Origin: Actinomycetes bacterium
Lineage (GTDB): Bacteria; Actinomycetota; Actinomycetes; S36-B12; GCA-2699445
Reading direction: 5' to 3'
DNA length: 64,000 nt
Assembly (NCBI GenBank): GCA_022599915.1
Contig: JAHZLH010000001.1
Coordinates: forward strand, 1-64,000
Positions 1 through 64,000 of the stretch are shown piece after piece (the stretch's first letter is position 1; every line of letters starts with the position of its first letter). The position numbers and the translations under genes are program-made. The notes under the pieces were generated by a model. That model was not told the origin of the DNA, ran no database searches, and was given only the letters and a program-made list of their open reading frames with translations.

Positions 1-449
1 AGTCCGCGACTAAGAAGGCCACTGCGGCGAAGAAGTCCGCGACTAAGAAGGCCACTGCGGCGAAGAAGTCCGCGACTAAGAAGGCCACTGCGGCCAAGAA
101 GTCCACGACTAAGAAGGCCACTGCGGCCAAGAAGTCCACGACTAAGAAGGCCACTGCGGCCAAGAAGACTGCGACTAAGAAGGTCACTGCGGCGAAGAAG
201 ACTGCGACCAAGAAGGCCACTGCGGCGAAGAAGTCGACCGCGAAGAAGTCGACCGCGAAGAAGTCGACCGCGAAGAAGTCAACGGCGAAGAAGTCGACCG
301 CGAAGAAGTCAACGGCGAAGAAGTCGACCGCCAAGAAGACTGCGGCGAAGAAGTCGACCGCCAAGAAGACTGCGGCCAAGAAGTCGACCGCTAAGAAGAC
401 TGCGGCCAAGAAGTCAACGGCGAAGAAGTCGACCGCCAAGAAGAAGTAG
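1..449 (+). CDS. hupB: HU-family nucleoid protein, C-terminal Lys/Ala-rich tail (5'-truncated)
   Basis: Only the last 148 codons are inside the window; the HU fold itself lies upstream, so the gene is partial. The visible part is entirely Lys/Ala/Thr/Ser: seven 11-residue units of the form SATKKATAAKK (positions 3-233), then fourteen pentapeptides of the STAKK/TAAKK type, ending KKK and TAG at 447-449. Such tails follow the DNA-binding HU domain in actinobacterial HupB/HupS and bind DNA non-specifically to compact the nucleoid. Position next to cofC and the gpsA-ddl cluster agrees with the usual actinobacterial locus of hupB. A lysine-rich histone H1-like protein without an HU domain is the alternative, because the N-terminus is not seen. 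Confidence 0.85.
   Translation, partial: SATKKATAAKKSATKKATAAKKSATKKATAAKKSTTKKATAAKKSTTKKATAAKKTATKKVTAAKKTATKKATAAKKSTAKKSTAKKSTAKKSTAKKSTAKKSTAKKSTAKKTAAKKSTAKKTAAKKSTAKKTAAKKSTAKKSTAKKK
3..446 (+). repeat. In-frame tandem repeats (33 bp, then 15 bp) encoding the HU tail
   Basis: Seven near-identical 33-bp units run from 3 to 233, each coding 11 residues. They are followed to 443 by fourteen 15-bp units coding STAKK or TAAKK. The units differ mainly by synonymous or Ser/Thr/Ala changes. They have no spacers and are coding, so they are not CRISPR. Arrays of this kind can change copy number by slippage. Confidence 0.9.
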
Positions 450-461
450 CGAGACTGTTGA

Positions 462-493
462 CTGTGGCGCGGCCCCGTGGGGTCGCGCCACAG
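462..493. terminator. Bidirectional hairpin between hupB and cofC
   Basis: An almost perfect inverted repeat pairs 462-476 with 479-493 (15 bp with one G-U wobble, very GC-rich) and is followed on the plus strand by a T-rich stretch (TTGTCTTT). It lies 12 bases after the hupB stop and 19 bases from the end of the convergent cofC. That is where a shared transcription terminator is expected. Confidence 0.75.
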
Positions 494-512
494 TTGTCTT
501 TAGCCGACTGCG

Positions 513-1133
513 CTAGCTGAGTTTCGGCACCAAATCAAGGTCCACAACACAGGCGCGAGTGTGTGGCCCCACTCCCAAGCGCAACGCGTCGGCGAGATCC
601 ACCAACGAATCGACGTCACGCCGCAGTCGCCGCAGTTCAGGCTGATGGAGTTCTACAAGCCCACTGCTGTGGTGGGCGGCGCGAGAACGAGCACCAAATT
701 CGGGCTGGACCCGACCGGCCTGGCCCAATACGGCGGTGGTACCTACTCCGGCGAGGTCACTGACGAAAGCGCCAGTCGACTGTGCGGCTTTATCGTCGCG
801 CCAAATTTTGAGAGCCAGGCTCAGATCTTCGCTGAGGACAGACGGTAGATCTCCCATCAGGATCACTACCGAATCGGTCGCAGGAATGGTTGCGGCGGCG
901 GCCGACAATGCGTAGTTCAGGCCCTTTCCCGGGTCAGACAGTTGTGGCACCGGGGCCTCGGGCGGGCCAGCTCCTACCACAACACATTTATCGATGTCAG
1001 GACAGCCGAGACATTGGTCGATCAGATCGCGGGCGAACGCGTTGGCCAGCAGGACTCTCGTTTCGGCATCGAGCAGCAGTCGACTCTTTGCCCGTGCTGG
1101 TGGCTTGAGCGGGATAATCGCAGTTACTGACAT
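513..1133 (-). CDS. cofC: 2-phospho-L-lactate/phosphoenolpyruvate guanylyltransferase (coenzyme F420 synthesis)
   Basis: A 206-residue protein of the CofC/FbiD family. It activates 2-phospholactate or phosphoenolpyruvate with GTP to give the guanylylated intermediate that CofD/FbiA joins to Fo during F420 synthesis. The N-terminus reads IIPLKPPARAKSRL, the nucleotide-binding segment of this MobA-like fold. GKGLNYAL (about 69-76), VILMGDLP (about 90-97) and PEFGARSR follow the family pattern, and the length is typical. An AGGAG stands about 9 bases before the ATG at 1133. It is convergent with hupB and divergent from plsC, the same neighbourhood as in mycobacteria. Its presence implies that the organism makes F420; no other F420 gene is in the window. 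Confidence 0.9.
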   Translation of the reverse strand: MSVTAIIPLKPPARAKSRLLLDAETRVLLANAFARDLIDQCLGCPDIDKCVVVGAGPPEAPVPQLSDPGKGLNYALSAAAATIPATDSVVILMGDLPSVLSEDLSLALKIWRDDKAAQSTGAFVSDLAGVGTTAVLGQAGRVQPEFGARSRAAHHSSGLVELHQPELRRLRRDVDSLVDLADALRLGVGPHTRACVVDLDLVPKLS

Positions 1134-1240
1134 TCCTGATATCTCCTGACCTCATTCAAGCCGATCTGGCAGCATTCGAGATGTGCACCCCGCCGTACGT
1201 CTTCACGTGGGGTGGCTGATAACGGTTCAAGGAGTAATGC

Positions 1241-1999
1241 GTGCGTGCCATTCCATCACAGCAGCCCGTAGGACCGTGGTACACGGCGGCGGCGGCGACG
1301 CTGTGGCCGGTCATGATGACCATCACTCGCCGGGATTGGCGCGGCGTTGAAAACCTAGGCGGACCACAGGACGGTATGGTGATCGCTGCCAATCACATGT
1401 CTTGGTTCGACCCGATGGTCATCTGCCATATTCTGAACGACAACAATCGAATACCCAGGTTCCTCGCCAAGGACGCGCTTTTCGATGTCCCGGCCTTCGG
1501 GAAAGTCGTCTCCGGAACTGGGCAGATCCCGGTGTACCGGGATTCCGAAAACGCGGCCGAGGCGGTTAGTGCGGCGGTAGCAGCGGTGTCCGAGGGGCAA
1601 GCGGTCGTGGTGTATCCGGAGGGGACGCTGACTCGTGACCCGAAACTGTGGCCGATGACTGGGAAGACTGGTGCGGCTCGCATCGCGCTGACCTCGGGTG
1701 CTCCGGTGGTACCGCTGGCGCATTGGGGTGCGCAGAAAGTGATGCGACCGTACAAGAAGGAGTTTCGGATCATCCCGCCACCGAAGATTGCCATTGCGGT
1801 CGGTGAGCCGGTCGATCTTGACGATCTGCGCGACCAGGAACTGACGCCGGAGGTGCTGACCGAAGCGACTAGTCGGATCATGGACGCCATCGCGATCCAG
1901 TTGGCGCAGCTACGTGGGGAGGAAGTACCTGAGTTGCGCTGGGACATGAAGGCGGAGGAACTACTCCCCATCGAGCACCCGCTGCCGCAGCCGGAGTGA
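1241..1999 (+). CDS. plsC: 1-acyl-sn-glycerol-3-phosphate acyltransferase (PlsC family)
   Basis: A 252-residue lysophosphatidate acyltransferase, which adds the second acyl chain in phosphatidic acid synthesis at the cytoplasmic membrane. The catalytic NHxxxxD motif is NHMSWFD at 51-57, and the acceptor-binding PEGT is at 126-129. Length and spacing match the family. The GTG start at 1241 is preceded by AAGGAG six bases upstream. It sits just before gpsA, which makes glycerol-3-phosphate, so the two genes serve the same phospholipid pathway. Actinobacteria carry several paralogues of this family, so exact acyl-acceptor specificity is inferred. Confidence 0.88.
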   Translation: MRAIPSQQPVGPWYTAAAATLWPVMMTITRRDWRGVENLGGPQDGMVIAANHMSWFDPMVICHILNDNNRIPRFLAKDALFDVPAFGKVVSGTGQIPVYRDSENAAEAVSAAVAAVSEGQAVVVYPEGTLTRDPKLWPMTGKTGAARIALTSGAPVVPLAHWGAQKVMRPYKKEFRIIPPPKIAIAVGEPVDLDDLRDQELTPEVLTEATSRIMDAIAIQLAQLRGEEVPELRWDMKAEELLPIEHPLPQPE

Positions 2000-2096
2000 T
2001 TTGCTACCGGTGAGCAAATGGGCACGACAGCGAGTTAGCCAGCCACTACCGTGCTAGTTGTGCCGGTTGAATCCGGAGAAGCGTAGGAGGTCGCAG

Positions 2097-3107
2097 ATGA
2101 CGAAAGTAGCGATTATGGGCGGTGGCTCCATGGGCACTGCCTACGGCATGGTCATGGCGGATGCTGGTTGCGATGTCATGATGTGGGCCCGGGAACCGGA
2201 GGTGGTGGCGGATGTCAATGACAACCACCGCAACGAAACCTTCCACCCTGGTCTGGATCTGCCGGCATCGCTGCGTTGCACCGGCGAGCCAGCAGAGGCA
2301 ATTTCTGCCGCTGAAATCGTCGTGCTCGCTATCCCTTCGCAAACGCTGCGCGAGAACCTCACTATCTGGCGGGAACATTTGGAGTCGGGCGCACTGCTGG
2401 TCACCTTGATGAAAGGGATTGAGAAGGGCACCAAGCTGCGAATGTCGCAGGTGCTGGCGGAAGTGGGACAAGTGCCCGCGGATCAAGTCGCGGTGGTCTC
2501 CGGCCCCAATCTCGCCCGCGAGATCATTCAACGGCAACCGGCAGCCACCACGGTGGCCTGCGTCGACCAGCAACGTGCCATCGGGTTGCAAGAGGCTTCC
2601 ACTACCAACTACTTCCGGCCCTACTTCACCACCGACGTGATCGGTGTCGAGATTGGCGGTGCGGTCAAGAACGTCATCGCACTCGCCAACGGCATGGCAG
2701 TCGGTCAAGGATTTGGCGAGAACTCACAGGCGGCATTGATTACTCGGGGGCTTGCGGAGATGACTCGGTTGGGGGTCGCGCTGTCGGCGAACCCGATGAC
2801 GTTCCTCGGTCTGGCCGGAATCGGTGACCTGATCGCCACCTGCTCCTCGTCGTTGTCCCGCAATCGGACGTTTGGGGAGAGCCTTGGTCGTGGGCTGACC
2901 GTGGCGGAAACTGAGGCGGCTACCAAGCAGACCTGTGAAGGGGTCAAGAGTTGCAAGCCGCTACTGGAGATGGCGCAAGACGCAGGGGTCGAGATGCCGA
3001 TCACCGAGCAGGTGGTGAAGGTCGTGCACGATGGGATGCCCCCGGCAGAAATGTTGCAGCATTTGATGTCGCGCCCCACTCGTGAGGAGCAAGGCCAGCA
3101 GTCATGA
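2097..3107 (+). CDS. gpsA: Glycerol-3-phosphate dehydrogenase [NAD(P)+]
   Basis: A 336-residue cytoplasmic enzyme that reduces dihydroxyacetone phosphate to sn-glycerol-3-phosphate, the backbone of phospholipids. The Rossmann signature GGGSMG is at 8-13. GPNLAREI, the catalytic-lysine segment IGGAVKNVIALANGM, and GIGDLIATC followed by SRNR are all typical of GpsA. The ATG at 2097 is chosen because GTAGGAGG precedes it at good spacing; an in-frame start at 2058 has no such site. Its stop overlaps the ATG of the next gene (ATGA), so the two are probably cotranscribed. Confidence 0.95.
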   Translation: MTKVAIMGGGSMGTAYGMVMADAGCDVMMWAREPEVVADVNDNHRNETFHPGLDLPASLRCTGEPAEAISAAEIVVLAIPSQTLRENLTIWREHLESGALLVTLMKGIEKGTKLRMSQVLAEVGQVPADQVAVVSGPNLAREIIQRQPAATTVACVDQQRAIGLQEASTTNYFRPYFTTDVIGVEIGGAVKNVIALANGMAVGQGFGENSQAALITRGLAEMTRLGVALSANPMTFLGLAGIGDLIATCSSSLSRNRTFGESLGRGLTVAETEAATKQTCEGVKSCKPLLEMAQDAGVEMPITEQVVKVVHDGMPPAEMLQHLMSRPTREEQGQQS

Positions 3108-3697
3108 CCCAGCGTGGGAAAGTGGTGCTGCTGCGCCACGGCGAAACCGAGTGGAGCCGCAGTGGCCAACACACGGGTCGCACCGACCTGCCGTTGACGG
3201 AAAAAGGTGAGGCGGATGCCGCCGCTTTGGCACCGATCATTGCGGCTCGAACCTTTGGGCTGGTGCTGATCTCGCCGCTGCAACGCGCACAGCAGACGGC
3301 CAGCCTGGCCGGACTGAGCGGAGAGATTGACGCCGATTTGCTGGAATGGGACTACGGCGCCTACGAAGGCCGCAAGACCGTAGACATTCGCAACGATCTT
3401 GGCGACCAAGACTGGACCATCTGGCGTGACCCGATCCCGCCGGGGGAGACCCCCGGGGAACAGCCGGAACAGGTTGCTGCTCGTGCCGGGGCAGTGCTGG
3501 ACCGGGTGGAGCCTTTCTTGCAGCAGGGTGACGATTGCGCCCTGGTTGCTCACGGTCATTTCCTGCGTATTCTTACTGCTACCTGGTTGGGACTGCCGGC
3601 GGTGGATGGTCGGCTTTTCGTGTTGGATGCCGGCGCGATCAGTGAACTGGGCTACGAGCACGAGACGCACACAATCAACTCTTGGAACAGTCATTAG
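3104..3697 (+). CDS. Histidine phosphatase family protein (phosphoglycerate-mutase-like)
   Basis: A 197-residue member of the histidine phosphatase superfamily. The phospho-acceptor motif LRHGETEW is at 10-17 and the second catalytic histidine lies in VAHGHFLRIL. LLEWDYGAYEGR carries the usual acidic residue. The small size points to a phosphatase (acid phosphatase or CobC/GpmB-like) rather than a glycolytic mutase, but the substrate cannot be read from sequence. It overlaps gpsA by four bases; translational coupling suggests a role in phosphometabolite turnover. A similar gene often sits beside gpsA and ddl in actinobacteria. Confidence 0.85.
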   Translation: MTQRGKVVLLRHGETEWSRSGQHTGRTDLPLTEKGEADAAALAPIIAARTFGLVLISPLQRAQQTASLAGLSGEIDADLLEWDYGAYEGRKTVDIRNDLGDQDWTIWRDPIPPGETPGEQPEQVAARAGAVLDRVEPFLQQGDDCALVAHGHFLRILTATWLGLPAVDGRLFVLDAGAISELGYEHETHTINSWNSH

Positions 3698-3848
3698 CTG
3701 CTCCGACTGAACGCAAGCCTGGTTCGAAACCTCCTGGTGGGAGTTGCATCGCGTCAGGAACCCCGCTGGTGTGAGCAGATCACCGGTGAATCTGGCCGAT
3801 CGATCCTCAATCCGGCGCGTGATGCTGCTGCGTCATCGAAGTGCTAGG

Positions 3849-3860
3849 TAGGGTCGGGCC
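3849..3860 (+). promoter_or_regulatory. Possible -10 element for leaderless ddl transcription
   Basis: TAGGGT (3849-3854) fits the actinobacterial -10 pattern TANNNT and ends six bases before the ddl ATG. A start site would then fall at the A of the ATG. No Shine-Dalgarno sequence precedes the ATG, which agrees with a leaderless mRNA. No convincing -35 was recognised. Confidence 0.4.
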
Positions 3861-4952
3861 ATGACTAAGCCGTCCGTCATGGTGCTTTTCGGTGGCCGCA
3901 GCAGCGAGCACTCCATTTCGTGCCTGAGCGCGGGCAGCATCTTGGCGGCCATTGACCGGGATCAGTACGAGGTAGTCGCGGTGGGTATCACCGAAGCCGG
4001 TGACTGGGTGCGCCACTCCGGTAATCCTGACGAGCTTCGGTCGGAAGCCGGCCAGCTTCCCGTCGTGACTGGTGAAGGTCGGGTCGAACTGTCGCTGTCA
4101 CCGCAGCGGCATGGCTTGTGGTTGACCGATGCTGCGGGAGGCCGCGACTGGCAGCCGGTGGATGTGGTGTTTCCAGTGCTCCATGGCCCCTACGGCGAAG
4201 ATGGTGCCGTCCAAGGGGCGCTTGAGGTAGCCGGTATGCCATTTGTGGGTAGTGGCGTGTTCGCCTCCGCCGCCTGCATGGACAAGGCCCACACCAAGAA
4301 ACTGCTCAGCGCTGAGGGGATCCCGGCCGGCCGTTGGCATGCGTTGCGACACGATGAGTGGGGACAAGAAGATCACCGAGAACGGATTGCGACGTTGGGA
4401 TGGCCGGTTTTCGTCAAACCTGCCCGAGCTGGCTCCAGCGTTGGGGTGAGCAAGGCCCGCGACGAGCAAGAACTCAAAGCAGCCATCGATGCCGCTGGTG
4501 CGCACGACCCGCGCATCATCGTGGAAGCGTCAGTAGAGAACGCCCTCGAAGTGGAGTGTGGCGTGCTAGTTGGTCCCGACCGGGTTCCCCGCGCTAGCGT
4601 CTGTGCTCGGATCAAAGTCGGACCCGAGCACGAGTTCTACGACTTCGAAGCCAAGTATCTCGACGACAGCGTTGAACTGATTGTGCCTGCCGATATTCCG
4701 CAAGCGGTGTCGACCGGGATCCAGGAACTCGCCATTGCGGCTTTCCAGGCGATGGACTGTGAAGGTTTGGCTCGCGTCGATGTATTCGTTGGCGCCGACG
4801 GCGAGGTCAGCATTAACGAAATCAACACCATGCCCGGTTTCACCGCAATCTCGATGTATCCGCGGATGTGGCAGGAAACCGGGGTCAGCTATCAGCAGTT
4901 GGTGGCTTCCCTGATTGGCGAGGCGTTGAGTCGTCGGCAGGGTCTTCGTTAG
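3861..4952 (+). CDS. ddl: D-alanine--D-alanine ligase
   Basis: A 363-residue ATP-grasp ligase that joins two D-alanines to the dipeptide used in peptidoglycan precursor synthesis, in the cytoplasm. The N-terminal GGRSSEHSIS is the Ddl signature near residue 11. PVLHGPYGEDGAVQG, PVFVKPARAGSSVGVSK and the C-terminal metal and substrate segment INEINTMPGF are all present, and length is normal. The ATG is preceded by a TAGGGT that may give a leaderless transcript. The 3' end overlaps the convergent DUF3515 gene by 68 bases. Confidence 0.96.
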   Translation: MTKPSVMVLFGGRSSEHSISCLSAGSILAAIDRDQYEVVAVGITEAGDWVRHSGNPDELRSEAGQLPVVTGEGRVELSLSPQRHGLWLTDAAGGRDWQPVDVVFPVLHGPYGEDGAVQGALEVAGMPFVGSGVFASAACMDKAHTKKLLSAEGIPAGRWHALRHDEWGQEDHRERIATLGWPVFVKPARAGSSVGVSKARDEQELKAAIDAAGAHDPRIIVEASVENALEVECGVLVGPDRVPRASVCARIKVGPEHEFYDFEAKYLDDSVELIVPADIPQAVSTGIQELAIAAFQAMDCEGLARVDVFVGADGEVSINEINTMPGFTAISMYPRMWQETGVSYQQLVASLIGEALSRRQGLR

Positions 4953-5361
4953 CTGGCTGGAGTTCCGCCACAACCTCGGCCGGATCGGAGTATCCGCCGG
5001 GCACCGTCAGTTCCAAGCGCGGATTCGAGTTCACGCTGGTGAATCGGTAGCCACCAGTTAACAGTTGCGGATACCAATCCACGCCATTGATTTCCACCAA
5101 CTGCGAGGTGGACGTGTAGGTGTCCGGTTCCGGTACACCGCAGCGCCACACCAGCGCCGGCGCCCCCCAGGCGGCAGTGGTGTCGGGATCGGGCATGGTT
5201 TCAATTTGTCGTTCGCCTGCCAACTCCGGGGGCAGCGCCTGGGCCAACTCAGCACATTTCTGCTGAGTCGCCTCGTCCAGCTCGGCTGGCGTCACCGGGA
5301 CCGCGCGACCGCAACCTGCCACCAGCAGGGTCACCAGCGACACGGCGAGGATCGGTTTCAT
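4885..5361 (-). CDS. DUF3515 family lipoprotein
   Basis: A lipoprotein of 158 residues from the ATG at 5361. A GTG nine bases further upstream is possible, but GGAGGG lies only two bases before it and 11 bases before the ATG, favouring the ATG. The signal peptide ends in the lipobox LVAGC (Cys17). The mature part has the DUF3515 pattern AWGAPALVWRCGVPEPD and NGVDWYPQL. The family is confined to actinobacteria, where it sits between ddl and thiL exactly as here; its function is unknown. It would be anchored on the outer face of the membrane. Its last 68 bases overlap the end of ddl on the other strand. Confidence 0.85.
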   Translation of the reverse strand: MKPILAVSLVTLLVAGCGRAVPVTPAELDEATQQKCAELAQALPPELAGERQIETMPDPDTTAAWGAPALVWRCGVPEPDTYTSTSQLVEINGVDWYPQLLTGGYRFTSVNSNPRLELTVPGGYSDPAEVVAELQPANEDPADDSTPRQSGKPPTADS

Positions 5362-5429
5362 CGTGCTCACAGCCCTCCACTAACGTTGACCAGGCTAGGG
5401 GATGTGATCCGGCGGAAAGTGAGGGCCAC

Positions 5430-6374
5430 ATGGCCGAGACGGTGGCAGACATAGGTGAGTTCGGTTTGATCGAGCTGATTCGACAGCGAGTCCCAGTTGG
5501 TGATGCCCAGTTGGGCATCGGAGATGATGCCGCCGTCTTGAGTCAACCCGGCAGCACCCTAGCCAGCGTGGACACGCTGGTGGCGGACCGGCATTTCAAG
5601 CCGGAATGGTGCTCCGGAGCCGATGTCGGCCATCGAGCTGCTGCCGCTGGCCTCGCAGATATTGCTGCCATGGGTGGTCAGCCTTCGGCGCTACTGGTGT
5701 CGCTGTCCATGCCGTCCGATACCGAGGTTTCCTGGGCCCTCGAACTGCTCGACGGTCTCGTTGCTGAAGCCCAAGTCGCCCGGGCGCAAGTAGTGGGGGG
5801 TGACCTGTGCCAGTCGGAGACTACGACCGTGTCGGTGACCGCCCTGGGGCGGGCGGAGCGCCCAGTTACTCGCGCTGGCGCTCGGCCAGGAGATGTCTTG
5901 GCTATCGCAGGTCGGCAAGGCTGGGCTGCTGCCGGTTTGACCGTACTGTCCAGAGGGTTTCGCTCACCACGGGCTCTTGTTGAGGCGTATCAACGGCCGC
6001 ACCCGCCGTATGACAGCGGCCCGCAAGCAGCCGCTGCTGGGGCAACGGCGATGATCGATATCAGTGATGGACTGTTGGCGGATGTGCGCCATCTGGCTGT
6101 TGAATCCAGCGCGGTCGCAGAACTGGACTCACAAGCAGTTCCAGTAGCCGATCAGCTACGGGAAACCTCGTCAGCTTTCAATGTGGACCCGTTGATGTGG
6201 GTGATGGCTGGTGGTGACGACCACTCGCTGGTGGCAGCCTTCCCGCCGGGTGTTGCCCTGCCGGAACTCTTCATTCCGATTGGCCGGATCACTGAGGTGG
6301 TCTCTGGTGAACCGGGGGTGACGGTGGATGGCCGCCATTGGAGTGGTCGGGGCGGCCACGACCATTTCCGGTAG
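5430..6374 (+). CDS. thiL: Thiamine-monophosphate kinase
   Basis: A 314-residue enzyme of the PurM/SelD-like ATP-binding superfamily. It phosphorylates thiamine monophosphate to thiamine pyrophosphate, the last step of the cofactor pathway. GIGDDAAVL (about 30-38), the metal-binding VDTLVADRHF, AAMGGQPSALLVSLSMP, GGDLCQ and MIDISDGLLADVRHL follow ThiL order. Length is typical. The gene runs divergently from the DUF3515 lipoprotein gene and convergently toward rpmB, so it is probably transcribed alone. No thiamine riboswitch was recognised in the 60-base upstream gap. Confidence 0.94.
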   Translation: MAETVADIGEFGLIELIRQRVPVGDAQLGIGDDAAVLSQPGSTLASVDTLVADRHFKPEWCSGADVGHRAAAAGLADIAAMGGQPSALLVSLSMPSDTEVSWALELLDGLVAEAQVARAQVVGGDLCQSETTTVSVTALGRAERPVTRAGARPGDVLAIAGRQGWAAAGLTVLSRGFRSPRALVEAYQRPHPPYDSGPQAAAAGATAMIDISDGLLADVRHLAVESSAVAELDSQAVPVADQLRETSSAFNVDPLMWVMAGGDDHSLVAAFPPGVALPELFIPIGRITEVVSGEPGVTVDGRHWSGRGGHDHFR

Positions 6375-6571
6375 TCCGATGGCTGCAAGGCAGCCGGCTA
6401 ATCGCTGGTAGCGGCCGATCAGACGGGGCTGGCTGGCTTTGGCTGGGCGTAACTAGCGCGGCGGGAGGGCGCCAAGTCGCCGAACATCGCGGTTGTTTCA
6501 GGACGAACTAGGGGTGGCGGGTAGATGATCGGAAGCGAGGGTGACCCGCGCCTGGGCAGGGCACTGAATCG

Positions 6572-6760
6572 CTAGGAACGCGTGACTTTGCCGGCCTTGA
6601 TGCAAGAGGCGCAAGCGTTGACCTTCTGCGGGGTGCCACCGATGACCGTGCGCACTGACTGGATATTGGGATTCCAGCGACGCTTGGTCCGCCGATGGGA
6701 GTGGGAGATGTTATGACCGAAACCGGGTCCTTTGCCGCAAACATCGCACTTCGCAGCCAC
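6572..6760 (-). CDS. rpmB: 50S ribosomal protein L28
   Basis: A 62-residue protein starting with GTG at 6760, with GGAG six bases upstream. [12 protein letters not shown] and the [12 protein letters not shown] segment are characteristic of L28. Cys5/Cys8 and Cys50/Cys53 form the zinc-ribbon pairs of the zinc-binding (C+) paralogue. Many actinobacteria also have a zinc-free copy induced by zinc limitation, which is not in this window. The gene diverges from the FakA-like gene, the conserved rpmB locus. Confidence 0.95.
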
Positions 6761-6841
6761 GTCACACGCTCCAATGAACTAGGTTCGACCTGATGCTGAA
6801 ATCCCAGGCCGGTGTAAGCCGGTTCTCCCAGCCGAATCACT

Positions 6842-6871
6842 ACTCTAACCGAACGGCGTCGGTAGTGTGAA
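6842..6871 (-). promoter_or_regulatory. Putative rpmB promoter
   Basis: On the minus strand TTCACA (6871-6866) and TAGAGT (6847-6842) are separated by 18 bases, giving a transcript with a leader of about 75 bases before the rpmB GTG. The match to vegetative actinobacterial promoters is reasonable, but it rests on pattern only. Confidence 0.35.
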
Positions 6872-6918
6872 ATCCGTATCGATGTTTCTGCCTGCGCAGA
6901 CGCAGAGAGGCCAGGAAA

Positions 6919-8547
6919 GTGTCCATGTCCAGCCAGGTTGATGCCGAGTTCCTTCGGGACTGGGCCAACACTGCCACCGAGGCGCTGGCGTCTGCTCGTG
7001 AGGACATCGATGCGCTGAATGTATTCCCGGTTCCCGATGGCGATACCGGAACAAATATGTACTTGACTATGGTGGCGGCGCGGGAGGCGATGGCTGCCGA
7101 TCTAGTGGCCGAGGAGTCTGACGCTAGCGACAGTCCACAACTCGTCAGCTCTGCGGCTAGCGCGCTCGCCCGAGGGGCGCTCATGGGAGCTCGGGGCAAC
7201 TCCGGGGTGATCTTGAGCCAAATCGTGCGTGGCTTGGTGCGCATTTCGCCACAGGAGACCGCCAGTGCAGTCATGAATCCGGCCGACACCTTCCGGCGCG
7301 GCATGACTCAGGCAGCTGAATTGGCCTATGCGGCGGTAGCCGAGCCGCAAGAGGGCACCATGCTCACCGTGATGCGGTGCGCGGCAGAAGCGGCAGCCGA
7401 GGCCGGCGGTGACCTAGCCGATGTTTTGCGGGCGGCCGTGGAGGGCGGCGAAGAAGCGTTGGCACGGACACCAGAGATGTTAGAACCGCTGCGCCGCGCC
7501 GGTGTGGTTGATTCGGGCGGCTACGGAATCGTTGTGGTGCTGTCGGCCCTGCTGGAAGTCGTCACCGGCGTTCGACGACCGCCGCCGGATGCGGATGTCC
7601 CCGCGGTAGCGGTCACTGGGGACTCCCACACCGGCTACTCCGGTCCGGCTTATGAGGTGATGTTCTTACTAGAAGCCGATGACGAGGACATTCCGGGACT
7701 CAAGTCAGCGTTGGCGGAACTGGGTGATTCGTTGGTGGTGGTAGGTGGCGATCGACTGTGGAACATCCACGTACACGTTCACGATGCTGGTGCTGCGGTG
7801 GAGGCGGGTATGGCCGCTGGCCGGCCTTATCGAATCAAAATCACCTGGTTGTTTGATACCCCCGGTACCGGCCACGTGCAGGTGCGTCAGCGTTCGATTG
7901 TCGCCGTGGCTCATGGCCCAGGCCTGGGGCAGTTACTAGCGGAAATGGAGGTTGCGGTCGTCACAGCAGAACCTGGCGAAGCGCCTGCCACCGGAGAGTT
8001 GTTGCAGGCGGCCTTGAGTTCCGACGCTGGTGAGATCGTGTTGCTGCCCAGCGACAAGAACGTGACCTCCTCAGCGGAGTCAGCCGCGCACGCGGCGCGC
8101 AAAGATGGCTTGCGTGTCGCCGTTGTGCCGACGCGCTCCGTGGTGCAGACGCTGGCGGCGGTCGCGGTACACGATCCGGAAGCCGACTTCGATGACGACG
8201 TGGTGGCGATGTCGCGGGCAGCGGCCGCCACTCGATACGGTGCGGTCACCATCTCCACCAAAGAAGCCATCACCACCGCTGGTCCCTGTAAACCAGGGGA
8301 TGTACTCGGCATCGTGGATGGCGATATCTTGCAGATCGGTGAGGATGTGGAGAGCGTCGCAGGTCAGACCTTAGACCTGATGTTGTCTAGTGGCGGCGAA
8401 CTAGTGACGATCGTTTCTGGTGCAGACCTGGCTGGCGAGGTGGTAGACCGGCTGAACGGCAACTTGGCAATCAACCATCCGGGGGCGGATGTCACCGTCT
8501 ACGAAGGCGGTCAGCCGATCTGGCCACTGATCTTTGGCGTGGAATAG
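6919..8547 (+). CDS. fakA: DAK2-domain fatty acid kinase (FakA/YloV family)
   Basis: A 542-residue protein with an N-terminal DAK2 kinase domain and a C-terminal FakA domain. VFPVPDGDTGTNM (about 36-48) supplies the Asp ligands for Mg-ATP; ALARGALMGARGNSGVILSQ and VDSGGYGIVVV complete the DAK2 site within the first 200 residues. In FakA proteins this domain phosphorylates fatty acids presented by a FakB (DegV) partner, feeding exogenous fatty acids into phospholipids. No fakB is in the window. Start is GTG 6919 or ATG 6925. It precedes recG as in most Gram-positive genomes. Older annotations call it dihydroxyacetone kinase, which is unlikely. Confidence 0.88.
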   Translation: MSMSSQVDAEFLRDWANTATEALASAREDIDALNVFPVPDGDTGTNMYLTMVAAREAMAADLVAEESDASDSPQLVSSAASALARGALMGARGNSGVILSQIVRGLVRISPQETASAVMNPADTFRRGMTQAAELAYAAVAEPQEGTMLTVMRCAAEAAAEAGGDLADVLRAAVEGGEEALARTPEMLEPLRRAGVVDSGGYGIVVVLSALLEVVTGVRRPPPDADVPAVAVTGDSHTGYSGPAYEVMFLLEADDEDIPGLKSALAELGDSLVVVGGDRLWNIHVHVHDAGAAVEAGMAAGRPYRIKITWLFDTPGTGHVQVRQRSIVAVAHGPGLGQLLAEMEVAVVTAEPGEAPATGELLQAALSSDAGEIVLLPSDKNVTSSAESAAHAARKDGLRVAVVPTRSVVQTLAAVAVHDPEADFDDDVVAMSRAAAATRYGAVTISTKEAITTAGPCKPGDVLGIVDGDILQIGEDVESVAGQTLDLMLSSGGELVTIVSGADLAGEVVDRLNGNLAINHPGADVTVYEGGQPIWPLIFGVE

Positions 8548-8601
8548 TGACCCGGTGCGGCGCTGCGCTGGACGCTGGCGGCGGGATGCGACCCTGAAGT
8601 C

Positions 8602-10782
8602 ATGGCAGGTTTAGCTGACGGGCTACGAGATGTCGTTGGAGGTCGCACGGCCAAGCCGCTAGCGGAACACTTGCAGGTCGAGACAGTGGGCGATTTGCTG
8701 CAGCATTACCCGCGACGGTACGAAAGTCGGGGTGAGTTGACCGATCTCGCCGACTTGGTTCCCGGTGAGCAGGCCACCATCGTTGCGGAAGTGAAGAGCT
8801 GTCGAACTGTCCCCGGCCGCGGTGGTCGGCGCGGTGGCCGCGTCGAAGCGACCGTGACTGACGGTCGCGAAACTTTGACCCTTACCTTCTTTAATCAAGT
8901 CTGGCGGGCGCGCGATCTGCGACCGGGTCGCCGGGGACTGTTCTCCGGAAAGGTGGGCGATTATCGGGGCCGGCTGCAACTGGTGAACCCTGGTTGCCAC
9001 TTCGCCGACGACGCGGATGATCGCGAGGCTGCGGAGATCTTCGCCAAAGAGTTGATTCCGGTCTATCCCGCCACCTCGGCGGTAGATAGCCCTCGGATTG
9101 CGAAAGCAGTCAAGGTGGCGCTGCAAATGTTGGATCCGCTGCCGGATCCGTTGCCAGCCGAGATCGTCGGCAACCGCACCCTGTTGCCCTTTGACGCCGC
9201 ACTGCGCGCCATCCATTCCCCAGAAGACCTCGCGGAGGTCGGCAGGGCACGCCGGCGGCTGGCCTACGACGAGGCGCTGGTGTTGCAAGTGATCCTGGCG
9301 CAGCGACGACACGAAACTGCAGTGCTGTCGGCAATTCCCCGACCCGGCACGGCTGACGGACTGCTGGGCGAGTTTGACGCGGATTTGCCGTTCCAACTCA
9401 CCGACGGTCAGCGGGAGGTCGGCAAACGCATCGCTGAAGACATGGCGGACGGGCATCCAATGCACCGGTTACTGCAGGGCGATGTCGGCTCCGGTAAGAC
9501 CCTGGTCGCCCTGCGAGCCATGCTGCAAGTCGTGGACTCGGGCGGTCAAGCAGTGTTACTGGCCCCTACCGAAGTGCTCGCCCAGCAGCACTACAGCAAC
9601 GTACGGGAACTGCTGGGACCACTCGCTGAGAGCGGACTCCTTGGCGGGTCTGCGCACGCCACCCGCGTCGCGCTGCTGACTGGCTCCATGACCGCAGCAC
9701 AACGTCGTGGCGCGCTGCTGGAAATCGCCAGTGGAGAAGCCGGCATCGTGGTCGGTACCCACGCCTTGTTGCAGGATCAGGTGCAGTACGCGGACCTGGG
9801 ACTGATCGTGGTCGATGAGCAGCATCGCTTCGGAGTCGAGCAGCGGTCGCTGCTGCTGGATCGAGTGCCGGGGCAACGCCCGCACCTGCTCGTGATGACC
9901 GCTACTCCGATCCCACGCACTGTCGCGATGACCGTCTTTGGCGATCTCGACGTATCGACGCTGCGGGAGCGACCCACAGGCGCGTCGCAAGTGGTCAGTC
10001 ACGTAGTCGCCGAGTTGACGCAACCTCGGCACATGGACCGAACCTGGCAGCGGGTGAGTGAAGAGGTAGCAGCAGGCCGGCAAGTCTTTGTCGTGTGCCC
10101 GCGGATCTCAGAAGGAGACTCGGCTGAGGGTGAACTACTCGAGGAGGCAGCGGAGGCGCCCGCCACCCACGCGGTTCTGAGTCTGGTGGATGAACTGGTG
10201 GCTGGGCCACTGGCAGAGGTCCGCGTGGCTGCGATGCACGGCCGACTGCCGGCGGAGGAGAAGGACAGGTTGATGGCGCGGTTCGCTGTAGGTCCGACTG
10301 CCGAGGACGGTTTAGATGTCATGGTCAGCACCACGGTGATTGAGGTGGGCGTCGATGTGCCCGCCGCCGCGATGATGGTGATTATGGACGCTGACCGATT
10401 CGGCGTATCCCAGTTGCACCAACTACGCGGTCGAGTGGGACGCGCAGGTCAGCAAGCGCTGTGTCTGCTGGTCACGAAGGCAGATCCCGAATCTCCCGCA
10501 TTCGAACGGTTGCAACGCATCGCAGGCACAAATGACGGCTTCGAACTGGCGCAGTTGGACCTCGAGCAACGGCGCGAGGGTGATGTCTTGGGTGCAGTGC
10601 AGTCGGGGCGGCGCAGTTCGTTGCGACTGTTGTCAGTATTGCGTGATGTTGACCTGATTCAGGATGCTCGCGAGGACGCGGCGCACATCGTGGCGACCGA
10701 TCCAGAGTTGGCCGAGTATCCGTTGTTAGCCGCCGCCGCTGATGAACTGCAGCAATCGTCGGATTACCTGGAAAAAGCCTGA
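8602..10782 (+). CDS. recG: ATP-dependent DNA helicase RecG
   Basis: A 726-residue superfamily 2 helicase that reverses stalled forks and branch-migrates Holliday junctions. The N-terminal wedge domain contains HYPRRYESRGELTDL near residue 35. Helicase motifs follow in order: GDVGSGKT (293-300), the DEQH box at 405-408, MTATPIPRT, STTVIEVGVDVP and the arginine-finger segment QLRGRVGR. Length and architecture are those of full RecG. It follows the FakA-like gene after a 54-base gap and ends 16 bases before rsmD. Confidence 0.97.
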   Translation: MAGLADGLRDVVGGRTAKPLAEHLQVETVGDLLQHYPRRYESRGELTDLADLVPGEQATIVAEVKSCRTVPGRGGRRGGRVEATVTDGRETLTLTFFNQVWRARDLRPGRRGLFSGKVGDYRGRLQLVNPGCHFADDADDREAAEIFAKELIPVYPATSAVDSPRIAKAVKVALQMLDPLPDPLPAEIVGNRTLLPFDAALRAIHSPEDLAEVGRARRRLAYDEALVLQVILAQRRHETAVLSAIPRPGTADGLLGEFDADLPFQLTDGQREVGKRIAEDMADGHPMHRLLQGDVGSGKTLVALRAMLQVVDSGGQAVLLAPTEVLAQQHYSNVRELLGPLAESGLLGGSAHATRVALLTGSMTAAQRRGALLEIASGEAGIVVGTHALLQDQVQYADLGLIVVDEQHRFGVEQRSLLLDRVPGQRPHLLVMTATPIPRTVAMTVFGDLDVSTLRERPTGASQVVSHVVAELTQPRHMDRTWQRVSEEVAAGRQVFVVCPRISEGDSAEGELLEEAAEAPATHAVLSLVDELVAGPLAEVRVAAMHGRLPAEEKDRLMARFAVGPTAEDGLDVMVSTTVIEVGVDVPAAAMMVIMDADRFGVSQLHQLRGRVGRAGQQALCLLVTKADPESPAFERLQRIAGTNDGFELAQLDLEQRREGDVLGAVQSGRRSSLRLLSVLRDVDLIQDAREDAAHIVATDPELAEYPLLAAAADELQQSSDYLEKA

Positions 10783-10798
10783 CGGCAGGATTCATTCG

Positions 10799-11374
10799 AT
10801 GACCAGAATCGTTGCCGGAGAATGGGGTAGTCGGCGACTCGCTGTTCCTCGTAGCGGTGTTCGCCCCACCTCGGAGCGCGTCCGCGAAGCGGTATGCAAC
10901 CGGCTGGAACACCTCAGCGGCGGTCTGACCGGCGTGCGAGTGCTGGATATCTTCGCTGGGTCGGGGGCGGTAGGCCTGGAGCTGCTGAGCCGTGGTGCCG
11001 CCACGGCGGTTCTGGTGGAACGTGACCGAACGGCAGTTCAGGTGTTGCGCGACAACGTAGCCAAGCTGCAGGCGAACGCCACGGTGTTGGCTAGCGATGC
11101 CGCGAAACTCACCGACCGGTCCTGGCCAGAACCTTTCGACATCGTCTTTGCCGATCCGCCCTACGACATGACCATGACCCACATAGCAGCAGTCTTCGCG
11201 ACGCTGATTCAGGGAGCCGCTATTGCGGTCGACGGGCTGGTGGTGGCCGAGACTGCGAAGCGGGCTACGGGTCAGCCGTGGCCGGCAGCAGTCGACCCGC
11301 TCGATTCACGCGACTACGGCGACACTCGAATTTGGTACGGTCGGGTCAGTTCGGTGGCTGTCGACAATACCTAG
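10799..11374 (+). CDS. rsmD: 16S rRNA (guanine966-N2)-methyltransferase RsmD
   Basis: A 191-residue SAM-dependent methyltransferase acting on G966 of 16S rRNA during 30S assembly. MTRIVAGEWGSRRLAVP at the N-terminus is the RsmD signature. The SAM loop is DIFAGSGAVGLELLSRG, and the catalytic DPPY is at 119-122. The ATG at 10799 is chosen because homologous sequence begins there; an upstream in-frame ATG at 10742 lies inside recG. It sits between recG and coaD as in most actinobacteria. Confidence 0.94.
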   Translation: MTRIVAGEWGSRRLAVPRSGVRPTSERVREAVCNRLEHLSGGLTGVRVLDIFAGSGAVGLELLSRGAATAVLVERDRTAVQVLRDNVAKLQANATVLASDAAKLTDRSWPEPFDIVFADPPYDMTMTHIAAVFATLIQGAAIAVDGLVVAETAKRATGQPWPAAVDPLDSRDYGDTRIWYGRVSSVAVDNT

Positions 11375-11429
11375 GTGGCCACGGCACTCAGCGCAACGAT
11401 ACGAGTAGGGAAGGCGGTACCGGAGCCTC

Positions 11430-11909
11430 ATGGCTACTGCGATCTGTCCGGGATCGTTCGACCCGGTCACCAATGGCCACCTTGATGTCTTCGCACGGGC
11501 GGCAGATCTTTTCGAACATGTGACTGTCGGTGTCCTCATCAACAAGAAGAAGTCCAGCCTGTTCACGGTCGAAGAACGCATCGACATGCTGGAAGAGTGC
11601 ATGGCGGACTACTCCAACGTCTCTGTTGACTCGTTCTACGGGTTACTGGTCGATTACTGCCAACATCGGGGCATCTCGGCCATCGTCAAAGGTCTGCGGG
11701 CGGTGTCGGACTTCGACTACGAACTGCAGATGGCGCAAATGAACTACCGGCTTGCCGGAGTGGAGACGCTCTTCGTGTCCACTAACCCGGCTTTCGGCTA
11801 CTTGTCATCCAGTCTGGTGAAAGATGTCGCCACATATGGCGGTGACATTTCCGGTCTCGTACCGGATACTGTGCAGAACCGACTGAAAGAGAAGTTGGGC
11901 TCCGGATAA
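11430..11909 (+). CDS. coaD: Phosphopantetheine adenylyltransferase
   Basis: A 159-residue nucleotidyltransferase, the fourth step of coenzyme A synthesis (4'-phosphopantetheine + ATP to dephospho-CoA). PGSFDPVTNGH at 7-17 contains the TNGH form of the (T/H)xGH motif. YLSSSLVKDVATYGGDIS near residue 127 corresponds to the conserved ISST-type loop. Length is exactly typical. It is probably cotranscribed with rsmD and followed 26 bases later by sepIVA. Confidence 0.96.
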   Translation: MATAICPGSFDPVTNGHLDVFARAADLFEHVTVGVLINKKKSSLFTVEERIDMLEECMADYSNVSVDSFYGLLVDYCQHRGISAIVKGLRAVSDFDYELQMAQMNYRLAGVETLFVSTNPAFGYLSSSLVKDVATYGGDISGLVPDTVQNRLKEKLGSG

Positions 11910-11935
11910 CTGATTCCGGGCAGGGAGGGAAAACG

Positions 11936-12415
11936 GTGGACATCACCCAAGCACTTGATTCGGTCACCGAACTGGTGTCGCAAGCAAAATCGCGTGCCCT
12001 CGGCGGCGGCGCGATCATCGACAAAGATCGAGCGATGCAGCTGATCGAGGAGATTCAGGAAGCGCTGCCGGAGGAAATCCACCGCGCTAACGGAGTACTC
12101 GCGGAGCGCGATTCGTTGATCGACGCGGCCGCCAGCGAGGCGGAGCAGATTCGCGAGCACGCTCGGGCTGAAGCTGCTGCGCTTGTTTCTGCGGATGAGG
12201 TGACAATCGCCGCCCACACCGAGGCCAGGCGCATCATCAGTGACGCGGAGCAAGAGGCCCACCGCAAGCAGGCCGAGATTGACGCCTACGTTGACGGCAA
12301 GTTGGCCGCGTTTGAAGGCACGCTGCAGCGCACGCTGGAGTCGGTTGCCAACGGTCGAGCCAAACTGGCCGGACAGGTTGAGGAATACCCGATGGACGAG
12401 GTGCTGCCGCAGTGA
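11936..12415 (+). CDS. sepIVA: SepIVA-like DivIVA-family coiled-coil septation factor
   Basis: A 159-residue protein, almost entirely charged helix rich in Glu, Ala and Arg, with a coiled coil from about 35 to 150. It has no catalytic motif. Sequence character and place (after coaD, before DUF177-rpmF-rnc) match mycobacterial SepIVA, a DivIVA-like protein needed for septum formation. Such proteins are often mislabelled ATP synthase subunit B because of the same helix composition. It starts with GTG behind GGGAGGG. Its stop overlaps the GTG of the next gene, so the two are translationally coupled. Function here is inferred from synteny. Confidence 0.75.
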   Translation: MDITQALDSVTELVSQAKSRALGGGAIIDKDRAMQLIEEIQEALPEEIHRANGVLAERDSLIDAAASEAEQIREHARAEAAALVSADEVTIAAHTEARRIISDAEQEAHRKQAEIDAYVDGKLAAFEGTLQRTLESVANGRAKLAGQVEEYPMDEVLPQ

Positions 12416-12954
12416 CCGATTCCCCGCTGGTGGTCGACAGTCGCAAACTGCCGCGCCAGCCCGGGGCCTCGCTCGAGGTTGTCGTTCCAGTCACGATTGG
12501 CGAGGATTTTGCCGGCGAGGTCATGCGCGCAGAGCCCGGTGCGGCGACGGTTCACGTGCTCCTGGAGTCGGTGCTGGATGGGATTTTGGCCACCGGCGCC
12601 GCCACAATTCCAGTGACTGGGGAGTGCGTCCGGTGTTTGACCCCGCTGCGGGTGGAATTACCAGTGGAATTTAGGCAGTTTTACACCTATCCAGGCGTCG
12701 AGCAGCCGGATGACGAGGACTCTGACATCGTCCCGATCACTGATCCAGAGCTGAATTTGACCGGTGCATTTCATGATGCGGTGGTGTTGGCACTACCCTT
12801 AACTCCTACGTGTCGGCCAGATTGCCCGGGACTGTGCCCAGAATGTGGTGCAATGTTGGCGGATGATCCGGAGCACCGGCACGAGCGCATAGACCCCCGA
12901 TGGTCCGAACTCGCAGGATGGCGCGAGTCAGATCCATCGCCTGAAGGAGATTGA
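12412..12954 (+). CDS. DUF177 (YceD-like) large-ribosomal-RNA accumulation protein
   Basis: A 180-residue protein of the DUF177/YceD family, found directly before rpmF in most bacteria and linked to accumulation of 23S r[18 protein letters not shown] in the middle and CPGLCPECG near residue 140 are the family's conserved cysteine motifs, which may bind a metal. It overlaps sepIVA by four bases (GTGA) and ends one base before rpmF, so it belongs to the coaD-rpmF-rnc-mutM operon. The mechanism is not established. Confidence 0.85.
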
Positions 12955-12955
12955 G

Positions 12956-13129
12956 ATGGCTGTACCCAAGCGGAAGATGTCCCGCTCCAACACTCGCGCG
13001 CGCCGTTCGCAGTGGAAGGCCAAGCCGGTCAAGTTGGCGACCTGTGACCGGTGCCGATCTGCGAAGCTGCCGCACAACGCGTGCCCAACCTGTGGCACCT
13101 ACAACAAGCGGACTGTCCTCGACGTTTAA
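12956..13129 (+). CDS. rpmF: 50S ribosomal protein L32
   Basis: A 57-residue gene. [20 protein letters not shown] is the L32 N-terminus. Cys30/Cys33 and Cys43/Cys46 are the zinc-ribbon pairs, so this is the zinc-binding form. AAGGAG stands seven bases before the ATG at 12956. It lies between DUF177 and rnc, the order seen in nearly all actinobacteria, and only two bases separate its TAA from the rnc ATG. Confidence 0.96.
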
Positions 13130-13131
13130 CG

Positions 13132-13839
13132 ATGGCGAATCCCGATCTGCAGGTTCTGCGCGATCGGCTAGGTGTCGATATCCCCGACGACATCCTGATC
13201 AAGTCGCTGACCCATCGCTCCTACGCCTTTGAGCATGACACCCAGCCCAACGAGCGGCTTGAGTTCCTAGGCGACGCTGTGCTGGGCATCATCATCACCG
13301 ATGCGCTGTTCACTCGCCATCCAGAGTCCGCTGAAGGCGAGTTGGCCAAGATGCGGTCAGCGGTGGTCAGCGCACAAGCTTTGGCGGAGTTGGCGCGCTC
13401 GATAGGTCTCGGCGAGTTTGTCTTGTTAGGTCGTGGCGAAGAAACCACAGGTGGCCGAGAGAAAAAATCAATTCTGGCCGACGCGCTGGAAGCGGTTTTT
13501 GGTGCTGTCTATGTTTCCCGAGGGATGGCGGTAGCCACCGAGATGATTCTGCGTCTCACTGAGCCACAGTTGCGGGCGACGGCTTCGTTGGGCGCTGGCT
13601 TGGACTGGAAAACCTCGTTGCAGGAACTCACCGCACAGTTAGATCTCGGTGCCCCGGAATACGTCATCAAGGAGGCTGGTCCCGAGCACCAGAAAGTGTT
13701 TACCGCCTTCGTGAAACTGAAAGACGGTTACCACGGTCGGGGGAGTGGCAGTAGCAAAAAGATCGCAGAACAAGAGGCCGCTCAACTCACCTACGCGGAA
13801 CTGTCCGATCCTGCCGAGGCTGGCAGCGGGAAGCAGTAA
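13132..13839 (+). CDS. rnc: Ribonuclease III
   Basis: A 235-residue dsRNA endonuclease for rRNA and mRNA processing. The RNase III signature NERLEFLGDAVLG with its catalytic Glu/Asp is near residue 39, the second acidic cluster is ILADALEAVFGAVY, and a dsRNA-binding domain (about 160-228) contains DWKTSLQELTAQ and SKKIAEQEAAQ. The ATG at 13132 is taken because family homology begins there and the upstream in-frame extension overlaps rpmF. The last base overlaps the mutM ATG. Confidence 0.96.
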   Translation: MANPDLQVLRDRLGVDIPDDILIKSLTHRSYAFEHDTQPNERLEFLGDAVLGIIITDALFTRHPESAEGELAKMRSAVVSAQALAELARSIGLGEFVLLGRGEETTGGREKKSILADALEAVFGAVYVSRGMAVATEMILRLTEPQLRATASLGAGLDWKTSLQELTAQLDLGAPEYVIKEAGPEHQKVFTAFVKLKDGYHGRGSGSSKKIAEQEAAQLTYAELSDPAEAGSGKQ

Positions 13840-14693
13840 TGCCAGAACTTCCCGAGGTCGAAACCGTTCGGCGGGGATTGGCCTCAGCGGTACTTGCTGC
13901 GGATATTGTTTCGGCTCAAGTCCGCCACCGGCGAGTGGTACGCCGCCAGCCCGGCGGCGCCCGGCACTTCACCATCGCGCTGGCTGGTAGTCGGATCACG
14001 TCGGTACAACGTCGGGGAAAGTATCTGTGGTTGGAGTTGGCCGACGGTGGCTGTGATGGCGCAGCATTAGTGGCGCATCTGGGCATGAGCGGACAGTTTC
14101 GGGTCACGGAGAAACAGCGCATTCACGACAATCATGCCCGTGCTGCACTGCGCCTCGCAGACGGTCGCACGCTGTTGTTCCGGGATCAGCGCACCTTTGG
14201 CTGGTTGCTGTTGTCCGATATCGGAGCCACTGGCGTCCCCGAGGCGGTAGCGCACATCGGGCGAGATCCGTTTGACCCCGAATACGACCTAGCTGCGGTC
14301 TCGGCGCGACTGGCCTCGTCAAACTCCGGCATCAAACGACAACTCTTGAGTCAGACCGTGGTGTCCGGCGTTGGCAACATTTACGCGGATGAGGCGTTGT
14401 GGCGGGCTGAGGTGTTTCCGGAAACACCTGGAGTGCTGCTCGGTCAGCAGCGGTGCGCCGAAGTCTTAACACAGGCGCAATCAGTGATGGCGGCAGCGCT
14501 GGCGGCCGGCGGCACGTCATTTGATCCGCTCTACGTTGCGGTCAACGGCGAATCAGGCTGGTTCGAACGGTCCCTGGATGTCTATGGTCGGGAGGGCGAG
14601 CCGTGCCGACGATGTGGGGCGCCGATCATGCGGGAACGCTTCACGAATCGCTCCTCGCATCGGTGTCCGAAATGTCAAGCACCGCCACATTAA
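13839..14693 (+). CDS. mutM: Formamidopyrimidine-DNA glycosylase (8-oxoguanine repair)
   Basis: A 284-residue bifunctional glycosylase/AP lyase that removes 8-oxoguanine and ring-opened purines. After Met removal, Pro2 is the nucleophile and Glu3 the acid in MPELPEVE. RRGKYLWLEL carries the conserved lysine. The C-terminal zinc finger uses Cys256, Cys259, Cys276 and Cys279. All catalytic residues are intact. It is coupled to rnc and ends the coaD-mutM operon. Confidence 0.96.
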   Translation: MPELPEVETVRRGLASAVLAADIVSAQVRHRRVVRRQPGGARHFTIALAGSRITSVQRRGKYLWLELADGGCDGAALVAHLGMSGQFRVTEKQRIHDNHARAALRLADGRTLLFRDQRTFGWLLLSDIGATGVPEAVAHIGRDPFDPEYDLAAVSARLASSNSGIKRQLLSQTVVSGVGNIYADEALWRAEVFPETPGVLLGQQRCAEVLTQAQSVMAAALAAGGTSFDPLYVAVNGESGWFERSLDVYGREGEPCRRCGAPIMRERFTNRSSHRCPKCQAPPH

Positions 14694-14788
14694 GTTGCGT
14701 CTTCCACAAATGGGTTGTAAGTGGCACAATGGAGACACGCCGGGGGCGGGCATTTACCGGCGTTTCCATGGGTAGAAAGTGAGTTGGC

Positions 14789-14986
14789 ATGGCTAAGGCT
14801 TTGTATGGCCACATGGCGGTTGCCGATCAGCGCCTCCTGGCTGAGGTCGCACGGTTGCGGGCTCGGGTTCGTGAACTGGAAGATCTCGTGGATCAACTGG
14901 AAATGGCGCGAGAACTCGCCATGGATCCGATCGGCGCCGTTGAATCCGCCGATTTCGAGCAAGAATTGGCCCCAGCTACCGTCTGA
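14789..14986 (+). CDS. Small conserved coiled-coil protein between mutM and smc
   Basis: A 65-residue protein beginning MAKALYGHMAVADQRLLAEV and continuing as an amphipathic helix (about 16-45) with heptad Leu/Val spacing, then an acidic tail. Small proteins of this type with an N-terminal MAKAL-GH segment are recurrent near smc in actinobacteria as I recall them. No function is known to me. The region upstream (14725-14730, CACAAT) may hold a -10 element. It ends 96 bases before smc. Coiled-coil character suggests a protein-protein contact, but that is inference. Confidence 0.7.
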   Translation: MAKALYGHMAVADQRLLAEVARLRARVRELEDLVDQLEMARELAMDPIGAVESADFEQELAPATV

Positions 14987-15082
14987 TTTCACCGTCAGCG
15001 TGCCGCTTCCCGGGTTGACCACCCGATCGGGTTAGCCTTCTTGGGCTGAGCGAAACGGTCGTCAAGATCCCCAGGAGTCGGC

Positions 15083-18000
15083 GTGCATTTAAAGAGCATC
15101 ACCCTGAAGGGCTTCAAGTCCTTCGCTTCTCCCACCACCCTTAAATTCGAGCCCGGTGTCACCGCGGTCGTTGGTCCCAATGGATCTGGGAAGTCCAACG
15201 TTGTGGATGCGCTCTCCTGGGTCATGGGGGAACAGGGAGCTAAAAGTCTGCGCGGCGGCAAGATGGAAGACGTCATCTTCGCAGGAACCAGCAACCGGGC
15301 TCCGCTTGGCCGGGCCGAGGTCAGCCTCACCATCGATAACACTGACGGGGCTTTGCCCATCGACTACACCGAAGTCACCATCTCGCGAATCATGTTCCGT
15401 TCTGGGGGTTCGGAATACTCCATCAACGGCACCGCCTGCCGACTGCTCGACGTGCAGGAGCTGCTTTCTGACTCCGGCATTGGTCGGGAAATGCATGTCA
15501 TAGTCGGCCAGGGCCAACTCGACTCGATTCTGCACGCCACTGCGGAGGATCGGCGTGGGTTCATCGAGGAAGCCGCTGGAGTACTGAAGCACCGTAAACG
15601 TAAAGAGAAGGCGCAGCGAAAACTGTCAGCGCTTGACGACAAGATGAGCCGACTGTCTGATCTGCTGACCGAACTCCGTCGACAACTCAAACCGCTAGGA
15701 CGGCAGGCTGAGGTAGCTCGGCGGGCCGTCGTTATCCAATCCGACGTGCGCGACGCCCGGCTGCGGCTACTTGCTGACGACTATGTGGCACTCACTGAGG
15801 CACTGGCACAAGAGCAGGCCGACGAGCAGCAGTTGCGGGAACAGCGGGGTGAGGTGGAATCGGCCCTGTTGGCCGACGAGGCCCGCGAAGCAGAGTTGAT
15901 CGCGGCAGCTGAGCAGGCGGCACCGGTGCTGTCGCAGACCCAGGATGCCTGGTTTCGCATTTCCGGTCTGCACGAGCGGTTTCGCGCAGTAGTGTCCGTT
16001 TGCCGGGAGCGGCTGCGAGTTGTGGACGAGTCCGACGTGGTCGCGGGAACCGGGGCAGACCCGCAAGAGTTGGAAGCGCAGGCCCGCGAACTGCAAGACG
16101 AGCACGAGCAACTTGCAACCGCTACCCGCGAGCGATCAGCAGAACTCAGCGCCGCACAAGCTGCCCGATCTGCTGCGGAGGCGGCCCTCGCAGACGAAGA
16201 GCGTCGGGTCGAAACCGAGGCGCGCGCGGCCGCCGCCCAGCGAGAACGACAGGTGCGGTTGCAGGGGCGAGCAGCAGCGGCGCGTAGTCGTGTCGAGGCT
16301 CGCGGCGTCGAAATCGACCGGTTGCAGGCAGCGTTGGCGGCTGCCAACGAGCGCGAACAGCAGGCCTCCGGAAAATTCACCGAACTCGAGCGTGAGGTGT
16401 CCGGTCTGGATCGCGGTGAGGCAGATCTGGACAGTCAGTACGAGGAGTGCCGCAAGCAAGAGGAAAGCGCTGCCGACGAGTTGGCCACGCTGACCGAAAA
16501 GGAGCAGCAACTGGCGGGAAGTCGGGACACCGCCAGGGCGCGACTCGAAGCTTTGCAAAGCGCGGTACGCAGCCGCGGCGGCGTCAGTGACGACGTCTTG
16601 GCTCATCCCTTGGTTCGTGGCCTGGTGTCTGAGCACCTGCAGATCGAACCCGGTTGGGAACTGGCCGTGTCCAGCGCGCTAGCGGACTTGGTGGACGGTG
16701 CTGTCGTGGATTCGCTGGCGGATGCGGTCCGATTGCATCGGGAGCAGCCAGCCGAGTCACTGCGACTGCTGGTAGCCGATGCCGGAGCGCCCACCAGCAG
16801 CAGTGGGTCGGGTCGATCAGTTGCAACTGTTATCACCGCACCGCCGGAGAGTGAGGCTGCGGTGGCGGCGGCGCTAGCGGGCATCGTATTGGCCGAGGAC
16901 CTCGACGCCGCAGTGGAGCTCATCGCGCAGGGAGCCGACCGGGTGGTGACCCGCGCCGGCCATTTGCTCGGTCGAGCTGGCTTGATCACCTGGGACGACA
17001 AAGAGGCCAGCGCACTGGAACTGTCGGCCCGAGTAGATGCCGCCGCTGATGAACTGGCGGCGATCTCAGCCGAATGTGATCGCGTGAAGTTCGCCTTGGA
17101 GCCCGCCCGAGAACGAGCCGAACAGGCTGCCCGGCAGTTGGCGGAGTCGCTGCGGGCGTTGCACGAGTCCGACGCGGCTATGGCCGCCGTGGCAGATCAG
17201 TTGGGTTCCCTGGGCGCAGCGGTTAGATCCGCTCGTACCGAGGGGCAACGCCTTGCCGCAGATCTGACGGCAGCACAGGAGGCGCTGGCCAGCGATGAGT
17301 CGGTACTGACTGAGGCGGAGCAAGCCCTCGCTGCAGTGGATGCCACCGACGCTGGCGAGGAGGCCGCGACGCCGGGACCGGATCGTCGTGAGGATCTGGC
17401 CGAGGAACTGCGCAGCGCGCACAACCACGAGGTCGAGGTTCGCTTGGCCCTGCGAACGCAGGAGGAGCGAGCAAGCGTGGCCGCCCGTCGGTCCAATGAA
17501 CTGCTGGCAGCCGCTCAGCAAGAGCGCAAGGCCCGGGAAGATCAGCAGCGCGCCCGCGAGCGGCGAGAGCGGCAGCGTGCCATGGCCGCAGCCGTGTTGG
17601 TCGCGGCCGAAGTTTCGGTGACATATTCGAATCGGCTGGGTGACGTGGCTGAGAAACAGCGCAATCAGTTGGAGGCGCAGCGAGTCGAGCGCGACCAGCA
17701 GTTGGGGAAACTGCGGGCAAAGATCAAACAGTTGAGCCAACAACTGGATGACCTCACTAGTTCGGTGCATCGGGACGAAATGGTGCGCACCGAGCAACGC
17801 GTCAAGATCGAACAGTTGCAAGAAAAAGCGATGACCGAACATGGCATCGCCACCGAGGAACTTGTCGCCGAGTACGGCCCGCAGGTGATGGTACCGCCCA
17901 GCCCCCGGGCTCCTGGGGACGAAGAAGATGGCGGGCCAGACCCGGAGCCGTATCCCTTCGACCGTGGTGAACAGGAACGACGGCTGAAGTCAGCGGAGCG

Positions 18001-18622
18001 GGCGCTGTCATTGCTGGGTCGGGTCAACCCACTGGCGCTGGAAGAGTTCGCCGCGATGGAAGAGCGTCACCAGTTCCTTTCCACCCAATTGGAGGATTTG
18101 CGCAACTCCCAGCAGGACTTGCGCGGCATCATCCAAGAGGTGGACGACCGTATGGAGCAGGTGTTCTCGGAAGCATTTGCCGACACCTCGGTGCAGTTTG
18201 AGCGGGTGTTCGCCCGACTCTTCCCCGGTGGTGCCGGTCGATTGGTGCTGACAGACCCGGACAACATCCTCACCTCAGGTGTTGAAGTCGAAGCCCGGCC
18301 GCCAGGCAAGAAGGTGAAGCGACTGTCGTTGTTGTCGGGTGGCGAACGTTCGCTGACTGCGGTGGCTTTCCTGGTTGCGCTGTTCAAAGCCCGCCCGAGC
18401 CCGTTCTACGTGCTCGACGAAGTTGAGGCCGCGCTAGACGACACCAACTTGGGTCGTCTGCTCGAAGTGATTGAGGAGTTGCGCGAAGACAGTCAGCTCA
18501 TCGTGATCACACACCAAAAGCGCACGATGGAATCGGCTGATGCCCTGTACGGCGTCTCGATGCGGGGTGACGGCGTCAGTAACGTGATCTCCCAGCGGCT
18601 GCGCGAGTCCGTCCCCATCTAA
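15083..18622 (+). CDS. smc: Chromosome segregation protein SMC
   Basis: A 1179-residue condensin ATPase that loads at ParB-parS with ScpA/ScpB and aligns chromosome arms. The N-terminal Walker A GPNGSGKS is at 31-38. Long coiled coils (about 165-500 and 670-1010, very Glu/Arg/Gln rich) flank a hinge near 505-650. The ABC signature LLSGGE (about 1083) and Walker B FYVLDE (about 1109) close the head. Full length for the family. The GTG start at 15083 is where the conserved HLKSITLKGFKSFA begins, with GGAGTC upstream. scpA and scpB are not in the window. Confidence 0.97.
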   Translation: MHLKSITLKGFKSFASPTTLKFEPGVTAVVGPNGSGKSNVVDALSWVMGEQGAKSLRGGKMEDVIFAGTSNRAPLGRAEVSLTIDNTDGALPIDYTEVTISRIMFRSGGSEYSINGTACRLLDVQELLSDSGIGREMHVIVGQGQLDSILHATAEDRRGFIEEAAGVLKHRKRKEKAQRKLSALDDKMSRLSDLLTELRRQLKPLGRQAEVARRAVVIQSDVRDARLRLLADDYVALTEALAQEQADEQQLREQRGEVESALLADEAREAELIAAAEQAAPVLSQTQDAWFRISGLHERFRAVVSVCRERLRVVDESDVVAGTGADPQELEAQARELQDEHEQLATATRERSAELSAAQAARSAAEAALADEERRVETEARAAAAQRERQVRLQGRAAAARSRVEARGVEIDRLQAALAAANEREQQASGKFTELEREVSGLDRGEADLDSQYEECRKQEESAADELATLTEKEQQLAGSRDTARARLEALQSAVRSRGGVSDDVLAHPLVRGLVSEHLQIEPGWELAVSSALADLVDGAVVDSLADAVRLHREQPAESLRLLVADAGAPTSSSGSGRSVATVITAPPESEAAVAAALAGIVLAEDLDAAVELIAQGADRVVTRAGHLLGRAGLITWDDKEASALELSARVDAAADELAAISAECDRVKFALEPARERAEQAARQLAESLRALHESDAAMAAVADQLGSLGAAVRSARTEGQRLAADLTAAQEALASDESVLTEAEQALAAVDATDAGEEAATPGPDRREDLAEELRSAHNHEVEVRLALRTQEERASVAARRSNELLAAAQQERKAREDQQRARERRERQRAMAAAVLVAAEVSVTYSNRLGDVAEKQRNQLEAQRVERDQQLGKLRAKIKQLSQQLDDLTSSVHRDEMVRTEQRVKIEQLQEKAMTEHGIATEELVAEYGPQVMVPPSPRAPGDEEDGGPDPEPYPFDRGEQERRLKSAERALSLLGRVNPLALEEFAAMEERHQFLSTQLEDLRNSQQDLRGIIQEVDDRMEQVFSEAFADTSVQFERVFARLFPGGAGRLVLTDPDNILTSGVEVEARPPGKKVKRLSLLSGGERSLTAVAFLVALFKARPSPFYVLDEVEAALDDTNLGRLLEVIEELREDSQLIVITHQKRTMESADALYGVSMRGDGVSNVISQRLRESVPI

Positions 18623-18754
18623 CGCGCGTGACCGCTGCTGGCCTGCCCGTGGCAGCAACCCGCCGCTAGCTCTGCCGTTGCGGATTGGTCCACTCGGTCA
18701 ATGCCGGCTAACCGGCGGGACATCAGGCTGACGGGATAGGGGACAATCGGCATC

Positions 18755-19924
18755 GTGGAAATCCTGATCGGTCTTGTCGTCCTTTTGCTCGTCGTCACCG
18801 TGATTGCGCTGGTGGCCCTCCGTAGCCGGGGTGGGTCGGCGCCACCGGCGCCGTTGGAAACCCCCGAGGTGTTGCCCGGCATCAACGACGACGCTTCGGA
18901 ACCGCGAGATACACCGCGGCGGGATATCGAAGACCTTTCCCTTGACGGTGGTACCAATACCGCGGTGCTTGAGCCACCGGTTGCCGAACTGGAGGTGCCA
19001 GCCCCAGCGGCAGGTCGACTCGCTCGACTGCGAGCGCGGTTGGCTCGCTCCAACAACTCCATCGGGCGAGGATTGCTGGCGTTGCTATCGCGAGACCAAC
19101 TAGATGAGGCAACCTGGGAGGAAATTGAGGACACTCTCCTGCTGGCCGACCTAGGCGTGCCCGGCACCACTGAGCTGGTAGAGCGGCTGCGCACGCGGGT
19201 CCGTGTCGAAGGAATTTCCGACCCAGAGCAGATGCAGCAAGTCCTGCGGGAGGAACTGTTGGTGTCCGTTGATCCCGATATGGATCGGACACTGTTTACC
19301 GAACGAATCGGTGACGTGCCTGCAGTGGTGCTAGTTGTCGGTGTCAACGGCACCGGGAAGACCACGACGACCGGCAAACTGGCCCGGCTGTTGGTGGCTG
19401 AGGACCGCGATGTTCTCCTCGGCGCGGCGGACACCTTCCGAGCGGCTGCCAGTGAGCAGTTGCAGACCTGGGGTGACCGGGTGGGCGTGCCAGTCGTGCG
19501 CGGACCGGAAGGGTCCGATCCCGCCTCAGTGGCGTTTGAGGCAGTATCAGCGGGAATCGATGGGGAAAGCGACACCGTCGTAGTGGACACCGCAGGCCGG
19601 TTGCACACCAAGGTGGGCTTGATGGATGAGCTCGGCAAGGTGAAGCGCGTCATCGAGAAGCAGGCACCGGTCAGCGAGGTGTTGCTGGTGCTGGACGCCA
19701 CCACTGGTCAGAACGGAATGACCCAGGCGCGGGTTTTTTCAGAGGTCGTGGACATCAGCGGAATTGTGCTGACGAAGCTAGACGGAACTGCCAAGGGCGG
19801 GATCGTTGTCTCGGTGCAACGGGAGCTCGGAGTACCGGTGAAACTGGTCGGATTGGGCGAAGGCCCGGATGATCTGGCGCCATTTGAGGCGGAAACCTTC
19901 GTCGACGCGATCATTTCTCGATAG
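18755..19924 (+). CDS. ftsY: Signal recognition particle receptor FtsY
   Basis: A 389-residue SRP GTPase that docks Ffh-bound ribosomes at the SecYEG translocon. A true N-terminal membrane helix (about 4-26) is followed by an acidic, proline-rich A region and the NG domain. GVNGTGKTTTTGKLAR near 195 is G1, DTAGRLHTK is G3, and TKLDGTAKGG is the SRP-GTPase signature. The GTG start is the only one that includes the membrane helix. A GACAAT about seven bases upstream could be a -10 for a leaderless mRNA, with low certainty. It lies directly after smc, as in many actinobacteria. Confidence 0.95.
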   Translation: MEILIGLVVLLLVVTVIALVALRSRGGSAPPAPLETPEVLPGINDDASEPRDTPRRDIEDLSLDGGTNTAVLEPPVAELEVPAPAAGRLARLRARLARSNNSIGRGLLALLSRDQLDEATWEEIEDTLLLADLGVPGTTELVERLRTRVRVEGISDPEQMQQVLREELLVSVDPDMDRTLFTERIGDVPAVVLVVGVNGTGKTTTTGKLARLLVAEDRDVLLGAADTFRAAASEQLQTWGDRVGVPVVRGPEGSDPASVAFEAVSAGIDGESDTVVVDTAGRLHTKVGLMDELGKVKRVIEKQAPVSEVLLVLDATTGQNGMTQARVFSEVVDISGIVLTKLDGTAKGGIVVSVQRELGVPVKLVGLGEGPDDLAPFEAETFVDAIISR

Positions 19925-19939
19925 TCGGATGCATTTCGC

Positions 19940-19986
19940 GAAACATACTCGTTACACGACCACCGAAACCGTCACACGAAGGAAAC
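19940..19986 (+). promoter_or_regulatory. Putative GlnR operator upstream of amtB
   Basis: The half-sites of the actinobacterial GlnR box (gTnAC and GaAAC, six bases apart) occur twice. GTCAC 19971-19975, six bases, GAAAC 19982-19986 is an exact a-n6-b pair. GAAAC 19940-19944, six bases, GTTAC 19951-19955 is a b-n6-a pair, and a further GAAAC is at 19965-19969. The amtB start is about 85 bases downstream. amtB-glnK-glnD is a classic GlnR regulon operon in Streptomyces and mycobacteria, so nitrogen-dependent control is likely. Confidence 0.6.
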
Positions 19987-19998
19987 CTGAGTAGTCAT

Positions 19999-20052
19999 CA
20001 GTGGAAACACTGCACAGCCATCATCGCTACATCCGTTGGGGAACTACCCCAA
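19999..20052 (+). promoter_or_regulatory. Structured 5' leader of amtB: two hairpins
   Basis: CAGTG-GAAA-CACTG (19999-20012) forms a five-base-pair stem capped by a GNRA-type GAAA tetraloop. TTGGGG-AACTA-CCCCAA (20036-20052) forms a six-base-pair stem ending six bases before the AAAGGAG ribosome site. Both lie between the GlnR-like box and the amtB ATG. Their closeness to the ribosome site suggests control of translation or mRNA stability, but no known riboswitch class was recognised. Confidence 0.45.
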
Positions 20053-20070
20053 TAGTGAAAGGAGTTAGCG

Positions 20071-21740
<1,670 letters not shown>

Positions 21741-21754
21741 GAGGGGAAAATCTG

Positions 21755-24127
21755 ATGCAGGCTGCTGAGAATGGGGAGAGCTTGGTGATCACTGGATCTG
21801 CGGATTCAGGGTCAGCAACCCAAGCCTTCTCAGCAGCCCGCGCAGAACTACTACGCCGCCCCGGGCCACCAGGCCCGGGGCGACGTCGTGCCTTGGCGGC
21901 ACTCACCGACGAGTGGTTGCAGGACTTGTACCGCCTCGCCGGTGCCCCGGACAACGGGATGGCGCTGGTGGCAGTGGGCGGTTTCGGTCGTGAGCAACTT
22001 TCGCCGGGCAGTGACATCGATCTACTGCTGCTCCATGAGGGGGATCCGGGGGATATCCCAGATCGCATTTGGTACCCGATTTGGGACAGCCGACTCAAAC
22101 TCGACCATTCGGTGCGAACGCTGGCTGAGGCTCGCAAGGTGGCCGCAGACGACGTCAAGACCGTGCTGGGTCTGCTGGACTGTCGACCGGTAGCGGGTGA
22201 CGAAATGCTCGCGGAGCGGTTGGCGAGTTCCATTCGATCCGACTGGCGAGGGTTTGCGCCCAAGCGGGTGGACGATCTGCGCACGGTGGTTGAGGAACGC
22301 AGGGTTCGCAATGGTGAAGTGGCCCATCTGCTGGAACCGGACTTGAAGGAATCCTACGGCGGGCTCCGCGAACTAACCGTGTTGCGTGCGCTGCAGGCGT
22401 CTTGGATCACTGATGTGCCGCAAACCGCAATTGACGAACCAGCACTGCTGCTGGCCAATGCGCGCGACGCACTGCACAGCCGAACCGGTCGGGCCACCGA
22501 TCGACTGCTGATGCAGGAGCAAGAGGGGGTCGCGGATGCGTTGGGAATACCAGATGCAACTGCGTTGATGACCGAAATCTCATTGGCCGGTCGCGCCATT
22601 GCGCACGCCTCGGATCAGACTTGGTATCGGGTGGGTCGCGCCACTCGGCGCTCGCCGCGACGACCCTTCCGCCGGTTGAACCGGCAACAGCGGCGGCCGC
22701 TGGCTGAGGGAGTCGTGGAGCAGGACGGCGAGGTTGTTTTGGCGGAGGGAGCCAAGCCGGAGCGCGATCCGGTGTTGGTAATCCGCGCAGCAGCTGCTGC
22801 CGCCCAGGCAGGCATTCGGATTGCGCCGTTTGCATTGGATCGGCTGGCGCAAGATTCCGCACCTATGCCAGTGCCGTGGCCGGCGGAGGCTCGAGACGCG
22901 CTGGTGTCTTTCCTCGGAGCGGGGCGAGCAGCGCTACCGGTGTGGGAGGAGTTGGATCAAGCGGGTCTCACCAGCAAGTTGTTGCCGCACTGGGAACACA
23001 TTCGGGGTGCCCCGCAGCGCAACCCGATCCACATTTACACCGTCGATCGGCATCTGGTGGAGGCCGCGGTGCAGGCAGCCCGATACCAGCGGGACGTGTC
23101 TCGGCCCGACCTGCTGTTGATCGCAGCGTTGTTCCACGACATCGGTAAGGGTCGGCCGGACCAAGATCACACCGATGTGGGAGTGGAGTTGATGGGTGAG
23201 ATCGGGCCCCAGTTGGGCTTCTCACCGGCTGATACCGACGCGCTGGTGAGTCTGGTTCGTGACCATCTGTTGTTGCCAGAGATGGCCACGAGGCGTGACC
23301 CGGACGACCCGGCCACTGTGGCTGCCGTAGCGGCGGCGGTCGGTGACGTCGCCATGTTGGACCTCCTTGCCACTCTCACCAAAGCCGACGCGCAAGCTGC
23401 TGGTCCCACCGCCTGGAGTTCGTGGCGGGCGGCGTTGATTTCCGACCTAGTAGCGCGGGTCCGCAGCCAGTTGCGCGGCGAGATCGTCGAACCGGACGAT
23501 GCCCTGAGCGAGCCGCAGGAAGGTCTCCTGGCAGCGGAACTCCCGGAGGTGCTGGTCGAGGATGAAGCCCCCGGAGAGATGCTAACCGTCACGATAGCTG
23601 CACCAGATCGGGTCGGCTTGCTAGCCACCGTCGCCGGGGTTTTGGCTCTGAATCGACTGGATGTTCGGGGCTCGCGAGCCTTCAATCGGGGAGATATCGC
23701 GCTTTCGGAGTGGACAGTTCATCCCGCCTTTGGTGACCCGCCCGACCTGGTTCGGTTGCGGGAGGATGTGCGGCGGGCGTTGGCTGGAACTCTCGACGTC
23801 GATGAGCGGCTAGCTCGGCGCGAGTCCTACTACGCCACCGCGACCGACTCAGTGCTGGAGCCGCGGGTGGAGTTTGTGGCCGATGCCTCCGAAATCGCCA
23901 CGGTGGTGGAAGTGCGGACCTACGATCGGCCAGCCACGCTGTTCCAGCTGGCCCGGGCAATCGCAGATTGTGGGGTGGACGTGGTGTTGGCGCGGGCGGA
24001 TTCCATGGGTGCCAGTGTGGTTGATGTTTTCTATCTGCGAGGCGCTACCGGCGCGCCACTGGATCACCGCGAGGGCGCTGAGGTTCTCAAGCGACTGCAA
24101 GACGTCGTGGGGGTCTCGCCGGCGTGA
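21755..24127 (+). CDS. glnD: PII nucleotidylyltransferase / deadenylylase GlnD
   Basis: A 790-residue bifunctional enzyme that modifies and demodifies GlnK. The nucleotidyltransferase site GGFGREQLSPGSDIDLLLLH begins near 73. The HD phosphohydrolase motif FHDIGKG is near 460. Two ACT domains start near 611 and 717 and sense glutamine. This is the complete four-domain architecture. In actinobacteria the donor is ATP, so the product is GlnK-AMP; this is family knowledge, not visible here. The ATG follows GAGGGGAAAA, 14 bases after glnK. Confidence 0.95.
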   Translation: MQAAENGESLVITGSADSGSATQAFSAARAELLRRPGPPGPGRRRALAALTDEWLQDLYRLAGAPDNGMALVAVGGFGREQLSPGSDIDLLLLHEGDPGDIPDRIWYPIWDSRLKLDHSVRTLAEARKVAADDVKTVLGLLDCRPVAGDEMLAERLASSIRSDWRGFAPKRVDDLRTVVEERRVRNGEVAHLLEPDLKESYGGLRELTVLRALQASWITDVPQTAIDEPALLLANARDALHSRTGRATDRLLMQEQEGVADALGIPDATALMTEISLAGRAIAHASDQTWYRVGRATRRSPRRPFRRLNRQQRRPLAEGVVEQDGEVVLAEGAKPERDPVLVIRAAAAAAQAGIRIAPFALDRLAQDSAPMPVPWPAEARDALVSFLGAGRAALPVWEELDQAGLTSKLLPHWEHIRGAPQRNPIHIYTVDRHLVEAAVQAARYQRDVSRPDLLLIAALFHDIGKGRPDQDHTDVGVELMGEIGPQLGFSPADTDALVSLVRDHLLLPEMATRRDPDDPATVAAVAAAVGDVAMLDLLATLTKADAQAAGPTAWSSWRAALISDLVARVRSQLRGEIVEPDDALSEPQEGLLAAELPEVLVEDEAPGEMLTVTIAAPDRVGLLATVAGVLALNRLDVRGSRAFNRGDIALSEWTVHPAFGDPPDLVRLREDVRRALAGTLDVDERLARRESYYATATDSVLEPRVEFVADASEIATVVEVRTYDRPATLFQLARAIADCGVDVVLARADSMGASVVDVFYLRGATGAPLDHREGAEVLKRLQDVVGVSPA

Positions 24128-24247
24128 CCTGACTGGTCGGGTGGCACGATACGCTTGGGGCGCCATCGGTGGATTTCGATCGATTACATCTGGATCGCAC
24201 CAAGGCCACAGCAGTAGACCATCGTCGAGGGGAGCCGTGAGGCACCA

Positions 24248-25771
24248 ATGTTCGCTTCGCTGTCGGATCGGCTGACTGACACTTTCAAGAATCTGCGTGG
24301 CCGCGGTCGGTTGTCGGAACAGGACATCGACGAGACCGTCCGCGAGATTCGGATGGCGTTGCTGGACGCTGACGTGGCCCTACCAGTGGTCAGGGCATTC
24401 TGTGCTCGAGTCAAAGAACGGGCCCTGGGTGCCGAGGTATCGGAAGCGCTCAATCCAGCTCAGCAGGTTGTGAAGATCGTCAACGAAGAACTCATCGAGA
24501 TTCTCGGCGGTCAGACCCGACGATTGCAGTTCGCCAAGACCCCCCCGACGGTGATCATGCTTGCTGGTCTCCAGGGAGCAGGCAAAACGACCCTCGCTGG
24601 CAAACTGGCCGCCTGGCTGAAGAATCAAGGTCATCAGCCGCTATTGGTTGCCGCCGATTTGCAGCGCCCTAACGCCGTGGATCAGTTGCGCATTGTCGGT
24701 GAGCGCGTTGACGTACCCGTTTTTGCGCCCGAGCCCGGCAACGGTGTCGGTGACCCGGTGGACGTGGCTCGTCGGGCCAAAGCTGAGGCTGAACTGAAGC
24801 TGCACGACATCGTCCTGATCGATACCGCCGGTCGGTTAGCCATCGATGAGGACTTGATGACGCAGTTGCGGTCGGTGGGGGAGGCCGTAAAGCCTGACGA
24901 GACGTTGCTCGTCGTTGACGCCATGATTGGCCAGGACGCGGTTAACACCGCGGTGCTGTTTGACCAACAAGTTGGTTTCGACGGCGTGGTGTTGACCAAA
25001 CTGGATGGTGACGCCCGTGGTGGCGCTGCGCTGTCCGTCGTGGGCGTGACCGGCAAACCGGTGATGTTTGCCTCTACTGGCGAAAAGCCGGAGGACTTCG
25101 AGACTTTCCACCCTGACCGGATGGCCGGTCGCATTCTGGAAATGGGCGACATCTTGACGCTCATTGAGCAGGCCGAGCGGGCTTTTGATGCCGATCAGGC
25201 CCAGCGCATGGCCGGCAAGGTGGAGCGGGGCGAAGACTTCACTCTTGAGGACTTCCTGGAGCAGATGCAGGCCGTCAAGAAGATGGGCTCGCTCACTAAA
25301 TTGGTCGGCATGATGCCCGGCATGGGGGACGTCAAGAAGCAACTGGATAGCATCGACGATCGAGATATCGATCGGGTGGCGGCCATCATTCAGTCCATGA
25401 CGCCGCAGGAGCGCAGTGATCCGAAAATTCTCAACGGATCCCGCCGAGCTCGCATTGCGGGCGGCTCCGGCGTCGAAGTCCAGCAAGTCAATGCCCTTAT
25501 CGAGCGCTTCGGCGAAGCTCAAAAGATGATGCGACAGATGCGCAGTGGCAAGGGTCCCGGGCTCCCGGGCATGCCGGCGATGCCTGGTGCCCCGTCTCGA
25601 GGTAAGGGCAAAGGCAAAGGTAAAGGCAAGCCCAAACAGAAGCGTGGACGTTCCGGCAACCCGGCAAAACGTGCCCAACAGGAGAAGGCGGCAGCTGCTG
25701 GTCCACTGGTAGACGCCGACTCCCTAGAGCTGCCGCAGCAGTTTAAGGACCTGTTGGGCGACAAGGAGTAG
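24248..25771 (+). CDS. ffh: Signal recognition particle protein Ffh
   Basis: A 507-residue SRP54 homologue that binds signal sequences and 4.5S RNA and delivers nascent chains to FtsY. N domain FASLSDRLTDTFKNLRG, G1 GLQGAGKTTLAGKLA (about 106), DTAGRL, TKLDGDARGGAALS and the methionine-rich M domain (about 300-440) are in order. The C-terminal 65 residues are a Gly/Lys/Pro-rich basic extension (GKGKGKGKPKQKRGRSG) common in actinobacteria. No 4.5S RNA gene was recognised nearby. It precedes rpsP. Confidence 0.96.
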   Translation: MFASLSDRLTDTFKNLRGRGRLSEQDIDETVREIRMALLDADVALPVVRAFCARVKERALGAEVSEALNPAQQVVKIVNEELIEILGGQTRRLQFAKTPPTVIMLAGLQGAGKTTLAGKLAAWLKNQGHQPLLVAADLQRPNAVDQLRIVGERVDVPVFAPEPGNGVGDPVDVARRAKAEAELKLHDIVLIDTAGRLAIDEDLMTQLRSVGEAVKPDETLLVVDAMIGQDAVNTAVLFDQQVGFDGVVLTKLDGDARGGAALSVVGVTGKPVMFASTGEKPEDFETFHPDRMAGRILEMGDILTLIEQAERAFDADQAQRMAGKVERGEDFTLEDFLEQMQAVKKMGSLTKLVGMMPGMGDVKKQLDSIDDRDIDRVAAIIQSMTPQERSDPKILNGSRRARIAGGSGVEVQQVNALIERFGEAQKMMRQMRSGKGPGLPGMPAMPGAPSRGKGKGKGKGKPKQKRGRSGNPAKRAQQEKAAAAGPLVDADSLELPQQFKDLLGDKE

Positions 25772-25791
25772 TCAGTTGCGGTTGGCCGCGT

Positions 25792-25821
25792 TTGGGCCGG
25801 TCGGGGTGCATCTGGCACACT
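25792..25821 (+). promoter_or_regulatory. Putative rpsP operon promoter
   Basis: TTGGGC (25792-25797) and CACACT (25816-25821) are separated by 18 bases. They lie 119 bases before the rpsP GTG, giving a leader of about 110 bases. Spacing and sequence resemble the putative promoters before rplS and rpsB. Confidence 0.4.
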
Positions 25822-25940
25822 AGAGCGGTCGATCGCCTCGGCTCTCTCATCGGGCGGTCGATAGTTCGAATCCGATCACGGAGATGTCCCCACCATCCCC
25901 GCGTCCCGGTGCCCAATAAACGACAGGAGATGTCACGGTT

Positions 25941-26519
25941 GTGGCTGTCAAGATCAAGTTGAAGCGGATCGGCAAGATCCGGGTACCGCAGTACCGCATC
26001 GTTGTTGCGGACGCTAGAACTGCGCGCGGCGGGCGCGCTATCGAGGAGCTGGGGATTTACCAGCCCAAACAGAATCCAAGCCTGATTCGGGTCGACTCCG
26101 ACCGGGTTCAGTACTGGTTGAGTGTGGGCGCGCAGCCCACTGAGCCAGTCATGGCCATTCTCAAGGTCACTGGCGACTGGCAGAAGTTCAAGGGACTACC
26201 GGGCGCTGAGGGCACCCTGCAGCAGCCTGAAGCCAAGTCGGATCAGACCGAGATCTTCAATCAGGCGGCCAAGGACGCTGTGGTGGAGAAGGATCGCGTT
26301 TCCGAGGCACGTGCGGCTGCAGCCAAGAAGGCTGCCAAGGAGCGCGCCGAGGGCGAGAAGGCCGAGAAGGCGGCTGCTGAGAAGGCGGCCGAGGAAAAGG
26401 CTAAAGCGTCCAAGAAGAAGCCGGCCGAGGAGAAGGCTGAAGCGTCTGCGGAGAAGCCGGCCGAAGAGAAGGCTGAAGCGTCTGCGGAGAAGCCGGCCGA
26501 AGAGAAGGCTGGCGAGTAG
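25941..26519 (+). CDS. rpsP: 30S ribosomal protein S16 with long C-terminal extension
   Basis: A 192-residue protein; residues 1-85 are S16 ([38 protein letters not shown]). The remaining 105 or so residues form a highly charged Ala/Lys/Glu extension that ends in tandem [12 protein letters not shown] units. Shorter tails are common in actinobacterial S16; this one more than doubles the protein. It starts with GTG behind ACAGGAG. It leads the rpsP-khpA-rimM-trmD-rplS group, whose products all act in ribosome assembly or tRNA modification. Confidence 0.94.
26418..26510 (+). repeat. 36-bp in-frame tandem repeat in the rpsP tail
   Basis: Two full 36-bp units (26418-26453, 26454-26489) and a partial third (26490-26510) code [12 protein letters not shown]. 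The copies differ by one synonymous base, which indicates recent duplication. Confidence 0.9.
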
Positions 26520-26520
26520 C

Positions 26521-26757
26521 GTGCTTGTCGAGGCTCTGGAGCATTTGGTTCGCGGCGTCGTAGACAACCCAGAAGACGTGTCGGTGAAAGAACGCAGCCA
26601 TCGCCGGGGTTCGACCCTGCGGGTTCGCGTCAATCCCGAAGATCTGGGTCGAGTGATCGGCCGCGGTGGTCGCACGGCGACTGCATTCCGTACGGTGATG
26701 TCCGCCCTGGGCGGCAACAGCGTTCGGGTGGACTTCGTGGACGGCGCGCCTCGCTGA
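26521..26757 (+). CDS. khpA: KH-domain RNA-binding protein KhpA
   Basis: A 78-residue single KH-domain protein starting with GTG one base after the rpsP stop. LVEALEHLVRGVVDNPEDV is the family N-terminus, and the KH loop GRVIGRGGRTATAFRTVM (about 43-60) carries the GxxG motif. KhpA pairs with KhpB/Jag and binds RNA, affecting cell division and elongation in Gram-positive bacteria. The place between rpsP and rimM is conserved. The same reading frame stays open upstream, but that part is a shadow of rpsP. Confidence 0.92.
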   Translation: MLVEALEHLVRGVVDNPEDVSVKERSHRRGSTLRVRVNPEDLGRVIGRGGRTATAFRTVMSALGGNSVRVDFVDGAPR

Positions 26758-26758
26758 C

Positions 26759-27268
26759 ATGCAGGTTCGGGTCGCCCGCATTGGAAAGCCGTTCGGAGTG
26801 GCTGGCCAAGTCACCGTACAGCTGTTCACCGACGAGCCAGAACGTCGACTCGGGCCAGGCTCGACGCTCACCACCGAAAACGGTGAGGTGTCGGTAGAAA
26901 GTTCCCGACGCCACGGCAAGATCTGGCTGGTCCGTCTCAGCGGGGTCACAGATCGCAATGCCGCCGAAGCGCTGCGGGGTACGGAACTTTTTGCCGAGGT
27001 ACCGGCCGACGAGCAGCCCTCCGGGGACGACGAGTGGTTCGACCGCGATCTGATTGGCTTGCCCTGCCGAGACGAGGCCGGCCAACAGTTGGGTGAGGTC
27101 GTGGCAGTCGAGCATCCGCCGGCCCATGACGTCTTGGTTGTACGAACCCCGATTGGTCATCAGGCCCGGGTGCCGTTTGTGTCGGCCATCGTGCTGGCCA
27201 TCGACGACGACGGTGTGCTACTGGATCCACCTGGCGGTCTGCTGGCAGCTGATCTTGAGGTGGATTGA
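26759..27268 (+). CDS. rimM: 16S rRNA processing protein RimM
   Basis: A 169-residue 30S maturation factor that binds S19 and helps the 30S head form. VRVARIGKPFGVAGQVTV at the N-terminus is the RimM signature, and DEWFDRDLIGLPC with the PRC-barrel domain (about 90-168) follows. It begins one base after khpA ends and stops two bases before trmD. Normal length. Confidence 0.94.
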   Translation: MQVRVARIGKPFGVAGQVTVQLFTDEPERRLGPGSTLTTENGEVSVESSRRHGKIWLVRLSGVTDRNAAEALRGTELFAEVPADEQPSGDDEWFDRDLIGLPCRDEAGQQLGEVVAVEHPPAHDVLVVRTPIGHQARVPFVSAIVLAIDDDGVLLDPPGGLLAADLEVD

Positions 27269-27270
27269 CC

Positions 27271-27987
27271 ATGAGAGTCGACATCCTCACTATTTTTCCC
27301 GATTACCTGGCGCCTACTTCGCTGTCGGTGATCGGCCGAGCGATAAGCGCGGGCACCGTGGATGTGAGAGTTCACGACCTGCGTGACTGGGCCACCGACC
27401 GGCATCGCACCGTGGATGACACGCCTTTCGGCGGCGGTCCTGGGATGGTCATGTTGCCGGAAATCTGGGGGCGGGCGCTCGATGAGGTGCTGGCCGATGT
27501 GGCACCCGGAACCCGGATTGTGGTGCCGACGCCATCAGGTCGGCCCTACAGCCAGCGCAAGGCCGAGGAGTATGCCGCAACGCCGGGTATCGTCATCGCC
27601 TGCGGCCGCTACGAGGGCATTGATGATCGGGTGTGGCAACACTTCGGCACGAAATTTCCGGTCGATCAGATCAGCCTTGGCGACTACGTACTAGCGGGCG
27701 GCGAAGCGGCTGCCTTGGTTGTTGTGGAATCCGTCGGTCGGCTGCTGCCAGGGGTATTGGGCAATGAACAGAGCGCTGGCGATGATTCATTTTCCGGTGA
27801 CCGAGCTGGCGCCCCACTGGAAGGCCCGGTGTACACCAAACCTCGGGTTTGGCGGGATTTTCCGGTGCCGGACGTGCTGGTGAGTGGTGATCACGGTCGG
27901 ATCGCCGCCTGGCGGGCGGCGGAGTCCCACCGTCGGACGGCGGAGATCCGGCCCGACTTGCTCCCTGGGGGATCCGACCCGGTCTAG
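27271..27987 (+). CDS. trmD: tRNA (guanine37-N1)-methyltransferase TrmD
   Basis: A 238-residue SPOUT methyltransferase that makes m1G37 in tRNA, which prevents +1 frameshifting. The trefoil-knot motifs are present: DDTPFGGGPGMVM, CGRYEGIDDRV, ISLGDYVLAGGEAAALV and LLPGVLGNEQSAGDDSF. The ATG at 27271 is preferred (GAGGTGG upstream) over an in-frame TTG six bases earlier. Cotranscription with rimM is likely; a promoter of its own for rplS lies downstream. Confidence 0.95.
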   Translation: MRVDILTIFPDYLAPTSLSVIGRAISAGTVDVRVHDLRDWATDRHRTVDDTPFGGGPGMVMLPEIWGRALDEVLADVAPGTRIVVPTPSGRPYSQRKAEEYAATPGIVIACGRYEGIDDRVWQHFGTKFPVDQISLGDYVLAGGEAAALVVVESVGRLLPGVLGNEQSAGDDSFSGDRAGAPLEGPVYTKPRVWRDFPVPDVLVSGDHGRIAAWRAAESHRRTAEIRPDLLPGGSDPV

Positions 27988-28017
27988 ACACCGGAGCGAA
28001 GCGACCTGGCATGCAGT

Positions 28018-28047
28018 TTGGACCTCGGCGCTGGCGTCGGGCATACT
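28018..28047 (+). promoter_or_regulatory. Putative rplS promoter
   Basis: TTGGAC (28018-28023) and CATACT (28042-28047) with 18-base spacing are the best promoter match in the window. They lie in the 168-base gap between trmD and rplS and would give a leader of about 100 bases containing a run of six T. Confidence 0.5.
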
Positions 28048-28155
28048 GCGAGGACGCGGTTTTTTGCCCGGCTCTGCCGCAGAGGAGTGGGCTTGGTTTC
28101 CGCGGCCACGACTACAGCGCGGGCGATCTGCGGCGTCCGTTGGGAAGAGTGCATC

Positions 28156-28515
28156 ATGCGCAAACTCGATTCTGTTGACGCTTCCTCATTGCGAAGCGAT
28201 ATCCCCGACTTCTGGCCCGGTGACACCGTGAAGGTGCACGTCAAGGTCATCGAAGGCAACCGCTCCCGTATTCAGGTGTTCCAGGGCTTTGTCCTCGGTC
28301 GCCAGGGAGAGGGCATCCGGGAAACCTTTACCGTTCGTAAGTTGTCGTTCGGCACCGGTGTCGAACGAACCTTCCCAGTCCACTCCCCGATCATCGACAA
28401 GATCGAGGTCGAGTCACGCGGTGATGTGCGTCGGGCCAAGCTTTACTACCTGCGCGACCGCAAGGGTAAGGCGGCGAAGATCAGGGAGAAGCGCGACAAC
28501 TCCGCTTCGGTCTGA
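28156..28515 (+). CDS. rplS: 50S ribosomal protein L19
   Basis: A 119-residue ribosomal protein at the 30S-50S interface. [20 protein letters not shown] and [14 protein letters not shown] are diagnostic, and the C-terminus [13 protein letters not shown] fits. The ATG at 28156 is where homology starts; the frame is open to 28018, but that stretch is the leader. It is followed 17 bases later by lepB. Confidence 0.96.
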
Positions 28516-28532
28516 ACCCCTCAGGACAGTCA

Positions 28533-29255
28533 GTGACCGCAACTCAAGAGACCGGTCAGCCCGCGTCAGACAAGCGAAAAGGCCTGCCGTTTTGGATTGA
28601 GCTGCCGCTCATCCTCATCGCGGCCATCCTGTTCGCCTTTCTGGCTAAGACCTTCTTGGTGCAAATCTTCTATATTCCCTCGGGGTCCATGGAAGAGACG
28701 CTGCAGGTGGGCGATCGGGTGGCCGTCAATCGCATGGCCTACCGGTTTGGTGAGCCAGAACGCGGTCAGATAGTCGTTTTCGACGGTGTGGATTCGTTCT
28801 TGCCGGCGTCTGCGGTCCCACCATCCGAGGGGCCGGTATCAGATCTGCTGAAGGAAATCGGCCGCACGATCGGTGTGGTGCCGCCACCGGACACCATTTT
28901 CGTGAAACGCATCATTGGTGTTGGCGGTGACCGCGTGGTTTGTTGCGACAAACAGGGCCGGATCTCGGTGAATGGCACGCCGATTGACGAGCCCTACCTG
29001 TTCCCCGGCGACGCTCCCAGTCAAACGCCGTTTGATGTGAAGGTGCCGCAAGGCAAGTTATGGGTCATGGGTGATCACCGCTCTGCGTCTGCCGACTCGC
29101 GATCCCACATGGGGGATCCTGGCGGTGGCTTTGTTCCGGTGGATCGCACGATCGGCCCAGCATTCTCGGTCATTTGGCCGTTCAGTCAGTGGCAAGGGCT
29201 CTCGACTCCGGAATGGGCAGAGCGGATGAACGCTGAGGACCCACCCTCGTCGTAG
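28533..29255 (+). CDS. lepB: Signal peptidase I
   Basis: A 240-residue membrane-bound serine protease that removes signal peptides of Sec and Tat substrates. One transmembrane helix (about 20-43) precedes the catalytic domain. The nucleophile is Ser52 in IPSGSM and the general base is Lys125 in IFVKRIIGVGGDRV. The box E segment GDHRSASADSR is present. The start is GTG. It is between rplS and rnhB as in other actinobacteria. A second type I peptidase elsewhere is possible. Confidence 0.95.
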   Translation: MTATQETGQPASDKRKGLPFWIELPLILIAAILFAFLAKTFLVQIFYIPSGSMEETLQVGDRVAVNRMAYRFGEPERGQIVVFDGVDSFLPASAVPPSEGPVSDLLKEIGRTIGVVPPPDTIFVKRIIGVGGDRVVCCDKQGRISVNGTPIDEPYLFPGDAPSQTPFDVKVPQGKLWVMGDHRSASADSRSHMGDPGGGFVPVDRTIGPAFSVIWPFSQWQGLSTPEWAERMNAEDPPSS

Positions 29256-29264
29256 GCTGACGCC

Positions 29265-29969
29265 GTGGCCCCCAGTTTGCGTCGAGAGCGAGCACTGTTG
29301 CGCAGTGGCGCGGTAACTGTGGCCGGCATAGATGAAGTGGGTCGGGGATCGATAGCTGGCCCGGTGTCGGTGGGGGTCGTTGTCGTCGTTGCGGGTACTC
29401 CTACAGCGCCACGCGGCCTTAACGACTCCAAGTTGCTCAGCCCCGCTCGTCGGGAGGAACTACTGCCGCGGCTGCGTCGCTGGGCCTTTCGCTGGTCAGT
29501 GGGTTCGGCGTCGTCGGTGGAGATCGACCAGTGGGGAATCATGACGGGACTGCGGTTGGCGGCGTTGCGAGCCTTGGCCGAAGTCGGTCCGGTGGATACC
29601 GCAATCTTGGATGGCAGCCACGACTGGCTGAGCGGTGGTGACCAGGATGACCTATTCCTGCCCACTCCGGCATCAGGTATGCCTGAAGTGACGATGCGGG
29701 TGAAGGCCGATCAGTCTTGTTCTGCGGTCGCAGCAGCCAGTGTGCTGGCGAAAGTGGCACGAGATCGCGAGATGGTGGAACTGCATCAGGTGGATCACCG
29801 CTACGACTGGGCAGCCAACAAGGGCTACGCGTCGGCGACCCATACGCAAGCATTGGTGCGGTTCGGACCTTCGCGGCATCATCGGCGCAGTTGGCAGTTG
29901 CCTGGCTGCGGACCTGAGGCCGCCACGCCGTTCCACACCCAGGCAACTGGGTTCACTGCCCCCAACTAG
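29265..29969 (+). CDS. rnhB: Ribonuclease HII
   Basis: A 234-residue RNase HII that cleaves RNA in RNA-DNA hybrids and starts removal of single ribonucleotides. AGIDEVGRGSIAGPV contains the first catalytic Asp-Glu pair, LNDSKLLSPARREEL follows, and DTAILDGSHDWL has the third Asp. The start is GTG, nine bases after lepB. In mycobacteria and streptomycetes a DUF2469 gene usually follows; here yraN is next. Confidence 0.93.
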   Translation: MAPSLRRERALLRSGAVTVAGIDEVGRGSIAGPVSVGVVVVVAGTPTAPRGLNDSKLLSPARREELLPRLRRWAFRWSVGSASSVEIDQWGIMTGLRLAALRALAEVGPVDTAILDGSHDWLSGGDQDDLFLPTPASGMPEVTMRVKADQSCSAVAAASVLAKVARDREMVELHQVDHRYDWAANKGYASATHTQALVRFGPSRHHRRSWQLPGCGPEAATPFHTQATGFTAPN

Positions 29970-30014
29970 CGGAGTTTCCCTCATCGCTGGCCGGTCGGAG
30001 ATGTCAATGGGTTC

Positions 30015-30440
30015 ATGGATCGCCCTGACACCCGCATCGTCCCTGCCGAGTCCCAGCCGGCATCATCCGCTCCCGACCCGCGAACAGCCGCACCGAAGGT
30101 ATTGGGTCGCTGGGGTGAGGACCTGGCTGCCAACTATCTCGCGGGACGCGGTCTGCTGATTTTGGAACGCAACTGGCGATGTTGTGAAGGGGAAATGGAC
30201 CTTATCGCCTGGGAAGCACCCGAAATTGTCATGTGTGAAGTACGCACTCGCCGACGTAGTCGAACTGGCTCAGCCTTGGAGTCCATCACATTGCGCAAGC
30301 AACGGCGACTCCGGCGACTAGCGGCTGTCTGGTTGGCGACTCAGGAGCACAGCGATTTCCTAGTTCGCATCGATGCCCTAGGGATTCAGATCAGCCGGGA
30401 TGGTCGCTGCACCATCGAGCACGTCCGGGGGGTGGCCTGA
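30015..30440 (+). CDS. yraN: YraN family (UPF0102) nuclease-like protein
   Basis: A 141-residue protein with a PD-(D/E)xK-type core: LGRWGEDLAANYLAGRG, GEMDLIA and EVRTRRRSRTG correspond to the conserved E, D and E-x-K-like positions, with Arg replacing the usual Lys. The first 28 residues are Pro/Ala rich and variable. The family is widespread next to rnhB and yifB; a role in DNA processing is suspected but not proven. Its stop overlaps the comM start by one base. Confidence 0.85.
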   Translation: MDRPDTRIVPAESQPASSAPDPRTAAPKVLGRWGEDLAANYLAGRGLLILERNWRCCEGEMDLIAWEAPEIVMCEVRTRRRSRTGSALESITLRKQRRLRRLAAVWLATQEHSDFLVRIDALGIQISRDGRCTIEHVRGVA

Positions 30441-31950
30441 TGCCAGTGCGGATCAGCCATGGGGCGCTCGCTAATGGCGTGATGGGTCAACTTGTTGAAG
30501 TGCAGGCACATCTCAGCAACGGTCTACCGAGCATGACCATCGTGGGACTGCCCGATACTTCAATCAGTGAGGCCCGAGATCGAGTACGGGCGGCAGTGGC
30601 GAGTTGCGGTTTCACCTGGCCCACCGGACGAATCACGGTGGGGCTGTCGCCTGCTTTCGAGCACAAACGCGGTTCCATTCTAGATCTTGCCATCGCCATG
30701 GCAGTGCTGGCCGCCGCCGATACCGTGCCCGCTGCAGCCGTTGCTGACACGATCTTTCTGGGCGAGCTGGGACTGGACGGATCGCTGCGGGCAGTGCCCG
30801 GCGCTATTGCCATGGCATTGGCCATCGTTAAAGGTCGACCTGATTGTCAGATTGTCGCCAGTCCGCAGACTGCAGCGCAGATTTCCGCGGTCCCGGGGTG
30901 GTGTCGTTGCCGGCGATCGATCTGCAGCAGGTGGTACAGATCCTCACCGGAGTGGCCACCGCTCCCGAAGTCAACCCGGCAGCCCCAGCCCCAGCCCCAA
31001 CCCTCACCCCGCCAGATCTGGCGGATGTGATCGGCCAGGGCAGAGCCTGTCGCTCGTTAGAAATCGCTGCAGCGGGTGGTCATCATCTGCTGCTCCACGG
31101 CCCACCCGGCGTAGGTAAGACCATGTTGGCTCGTCGGCTGCCCCGGTTGCTGCCACCCCTGACCAACGGCGAGGCGCTGGAAGTAGCCGCAGTCCGCGAC
31201 GCAGCCGAAGGCGGCTTGCTCAGCCTCGACCATTGCCCGCCATTTCAGGCGCCCCACCACTCAAGCACCCATGTGGCGATGGTGGGTGGTGCCATCGGTG
31301 GCATCCTGCGACCCGGTCAGATCAGTCAGGCTCACCATGGCGTTCTCTTTCTCGATGAAGCGCCAGAGTTTCACCGACAGACGCTGGAGGCACTGCGGCA
31401 ACCGCTGGAATCGGGGAGCGTGAGTATTGCGCGCGCGGCGTTCTGCGAACAATTGCCCGCACGATTCCAACTGATCTTGGCGGCCAACCCTTGCCCTTGT
31501 GGTGATGTGGGAACTGCTACCTGTACCTGCACGGCGGCGGAGGTGCGACGTTACAGCCAGCGATTGTCGGGACCGTTGCTCGATCGCATCGATATGAGGA
31601 TTCGGGTAGGGCCGCCCAGCGGGCAGCAGCCCGGCAATCCGACGGCGCAGGTGCGGGAGCGTGTGCAAGCGGCTCGGCAGCGTTCCGGGCGGCGGTTGCA
31701 GGGCAGTGGCGAGCGCATCAACAGTCGAGTGCCCGGGGAATGGTTACGACGAATGCACCCACCAGACTCAACCGGAGTGGAACTCCTGGAGCGCTGGCGC
31801 AACGAGCAACGTCTCGGGATGCGGGCACTGGACCGGATCTTGCGGCTGTGCTGGACGATCGCTGACCTGGCAGACCTTGATGTCCCCGGGGAAGATGAGA
31901 GCCACGAGGCAGCTGCTATGCGTCAAGGCGCAATGGGTGCCCAGCCATGA
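30440..31950 (+). pseudogene. comM: ComM/YifB Mg-chelatase-like AAA+ ATPase, interrupted by a -1 frameshift
   Basis: Together the two frames encode a full-size (about 503 residues) YifB/ComM protein, a hexameric helicase that helps branch migration during natural transformation. The N-terminal part (30440 to about 30898) has the GLPDTSISEARDRVRAA signature; the C-terminal part, one frame back and open from 30844 to 31950, has Walker A HGPPGVGKT, Walker B LFLDEAPEF and NPCPCG. The join falls at C CCG GGG (30892-30898), where a slip of one base gives AVPGVVSL without loss of a residue. Without a shift the product stops at 31030 and lacks the ATPase. It could be a one-base deletion or sequencing error in a G run, or programmed frameshifting. 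Confidence 0.85.
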
Positions 31951-32663
31951 CTCTTCCCATCCGGTTCGTCACGCCAGGGCCGAACTGGCCGACGCAATTG
32001 GATGACTTGGGGGAGCAACGGCCTGAGCAACTCGTTGTTCGGGGCATGGGGGAGTTGCGACAGTTGCTGGTGCACTCAGTCGCGATCGTAGGGGCGCGTC
32101 GTGCCACTCCTAGCGGGCTTGCCGCCGCTGAGCGATTGGCTGGTGATCTCGCAGCCGCAGGGTGGACGATCGTGTCCGGCGCCGCCCATGGCATCGACAC
32201 TGCCGCCCACCGAGGTGCTGTGCTTGCCGGTGGTGTCACCTGCGGCGTCCTGGCCGGCGGGATCGATCGGCAAGTGTCTGCTGGGCCGGGGCGAACGGCA
32301 GCAAGCATCGCTGCGCACGGCCTGCTCGTCGCGGAGGAGGCAGGTTCCCGACCGCCGCAACGACACAGTTTCCTGCATCGCAATCGTCTTATCGCTGCAC
32401 TCACTCGCGCCACCGTAGTAATCGAGGCTGCCGAGCGATCCGGGGCGTTGAACACTGCCCGCTGGGCAGAATCTCTCGGGCGAATGGTGATGGCCATGCC
32501 CGGCTCGGTGTTGGCAGAGATGAGCCGAGGTACCCACGCAGCGATTCCAGACGGCCGGGCCATTCTGGTGCGCGATACTGCGGACGTCTGGGAGATGCTG
32601 GCGGGGATGGGTGAGTTCCCTGACGAGGAGACATCACGACACTGGACGTGGAGTCGTGGCTGA
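31947..32663 (+). CDS. dprA: DprA/Smf-family protein, short form
   Basis: A 238-residue protein made almost only of the DprA Rossmann fold: VAIVGARRATPSG, TIVSGAAHGIDTAAHRGAV, HRNRLIAALTRATVVIEA and SGALNTARWA. DprA loads RecA on incoming single-stranded DNA. Usual DprA proteins are 290-380 residues, with a helical N-terminal region and C-terminal winged helix; both are missing or very short here. The normally conserved YPxxN segment after the glycine loop is replaced by VSAGPG. It overlaps comM by ATGA. Function may be reduced or specialised. Confidence 0.82.
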   Translation: MTLPIRFVTPGPNWPTQLDDLGEQRPEQLVVRGMGELRQLLVHSVAIVGARRATPSGLAAAERLAGDLAAAGWTIVSGAAHGIDTAAHRGAVLAGGVTCGVLAGGIDRQVSAGPGRTAASIAAHGLLVAEEAGSRPPQRHSFLHRNRLIAALTRATVVIEAAERSGALNTARWAESLGRMVMAMPGSVLAEMSRGTHAAIPDGRAILVRDTADVWEMLAGMGEFPDEETSRHWTWSRG

Positions 32664-32703
32664 CAATGGCGGTTTAACCCGGCATGATCAAAGTGTGCCA
32701 ACC

Positions 32704-33612
32704 ATGCAGGACGTTGATGAAGCGATAATCGCTGATTTTGCTGACCACCTGCGCTTGCGGTTAGGTCTAGCTCCAACCACGACCAGCAGTTACTGCAGCG
32801 ACATCCGTGCCCTCAGTGGCTTTCTTGCCAGTGGCGGTGAGGCTGGCTTGCGCGCTGTTGATTTGCGGAGTCTACGTGGCTGGCTGGCGCAGATGCGACG
32901 GGATGATTTGGCGGCTCGCACATTGCAGCGGCGAGTCGCAGCGGTCAGGTGCTTTTGTCAGTGGGCCCAAGGGTGCGGCGTGCTATCAGACGACCCGGCT
33001 GCACAACTGAGTGCGCCCAAGGGGCCGCAGCGGTTGCCGCAGGTTCTTACCCCAGAACAGATGCAAGAACTTTTGGAAATCGCTGGTCAGGCTGCCGACG
33101 ATGACGAGCAGCGCCTGCTGGATGTGGCAGTGGTGGAGTTGCTCTATGGCTCGGGTCTGCGGGTTTCCGAATTGTGCGGTCTCGATATTGACGACATTGA
33201 TTTTCACGTCAGCACACTGCGGGTGCGGGGCAAGGGAGATAAATGGCGGACGGTCCCGCTGGGGCCACCGGCCGCAGCCGCGATTCAGGCGTGGCTTGAT
33301 CGGGGCAGACCGCACCGGGTTCGCGGAAATTCGCCGGCGGCAGTTTTTCTCGCTCAGCGTGGTGGACGAACTACACCCCGTAGGGTCCGGGAACGGATCT
33401 CTCAAATGACCCTATTTTCGGATACCCTATTGGGTGTGACCCCACATTCCTTGCGCCATACTGCGGCGACACACATGCTTGAAGGAGGAGCAGATTTGCG
33501 TGCAGTGCAAGAACTCTTGGGGCACTCCAGTCTTGCAACAACGCAGATCTACACCCACGTATCCGTAGACAGACTAAGGGCGTCGTATGACCAAGCGCAT
33601 CCAAGAGCGTAG
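32704..33612 (+). CDS. xerC: Tyrosine recombinase XerC
   Basis: A 302-residue site-specific recombinase that resolves chromosome dimers at dif with XerD. An N-terminal SAM-like core-binding domain (about 5-90) is followed by the catalytic domain. Arg is in [12 protein letters not shown], Lys in VRGKGDKWR, His-x-x-Arg in [12 protein letters not shown], His in [15 protein letters not shown] and the nucleophile Tyr is in IYTHV. The ATG at 32704 gives the family length; a GTG at 32695 is also possible. It overlaps the sigma-factor gene by 26 bases. The dprA-xerC-whiG order matches Streptomyces. Confidence 0.9.
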
Positions 33613-34462
33613 TGTCGCCGTTGTATCAGCAGATAAGGCTGTCGATGAGGCCGGCGCGGGATTCGGCTCGGACTGGGACCCAGCATCGGCAGAGTCAGTG
33701 GAGGATTCGCTGACGCGGCTGTGGTCGGACTATAAAGACGATGGTGATACCCACGCTCGAGAGCAGTTGATCCTGCACTACGCCCCGCTTGTGAAATACG
33801 TCGCTGGTCGTGTGGGCGTCGGACTACCGTCGAATGTGGACTCAGCTGACCTCGTCAGCAACGGAATGTTCGGTTTGATTGACGCCATCGAGCGTTACGA
33901 CCCAGAACGCGCCAACAAGTTTGAGACTTACGCGGTGACTCGGATCCGTGGCGCGATCATCGACGAGTTGCGCAGCCAGGACTGGGTGCCACGTTCTGTC
34001 CGGCAGAAAGCGCGTGACGTCGAGCGTGCCTACTCCACCCTGCAAACAGACCTTGGCCGCACCCCCACCGACGAAGAGGTGGCGGACGAACTGACTATCT
34101 CGGTGAAGTCTTTGCGACAGATCTTCCGTCAGGTGTCGTACGTCCACGTGGCAGCCCTCGACGAGTTGATGTCAGTGGGCGGCGAGAAATCAGACCGGGT
34201 CACCCTGGGCGATACGTTGGTCGATGATCGGATGGAGGACCCGGTCAGTGCCTTCGAGGCGGAGGAGACCAAGGGCATTCTCGGTGAGGCGGTGTCGATG
34301 CTGAACGATCGGGAAAAAATCGTCATCTCGCTGTACTACTACGAGGGCATGACCCTGAACGAAATCGGTCAGGTGCTGGGTGTCACCGAGAGTCGTGCCT
34401 CCCAGTTGCACACTCGCGCGGTCCTGCAGTTACGAGGCAAGCTTGCCGAGATGGCTGCTTAG
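33587..34462 (+). CDS. whiG: WhiG/FliA-type sigma factor
   Basis: A 291-residue sigma-70-family factor of the sigma-28 group. Region 2 is [22 protein letters not shown] and [17 protein letters not shown] (about 86-125), region 3 follows, and region 4 is [19 protein letters not shown] (about 254-272). It lacks sigma-70 region 1.1. In Streptomyces WhiG starts sporulation; in motile actinobacteria this group drives flagellar genes. No flagellar or sporulation gene is in the window, so the role here is open. The reading frame begins inside xerC (26-base overlap), implying cotranscription. Confidence 0.88.
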
Positions 34463-34592
34463 CTACTGCAGCTCGAGTCGCCCGGAGCTCTAGCTTCCCG
34501 GTGGCTGTTCTCCACAACTGTCGTCGGTCACGCACTAGCCACAACAGTGCCGCACGTCCGGGTTGTCGAGTCAGGTGAGACACGGTGACGGT

Positions 34593-35117
34593 ATGGCGAT
34601 ACTCCGCGGCAACTTGTCCCTTGGAAAGCTCGGCGTTTGGGTAATGCTGCTGGGTTTAGTAACTCTGATCATCGGCAGACCGCCGGTATCGGCCGCTACA
34701 AATCTTGGAGCTCTGCCGGTTCCTGGCCCAGTGCAGACCGAATTCCACCCACCCGAGCAAGACTGGCTACCTGGCCACCGAGGCCTAGATCTGAGCACAA
34801 CCATCGGCGGGAAAGTGCTGGCACCCCGCGCCGGTGTCGTCGGCTTCGTCGGAGAGATCGCTGGCACACCCATCATCACGATTTGGCACGGCACAGTTCG
34901 ATCGACCTATCAGCCGGTTGCGACATCGCTGTCTCCCGGAGCGGCCATCGCTAGTGGAGCGGTGATCGGTCGGATCGCCCCGCGAGGTGGTCACTGTGCT
35001 GGTCGGTGTCTGCACTGGGGCCTCCGCGCTGGGGAGCACTATCTGGATCCCCGGTTGTTGCTCGGTGGCGGTCGAGTCAGGTTGATTTCAGTGCAGGACC
35101 AAGCAGCGCTACACTAG
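34593..35117 (+). CDS. Secreted M23-family peptidoglycan hydrolase-like protein
   Basis: A 174-residue protein from the ATG at 34593, with a signal peptide ending near VSAATN. An upstream TTG at 34563 is possible but adds residues unlike a signal. The LytM fold shows GHRGLDL (His62, Asp66) and CLHWGLRAGEHYLDP. The usual HxH zinc motif is Cys139-Leu-His141, so one ligand is changed; Cys before LHWG is frequent in the actinobacterial group located between whiG and rpsB as I recall it. It probably acts on or binds the cell wall outside the membrane; catalytic activity is uncertain. Confidence 0.8.
   Translation: MAILRGNLSLGKLGVWVMLLGLVTLIIGRPPVSAATNLGALPVPGPVQTEFHPPEQDWLPGHRGLDLSTTIGGKVLAPRAGVVGFVGEIAGTPIITIWHGTVRSTYQPVATSLSPGAAIASGAVIGRIAPRGGHCAGRCLHWGLRAGEHYLDPRLLLGGGRVRLISVQDQAALH
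35086..35115 (+). promoter_or_regulatory. Putative rpsB promoter
   Basis: TTTCAG (35086-35091) and TACACT (35110-35115), 18 bases apart, overlap the end of the M23 gene and would start a leader of about 145 bases before rpsB. Confidence 0.35.
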
Positions 35118-35122
35118 CGAGA

Positions 35123-35260
35123 CCGGCGATTCGCCGGAATTCGCGCATCTCACCTCATGCGGTTGCTGTCGGTCCTTCGGGAGGCGGCCGTAGGGATGCT
35201 AGGGGCTGGCGCACCGCGTGCTAGCTGTAACCGACCGCGCCGCGCTGCGGCGCTGAAAGG
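35123..35260 (+). promoter_or_regulatory. rpsB leader with two perfect hairpins
   Basis: CCGGCG-ATT-CGCCGG (35123-35137) and GCGCCGC-GCT-GCGGCGC (35237-35253) are perfect stems. The second ends two bases before the AAAGG ribosome site (35256-35260) of the rpsB GTG. This is the position of leaders through which ribosomal proteins repress their own operon; S2 is known to do this in other bacteria. Binding here is inferred. Confidence 0.45.
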
Positions 35261-35267
35261 ACGTGTC

Positions 35268-36314
35268 GTGGCTGTCGTCACAATTCGTCAGTTGCTTGAG
35301 TCCGGTGTGCACTTTGGTCACCAAACTCGGCGCTGGAATCCCAAGATGGACCGCTTCATCATGACGGAGCGCAACGGTATCCACATCATCGATCTGCAGG
35401 GTTCGCTCTTGCGCATCGATTCTGCCTTTGAGTTCGTGAGTCAAACCGTGGCTCATGGCGGAACGGTGCTGTTCGTGGGCACCAAGAAGCAGGCGCAGGA
35501 AAGTGTGGAACAGCAGGCCACCCGCGTTGGCATGCCGTATGTGACTAACCGGTGGTTGGGTGGCATGCTCACCAACTTCAACACCGTGCACCAGCGGCTG
35601 GAACGACTCAAAGAGTTGGAAGAGATAGACTTTGACGATGTAGCTGGTTCCACCCGGACCAAAAAGGAACTGCTGTCGCTGCGTCGTGAGAAAGACAAGT
35701 TGGAAGCCACCCTCGGCGGAATTCGCAGCATGGACAAAGTACCGAGTGCTGTCTGGGTAGTGGATACCAACAAGGAGCACATTGCCGTCAAGGAAGCCCG
35801 AAAATTGGGTATCCCGGTCGTGGCAATCTTGGACACCAACTGTGACCCCGACGAGGTCGACTACCCAGTACCGGGTAACGACGACGCGATGCGCTCGGTC
35901 GCACTGTTGACTCGGGTGATCGCTGACGCGGTCGCCGACGGGCTGCAGGCGCGGGCCAAGTCCGAGGACGATGGTGCCGCTGAGCCGCTCGCTGAGTGGG
36001 AGAAGGAAATCTTGGCTTCCGATGAAGGCGAGCAGGCCGCCGCTGCGGACAAGCCCGCCGAGACTGCTGCTGAGGCCGATCAGCCCGCTGAGGCCGATCA
36101 GCCCGCTGAGGCTGCACCCGCTGCTGCGGAGAAGCCCGCTGAAGCTGCACCCGCTGCTGCGGAGAAGCCCGCTGAGGCTGCACCTGTCGAGGCTGCCGCT
36201 GAAGCTGCACCCGCCGATGCGGAGAAGCCCGCTGAGGCTGCACCTGTCGAGGCTGCCGCTGAAGCTGATAAGCCCGCCGAGGCTGCCGAAGCTGCAGCCA
36301 CCGCAGACAAGTAG
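35268..36314 (+). CDS. rpsB: 30S ribosomal protein S2 with Ala/Glu-rich C-terminal extension
   Basis: A 348-residue protein from the GTG at 35268 (AAAGG upstream). [23 protein letters not shown] and [10 protein letters not shown] are diagnostic of S2. The S2 domain ends near residue 250; about 94 further residues are built of repeated [11 protein letters not shown]-like and EAAPVEAA units rich in Ala, Glu and Pro. Actinobacterial S2 often has a tail, but this is long and repeat-based (nucleotide repeats of about 33 bp between 36070 and 36290). It forms the conserved operon with tsf, pyrH and frr. Confidence 0.95.
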
Positions 36315-36346
36315 TCCTAACTTCCCGCAAAACTGGAGGAAATCCC

Positions 36347-37162
36347 ATGTCCATTACCGCTGCCGATGTGAAGAAACTTCGCGATCTGACTGGTGCCGGA
36401 ATGATGGAGTGCAAGAAAGCGCTCACCGAGGCTGACGGCGATCTCGACAAGGCTGTCGAGATGTTACGCATCTCGGGTGCAGCCAAGGCCGCCAAGCGAG
36501 GTGCGGAGCGCACCGCCAGTAACGGTCTGGTAGCCCAACACGGAAATGCACTCGTAGAGTTGCGCTGCGAAACCGACTTCGTCGCTAAGGGCGAAGACTT
36601 CGTGGCGCTGGCTCAGCAGCTGGCCGAGGCGGTAGACGCCACCCGACCGGCTGATGATGCCGCGTTCGCCGACGTGACTTTGCCCGATGGCAAGACTGCT
36701 GCGGCTTCCGTGTCTGATCTGTCCGGAATCATTGGCGAAAAGTTAGAACTGGGTCGCTTTGCGGTGCTGGACGGCGCCGTTGTCAGCTACTTGCACAGCC
36801 GTTCCGCTGACTTGCCGCCAGCCATTGGTGTGCTGGTGAGTTACAGCGGCGACGAGTCAGCCGCCCGAGCCACCGCGCTGCAGATCGCCGCCATGAAGCC
36901 CCGCTTCTTGAATCGTGATGACGTGCCAGTTGATGTAGTCGATAACGAACGTCGCATTGCCGAGGCGACCGCACGAGAGGAAGGCAAGCCGGAAAAGGCG
37001 TTGCCCAACATCATCGAGGGTCGACTGAAGGGCTACTTCAAGGAGTCGGTCCTGCTCGATCAGCCGTCGGTGCAAGAGAACAAGAAGACAGTCGGCCAAG
37101 TTCTGGACGACGCCGGGACTTCGGTCACGGCGTTCGCGCTTATCGAGGTAGGCAAGTCCTAG
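36347..37162 (+). CDS. tsf: Elongation factor Ts
   Basis: A 271-residue guanine-nucleotide exchange factor for EF-Tu. The N-terminal UBA-like domain with [20 protein letters not shown] and [11 protein letters not shown] is the EF-Ts signature. The core dimerisation domain contains [16 protein letters not shown]. Length is typical for actinobacteria. CTGGAGGAAA precedes the ATG, 32 bases after rpsB. Confidence 0.97.
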
Positions 37163-37169
37163 GCTGACT

Positions 37170-37943
37170 GTGATGGCCGAATCGCCCTACCAACCATCCT
37201 TGCGAGGCACCGTGGAACTATGGCCGCAATCGCCACCTGGTGGCTTCCGCAGAGTACTGCTCAAACTTTCCGGCGAGGCGTTCGCCGGGAGCGGGGGATT
37301 GGGCGTTGACCCTGGGGTAGTCAACTCTATTGCCAGCCAGGTCGCTGATGTGGCTCGCAGTGGTGTCGAAATAGCGGTCGTCATTGGTGGCGGTAACTAC
37401 TTCCGTGGCGCGGAACTGTCCGAGCACGGTATGGAACGGGCCCGTGCCGATTACATGGGAATGCTCGGCACGGTCATGAACTGTTTGGCCTTGCAGGACT
37501 TTTGCGAGCGAGAGGGTATCGATACCCGGGTGCAAACGGCGATTTCCATGGGCCAAGTAGCCGAGGCCTACATCCCACGACGGGCACAGCGCCACCTGGA
37601 GAAGGGCCGCGTGGTGATCTTCGGCGCCGGGCTAGGTGCGCCGTACTTCTCCACTGACACCACGGCCGCGCAACGCGCACTGGAGATCGGTGCTGAGATT
37701 GTGTTGATGGCCAAGGGCGTAGACGGGGTCTACGATTCAGATCCCCGCACCAACCCCGATGCCAGGCTATTTGAGCAGCTCAGCTACGACGACGTATTGC
37801 AGCGTGATTTGAAGGTGGCTGATGCCACCGCAATCAGCCTCTGCCGTGACAACAAGTTGTCCATCGTGGTGTTCAATCTGTTGCAGGAGGGCAACATCGC
37901 CCGCGCGGTGCGTGGTGAGAAGCTCGGAACCCTGATTGACTGA
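37170..37943 (+). CDS. pyrH: Uridylate kinase
   Basis: A 257-residue UMP kinase of the amino-acid-kinase fold, making UDP for nucleotide, cell-wall and polysaccharide synthesis. [15 protein letters not shown] binds phosphate. [12 protein letters not shown] and the DVFNL-type segment [15 protein letters not shown] follow. About 25 residues precede the usual start, a Pro/Trp-containing extension; the start is GTG 37170 or ATG 37173. It is seven bases after tsf. The family is inhibited by UTP. Confidence 0.95.
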
Positions 37944-37979
37944 CCCCATGGGTCAAGATGACCTACGAAGGAGTCACTG

Positions 37980-38537
37980 GTGATAGACGACACTCTGCTC
38001 GAGGCTGAAGACAAGATGGATAAGGCGCTGGCTGTCGCGCGGGATGACTTTGCGGGAATCCGCACTGGTCGCGCCAATCCGGCGATGTTCAACAAAATGA
38101 CGGTCGACTACTACGGCACTGACACTCCCATTCAGCAGTTGGCATCGTTCGCTACGCCGGAAGCTCGAATGATCGTCATCACCCCCTACGACAAGTCCGC
38201 GATGGATGCCATCGAAAAAGTGATTCGCGACTCGGACTTGGGCGTCAATCCAGCCTCAGATGGCAACATCATTCGGGTGGCCTTGCCCCAGTTGACTGAG
38301 GAGCGGCGCAAGGAATACGTGAAGCAGGCCAAAGGTCGAGCTGAGGAGGCTCGAATTGCGGTTCGTAACATCCGCCGAAGCGCCAACCAAGTCCTAGAGA
38401 AGATGATCAAGGACGGCGACGCTGGTGAGGATGATGTGAAGCGGGCCGAGAAACACCTTGACGACGTCACCAACAAGCATGTCGGTCACATAGATGACAT
38501 GCTTCAGCATAAGGAATCCGAACTTCTCGAGGTATAG
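37980..38537 (+). CDS. frr: Ribosome recycling factor
   Basis: A 185-residue factor that splits post-termination ribosomes with [47 protein letters not shown] and [20 protein letters not shown] are the RRF motifs, and length is exact. The GTG start at 37980 has GAAGGAG upstream. cdsA begins two bases after its stop. Confidence 0.97.
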
Positions 38538-38539
38538 CT

Positions 38540-39400
38540 ATGGCTGAAACCGCAGAAGCAGAGGGCGCCAAGAAGGATCACGGCAAGGCTGGCCGCAATC
38601 TTCCGTTGGCCATCGCCGTCGGGGTCTTACTCGGCGCCGTCGCCCTGGGTTGCCTACTGCTCTGGGATGGTCTGCTGTTCGTGGTCTTGGGCGTTGCTGC
38701 GGTGTGTGTCGGCGTCAGCGAGATCACCTCCGGTATGGCTACCCGCGGGATCCGCATTTTCGCACCGATCATGTACGTGGGTGTTGCGGTTATATCGGTG
38801 GCTGCCTACGTGTGGGGTCCGACCGCCATGGTCGGCACCTTCGGTGGCCTAGTGCTTGTGCTGATGTTGGCTCAACTCACTCGAGGGACTGACGAGTACG
38901 TTCGCGACACCACCGCCAACATCATGGTGGCGGCCTATCTGCCACTGATGCTGGGGTTTGCCATGCTCACCCTGGCGACGGACGATCCGGCCGGCAACTT
39001 GCGGATTGTTGTGTTTATCGCGCTGACGGTCAGCAGCGACATCGGCGGTTACTTCGCTGGGGTGCTCTTCGGTTCCCATCCGATGGCCCCCAACATCAGC
39101 CCGAAGAAATCTTGGGAAGGGTTCGCTGGCTCAGTCGTGTTCCAAATGCTCATCGGCATTTGGTTGTTCACCTGGCTCTTGGGCGCTCCCTGGTGGGCAG
39201 GAGCTATCACCGGTGGGGTGATGGCAGCGACTGCCACTGCCGGCGACTTCATCGAAAGCGGCATAAAGCGAGATCTCGGCATTAAGGACATGGGCTCAGT
39301 CGTGCCGGGCCACGGTGGCCTGATGGATCGACTCGACTCGCTGATCCCCAACGCCTTTGTCTCCTGGCTTCTGTTCACGCTGTTGCTCTCCAGCACATGA
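38540..39400 (+). CDS. cdsA: Phosphatidate cytidylyltransferase
   Basis: A 286-residue integral membrane enzyme that makes CDP-diacylglycerol for phospholipid synthesis. About eight hydrophobic helices are visible. [19 protein letters not shown] and [12 protein letters not shown] precede the signature [10 protein letters not shown]...[11 protein letters not shown] at the C-terminus. The first 17 residues are charged and cytoplasmic. It follows frr in the conserved operon and overlaps rlmN by ATGA. Confidence 0.95.
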
Positions 39401-40509
39401 CCGAGGAACTGCAGCTCGCCGGCATCACCAGTTCGGAGCGCTCTCGAGCGATCAAACCACCCCGGCACTGGGCTGATCTAGATCAGGTGGAGCGGGCGGA
39501 GGCCATGATTGCCGCGGGTCTGCCGAAGTTTCGGGCCGACCAAGTGAGTCGGCACTACTTCGCTCGCGATTCCGCGGCTCCCGAGGACTGGACTGATCTG
39601 TCCAAAACTCTCGCGGCACAACTCCGCGAGGAGTTCTTTCCGGAGCTGCTCAGTGAAGTCACCACAGTCACTTGCGATGACGGCCGCACCGTCAAGAACG
39701 TTTGGCGGCTCCACGGTGGCGCATTGGTGGAAAGCGTAGTGATGGGCTACACCGATCGAGTCACCGCCTGTATCAGTTCGCAGGCTGGCTGCGGGATTGG
39801 CTGCCCGTTCTGCGCCACCGGCCAGCAAGGTCTGACTCGCAATCTGACCACTGCCGAGATCGTGGAACAAGTGCGACGAGCCCGGCTGGCAGCCGCCAAT
39901 GGTGATATCGGCGGCAATGGACGACTCAGCAATATCGTGTTCATGGGAATGGGGGAGCCGTTGGCCAACTACCGCGCCGTGGTCGCAGCACTGCACCGCA
40001 TCATCGACCCGGCTCCGGCCGGTTTCGATATGTCCGCGCGTTCCGTCACCGTCTCTACGGTCGGGCTAGTACCGCGGATGCGCCAACTCGCCGATGAAGG
40101 ACTCCCGGTCACGCTGGCACTGTCACTGCATGCCCCCGACGACAAACTGCGCGATTCGCTGGTGCCGATCAATCACCGCTGGCCAGTCGCGGACGTTTTG
40201 GCCGCGGCCGACCACTACGCCGCCAGTACCGGTCGGCGCTACAGCATCGAATACGCGCTCATCCGCGACATCAACGACCACGCCTGGCGGGCAGACCGGC
40301 TGGCCGAGGTGCTGCAAGGCCGCCTCGCGCACGTCAACCTGATCCCATTGAATCCCACTCCAGGCTCAAAGTGGACGGCTTCGGACCCGAAAGATGAGCG
40401 AGAGTTCGTTGCTCGGCTGCGGGCGGCAGGGATCAGCACCACCGTGCGCGACACGCGCGGTCGGGAAATCGATGGTGCCTGTGGCCAGCTAGCGGCGGTC
40501 CAGCAATGA
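39397..40509 (+). CDS. rlmN: 23S rRNA (A2503)/tRNA (A37) C2-methyltransferase RlmN
   Basis: A 370-residue radical-SAM methyltransferase. The 4Fe-4S cluster ligands are Cys132, Cys136 and Cys139 in [19 protein letters not shown] binds SAM, and the C-terminal conserved Cys lies in [10 protein letters not shown]. It methylates A2503 of 23S rRNA and A37 of some tRNAs, supporting fidelity. The gene is coupled to cdsA upstream and to dxr downstream by ATGA overlaps. Confidence 0.95.
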
Positions 40510-41675
40510 CCCAGCAGGTGCGGCGGGTGATCAGCCTGGGTGCCACGGGTTCCATCGGCGTTCAGGCCGCCGATGTCATCAGCCGCAATCCGGATCGATT
40601 CGATGTTGTTGGCCTGGCGGCCACTGGTAGTCGGCTCACCGAACTCCTGGCCCAAGCCGAAGCACTACAGCCAGCAACGGTCGCAGTCAGTGACCCGGTT
40701 GCTGCACATAAGGTGCAGGAGGCATTCCCTGCGCTGGAAGTCCTTGCCGGACCCGAATCGGCCGCGGAACTGGCCGCGCGGCCCGCTGACGTGGTGCTCA
40801 ACGGCATTGCCGGGGCTGCAGGGTTGGCACCCACCGTGGCCGCACTCACCGCAGGCACCACCCTGGCACTAGCCAATAAGGAGTCGTTGATTATCGGCGG
40901 TCCGGTCGTGACCAAACTGGCGGCGCCCGGTCAGATCGTGCCGGTGGATTCGGAACATTCGGCACTCGCCCAGTCGCTTCGCGGTGGCACCGCAGCTGAG
41001 GTGCGCCAGCTCATCTTGACCGCCAGCGGCGGACCGTTTCGGGGCTGGAGTCGCGAGCAGCTAGCGGCGGTCATGCCCGCACAAGCGTTGGATCATCCGA
41101 CCTGGGACATGGGGCCGCTGGTCACGATTAACTCCGCCACCTTAGTCAACAAGGGACTGGAACTGATCGAGGCGCACCTGCTGTTTGATGTGCCGCTGGA
41201 CCGGATCGCAGTCGTCGTACACCCGCAGTCAGTGGTGCATTCAATGGTCGAGTTCTGTGATGGCTCCACCATCGCGCAGGCAAGCCCACCCGATATGCGG
41301 CTACCCATCGCCCTCGGTCTTGCCTGGCCTGATCGGGTACCGGAAGCCGCCCCTGCTTGTGACTGGACGAAGGCCACCCAGTGGACCTTTGAACCGGTCG
41401 ACCATGAGGTATTCCCGGCAATCCAACTCGCCAGCCGGGTCGCGGAAGCCGGCGGAGTAGCGCCAGCAATCTTCAACGCCGCCGACGAAATCGCCGTCGC
41501 AGCCTTCCTCGCGGGAAAAATTCCGTTCCCCGGGATTGTTCAGACGGTTTCGCGTGTTGTCGATATGTATGACAATGGTGGTGCGGCCGCGGACGGGAAC
41601 GAGTTAACGGTCGCAGACGTCCTAGCCGCAGATGAGTGGGGTCGCCGGACGGCGGAACAAGTCATCAGTGGCTAA
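40506..41675 (+). CDS. dxr: 1-deoxy-D-xylulose 5-phosphate reductoisomerase
   Basis: A 389-residue NADPH-dependent enzyme of the MEP isoprenoid pathway that makes [18 protein letters not shown] is the nucleotide-binding site, [10 protein letters not shown] and [11 protein letters not shown] hold the metal and substrate residues, and TMGPL-like [21 protein letters not shown] continues the family pattern. Full length. It lies two genes upstream of ispG, so two MEP steps are linked here with a site-2 protease between them, as in mycobacteria. Confidence 0.96.
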
Positions 41676-41697
41676 CTGATCCGAACAGGAGGGTGAC

Positions 41698-43008
41698 ATG
41701 GCTGAGTTTTGGGCAAATGTCGGTGGCATCCTCCTGCTGCTTTTCCTGATCATGCTCTCCATCGGGTTGCATGAGTGGGGGCACTTCAGCACCGCCCGCC
41801 GGTTTGGCGCCAAAGTCACTGAGTTCATGATCGGCTTCGGGCCGACCGTGGTGTCCCGCGTCCGTGGCGAAACCACCTACGGCATAAAGGCGATCCCACT
41901 GGGTGGCTACGTCCGAATCATCGGGATGTACCCGCCGGAGAAGGAGGGCTCGCCCCCACGCGCCGGCCGAATGGCGGAACTGGTCCGCGATGCCCGGCGA
42001 CAATCGCTGGCCGAGGTCGGGCCAGGGGATGAAGACCGAGTTTTCTACAAACTCCCGGTACGCCAGCGGATTGTGGTGATGCTCGCCGGCCCCTTTATGA
42101 ACCTATTCCTTGCCATCGTGCTGTTCGGTGCCATGCTGGTGGCCGTCGGCCTGCCGCAACCCTCCACGACTGTCGCTGATGCCGTGGCCTGTGTGCCCAC
42201 CGCCTCCAACCCCAACGGTGTCCCCAACGCTGAGGGGAACTGCGACGGCGCGGCGTCTGTCGCGGCAGCCGCAGGTATCACCGCGGGCGACCGAATCGTC
42301 AGTGTGAACGGCGAGCCAGTCGACTCCTGGGAAAATCTAGCGCCAGCGCTGGAATCGGCGCGCGGAGCAGCCACGGTGGTGGTGGAACGTGACGGGCAGA
42401 CCGAATCATTCGCAGTGAATCTGCAGACCGTGCCGTATCCGCTTTATGACAACGCCGGCAACCCCACCGGCGAGACCGAGCAGCGGGTGTTCCTCGGCGT
42501 GCGCCCGCAGATCGAATACGAAAACCAACCGATCAGCGCAGTACCCGCCTACATGTGGGATATCACCTCACTATCAGTAGGAGCTTTGGTCACCATGCCG
42601 CAGCGGCTCTGGGAACTTGGTGGGACGCTAGTCAACAACGGTGACCGTTCAGTGGAGAGCCCGGTGAGTGTGGTCGGCGTGAGTCGGCTGGGTGGCGAGA
42701 TTGCCGCTGCTGAAGTTCCACCGGAGGCCAAAATCGGTTCCTTCCTCGGACTAGCGGCCTCGCTGAACTTGTTCCTCTTCTTGTTCAACCTATTGCCGGT
42801 GCTGCCGTTAGACGGCGGACACGCCGCCGCGGCAGTGGTCGAGGGTATTCGCAGACGGCGGGCACGACGTAAAGGCCAGCCCGATCCGGGCCCGGTGGAC
42901 ACTGCTCGACTACTGCCGCTCACCTACACCGTGGCCATTGGATTGATCTTGGTGGGCAGCATGGTGATCTGGGCCGATATCGTCAAGCCGATCACCTTGG
43001 GCGGTTAA
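41698..43008 (+). CDS. rip1: Site-2 intramembrane metalloprotease (RseP/Rip1 family)
   Basis: A 436-residue membrane protease. The zinc motif HEWGH is at 25-29 in the first helix, a PDZ domain (about 190-250, [16 protein letters not shown]) faces outward, and the third zinc ligand is in [15 protein letters not shown] near 365. Mycobacterial Rip1 cleaves anti-sigma factors and occupies the same place between dxr and ispG. A charged insertion [10 protein letters not shown] separates the last helices. GGAGGG precedes the ATG. Confidence 0.93.
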
Positions 43009-43048
43009 GCGCGCTAGGGGCCATAATGGTGAGGGAACAGGAGAACTT

Positions 43049-44200
43049 GTGACCATAGACTTGGGAACCCCCACCACGCCGAGCCTCGCGCAACGGCGAC
43101 CGACTCGGCAAATCACGCTGCACCACCCCACTCATCCGGTGAAAGTGGGCGGTGGTGCGCCGATCTCAGTGCAGTCCATGACCACCACAGTCACTGCGGA
43201 CGTGGATTCCACATTGCAGCAGATTGCTGAGTTGACAGCTACCGGATGCGAGGTAGTGCGAGTAGCAGTGCCCAGCGCTGACGATGCCGAGGCGCTGCCG
43301 ATTATTGCCCGCAAGTCCGCTATCCCAGTGATCGCCGACATACATTTCCAACCTAAGTACGTGTTCGCCGCCCTGGACGCCGGTTGCGCAGGGGTGCGGG
43401 TGAACCCGGGCAACATCAAGAAGTTCGACGACAAGATCGGCGAAATAGCCCGCGCAGCGAAAGATGTCGGTACCCCGATTCGGATTGGTGTGAACGCCGG
43501 TTCGCTCGACCCGCGGCTGCTGGAGAAATACGGCAAAGCCACCCCAGCAGCACTCGTCGAATCAGCGCTTTGGGAATGCTCGCTGTTCGAAGAGCACGAC
43601 TTCCGCGACCTCAAGATTTCCGTGAAGCACCATGACCCGGTGGTGATGATCCAGGCATACCGGCTGTTGTCGGAGAAATGTGACTACCCGCTGCACCTGG
43701 GCGTCACTGAAGCTGGACCTAAGGAACAGGGCACCGTCAAGTCCGCGACGGCGTTCGGGGCGCTGCTGTCACAGGGGATCGGCGACACCATTCGAGTATC
43801 GCTGTCCGCGCCGCCAGTGGAGGAGGTCAAAGTCGGTCGGGCCATCCTGGAGTCCCTACACCTGCGGGAACGGGGCCTGGAAATCGTGTCCTGCCCATCC
43901 TGTGGTCGCGCCCAAGTGGATGTCTATGAACTGGCCAACAAAGTGACCGCCGGGCTGGAAGGGTTGTCCGCTCCGCTGCGGGTAGCCGTCATGGGCTGTG
44001 TGGTCAACGGACCCGGTGAAGCGCGGGAGGCTGACCTCGGGGTCGCCAGCGGCAACGGCAAGGGGCAGATCTTCGTCAAAGGTGAGGTTATTAAAACCGT
44101 GCCCGAGTCCCAGATCGTGGAAACGCTGATCGAAGAAGCGATGCGCCTCGCCGAGGACAGTGCCGAATCGGGATCCCCTGAGGTGGGCGTCGTCCCATGA
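43049..44200 (+). CDS. ispG: 4-hydroxy-3-methylbut-2-en-1-yl diphosphate synthase (flavodoxin)
   Basis: A 383-residue 4Fe-4S enzyme of the MEP pathway (GcpE). SVQSMTTT near the N-terminus and [14 protein letters not shown] are conserved. The cluster ligands are Cys282, Cys285 and Cys317 (CPSC and MGC), followed by [14 protein letters not shown]. The GTG start has CAGGAGAA upstream. TTGGGC (42997-43002) and CATAAT (43022-43027) just upstream may be a promoter of its own. Confidence 0.96.
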
Positions 44201-45060
44201 CCGCCGTTGCAGCGGGCCGTGCTGACACGCGCGGTTCCCTGCGACTTTTAGGCCATGGTGATGAAGGATTGTTGTTGCCCTTGTTGCGGCGCGATCCAGT
44301 GGCGCACTGTCTGACCGCCGCTCGGGTGGCTGACGGTGGACTGACCATGGCCGGGCTGGGCGGCTACATCCTCGGCTACCAGGTCGGTGACGAGTTGACC
44401 TCAGCACTGATGGTGTCGGCCAACCTGATTCCGATCGACTCCACCCCGGACAGTCGGCAAGAGTTCGCACGGCACCTTCGTGAACGCCGCCGCCGATCCT
44501 CCTGCATCGTCGGACCCCGTGCCGAAGTGATGGAACTGTGGCGATTACTGGAACCAGCGTGGGGACCAGCGCGGGAGGAGCGGCTCGATCAGCCGCTCAT
44601 GGTGGCTCGTCAGCCAGTTACAGTGGCACCAGACCCGCAGGTTCGCCGGGTTGTACCGGCGGAACTCTCAGCAGTACTGCCGTCTTTCATCGCCATGTTC
44701 ACCGAAGAGTTGGGCGTGTCCCCGGTCGCCAACGGCGCTGAAGGTGCCTACCGGGCCCGGGTCGCGGAAATCATCGCCGCCGGAGCAGCCTATGCACGAT
44801 TCGACGGCGACAAGTTGATCTTCAAGGCCGAACTGGGCGCCATAACGCCCGAGTGCGCGCAGATCCAGGGCGTGTGGGTGCATCCGGATTATCGAGGTCG
44901 CGGCCTAGCAGGACCGGCCATGGCCGCGGTGGTGCGACTGGCGACGGAACATTCCCGCGCTTCCTCGCTGTACGTCAACCAGTACAACAAACCAGCGCTG
45001 CGTGCCTATCAGGCCGCTGGCTTCGAGACCGTGGGCGAGTTCGCCAGCGTGCTGTTCTAG
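44197..45060 (+). CDS. GNAT acetyltransferase with DUF4081 domain
   Basis: A 287-residue protein. The N-terminal half (to about 140) matches the DUF4081 pattern with [14 protein letters not shown] and CSIVG-like [10 protein letters not shown]. The C-terminal half is a GNAT fold with acetyl-CoA site [17 protein letters not shown] (about 226-242) and the end motif [18 protein letters not shown]. The substrate is unknown. The position between ispG and proS is conserved in actinobacteria, and it overlaps ispG by ATGA. Confidence 0.88.
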
Positions 45061-45163
45061 CCGACCCCGCACCTATCCCACACCGAACAGCCAGGTATGG
45101 CGTGAGTAGCCCACTATGAGTCGCCCGGTATGTTGGACCGGTTCGACGAAACTGGAGGTCGGC

Positions 45164-46921
45164 GTGCAACGGATGACCAAACTATTCCTACGCACCTTGC
45201 GTGAGGATCCTGCCGATGCGGAAGTGCCCAGCCACCGGCTGCTGGTGCGGGCGGGATATGTTCGCCGGATCGCACCGGGTATCTTCTCTTGGTTGCCGCT
45301 GGGGTATGAGGTGTACCGGAACGTCGAACGGATCATCCGCGAGGAGATGAACGCGGCTGGTTTCCAAGAGGTGCACTTCCCGGCGCTGTTACCCAAGGAG
45401 CCGTATACGGTCACCGGACGTTGGCAGGACTATGGCGACACGCTGTTCCGATTGCACGACCGCAAGGGCGGCGACTACTTGCTGGGTCCCACGCATGAAG
45501 AGATGTTCACCTTGATGGTGAAGCAGGAGTTCTCTTCCTATAAAGATCTTCCGGTGTCGCTGTATCAGATCCAAAACAAGTACCGCGACGAAGCGCGCCC
45601 CCGCGCGGGAATCTTGCGCGGCCGCGAGTTCGTGATGAAGGACTCGTACTCCTTCGACGTGGACGACGCCGGGCTGCAAGCCAGTTACGACGCTCACCGT
45701 GAGGCCTACATCCGCACCTTCGAGCGACTCGGTTTGGACTTCGTCATCGTCAGCGCCATGTCAGGTGCGATGGGTGGATCGGCGTCGGAAGAGTTCTTAG
45801 CGCCGTGTGAGTACGGTGAGGACACCTTTGTGCGGTGCCCAAACTGCGACTATGCCGCGAACACCGAGGCGGTCACCATACCCGCACCGCAGCCGCTTTC
45901 GACTGACGGTGTGCCAGCAGCCGTGGTGGCGCATACTCCCGGAACTGAAACCATCGAGACGCTGGTTGACATGGCCAACGACCGGGAGGATTTGCAGCGT
46001 TCGGATCGATCGTGGACGGCTGCGGACACGTTGAAGAACGTAGTGGTGATGCTGACCAACCCCGACGGTGAAAGCAGTCCACTGGTCGTCGGGGTCCCCG
46101 GTGATCGGGAAGTCGATATGAAGCGACTCGAAGCAGCTGTATCGCCAGCGGAGGTACGACCTTTCGAGGAGGCCGACTTCGCTGCTCACCCCGCGCTAGT
46201 GCGTGGATATATCGGCCCTGGTGCTTTGGGCGCAGACAGTGCCGCGGGGATCCAGTACCTAGTGGACCCGCGGGTGGTCACGGGCACCGCATGGGTGACC
46301 GGCGCTGATCAGGCCGACCACCACGTGTTCGGTTTGGTGGCCGGTCGGGACTTCACCCCCGACGGCACCATTGAAGCTGCCGAGGTGCGAGCTGGGGATG
46401 CCTGCCCACGCTGCGGTGGGGCAGTGGAGATCGAGCGTGGCATCGAGATCGGTCACATCTTCCAACTAGGCCGCAAATATGCCGAAGCGTTGGACCTGAA
46501 GGTGCTGGACGAGAACGGCAAGTTGGTCACAGTCACCATGGGCTCCTACGGCATTGGTGTGTCCCGGGCAGTGGCGGCGATCGCGGAGCAAAGCCACGAC
46601 GAGGCCGGATTGTGCTGGCCCCGGGAAGTAGCGCCTGCGGATGTCCATATCGTCGTCGCTGGCAAAAAAGACGACATCATTGCTGGAGCCGAAGATCTCG
46701 CGACCCAACTCGAAACTGCCGGCATGCGAGTCCTGATCGACGATCGCAAGTCGGTGTCGGTCGGTGTGAAGTTCAACGACGCCGAACTGCTGGGAATCCC
46801 CACGATCGTGATAGTTGGCAAAGCACTGGCGGACGGTGAGATAGAGGTTAAGGATCGCCGAACCGGGGACCGGCGGCGACTCCCAGTGGCGAATGCGGTC
46901 GCCGAACTCACGGGGAACTAG
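45164..46921 (+). CDS. proS: Prolyl-tRNA synthetase (bacterial type)
   Basis: A 585-residue class II aminoacyl-tRNA synthetase. [31 protein letters not shown] and the motif 2 region [25 protein letters not shown] are diagnostic. An editing (INS) domain of about 180 residues lies between motifs 2 and 3, identifying the long bacterial type that clears Ala-tRNAPro. The anticodon-binding domain ends the protein. The GTG at 45164 is chosen because GGAGG is five bases before it; ATG 45173 and an upstream ATG 45116 are less well placed. Confidence 0.95.
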
Positions 46922-47050
46922 CCCATTGACCGGGCGCCCGGCGCGGAACTTCGCGAGAAATCCTTGCGGAAGCGTCACTAGACTCCCGCGTATCTCCATG
47001 AACGGGCGGAAGCGCAGCATTCAGCTCGACGCCCACTGTTCCTCGAGAGT

Positions 47051-48565
47051 GTGAGGCCGTTGACAGATCTGAGCAGACGCGAGTTTCTGCGCGGCGCCGC
47101 CTCGGCGGTAGCCGTCGGGGGTTCAGTTATCGCGGCCGGGGGAGTCCTCGCCGGCTGCAGCGAGTCTGAAATATCAACCGCTGACTCGCAGTTCAACGCC
47201 AAGAGTCGTTCGGTAGTCATCATTGGCGCGGGACTTGCCGGGCTGGCTGCCGCCTATGAACTGACGCGCACGGGATGGAACGTCAGAGTTGTTGAGGCGA
47301 CTGATCGCCTCGGCGGCAAGGTACTCACACTTACTGATGGTTGGAGTGACGGCCAGTATGTGGACGCGGGTGCCGAGTATGTGGGTGCGAACGACCTGCG
47401 CATGCGCCGATACATTGCTGACTTCGGACTGAGTGTCCAAACACCAGCTCCGGATGCTGCCCAGCTTGCGCCTGGCGTGTTCTACGGGTCCACGCTGACG
47501 ACGCGCGACGCGTTCGAGTCCCGGGACAACGGAGTCGTGGGCAAGGATCTGAGCCGGTATTACGAGGCCATTGATGAGCTAGCCGGCACGATCAAGAATC
47601 TGGCTCGACCCGAAAGAGCCCCGGATGCCAAACGCTTGGATTCACAGTCCTTGGCGTCATTCCTTGCGGATCTGAATCTGGATCGCCGCACAAAGTTCCT
47701 GATCGGCAATGACGTGGCCTACAGTGCCGTGGGGCCGCAGAATGTCTCGCTGCTGGCTGCAGTGCAGGCCGCGGCTTACTTCACGAAAGTGCAGCCGGCT
47801 CGTGGCGCAACGGTCGCGCCGATCCAGGGAGGCAACTCCCAGCTGGTGAACGCATTTGCATCGCGCATTGGTCAGGACAAGTTCCGGATGTCCTCTCCGG
47901 TGGACTACGTCGTTGACGATGGCACCAGAGTCGAAGTCGGTGTCCCAGGGGGGACAGTGCAAGCCGACGCAGCTGTCATTGCCGTGCCGCTGCCGGCCCT
48001 GGCCGCTATCGACATCCAGCCAGGGCTACCAGAGCCGGTTGCCCGCGCTGCCAGCGAAATCCGCTATGGCCCGTGTGCGTCCACCCAGGTGCAATACCCA
48101 GACCGGGTCTGGCGGGAAGGCGGATACTCCGGCCTGGTCTCTTCTGATGAGCCCATCGGCTCCACCTGGGATTCCACACTCAACGAGGCTGGCACCAGCG
48201 GAATCATCACTTTTTTCAGCACCGGCCCAGGAGCCAACGAAATCACTGTCGACGCTGATCCCGATGTCACCATCGAACGCTGCCAAAAAGAGTTCGCCCG
48301 GATCTTCCCCGGCGTCCCCGCCAACCCATCAGGGAAAGCAACGTCATTCGATTGGACGACCAACCAGTACTCACCAGGTCTCAACGCAGCCTGGGCTCCC
48401 GGGCAGGTCACGTCTTTCTGGTCCGCACTACGCCAGCCCATCGGACGACTTCACCTTTCGGGGGAATACGCCGGAACGAAGTACGCCAGCATGGAGGGCG
48501 CTGTGCAAAGCGGCAACGCAGCAGCAAAGGCCATCAACCGAGCCGACTACAGAACCGACGGCTAG
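47051..48565 (+). CDS. Exported FAD-dependent amine oxidase (Tat signal plus lipobox)
   Basis: A 504-residue flavoprotein of the monoamine oxidase family. The N-terminus has a twin-arginine motif SRREFLRG (Arg9-Arg10) and then a lipobox LAGC (Cys36), so it is probably exported folded and anchored as a lipoprotein. The FAD site is VIIGAGLAGLAAAYEL (about 57-72) followed by VEATDRLGGKV and GAEYVG. The C-terminal GEYAGTKYASMEGAVQSG is the second flavin motif. The substrate is unknown. It starts with GTG and stands alone between proS and a gene-poor region, a likely accessory gene. Confidence 0.88.
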   Translation: MRPLTDLSRREFLRGAASAVAVGGSVIAAGGVLAGCSESEISTADSQFNAKSRSVVIIGAGLAGLAAAYELTRTGWNVRVVEATDRLGGKVLTLTDGWSDGQYVDAGAEYVGANDLRMRRYIADFGLSVQTPAPDAAQLAPGVFYGSTLTTRDAFESRDNGVVGKDLSRYYEAIDELAGTIKNLARPERAPDAKRLDSQSLASFLADLNLDRRTKFLIGNDVAYSAVGPQNVSLLAAVQAAAYFTKVQPARGATVAPIQGGNSQLVNAFASRIGQDKFRMSSPVDYVVDDGTRVEVGVPGGTVQADAAVIAVPLPALAAIDIQPGLPEPVARAASEIRYGPCASTQVQYPDRVWREGGYSGLVSSDEPIGSTWDSTLNEAGTSGIITFFSTGPGANEITVDADPDVTIERCQKEFARIFPGVPANPSGKATSFDWTTNQYSPGLNAAWAPGQVTSFWSALRQPIGRLHLSGEYAGTKYASMEGAVQSGNAAAKAINRADYRTDG

Positions 48566-49005
48566 ACCCCCGGGGGGCGCATCGGGGCTTCACCTTTGGC
48601 GGGGGCTGCCGCCTGCACCTGTACGTTCTTGCTGGTGACTCATCAAGACTGAAGCATGCGTCGTTCTCCAAGCGGGCAGAGCGAGGGCGACTGAAGATGA
48701 TCAGTTCCACACAGAAGTGGATTCCTCAGCCCGGCGTTGGACGAAGGAGCCACGGCCGCGAACTGCACGATGCACGCGTGACCGGTATGTCCGGGTTGTC
48801 CGTTTCTTGCTGAGGACTGGGGTGGGGGGAGGGTCGATTTCGTGGTGCAGCGACGGATGTGGGGATAGGGAGCGTGCGTGGGGTAGCGAGCACAGACCGT
48901 GAGGAGAACGGCCCTGGTGAAGGTTTCTCATCCAGGCGTTCGTGGTCACTCGTCACGTTCACGGTGAACCTAGTGCATATCTTGAAGTGAAGGAAGCGGC
49001 ATCAG
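48566..49005. other. 440-bp region without a convincing gene
   Basis: Open frames here are short, overlap in several directions and show no family pattern. The stretch holds a G-rich tract (48819-48833, four G runs) and, at 48957-48969, the palindrome GTTCAC-G-GTGAAC just before the start of the decayed secreted gene. It may be remnant DNA plus the promoter of that gene. Confidence 0.5.
48957..48969. promoter_or_regulatory. 13-bp palindrome, possible operator
   Basis: GTTCAC and GTGAAC are perfect inverted repeats around one central G, 36 bases before the ATG at 49006. Such a site could bind a dimeric regulator. No factor can be named from the sequence. Confidence 0.35.
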
Positions 49006-49925
49006 ATGAAAAAACTATTTGCGGTGGCCCTGGTTGCGGCTGTTGCTGTGATGGGTGGAGTGTCTGGTGCCGCGAACGCTGAATCTCAAGGATGGGAACC
49101 GACACTCGATAAGTTTGACCTCTATATCGCTGCTAGTTCCGGGAAGTTGTCGTTTCAAAGTGTTGAGTTGAACTATACGGAGGATGAGTTGGCGGCCAAC
49201 GCCGGTGAGCTCTTTGACGTCGGGGGTATTTTCTTGTGGGGTAAGGCGGCGGCGTGGCCGGGGATGCCTTCGAAGGGCACGTCAGTGACATGCAGGCAAA
49301 TCACTGCTGCCGGTGGGTGTTACATCTTTGATGTCAAGATGACGTCCCGCTCCCTTGACTACAGAGCAGTAGAAACAGGGAAATTCCTTTTCGAAGACTT
49401 GGGGGGGCCAATTTTGCAGGCCGACTGGCACCCTACAGAACAAGGACACCATTGACGTGCGTGTTTCGAGTGAGGGCAGACGCTATTAGGAGGTGCAGTT
49501 AGCCACCCCTGACAAGTTTGGGGTTTTCGCTAACATTTTCTCTACGTCTCAAGCGCGCGCTGATGAACCGAACAACGTGTTGGGTACTCAAGAACTTGGT
49601 TATCAAGTGATTGTCACTGAAAGCCCCGGCGAAGAAGTTGACTGCGAAGAAGGCGCAGGTGAAGTGGAAGCGGCCGAAGGGTGAGGTGACGATCACTGAG
49701 TATCAGACTCGGATCAAGAGGAAGGGAAGCTGGAAGAAGTGGTCAGGTAGGAATCCGCAGCCGAACCTGAACGGCTGGGTGTCCCGCACTTACAAGAATC
49801 TTTCGCCGAACACGAAGTACAAGGTGCAGGTACGCGCCTGGTCCGAAGATGTTCATGGTCCGAAACGATCGGTGAGGTTCACGACTGACCGCAAGGGCAT
49901 CCCCACCAAACCGGGCAACGGCTAA
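49006..49925 (+). pseudogene. Decayed gene for a secreted protein with a C-terminal fibronectin type III-like domain
   Basis: Three consecutive reading frames appear to be pieces of one gene. Piece 1 (49006-49455, ATG, AAGGAAG upstream) codes a signal peptide ending ANA and about 124 further residues. At the G7 run 49401-49407 coding sense passes to the next frame, which reads TGTLQNKDTIDVRVSSEG and then hits TAG at 49487-49489. The same frame reopens at once (to about 49620, NVLGTQELGYQVIVTE), and a second shift leads to the frame of 49611-49925, which has an FnIII-like pattern (AQVKWKRPKGEVTITEYQTR, NLSPNTKYKVQVRAWS). The intact protein would be about 305 residues. A truncated 149-residue secreted protein could still be made. 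Function is unknown. Confidence 0.65.
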
Positions 49926-50018
49926 CACCGGGCCTTCCTGCGACTAACGCCACGACACGGGCAGTGCAGTTCAACGGGAGGATGGGACAACAATGTCTGT
50001 TGCTACCGGGACTGCCTG

Positions 50019-50591
50019 CTAGTTGACGATGGCGGCGCCGTCGCCACCGGTTCCGGTCGGCGCCGGTGCCGGCGACTCCGGTGCGGGTTGCTCTGTCACC
50101 GGTGGCGGATCGGTGGGAGAAGTGTCGGGCGATTCTTCGCCTTGCGGCTGCGGTGGCTGGTCATCTTTCCCGATCGGACTCATCACTGGATCAGTGGTGC
50201 CGGGGAAGGCCTCGGGGCGTTGCCCCCAGAACACCGCCCGAGCGCTGTCAGCACGGGCAGTGGCCACAAGATCACGTCGCTGATCGCCGGAGAATACGGC
50301 TGCCACGGTGCAGTAGATGTTCACTAGCCGGTTCTCCACGATGGCGGCTAGCCGGGCAGCATCGTCAGCGGTCTTGATGGCGAAGGGAATCTCGAAAACG
50401 ATCGGTAATTCGATCGCAACCCCCATGGCTGCCAGCTCTGCGATGGCTGCGTCGCGCTGCCGGGAATGAAAGATCAGCGCATCCCTAGCTGTCGGACGTT
50501 CGCCCGACGGTAGTCGGGGGATCAGGATGCCGTAGGCGTACACCGCTGCAGCTTCTCCCTCAGCAATGGTGCGCCAAGTGCCTTCGCTCAT
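50019..50591 (-). CDS. DUF4439 ferritin-like protein
   Basis: A 190-residue protein. Residues 1-140 are helical with EGEAAAVYAYGILIPRL and the DUF4439 pattern ALIFHSRQRDAAIAEL, a ferritin-like four-helix fold. The last 50 residues are Pro/Glu/Ala rich and disordered. The family is actinobacterial, found next to rimP; function is unknown. It starts at 50591, overlapping the stop of the next gene upstream on the same strand by four bases, so the pair is translated together. Whether it binds metal is not known. Confidence 0.85.
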   Translation of the reverse strand: MSEGTWRTIAEGEAAAVYAYGILIPRLPSGERPTARDALIFHSRQRDAAIAELAAMGVAIELPIVFEIPFAIKTADDAARLAAIVENRLVNIYCTVAAVFSGDQRRDLVATARADSARAVFWGQRPEAFPGTTDPVMSPIGKDDQPPQPQGEESPDTSPTDPPPVTEQPAPESPAPAPTGTGGDGAAIVN

Positions 50592-51043
50592 GCGCCAGTC
50601 CTCGCCAAGTAGGCGGCATGACCCGACTCCGACGCTGCAATCCGAGCCAGTGTCGCGATCAGGGCCACATCAGCGGCCGACACCGCGGCGCTGGTGCGCT
50701 GCTTCGCCGCCGCTTGCTCGAGTTTGCGCAATGCCGACAGCCCCGGTGCCTGGCCTACCGGGGAAGCGGGAACTGGCCCGTCACCGTTGGGATACAGCGC
50801 CGATAAGTGTTGCTCGTGTTGGCTGGCCAAGAACTCCAGCTCGACAGCTCGATCAGGATTGTTGGCTGCGGCGGCACGATAGGCCGCAATCAACTCCGAC
50901 TCGGACTGGGCGGCGGATTCTCGTGCCTGTTGATCCAGGTCTTCTGGTGGTGGCGGACCGGAGTCGTCACCACCGCATGCGGCGACCACACCTACCGGGG
51001 CAACCGCAGCCGCAAGCAGGACCGCTCGGCGGGAAATCTCCAT
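50588..51043 (-). CDS. Tat-type lipoprotein, ferritin-like
   Basis: A 151-residue protein with SRRAVLL (Arg5-Arg6) and lipobox VAAC (Cys23), so probably an exported lipoprotein. The mature part has a Pro-rich spacer, then helices with SELIAAYRAAA and LEFLASQHEQHLSALYP, whose Glu/His spacing resembles ferritin-like proteins. It forms a two-gene unit with DUF4439 and diverges from rimP. A possible -10 TAGGGT lies on the minus strand about 35 bases before the ATG. The function is unknown. Confidence 0.8.
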   Translation of the reverse strand: MEISRRAVLLAAAVAPVGVVAACGGDDSGPPPPEDLDQQARESAAQSESELIAAYRAAAANNPDRAVELEFLASQHEQHLSALYPNGDGPVPASPVGQAPGLSALRKLEQAAAKQRTSAAVSAADVALIATLARIAASESGHAAYLARTGA

Positions 51044-51135
51044 GCATGCTCCAGAGGAAAGAACCGAACCACTACCCTAAGGTGCAGTAGCCAGGAAACT
51101 GAACAAGGGGCGCACCGCGTGCGAAGGAGGACCGT

Positions 51136-51594
51136 ATGGGTCACGAACTCATCGCCCGGTTGCGCGAACTCTTGGTAGAACCGGTGAAATCCCACGGCGC
51201 AGATCTTGAGGATGTCGCCGTTGTGGGGCACAAGGATCGCCCCGTGGTCAAAGTCACCGCAGATAGTGACGGTGGCCTCACCCTCGATCAGTCCGCGGAC
51301 ATTAACCGGTCGGTCTCACAGGTGGTGGACGAGTCCGGTGTCATGGGCAAGCGTTCCTATGTGGTCGAAGTGACCAGCCCCGGGGTTTCCCGACCATTGA
51401 GCGTGCCAAAACACTGGCAACGCAATGCGGGCCGTCTGGTCCGAGTGGTTCCGTTGCAGGGAGATCCGATACTGGGGCGAATCGTTTCCGCTGACGACGA
51501 CCATGCGGTGTTGGACGTCGCGGGCAGTGAACAGTCGGTCAGCTACGCCGATGTGAAACGGGCCGTAGTGCAGATCGAGCTGAAGAAGCGCTGA
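51136..51594 (+). CDS. rimP: Ribosome maturation factor RimP
   Basis: A 152-residue 30S assembly factor. [20 protein letters not shown], the [15 protein letters not shown] segment and [20 protein letters not shown] are the RimP motifs. AAGGAGGACC precedes the ATG. It heads the conserved rimP-nusA-ylxR-infB operon and diverges from the ferritin-like lipoprotein gene. Confidence 0.95.
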
Positions 51595-51611
51595 GTGGTG
51601 GAGGAGAAGTT

Positions 51612-52616
51612 ATGGATATCGATGTAGACGCATTGCGTAGTTTAGTGCGCGAGCGCTCCATCTCGTTCGACTTGGTAGTAGCCAGCATCGAGGAGGCGCT
51701 GCTGAGCGCCTACCACCATCAGCCTGGCTCCAAGCCACAAGCTCGCGTAGAACTGGACCGCAAGACCGGGCATGTCACGGTCTTGGCGATTGAATCCGAT
51801 GAGGACGGCAATCAGCTTCGCGAATACGACGACACCCCGGAAGGATTTGGCCGAGTGGCGGCTGCCACTGCGCGTCAGGTGTTGACCCAGCGCCTGCGGG
51901 AAGCCACCTCCGATATCACCTACGACGAGTTCTCCGGGCGAGCCGGTGAGATCGTCGGCGGCACCGTGCAACAGTCCAACGAGTCCGGCGGCATCAAGGT
52001 GCAACTCAGCAAGGACCTCGAAGGAGTGTTGCCGCCAGCCGAGCAAGTACCCGGTGAGGATTACAGCCACGGCAAACGCATCCGGGCCGTCATCGTGTCC
52101 GTACGTCGGGGCATGCACGGGCCGCTGGTCACGGTGAGTCGAACCCATCCTGACTTGGTCCGCCATCTATTTACGTTGGAAGTACCCGAGATCGCCGACG
52201 GGGTCGTCCAGATTGATGCCATCGCTCGGGAAGCCGGGCACCGGACCAAGATCGCGGTGTCCAGCACCTCCAATGAAGTCAATGCCAAAGGAGCCTGTAT
52301 TGGTCCCATGGGCCAGCGGGTGCGGCAGGTGATGGCGGAATTGAACGGAGAGAAGATCGACATCGTCGATTTCAACTCCGACCCGGCAAAGTTCATCGGC
52401 AGCGCGCTGTCGCCAGCCAAGGTTAGTGAAGTGATTGTCACTGATCCCGCGGCGAGAGCGGCCCGCGTGATCGTGCCCGACTACCAGTTGTCGTTGGCAA
52501 TCGGCCGGGAAGGACAAAACGCACGGCTAGCGGCTCGGTTGACCGGTTGGCGCATAGATATCCGCTCCGATCAGAACCCCAGTGACGACGCGGCAGCGGC
52601 GCCACGGACGCCGTAG
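51612..52616 (+). CDS. nusA: Transcription termination/antitermination factor NusA
   Basis: A 334-residue RNA-polymerase-binding protein. The N-terminal domain (about 1-105), S1 domain (about 110-180, [16 protein letters not shown]) and two KH domains ([20 protein letters not shown] and [22 protein letters not shown]) are in order. It lacks the C-terminal acidic repeats of E. coli NusA, as is normal for actinobacteria. GGAGGAGAA lies upstream of the ATG, 17 bases after rimP. Confidence 0.96.
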
Positions 52617-52625
52617 CGCCACGGA

Positions 52626-52922
52626 TTGTCAGCAAAGCGGAAGAAGGGGCTACACTTGCCCGAGATCAGTCAGTTAGGCCCCACCCGGACTTGTGTCGGG
52701 TGTAAACAACGGGCTCAACAGGCTGATTTACTGCGAGTGGTCGCCGTCGGTTCCGATCTGGTTCCGGATGGTCCCGTTCGACAGCCTGGTCGAGGTGCGT
52801 ATCTGCACCCTCGGTCGGAGTGCCTGCGGTTGGCGATTCAGCGGCGGGCTTTCCCTCGGTCCTTACGGATCTCGGGTCCACTGTCGACGGAGGCCGTAGC
52901 GGTGCTACTGCAGAGCCAATAA
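52626..52922 (+). CDS. ylxR: YlxR family (DUF448) RNA-binding protein
   Basis: A 98-residue protein if the TTG at 52626 is used. A second in-frame TTG at 52656 has AGAAGGGG six bases upstream and may be the true start (88 residues). PTRTCVGC is the family signature; GRGAYLHPRSECLRLAIQRRAFPRSLR completes it. YlxR binds RNA and can modulate RNase P in other bacteria. It lies between nusA and infB, its universal place. Confidence 0.88.
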   Translation: MSAKRKKGLHLPEISQLGPTRTCVGCKQRAQQADLLRVVAVGSDLVPDGPVRQPGRGAYLHPRSECLRLAIQRRAFPRSLRISGPLSTEAVAVLLQSQ

Positions 52923-53028
52923 CCGTCAGAGCTTCGGGAGAACGAGATGAGCACCCGATGAGTTCCTCATCATGAAGCAAACAAACCAGCGTTGACGGCT
53001 CGGATCCCCGGGCCGAGACAGGAGAAAA

Positions 53029-55806
53029 GTGTCTAAGGTCCGGGTTTATGAGCTCGCTAAAGAGCTCGGACTCGAAAGTAAAGATGTCCTGGAGAAGTTG
53101 CAGGAGATTGGCGAGTTCGCCAAGTCTGCCTCCTCCACCGTTGAACCTCCGGTAGCGCGCAAACTGCGCGATGCCGTTGGCGGTGACAAGCCCGCCAGCG
53201 ACAAGCCAGCGCGTCGATCCGCCTCGGGGAGCACCCTTCGGCGGCCGCCGGCTGGCAGCAGCACCCGCCGCCCGAGTGGTGGTAGCGCTACGCTGCGGCC
53301 GAAGGCCGAACCAACGCCGAAGGCAGAACCAGCGGCAGCGGAGAAGCCGGAGGTGCCTGCGGCCAAGGAAGCGGCCCCCGTCGAGCAGGCCCCAGCGCCC
53401 GCTGCGGAAGCCAGCGCACCGGCAGCGGAAGCCAGCGCACCAGCGGCCGACGCCGCGGCACCGGAAGCGCCGGACAAACCCAAGCCCAGTCGTGGCCCTT
53501 CGCCGACGCCGGGCAACAACCCGTTCTCTGGCAATGCCCCTACCCGAACGCCACGCAGCGGTACGGGCAATAACCCCTACACCGGCAACGCACCCAGTCC
53601 GGGTGCTGCTCCCACGCCTGGCTCCATGCCACCGCGTCCCCGTCCGAATCCAGGTCAGATGCGCGCCCCAGAACGTGGTCGCGGTCGCCCCGGCGGTCCC
53701 GGTGGGCGCCAAGGTGGTCGTCCCGGCGGTCCCGGTGGTCGTCCCGGCGGTCCCGGCGGTCGTCCGGGTGGCGGCGGTGGTGGCAACTACCGCGGCGGGC
53801 CCGGTGGCGCCCCCGGCGGCGGTTTTGGTCCTCCCCGCGGAGGTCCCGGTGGTCCCGGTGGTCGTCCCGGTGGTCGTCCCGGTGGCCCCGGTGGTCGCGG
53901 CCGACCCGGTGGCAAGACTCGTGCCCGCAAGTCCAAGCGCGCAAAGCGTCAGGAATTCGACAACATGGAAGCGCCCACCATTGGTGGCGTAGGTGTCATC
54001 AAGGGTGACGGCGCCACCGTGCGGTTGCCCCGCGGTGCTTCACTGACTGATTTCGCGGAGCGAATCGACGCCAGTCCCGCGGATTTGGTGACCGTCATGC
54101 TCAAGTTGGGTGAAATGGTCAACGCCACGCAAAGCGTTGACGACGACACTTTGAAGGTGTTGGGAGCCGAACTCGATTATCTAGTGGACATAGTGTCGCC
54201 AGAGGACGAGGATCGCGAACTGCTGGAGAAGTTTGATCTGGAATACGGTGAGGACGAAGGTTCCTCCGACGATCTCACGGCCCGCCCACCCGTTGTCACG
54301 GTCATGGGTCACGTCGATCACGGCAAAACGAAACTGTTGGATGCGATCCGTTCTGCCGATGTGGTCTCGGATGAGGCCGGCGGCATCACCCAGCACATTG
54401 GTGCATATCAGGTGCACACCACTGTCGGTGACGAAGATCGGGCGCTGACCTTCATCGACACCCCGGGTCACGAGGCGTTCACCGCCATGCGTGCTCGAGG
54501 TGCGCAGGTCACCGACATCGCCGTCCTTGTGGTCGCAGCAGACGACGGTGTGAAGCCGCAGACGGTTGAGGCGTTGAATCACGCGCAAGCCGCAGAGGTG
54601 CCGATCGTGGTTGCCGTCAACAAGGTGGACAAGGAAGGTGCGGACCCCACTAAGGTGCGCACCCAACTCACCGAATATGGCTTGGTTGCCGAGGACTTCG
54701 GTGGCGATGTGATGTTCGTGGAGGTGTCAGCTAAGCAAGCTACCGGAATTCAGGAACTACTGGAAGCGGTCGTTCTCACCGCCGATGCCACTTTGGAACT
54801 CACCGCTAACCCGAATCAAGACGCACAAGGTGTCGCGATCGAGGCCCACTTGGACCGCGGTCGCGGTTCGGTGGCGACGGTGCTGGTGCAACGAGGCACG
54901 TTGCATCCGGGTGATTCGGTGGTGTGTGGCGACGCACACGGCCGGGTCCGCGCGATGCTGGACGAGCACGGTGAAGCGTTGGAAAGCGCTGTACCGTCCC
55001 GACCGGTACAGGTGCTTGGCCTGACGTCGGTTCCGGGCGCCGGTGATTCTTTCTTGGTCGTGCCCGAGGATCGGGTGGCGCGTCAGATTGCCCAAACTCG
55101 GCAAGCTCGAGAGCGCAACGCTGCGCTGGCCAAAGCACGGCCACGCCGCACTTTGGAAGAGTTCCTATCCCAGAAGGAAAAGGGCGAAGTTCAGGAAATG
55201 CGCCTCATTCTCAAGGGCGATGTGTCCGGTTCGGTCGAAGCGTTGGAAGACGCACTGGTCAAACTGGAGATTTCCGAAGAGGTATCGCTGCGCATCATCG
55301 ACCGTGGCGTGGGTGCCATCACCGAAACTAACGTGATGCTCGCTGCCGCCTCCGATGCGATCATTCTCGGCTTCAACGTCCGTCCCCAGGGCAAAGCCAG
55401 CGAAATGGCTGATCGCGAGGGCGTTGAGGTCCGGTACTACTCGGTGATCTACGCCGCGCTGGATGACATCGAAGCCGCGCTGAAGGGCATGCTGAAGCCG
55501 GAGTACGAGGAAGTGCAACTCGGTACTGCTGAGATTCGTGAGGTGTACCGGTCCAGCAAGTTTGGCAACATCGCTGGTTGTGTCGTTCGCAGTGGCCAGG
55601 TCAAGCGCAACAGCTCGGCTCGGCTGGTACGCGATGGCACTGTGGTTGCGAACAATCTCAAGGTCGAGTCGCTGCGGCGGTTCAAGGACGACGTCACCGA
55701 GGTGCGGGACGGCTACGAGTGCGGCATCGGGCTCGGCAGCTTCAACGACATCAAGGAGGGCGACGTGATCGAGACCTTCGAAAACCAGGAGAAGCCGCGC
55801 ACGTAA
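53029..55806 (+). CDS. infB: Translation initiation factor IF-2
   Basis: A 925-residue GTPase that places initiator tRNA on the 30S subunit. An IF2-N domain (about 1-50, [22 protein letters not shown]) is followed by a long disordered region: Ala/Pro/Glu repeats, then Gly/Pro/Arg repeats of GGPGGRPGG type (nucleotides 53690-53925). G1 GHVDHGKT is at 427-434, DTPGHEAF is G3 and NKVDKE is G4. Domains II-IV follow to the C-terminus. The GTG start has ACAGGAGAAAA upstream. A hairpin GATGAG-TTC-CTCATC (52957-52971) lies in the gap before it. Confidence 0.97.
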
Positions 55807-55818
55807 TAGGGGCAGTCG

Positions 55819-56114
55819 ATGTTTGTCGGAGCGATGGAGTTCGACTGATTACTTGGCGATGTTCGTTCGCTGAAGCACAAGCGGATGATCTGCGACCGAT
55901 AGTGGAGTCGCTACGAAGCTTCGAGGTGTCGGCCGCGGAAGTGGCCGACCAGGATCTGTATCGACGCGCTCAACTCGGGGTGGCAGTGACCGCTACTGAT
56001 ACGCAACACTGAGATCACGTGCTCGATCGCTGTGAACAGCTCGTCGCCGCGCGACCGGAGATTGAGTTGCTCAGTTGTGGCCGACGGATCTTCTGGTTGG
56101 CGGACGGGGAGTGA
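55819..56114 (+). pseudogene. ylxP: ylxP (DUF503) pseudogene between infB and rbfA
   Basis: DUF503 sequence is readable across the region but broken three times. From the ATG at 55819, MFVGAMEFD is followed by TGA (55846-55848), then LLGDVRSLKHKRMI. One base appears lost near 55890, after which the next frame gives LRPIVESLRSFEVSAAEVAD and QDLYRRAQLGVAV. That frame meets TGA at 56010-56012 and continues as DHVLDRCEQLVAARPEIELL to the natural end at 56114. TGA is an ordinary stop elsewhere in the window, so recoding is unlikely. The flanking genes are intact. The family is a dimeric protein of unknown role in this translation operon. Confidence 0.85.
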
Positions 56115-56129
56115 AGAGAGGAATGACTC

Positions 56130-56576
56130 ATGAGTGACCACGAAGCGCGGGTCCGGCGGCTAGCCGATCGCATTCATGAAATTGTTGCTCAACTCCTGGG
56201 GCGACGAGTGAAGGATCCGCGGCTGGGTTTCGTCACGGTGACTGACGTGCGGCTGACCAACGACATGCGCGAAGCCACAGTTTTTTACACCGTCATGGGT
56301 GATGAGTCTGAGCAGGCGGATACCGCGGTTGCGCTGAAGTCGGCCACCGGCATGATCCGTACCGAAGTAGGACGTATTACCGGCGTACGGTTCGCGCCCA
56401 CGATTGCTTTTGTTCATGACGCGTTGCCCACCACGGCGGCTCATATTGAGGAGTTGTTAGACCGCGCAGCTCGCGATGATGCCCGAGTCCACGAGCAGGC
56501 CGCCGGAGCTGAGTTTGCCGGGGAGGTCGATCCCTACCGGCACGAGCAGGACGGGGAACCGGAAGCGAATCAATAG
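56130..56576 (+). CDS. rbfA: Ribosome-binding factor A
   Basis: A 148-residue 30S maturation factor with a KH-like fold. RVRRLADRIHEIVAQLLGRR, DPRLGFVTVTDVRLTNDM and the conserved GRITGVRFAPTIAFVHD are present. The last 35 residues are acidic and variable. GAGAGGAATG precedes the ATG. It ends on the base where truB starts. Confidence 0.94.
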   Translation: MSDHEARVRRLADRIHEIVAQLLGRRVKDPRLGFVTVTDVRLTNDMREATVFYTVMGDESEQADTAVALKSATGMIRTEVGRITGVRFAPTIAFVHDALPTTAAHIEELLDRAARDDARVHEQAAGAEFAGEVDPYRHEQDGEPEANQ

Positions 56577-57508
56577 TGGTCGCAACAGGGCACGGGGTGC
56601 TGCTGGTGGATAAACCAGCAGGTATCAGTAGTCAGGCGGCCGTTTCCCGGGTGAAACGTTCCGGTCAGTTCCGCAAGGTCGGTCACGCCGGGACACTAGA
56701 TCCGGCTGCTACGGGGTTGCTGGTCACAGGTATCGGGGCGGGGACTCGTCTCCTCAGGTACTTTGTGGGGCTCGATAAGGACTACACCGCGACGGTGCGA
56801 CTAGGTATCGCCACTGATACCGAGGACGCTCACGGGCAGCCCACTGCCTCGCCTGGATGTGAGTCGGTTGCTGATCTCACCGCCGCTGCGGCGCAACTGA
56901 CCGGAGATCTGCTGCAACGACCGTCGGCGGTATCGGCGATCAAGATTGACGGGCAACGGGCTTATCGCCGCGTTCGGCGCGGTGAGGAGGTCGAGCTGCC
57001 TGAGCGGCCAGTCACAGTTCAGCGATTCGACATCCTGGCGCAGCGTGAGGCAAGGGCAGACGACCTGCCAGTCATCGACGTTGATATCGCCGTAACCGTG
57101 TCGAGTGGCACCTATGTCCGGGCGTTGGGGCGCGATTTGGCGGAGGCGGTAGACACAGTTGGGCATCTGATCGCCTTGCGTCGTACCAGAGTTGGACCAT
57201 TTCACAGCAGCGATTCATGCAGCCTCGACGATGTGAGTTCAACAACGACACTGCTCACATTGGGAGAAGCGGCAACGGCCGTACTCCCCAGCGTTGTCCT
57301 ACCAACAGGCCAGGATCGGGCGGTGGCACTGGGCCAGCGCATCCCGACGATAGGGACCGGTAGCGGACCCTATGCCTTGCTGAATGAACAGGGAGATCTG
57401 CTGGCAGTGGCTACGGTCGAGCAGGGGCGCTATCGGTATGCCATGGTGGTTCCCATGGATGCGATTCCCGCATTCGCACGCGGCTCTGGCAGGGTGGAGG
57501 AGTCATGA
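56576..57508 (+). CDS. truB: tRNA pseudouridine(55) synthase
   Basis: A 310-residue enzyme that makes pseudouridine 55 in the T arm of tRNA. VDKPAGISSQAAVSRVKR and GHAGTLDPAATGLLV contain the conserved motif with catalytic Asp42. GTYVRALGRDLAEAV and a C-terminal PUA-like domain follow. It starts with GTG immediately after rbfA and overlaps ribF by ATGA. Confidence 0.95.
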   Translation: MVATGHGVLLVDKPAGISSQAAVSRVKRSGQFRKVGHAGTLDPAATGLLVTGIGAGTRLLRYFVGLDKDYTATVRLGIATDTEDAHGQPTASPGCESVADLTAAAAQLTGDLLQRPSAVSAIKIDGQRAYRRVRRGEEVELPERPVTVQRFDILAQREARADDLPVIDVDIAVTVSSGTYVRALGRDLAEAVDTVGHLIALRRTRVGPFHSSDSCSLDDVSSTTTLLTLGEAATAVLPSVVLPTGQDRAVALGQRIPTIGTGSGPYALLNEQGDLLAVATVEQGRYRYAMVVPMDAIPAFARGSGRVEES

Positions 57509-58473
57509 CTGGTATCGACATCATCACCGGACCACCGCGACCCCAGGCGACACAGCGGGCCGTGGTGTGTATCGGCGTCTTTGATGGCGTTCACCGTGGT
57601 CACCGTTGGCTGATTGCCCAGGCCAGGGCGGCGGCAGACCGAGCAGGTTTGCCGCTGGTAGTGATGACGTTCGACCCACATCCTCGCTCGGTAGTAGCGT
57701 CCCAACAGGCTCCATGTGCGCTAGCCACTTTAGGTTTGCGCGTTCGGTTACTGGCAGCGGCTGGGGCAGACGCAGTGCGAGTCGTCAACTTCGACAAGGC
57801 GACCGCGGCGCTCTCGCCGCAAGACTTCGTTGAACAGTTCCTCGTGGCAGATCTTGCTGCTGCCCACGTTGTAGTGGGGGAGAACTGGCGGTTCGGACGA
57901 AAGGCGCAAGGGGACAGCGACCTGCTGCAAGAGTTAGGAAAAACCTACGACTTCTCGGTGGAGCCGATTGGGCTTCACACCAGTCGCGACGGCGAGGTGT
58001 GGTCCTCTAGCAGAATCAGAAACCTGTTGCGCAGCGGTGATGTCCAGTCAGCATCGGTAGGGCTGGGCCGGCTGCATCGGTGTGAGGGTCTGGTAGTTCC
58101 GGGTGACCAGCGGGGTCGGCTCTTGGGTTTTCCGACGGCTAACCTCGACGTACCGGCCGAGTACTGCCGACCCGGTAACGGTGTGTATGCCGGAAGTCTG
58201 GTCGTGGATCCGTATGGGGTAGAACCACAGAGTTACCTAGCCGCGATCTCGGTGGGAATCAACAGCACCTTCGGGGCCACCACGCCGCGGGTTGAGGCCC
58301 ATGCCATCGATCATGATGATCTGCAGTTATACGGCAAGTTCGTGGCAGTAGATTTTCAACAGCAACTACGACCCATGGTGGCCTTCGACTCAGCAGATCA
58401 GTTGGTCTCCGCGATCGCAGCTGATGTGGCTGCTGCCCGGGTTATTGCCGACGTGCCCACATCCGGCCAATGA
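57505..58473 (+). CDS. ribF: Bifunctional riboflavin kinase / FMN adenylyltransferase
   Basis: A 322-residue enzyme that makes FMN and then FAD. The N-terminal nucleotidyltransferase domain has IGVFDGVHRGHRWLI, FDPHPRSV and NWRFGRKAQGD, and SSSRIRNLLRSGDV closes it (about 172-185). The C-terminal kinase domain has GRLLGFPTANLDV and NGVYAGSLV. GGTGGAGGAG precedes the ATG. The 3' end overlaps the convergent channel gene by 32 bases. Confidence 0.95.
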   Translation: MTGIDIITGPPRPQATQRAVVCIGVFDGVHRGHRWLIAQARAAADRAGLPLVVMTFDPHPRSVVASQQAPCALATLGLRVRLLAAAGADAVRVVNFDKATAALSPQDFVEQFLVADLAAAHVVVGENWRFGRKAQGDSDLLQELGKTYDFSVEPIGLHTSRDGEVWSSSRIRNLLRSGDVQSASVGLGRLHRCEGLVVPGDQRGRLLGFPTANLDVPAEYCRPGNGVYAGSLVVDPYGVEPQSYLAAISVGINSTFGATTPRVEAHAIDHDDLQLYGKFVAVDFQQQLRPMVAFDSADQLVSAIAADVAAARVIADVPTSGQ

Positions 58474-59653
58474 CCGGCATCAGCAGAAATCCCAGGAAAC
58501 ACCATGGGCCGATGAAGAGGGAAGCCACACCCATGATGAGGAACAGCGCCGCGAAGATCAACGGGAACTTGCTCGGCGCACGCTGATCGTCCGAGTCGGT
58601 CCGCAACTCCGGATGTCGATGAGCATAGGCGTCGATAGCGAATGCAACCAGGTTGATCAGTGACATCGTTCCCAGGTAGAGCAGCGCACTACCTTCTGCT
58701 GGCTCGGATTCTCCCTGTAACCCGGCCGAGAAGGCCAAAAAGACCATCAGGATGAGCCAGATTAAGGACAACGTGATCAGTCTTGGCGAGTAGTCCTTCA
58801 GCGTCTCAAAGATCCGATGGTGCACAAACCAGAAGCGGGCCATCACGAAGAACGTCACCAAGAAAGCGCCGCCCTTCCACAATGCGTCTATGTCCAAATC
58901 GCTGATATCGCCACTGTCGGTGGCGTCGGAGACGACATCAATCAGCGGCAGAATCAACAAAGTGATGGCGATCGCAATGACAGCGTCTGAGAAATTGACG
59001 ATTCGATCGAAGCCGCGTTCGGTGTGTGGCGGTGCGGGCGGATTATGTTTCGCGGTAATCCCACTAATAACCGGAATCAGCAAAAAGCCGACATACACGT
59101 AGTCAGCGGTCAATTCGATCTGACTCAACAGCCCCATGGAGGCGAAGAGTCCCGGGAAAAGCCATAGCCACTGATTGACCTTTGCCTGGTCGGGATTTAT
59201 CAGTAACTGCGGCTGATCAGCTACGTAATTGGACATCAAAGCCGCCGCAACGGTGACCACAGTTAAGCCACCGAAATACATGAGTCCGATGAAGTTGCTC
59301 GCTGATGCTTCGTTCAGGAGACCGGAGGGAAAAGCGAGGAAGACGATGCCGGCTAGCCAAATGAACACCAGCACCATCAGTCGTGGGGTGTAGTCCTTGA
59401 CTCGTTCGAAAATCTGATGATGAGTCGACCAGAACTGGGTAATGAGCCAGAACGTTAGCGCGAACCACAGCACCTGCCACCAGGTCTCCGGCTGCAGCAG
59501 GATGTTTTCAGCATCCGGATCCCCGTTGTAATCGCTTACACGGCTGATTAACGGCAAGATCAGCAACGTAGCGGCAATGGCTGCCACCGCGTCAGTGAAG
59601 TTGACGAGACGGTCGAAGCCACGTTCAGTATGGACGGGATCAGCGCGATGCAT
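58442..59653 (-). CDS. TMEM175-family (DUF1211) putative ion channel, tandem-duplicated
   Basis: A 403-residue membrane protein made of two homologous halves. Each begins with a near-identical segment: HTERGFDRLVNFTDAV (residues 8-23) and HTERGFDRIVNFSDAV (residues 210-225), offset by 202 residues. These contain the RxxxFSD motif of the TMEM175 potassium-permeable channel family; the first copy has Thr for Ser. Each half has about six hydrophobic helices. Most bacterial members as known to me are single-repeat tetramers of about 200 residues, while animal TMEM175 has two repeats. It is transcribed opposite to the flanking ribF and rpsO. Ion selectivity is not predictable. Confidence 0.85.
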   Translation of the reverse strand: MHRADPVHTERGFDRLVNFTDAVAAIAATLLILPLISRVSDYNGDPDAENILLQPETWWQVLWFALTFWLITQFWSTHHQIFERVKDYTPRLMVLVFIWLAGIVFLAFPSGLLNEASASNFIGLMYFGGLTVVTVAAALMSNYVADQPQLLINPDQAKVNQWLWLFPGLFASMGLLSQIELTADYVYVGFLLIPVISGITAKHNPPAPPHTERGFDRIVNFSDAVIAIAITLLILPLIDVVSDATDSGDISDLDIDALWKGGAFLVTFFVMARFWFVHHRIFETLKDYSPRLITLSLIWLILMVFLAFSAGLQGESEPAEGSALLYLGTMSLINLVAFAIDAYAHRHPELRTDSDDQRAPSKFPLIFAALFLIMGVASLFIGPWCFLGFLLMPVIGRMWARRQ

Positions 59654-59747
59654 GGATATACTCTCCCGGATCGCTAGGGCGCCGTCAGCAGCACCCCCGG
59701 TGGCGTGTCGGAGTTTTGCTTCTGATGCGTTACCATCGTCTTGACGG

Positions 59748-59769
59748 TCTTGGGGCGGGCGCCCCGAGA
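59748..59769 (+). promoter_or_regulatory. Hairpin in the rpsO leader
   Basis: A nine-base-pair stem (59748-59756 with 59761-59769, one G-U pair) and GGGC loop lies 50 bases before the rpsO ATG. S15 represses its own mRNA through structured leaders in several bacteria; a similar role here is inference. Confidence 0.35.
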
Positions 59770-59819
59770 TTCGCGACTACCAACCGCAACTCGATTGCCA
59801 GATGCGCCCGGAGGTTCAC

Positions 59820-60089
59820 ATGCCGCTGTCTGCGGAAGTCAAGCAAGAGATCATGACCGAGTACGCCACCCATGAGGGGGATACCGGTAGTCCTGAGGTT
59901 CAGGTCGCGCTGCTTAGTCGGCGCATCAACGACCTCACTGGCCATCTCAAGGAGCACAAGCACGACCATCACAGTCGCCGTGGGCTGCTGTTGCTGGTTG
60001 GCCAACGCCGCCGCTTGCTGGACTACCTGGCAGACCGTGACATTACGCGCTACCGCTCACTGATCGAGCGACTGGGTATCCGCCGCTAA
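59820..60089 (+). CDS. rpsO: 30S ribosomal protein S15
   Basis: An 89-residue ribosomal protein. [39 protein letters not shown] and [14 protein letters not shown] are S15. The ATG at 59820 is preceded by GGAGG at five bases; an in-frame ATG 18 bases earlier lies upstream of that site and is not used. It is followed by pnp, the order found in most bacteria. Confidence 0.97.
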
Positions 60090-60255
60090 TCGGCGACTGG
60101 CTGCCCCACGACATACTCACAACTAAATAATCCAATCCCTATCCGGGGCCACGCACAAAGATGCCGGTCCTCGGTGGTGGACCCCGGGCCATGCCCGTGC
60201 TCCTCGATCGAAGGCCGACCACAGGGTGAGCCTCGGTCAAATCAGAGGAGGGCCC

Positions 60256-62460
60256 GTGGAGGGTACCCAAGTTCATTCTGCCGAAGCCGTGATTGATAAC
60301 GGCGAGTACGGCACCCGCACTATTACGTTCGAAACCGGTCGGCTTGCTCGGCAAGCTGGTGGTTCAGCGGTCGTTTCTCTCGACGGCGACACCATGTTGC
60401 TGTCGGCGACGTCCGCATCGAAGAAGCCCAAAGAGCATCTCGACTTCTTCCCGCTCACGGTCGACGTCGAAGAGCGGATGTACGCGGTCGGGCGGATCCC
60501 CGGCTCGTTCTTCCGGCGCGAAGGTCGTCCCAGTGAAGAAGCGATCCTGACTTGCCGGTTGATCGACCGGCCGTTGCGTCCCTCATTCGTCAAGGGTCTG
60601 CGAAACGAAGTACAGGTCGTGGTCACCGTCTTGTCGCTGTACCCCGGTCATCTCTACGACGTGGTGGCGATCAATGCCGCCTCGATGTCCACCATGCTGG
60701 CTGGACTTCCGTTCAGCGGTCCGATCGGCGGCGTGCGGGTGGCCCTGATCAACGGTCAATGGGTGGCGTTCCCGACTCACCAGCAGTTAGAGGAAGCCAC
60801 CTTCGACATGGTGGTCGCTGGTCGTGTAGTCGGTGACGACGTCGCGATCATGATGGTGGAGGCGGAATCCACCAACGCCACCATTGAGTTGGTGGAGCAA
60901 GGTCACACCGCGCCGACCGAAGAGATTGTCGCGGAGGGACTCGAGTCCTCCAAGCCATTCATTCGTGCGCTGTGCGATGCCCAGAGCGAGGTGGCAGCCA
61001 CAGCCGCTAAGGAGACTGCCGAGTATCCGGTGTTTCCCGATTACGAAGATGACGTCTTCACTGCGGTCGAAAGCGCTGCCCAGGAGCAGCTCGCTACCGC
61101 GCTGACCATCGCTGACAAGGTGGAGCGCAACGATGAGCTGGATCGGATCAGCGCAGACACGGTGGCATCACTCGCTGAGCAGTTCCCGGAGCGGGAAGGC
61201 GAAATCAAAGCCGCCTTGCGCTCACTCACCAAGCAGGTTGTTCGTCAGCGAGTATTGCGCGACAAGGTGCGCATCGATGGCCGCGGCTTGAGCGACATCC
61301 GGCCGCTGTCTGCTGAACTGGATATCGTGCCGCGGGCGCACGGCTCCGCACTGTTCGAGCGCGGTGAGACCCAGATCATGGGTGTGACCACGCTGAACAT
61401 GCTGCGCATGGAGCAGCAGCTGGACACGCTGCACCCGGAAACGCGCAAGCGGTACATGCACAACTACAACTTCCCGCCGTATTCCACCGGAGAGACCGGT
61501 CGGGTTGGTTCACCCAAGCGTCGTGAGATCGGCCATGGTGCGCTAGCCGAGCGTGCCCTGATGCCGGTGTTGCCAAGCCGGGAAGATTTCCCCTACGCCA
61601 TCCGGCAGGTATCGGAGGCGCTGAGTTCCAACGGTTCGACCTCGATGGGTTCGGTGTGTGCCTCAACGCTGTCACTCCTCAACGCGGGTGTGCCGCTGAA
61701 GGCTCCGGTGGCGGGTATCGCCATGGGTCTGATCTCCGACACTGTCGATGGTGAGACCGAATACGTCGCGCTTACCGACATTCTGGGTGCCGAGGACGCT
61801 TACGGCGACATGGACTTCAAGGTCGCCGGCACGCCGGAATTCGTGACCGCCTTGCAGCTCGATACCAAACTGGACGGTATCCCCGCCAGCATTTTGGCCG
61901 GTGCGCTGACCCAGGCCAAGGAGGCTCGGACCACGATCCTAGGCGTCATGACCGACGCCATTGAGGCTCCCGGAGAAATGTCAGAGCATGCGCCTCGGAT
62001 CATCGCGATCAACATCCCGGTCGACAAGATCGGTGAAGTGATTGGGCCGAAGGGCAAGATCATCAACCAGATCCAAGAGGACACTGGTGCTGAGCTCACC
62101 ATCGAAGATGACGGCACGATCTACATCGGGGCTGCTGATGGGTCGGCTGCTGAGGCCGCTCGCACTGCTGTCAACAACATCGCGAACCCGGCGATGCCGG
62201 AGGTCGGCGAACGCTACCTCGGCACCGTGGTGAAGAACATGAACTTCGGTTCCTTCATCTCCCTGATGCCCGGCAAAGATGGCCTACTGCACATCTCTGA
62301 GGTGCGGAAGTTGGTCGGCGGCAAGCGGATCGACTCCGTGGATGACGTGCTGTCGGTGGGCCAGAAGGTCCAGGTCGAGATCAAGGAAATCCAGGACCGC
62401 GGCAAGCTGTCGCTGGCCCCAGTGCTGGATGACGAGGAATCGGCCGAGACGGCGCAGTAA
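60256..62460 (+). CDS. pnp: Polynucleotide phosphorylase (GPSI/PNPase)
   Basis: A 734-residue 3'-5' phosphorolytic exoribonuclease. Two RNase PH domains (about 10-230 and 330-560, with [20 protein letters not shown] and [14 protein letters not shown]), a KH domain ([20 protein letters not shown], near 597) and an S1 domain ([18 protein letters not shown], near 657) are present. The GTG at 60256 follows AGAGGAGGG. A small hairpin CGGGC-CAT-GCCCG (60185-60197) lies in the 166-base gap after rpsO. It is followed by the M16 peptidase after one base. Confidence 0.96.
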
Positions 62461-62461
62461 A

Positions 62462-63829
62462 GTGCCGTTCTTCCCGGCTGCCGAGCAGCCGCCCGGCAGC
62501 ACCAAGACCCTGTTGCGGGAGTCCGATGGGACGACCGTACGGCGGACGGTGCTGCCGAGCGGGCTGCGAGTGCTCTCCGAAGCAGTGCCCGGCGCGCGAT
62601 CCGTCACGTTGGGGGTCTGGGCCGGGGTCGGCTCGCGCGACGAGACCGATCACAGTCGTGGGGCGGCGCATTTCCTGGAACACCTGTTGTTCAAGGGCAC
62701 GGAACGTCGTTCCGCGCTGCAGATTGCTTCGGAAATCGATGCGGTCGGTGGGATGGCGAACGCGTTTACCTCCAAAGAGTTCACCTGCTTCTACGCCAAA
62801 ACGCTCGGCCGTGACCTGTCGGTTGCCGTCGACGTCATGCTGGACATGACCAGCCAGCCGACGCTTGCTGACGAGGACATCGATGCGGAGCGCACCGTTG
62901 TCGTCGAAGAGATCGGTATGCATGAGGATGATCCCGGTGATCGGGCAGGTGAGGCGCTCGAGCAACAGATCCTTGCGGGCAGTCCACTAGGTCGCCCGAT
63001 CCTAGGCACCCGCGAGTCAATTGCGAACATGCAGCCTGCGGCGATTCGATCCTTCTTCCGGCGGCATTATCGGCCTGATCGACTGGCCCTTACGGTGGCT
63101 GGTGATGTCGACCATCGACAACTGGTGTCGATGGTGCGTAGATCTACCCGAGAATTGGGTTGGCCAGAGGCACGGCCCCGGCCACTCCACCGCAACCAAT
63201 CCCTTCGCCGTCGCCGGCAGCGATCGGGGCAGTTGTCCTGGCAGAACTGGCCGGGCGAGCAGTGCACCGTGGCGATGGCCGTTCCGGGGCTTCCGCGGGC
63301 TCACCCTGACTGCGTGGCGTTGGATGTGCTCAACGAGATCATCGGCGGCGGCATGTCGTCCCGGTTGTTCCAAAGTGTGCGGGAGCGGCATGGATTGGCG
63401 TACGCGGTGCAATCTGGCCACAGCGCCTATACCGATGCCGGACTGTGGAGTGCGGCAGCGGGCTGCCAACCTGACCGCGCAGCTGATGTCGTGGAACTGA
63501 TCATGGCGGAAATTGGTGCAGTCCTTGCGGACGGCATCAGCCCCGAGGAATTAGAGCGTGCCCGCGGTCATCTAGCGGGAAGCTTGGTGTTGGCCGGTGA
63601 GGATACTTCCTCTCGAATGGCCACCCTAGGTCGGGCGGAAGTCGCCACCGGCGAACTACTCACGTTGACGCAAGCCCGCGACCGGATCGATTCGGTCACC
63701 TCGGCGGACCTGAATCGAGTCGCCCAGATGGTACTGGCTGCGCCCTTCACCACAACCGTTATTGGCGGCCCGAAACGTAAGCGTGATCGACAGCGGATCG
63801 AGAAGTTGAGTGCGGGAGGCAGCCGATGA
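62462..63829 (+). CDS. M16 family zinc peptidase
   Basis: A 455-residue insulinase/processing-peptidase family protein. The inverted zinc motif HxxEH is HFLEH in AAHFLEHLLFKGT (near residue 74), with the third ligand Glu further on in VVVEEIGMHEDDP. The second M16 domain contains GLAYAVQSGHSAYTDAG. GTG 62462 is chosen because it follows the pnp stop; the frame stays open further upstream inside pnp. The pnp-M16-dapB order is conserved in actinobacteria. It is a cytoplasmic peptidase without signal sequence; its substrate is unknown. Confidence 0.9.
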   Translation: MPFFPAAEQPPGSTKTLLRESDGTTVRRTVLPSGLRVLSEAVPGARSVTLGVWAGVGSRDETDHSRGAAHFLEHLLFKGTERRSALQIASEIDAVGGMANAFTSKEFTCFYAKTLGRDLSVAVDVMLDMTSQPTLADEDIDAERTVVVEEIGMHEDDPGDRAGEALEQQILAGSPLGRPILGTRESIANMQPAAIRSFFRRHYRPDRLALTVAGDVDHRQLVSMVRRSTRELGWPEARPRPLHRNQSLRRRRQRSGQLSWQNWPGEQCTVAMAVPGLPRAHPDCVALDVLNEIIGGGMSSRLFQSVRERHGLAYAVQSGHSAYTDAGLWSAAAGCQPDRAADVVELIMAEIGAVLADGISPEELERARGHLAGSLVLAGEDTSSRMATLGRAEVATGELLTLTQARDRIDSVTSADLNRVAQMVLAAPFTTTVIGGPKRKRDRQRIEKLSAGGSR

Positions 63830-64000
63830 GTGAAATTACTGTGGGCGTCCTAGGCGCGGCTGGTCGGATGGGCAGTGAAGTCTGCCGCGCGGTCAAGGCA
63901 GCGGACGGCCTGTCGCTGGCGGCAGCACTAGACGAAGGTGATGACCTTAGTTTGCTGGTCGAGCAGGATGTCCAAGTAGTGGTGGATTTCACCGTTCCCG
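63826..64000 (+). CDS. dapB: 4-hydroxy-tetrahydrodipicolinate reductase (3'-truncated by the window)
   Basis: The first 58 codons of DapB, an NAD(P)H reductase of lysine and diaminopimelate synthesis. VGVLGAAGRMGSEVCRAV (about 6-23) is the Rossmann signature and VVVDFTVP at the edge is the next conserved motif. It overlaps the M16 gene by ATGA, with GGGAGG upstream. The remainder lies beyond the window. Confidence 0.92.
   Translation, partial: MSEITVGVLGAAGRMGSEVCRAVKAADGLSLAAALDEGDDLSLLVEQDVQVVVDFTVP

Follow-up and report, generated by a model that had tools for sequence, protein, structure and literature searches.

YifB/ComM proteins (TIGR00368, NF007365), common DNA-handling helicases, consist of a ChlI domain, a Mg_chelatase AAA+ domain and a Mg_chelatase_C domain, in this order. 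In Gram-negative bacteria, ComM serves as the branch-migration helicase during natural transformation (PMC11612176). In a related member of the AAA+ superfamily, the magnesium/cobalt chelatase gene chlD, programmed −1 frameshifting occurs between overlapping open reading frames at an A_AAA_AAR site that is under strong purifying selection across genera and is accompanied by a potential structure (PMC3711429, PMC5009743, PMC9227772). GeneTack also yields singleton frame-shifted genes, attributed to indels or sequencing errors, in which a conserved protein is encoded on both sides of a one-base shift in a single genome, with no cluster of similar shifted genes (PMC3711429). The yifB gene described here lies in the window, the whole 64,000-nucleotide stretch that was analyzed, and resembles chlD in its superfamily, in the −1 direction of its shift and in its overlapping open reading frames. 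However, it is another gene, its shift is confined to one genome, its motif is C_CCG_GGG, and no structure accompanies it. It shares the listed traits of the GeneTack singletons and shows no evident difference from them; its break is an ordinary private frame break of a kind already known.

The yifB reading frame and its neighbors

The source genome is a 2.44-Mb draft of an actinobacterial lineage (75 contigs, 98.65% complete), the nearest named record being the MAG 'Micrococcales bacterium isolate NAT138'. As in relatives, yifB is adjoined by yraN and dprA (Table 1), and the yraN-yifB-dprA gene order is identical in the congener G002. The three domains follow one another as in YifB/ComM, but they are spread over two frames, with ChlI in frame 0 and the AAA+ and C-terminal domains in the −1 frame, which confirms the split put forward in the original prediction. 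Scored apart against TIGR00368, the two parts reach 122.3 and 289.4 bits, and no uninterrupted protein rises above the curated cut-off of 362.4 bits.

The frames meet at the zero-frame codons GTC CCG GGG (30890-30898), which contain the predicted heptamer C_CCG_GGG. A one-base backward slip at this point joins the two parts without the loss of a residue (...ISAVPGVVSLPAIDL... versus ...IALVPGIEPIPVVNL... in the congeners), and the protein read across the shift has about 503-504 residues, like YifB/ComM, and aligns end to end with its relatives with 0 residues missing. Translation without a shift ends at a TGA and would give a product lacking the ATPase. Both parts had also been described as otherwise undamaged, and this holds true: 20/20 near-invariant YifB residues are kept in the N-half and 58/58 in the C-half (78/78 overall), with no second lesion. 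The break could fall anywhere within the Val-Pro-Gly codons; the sequence alone does not fix one base.

Table 1. Positions of yifB/comM, its parts and its neighbors in the window, and of yifB loci cut at Walker B in other genomes of the order.
Feature	Position	Strand	Details
UPF0102 (YraN) family, upstream neighbor	30015-30440	+	PF02021, 2.9e-25
yifB/comM, whole	30440-31950	+	flanked by yraN (30015-30440) and dprA (31947-32663)
First open reading frame, 196 aa	30440-31030	+	Pfam ChlI PF13541, 120.7 bits
yifB/comM 5′ part, zero frame: ChlI (Lon-protease-like) N-terminal domain	30440-30898	+	PF13541, 4.1e-35; TIGR00368 positions 6-137 of 499; aligns in frame with 106 relatives
Second open reading frame, 368 aa	30844-31950	+	Mg_chelatase PF01078, 266.6 bits; Mg_chelatase_C PF13335, 73.9 bits; −1 frame open from 30844 on
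CCCGGGG heptamer in Val-Pro-Gly codons, point of frame change	30892-30898	+	
Out-of-frame tail of the zero-frame open reading frame, 43 codons + stop	30899-31030	+	TGA 31028-31030 overlaps −1-frame GTG 31027-31029
yifB/comM 3′ part, −1 frame: AAA+ Mg_chelatase (Walker motifs) + Mg_chelatase_C	30899-31950	+	PF01078, 1.5e-79; PF13335, 1.6e-20; 58/58 near-invariant residues
dprA, downstream neighbor, intact	31947-32663	+	overlaps yifB stop; PF02481, 3.4e-56; 64% identical to and collinear with congener
Walker B-cut yifB and recombinase loci	L258:1012-3472; L262:1504-3580; L264:240-926; L266:919-1893; L265		

Frame state in relatives and origin of the break

Among the relatives covering the junction site (n = 106 distinct sequences, both congeners among them, drawn from the family, from the order and from outside it), 106/106 have one open frame across it. 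This includes G001 and G002/NAT138, which are 61-62% and 62-63% identical, respectively, and are unbroken at the site. Because no relative shares the shift, we take the one-base difference to be, most probably, a mutation of recent date (or an error in the consensus) rather than a designed slip. We also surveyed 85 genomes of the order and found a ChlI domain in 77, in most of which the open frame measures about 470-790 aa, versus 256 aa in the source genome. The source genome is alone among these 77 in having a frame that ends just behind ChlI inside a contig; the other short yifB frames of the order stop at contig ends or are broken further downstream in the ATPase part (Walker B region). 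A TGA inside yifB of G018 was rejected as a frame break, because it is the genuine stop of the gene, where the alignment ends, and the one in G026 sits at an insertion. Viral contigs yielded distant ATPases only.

Our preferred interpretation, to which we give a probability of roughly 0.6, is that the break arose recently, in this genome alone, from a one-base mutation in the C/G run of a yifB/comM that is ordinary in all other respects. Such a change would have broken the frame behind the N-domain recently and in one lineage only, translation in the zero frame would yield a short N-terminal product that ends in a meaningless tail and lacks the ATPase, and the slippery heptamer would be a by-product of spelling the conserved Val-Pro-Gly in a GC-rich genome. 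Since the zero-frame product is short and without ATPase, yifB most likely has lost its function and is inactive or nearly so. The persistence of all 78 near-invariant residues argues for a recent break, or for an error, and against an old pseudogene.

The single lesion and the lack of decay fit equally well with a consensus or assembly error, in which case yifB would be intact in the living population and the base missing from the C/G run would be an artifact of the assembled contig. That the genome is a 75-contig draft and that the site is a C3G4 run also point in this direction. However, the run is short (three C, four G) and no classic error site. Moreover, when the reading frames of G002 were compared with 1.27 Mb of the source genome (about 343 queries found a match, with some 120,000 residues aligned), yifB was the only true frame break that survived inspection. 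Six others flagged automatically (the source genome, G000, versus G002) were inspected and judged spurious, consisting of antisense shadow frames or of read-through into flanks, several with internal stops. Because this survey reveals no second true frame break, the one in yifB is not accounted for by the overall error rate, and we reject the notion of a generally error-ridden assembly. We regard a consensus error as the less probable alternative; the data favor a real mutation, and we infer that the break is present in living cells and not merely in the consensus sequence. Of the three readings offered in the original prediction, recent one-base deletion and read or consensus error are those that remain, the deletion being favored by the data, and programmed frameshifting is not supported.

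Possible slippage or restart at the junction

We consider it highly improbable that YifB is truly made from two frames, whether ribosomes slip at a low level on C_CCG_GGG or restart at GTGA to give a two-polypeptide ComM; taken singly, each route appears more improbable still. Programmed or tolerated −1 ribosomal frameshifting would give a short N-terminal protein together with full-length YifB, as suggested by the correct register of an X_XXY_YYZ motif at the junction, by the exact join and by the full preservation of the downstream half of the gene. Yet the shift is found in none of the 106 single-frame relatives, and the heptamer occurs without a shift both in relatives and elsewhere in the source genome. 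Identical GTC CCG GGG codons specify Val-Pro-Gly in an intact single-frame Aeromicrobium relative (L072), C_CCG_GGA and C_CCG_GGT occupy the same site in the unshifted L008 and L039, and five other in-frame C_CCG_GGG heptamers lie inside unbroken conserved genes of the source genome. The heptamer is the sole zero-frame X_XXY_YYZ in the first open reading frame; across the source genome, in-frame X_XXY_YYZ motifs are met about once per 515-550 codons, C_CCG_GGN being the commonest class. The coincidence of heptamer and break is not independent, because one-base indels favor C/G runs and Val-Pro-Gly is easily spelled in this manner.

Stimulatory elements are likewise missing from the junction: the downstream RNA shows no folding advantage over shuffled sequences (z = 0.18 and −0.21), indicating no structure, and inspection by eye of the 6-17 nt upstream of the heptamer (30875-30886) revealed no Shine-Dalgarno-like motif. 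Nor does C_CCG_GGG belong to the 21 motifs that an E. coli study selected for their tendency to shift (PMC4066793), in which the value measured for C_CCG_GGG itself is given in a figure. With neither conservation nor stimulators, programmed frameshifting is rejected. The finding named beforehand as speaking against it, single-frame yifB in all close relatives with no heptamer, was largely obtained: the frame is intact in all close relatives, and where the heptamer occurs, in relatives or elsewhere in the source genome, no shift accompanies it. As the case of yifB illustrates, a GC-rich heptamer that looks slippery readily arises at a frame break without recoding.

The zero-frame stop and a −1-frame GTG overlap as GTGA (31027-31030), at the very point where the AAA+ domain begins (VIGQGRACRSLEIAAAGG...). 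In a working split gene, ribosomes halting at this TGA would restart at the GTG and produce a separate AAA+ protein cooperating with the N-domain. The position of the overlap, a break placed between domains and the invariant residues kept in both parts are compatible with such an arrangement. However, no good Shine-Dalgarno sequence was seen, no relative is divided like the yifB of the source genome, and a rough calculation of our own puts the chance of meeting such an overlap at about one in three, for which reason we note the restart and do not claim it. Transcriptional slippage, which requires homopolymers longer than three C or four G, is rejected at runs of only these lengths.

Transformation genes and Walker B breaks in the order

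Neither comEC (PF03772) nor comEA was found in the source-genome assembly, which is 98.65% complete; both may lie in an assembly gap. All seven other family members have comEC (in G001 only a fragment of it, at a contig end), and comEA adjoins it in G002. Missing comEC and comEA would fit a loss of transformation and would be a weak pointer that the loss of yifB is real. If the mutation that we favor is real, the lineage may be losing natural transformation, given its broken comM and the failure to find comEA or comEC; this would be a modest piece of natural history. A 222-aa gene located beside comEC in both congeners is found elsewhere in the source genome, between mscL-like and msrB-like genes (L268, L269; L128:782-1450). 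In the half of the source genome that was covered, holA did not turn up.

Three genomes from other families of the order, G026, G028 and G044, have a yifB that is interrupted at the Walker B codons (VLFLDEA / LDEAPEF). In G026 and G028, large serine recombinases with Resolvase, Recombinase and Zn_ribbon domains lie immediately next to the interruption, an arrangement suggesting that serine-integrase elements use the yifB Walker B codons as an attachment site.
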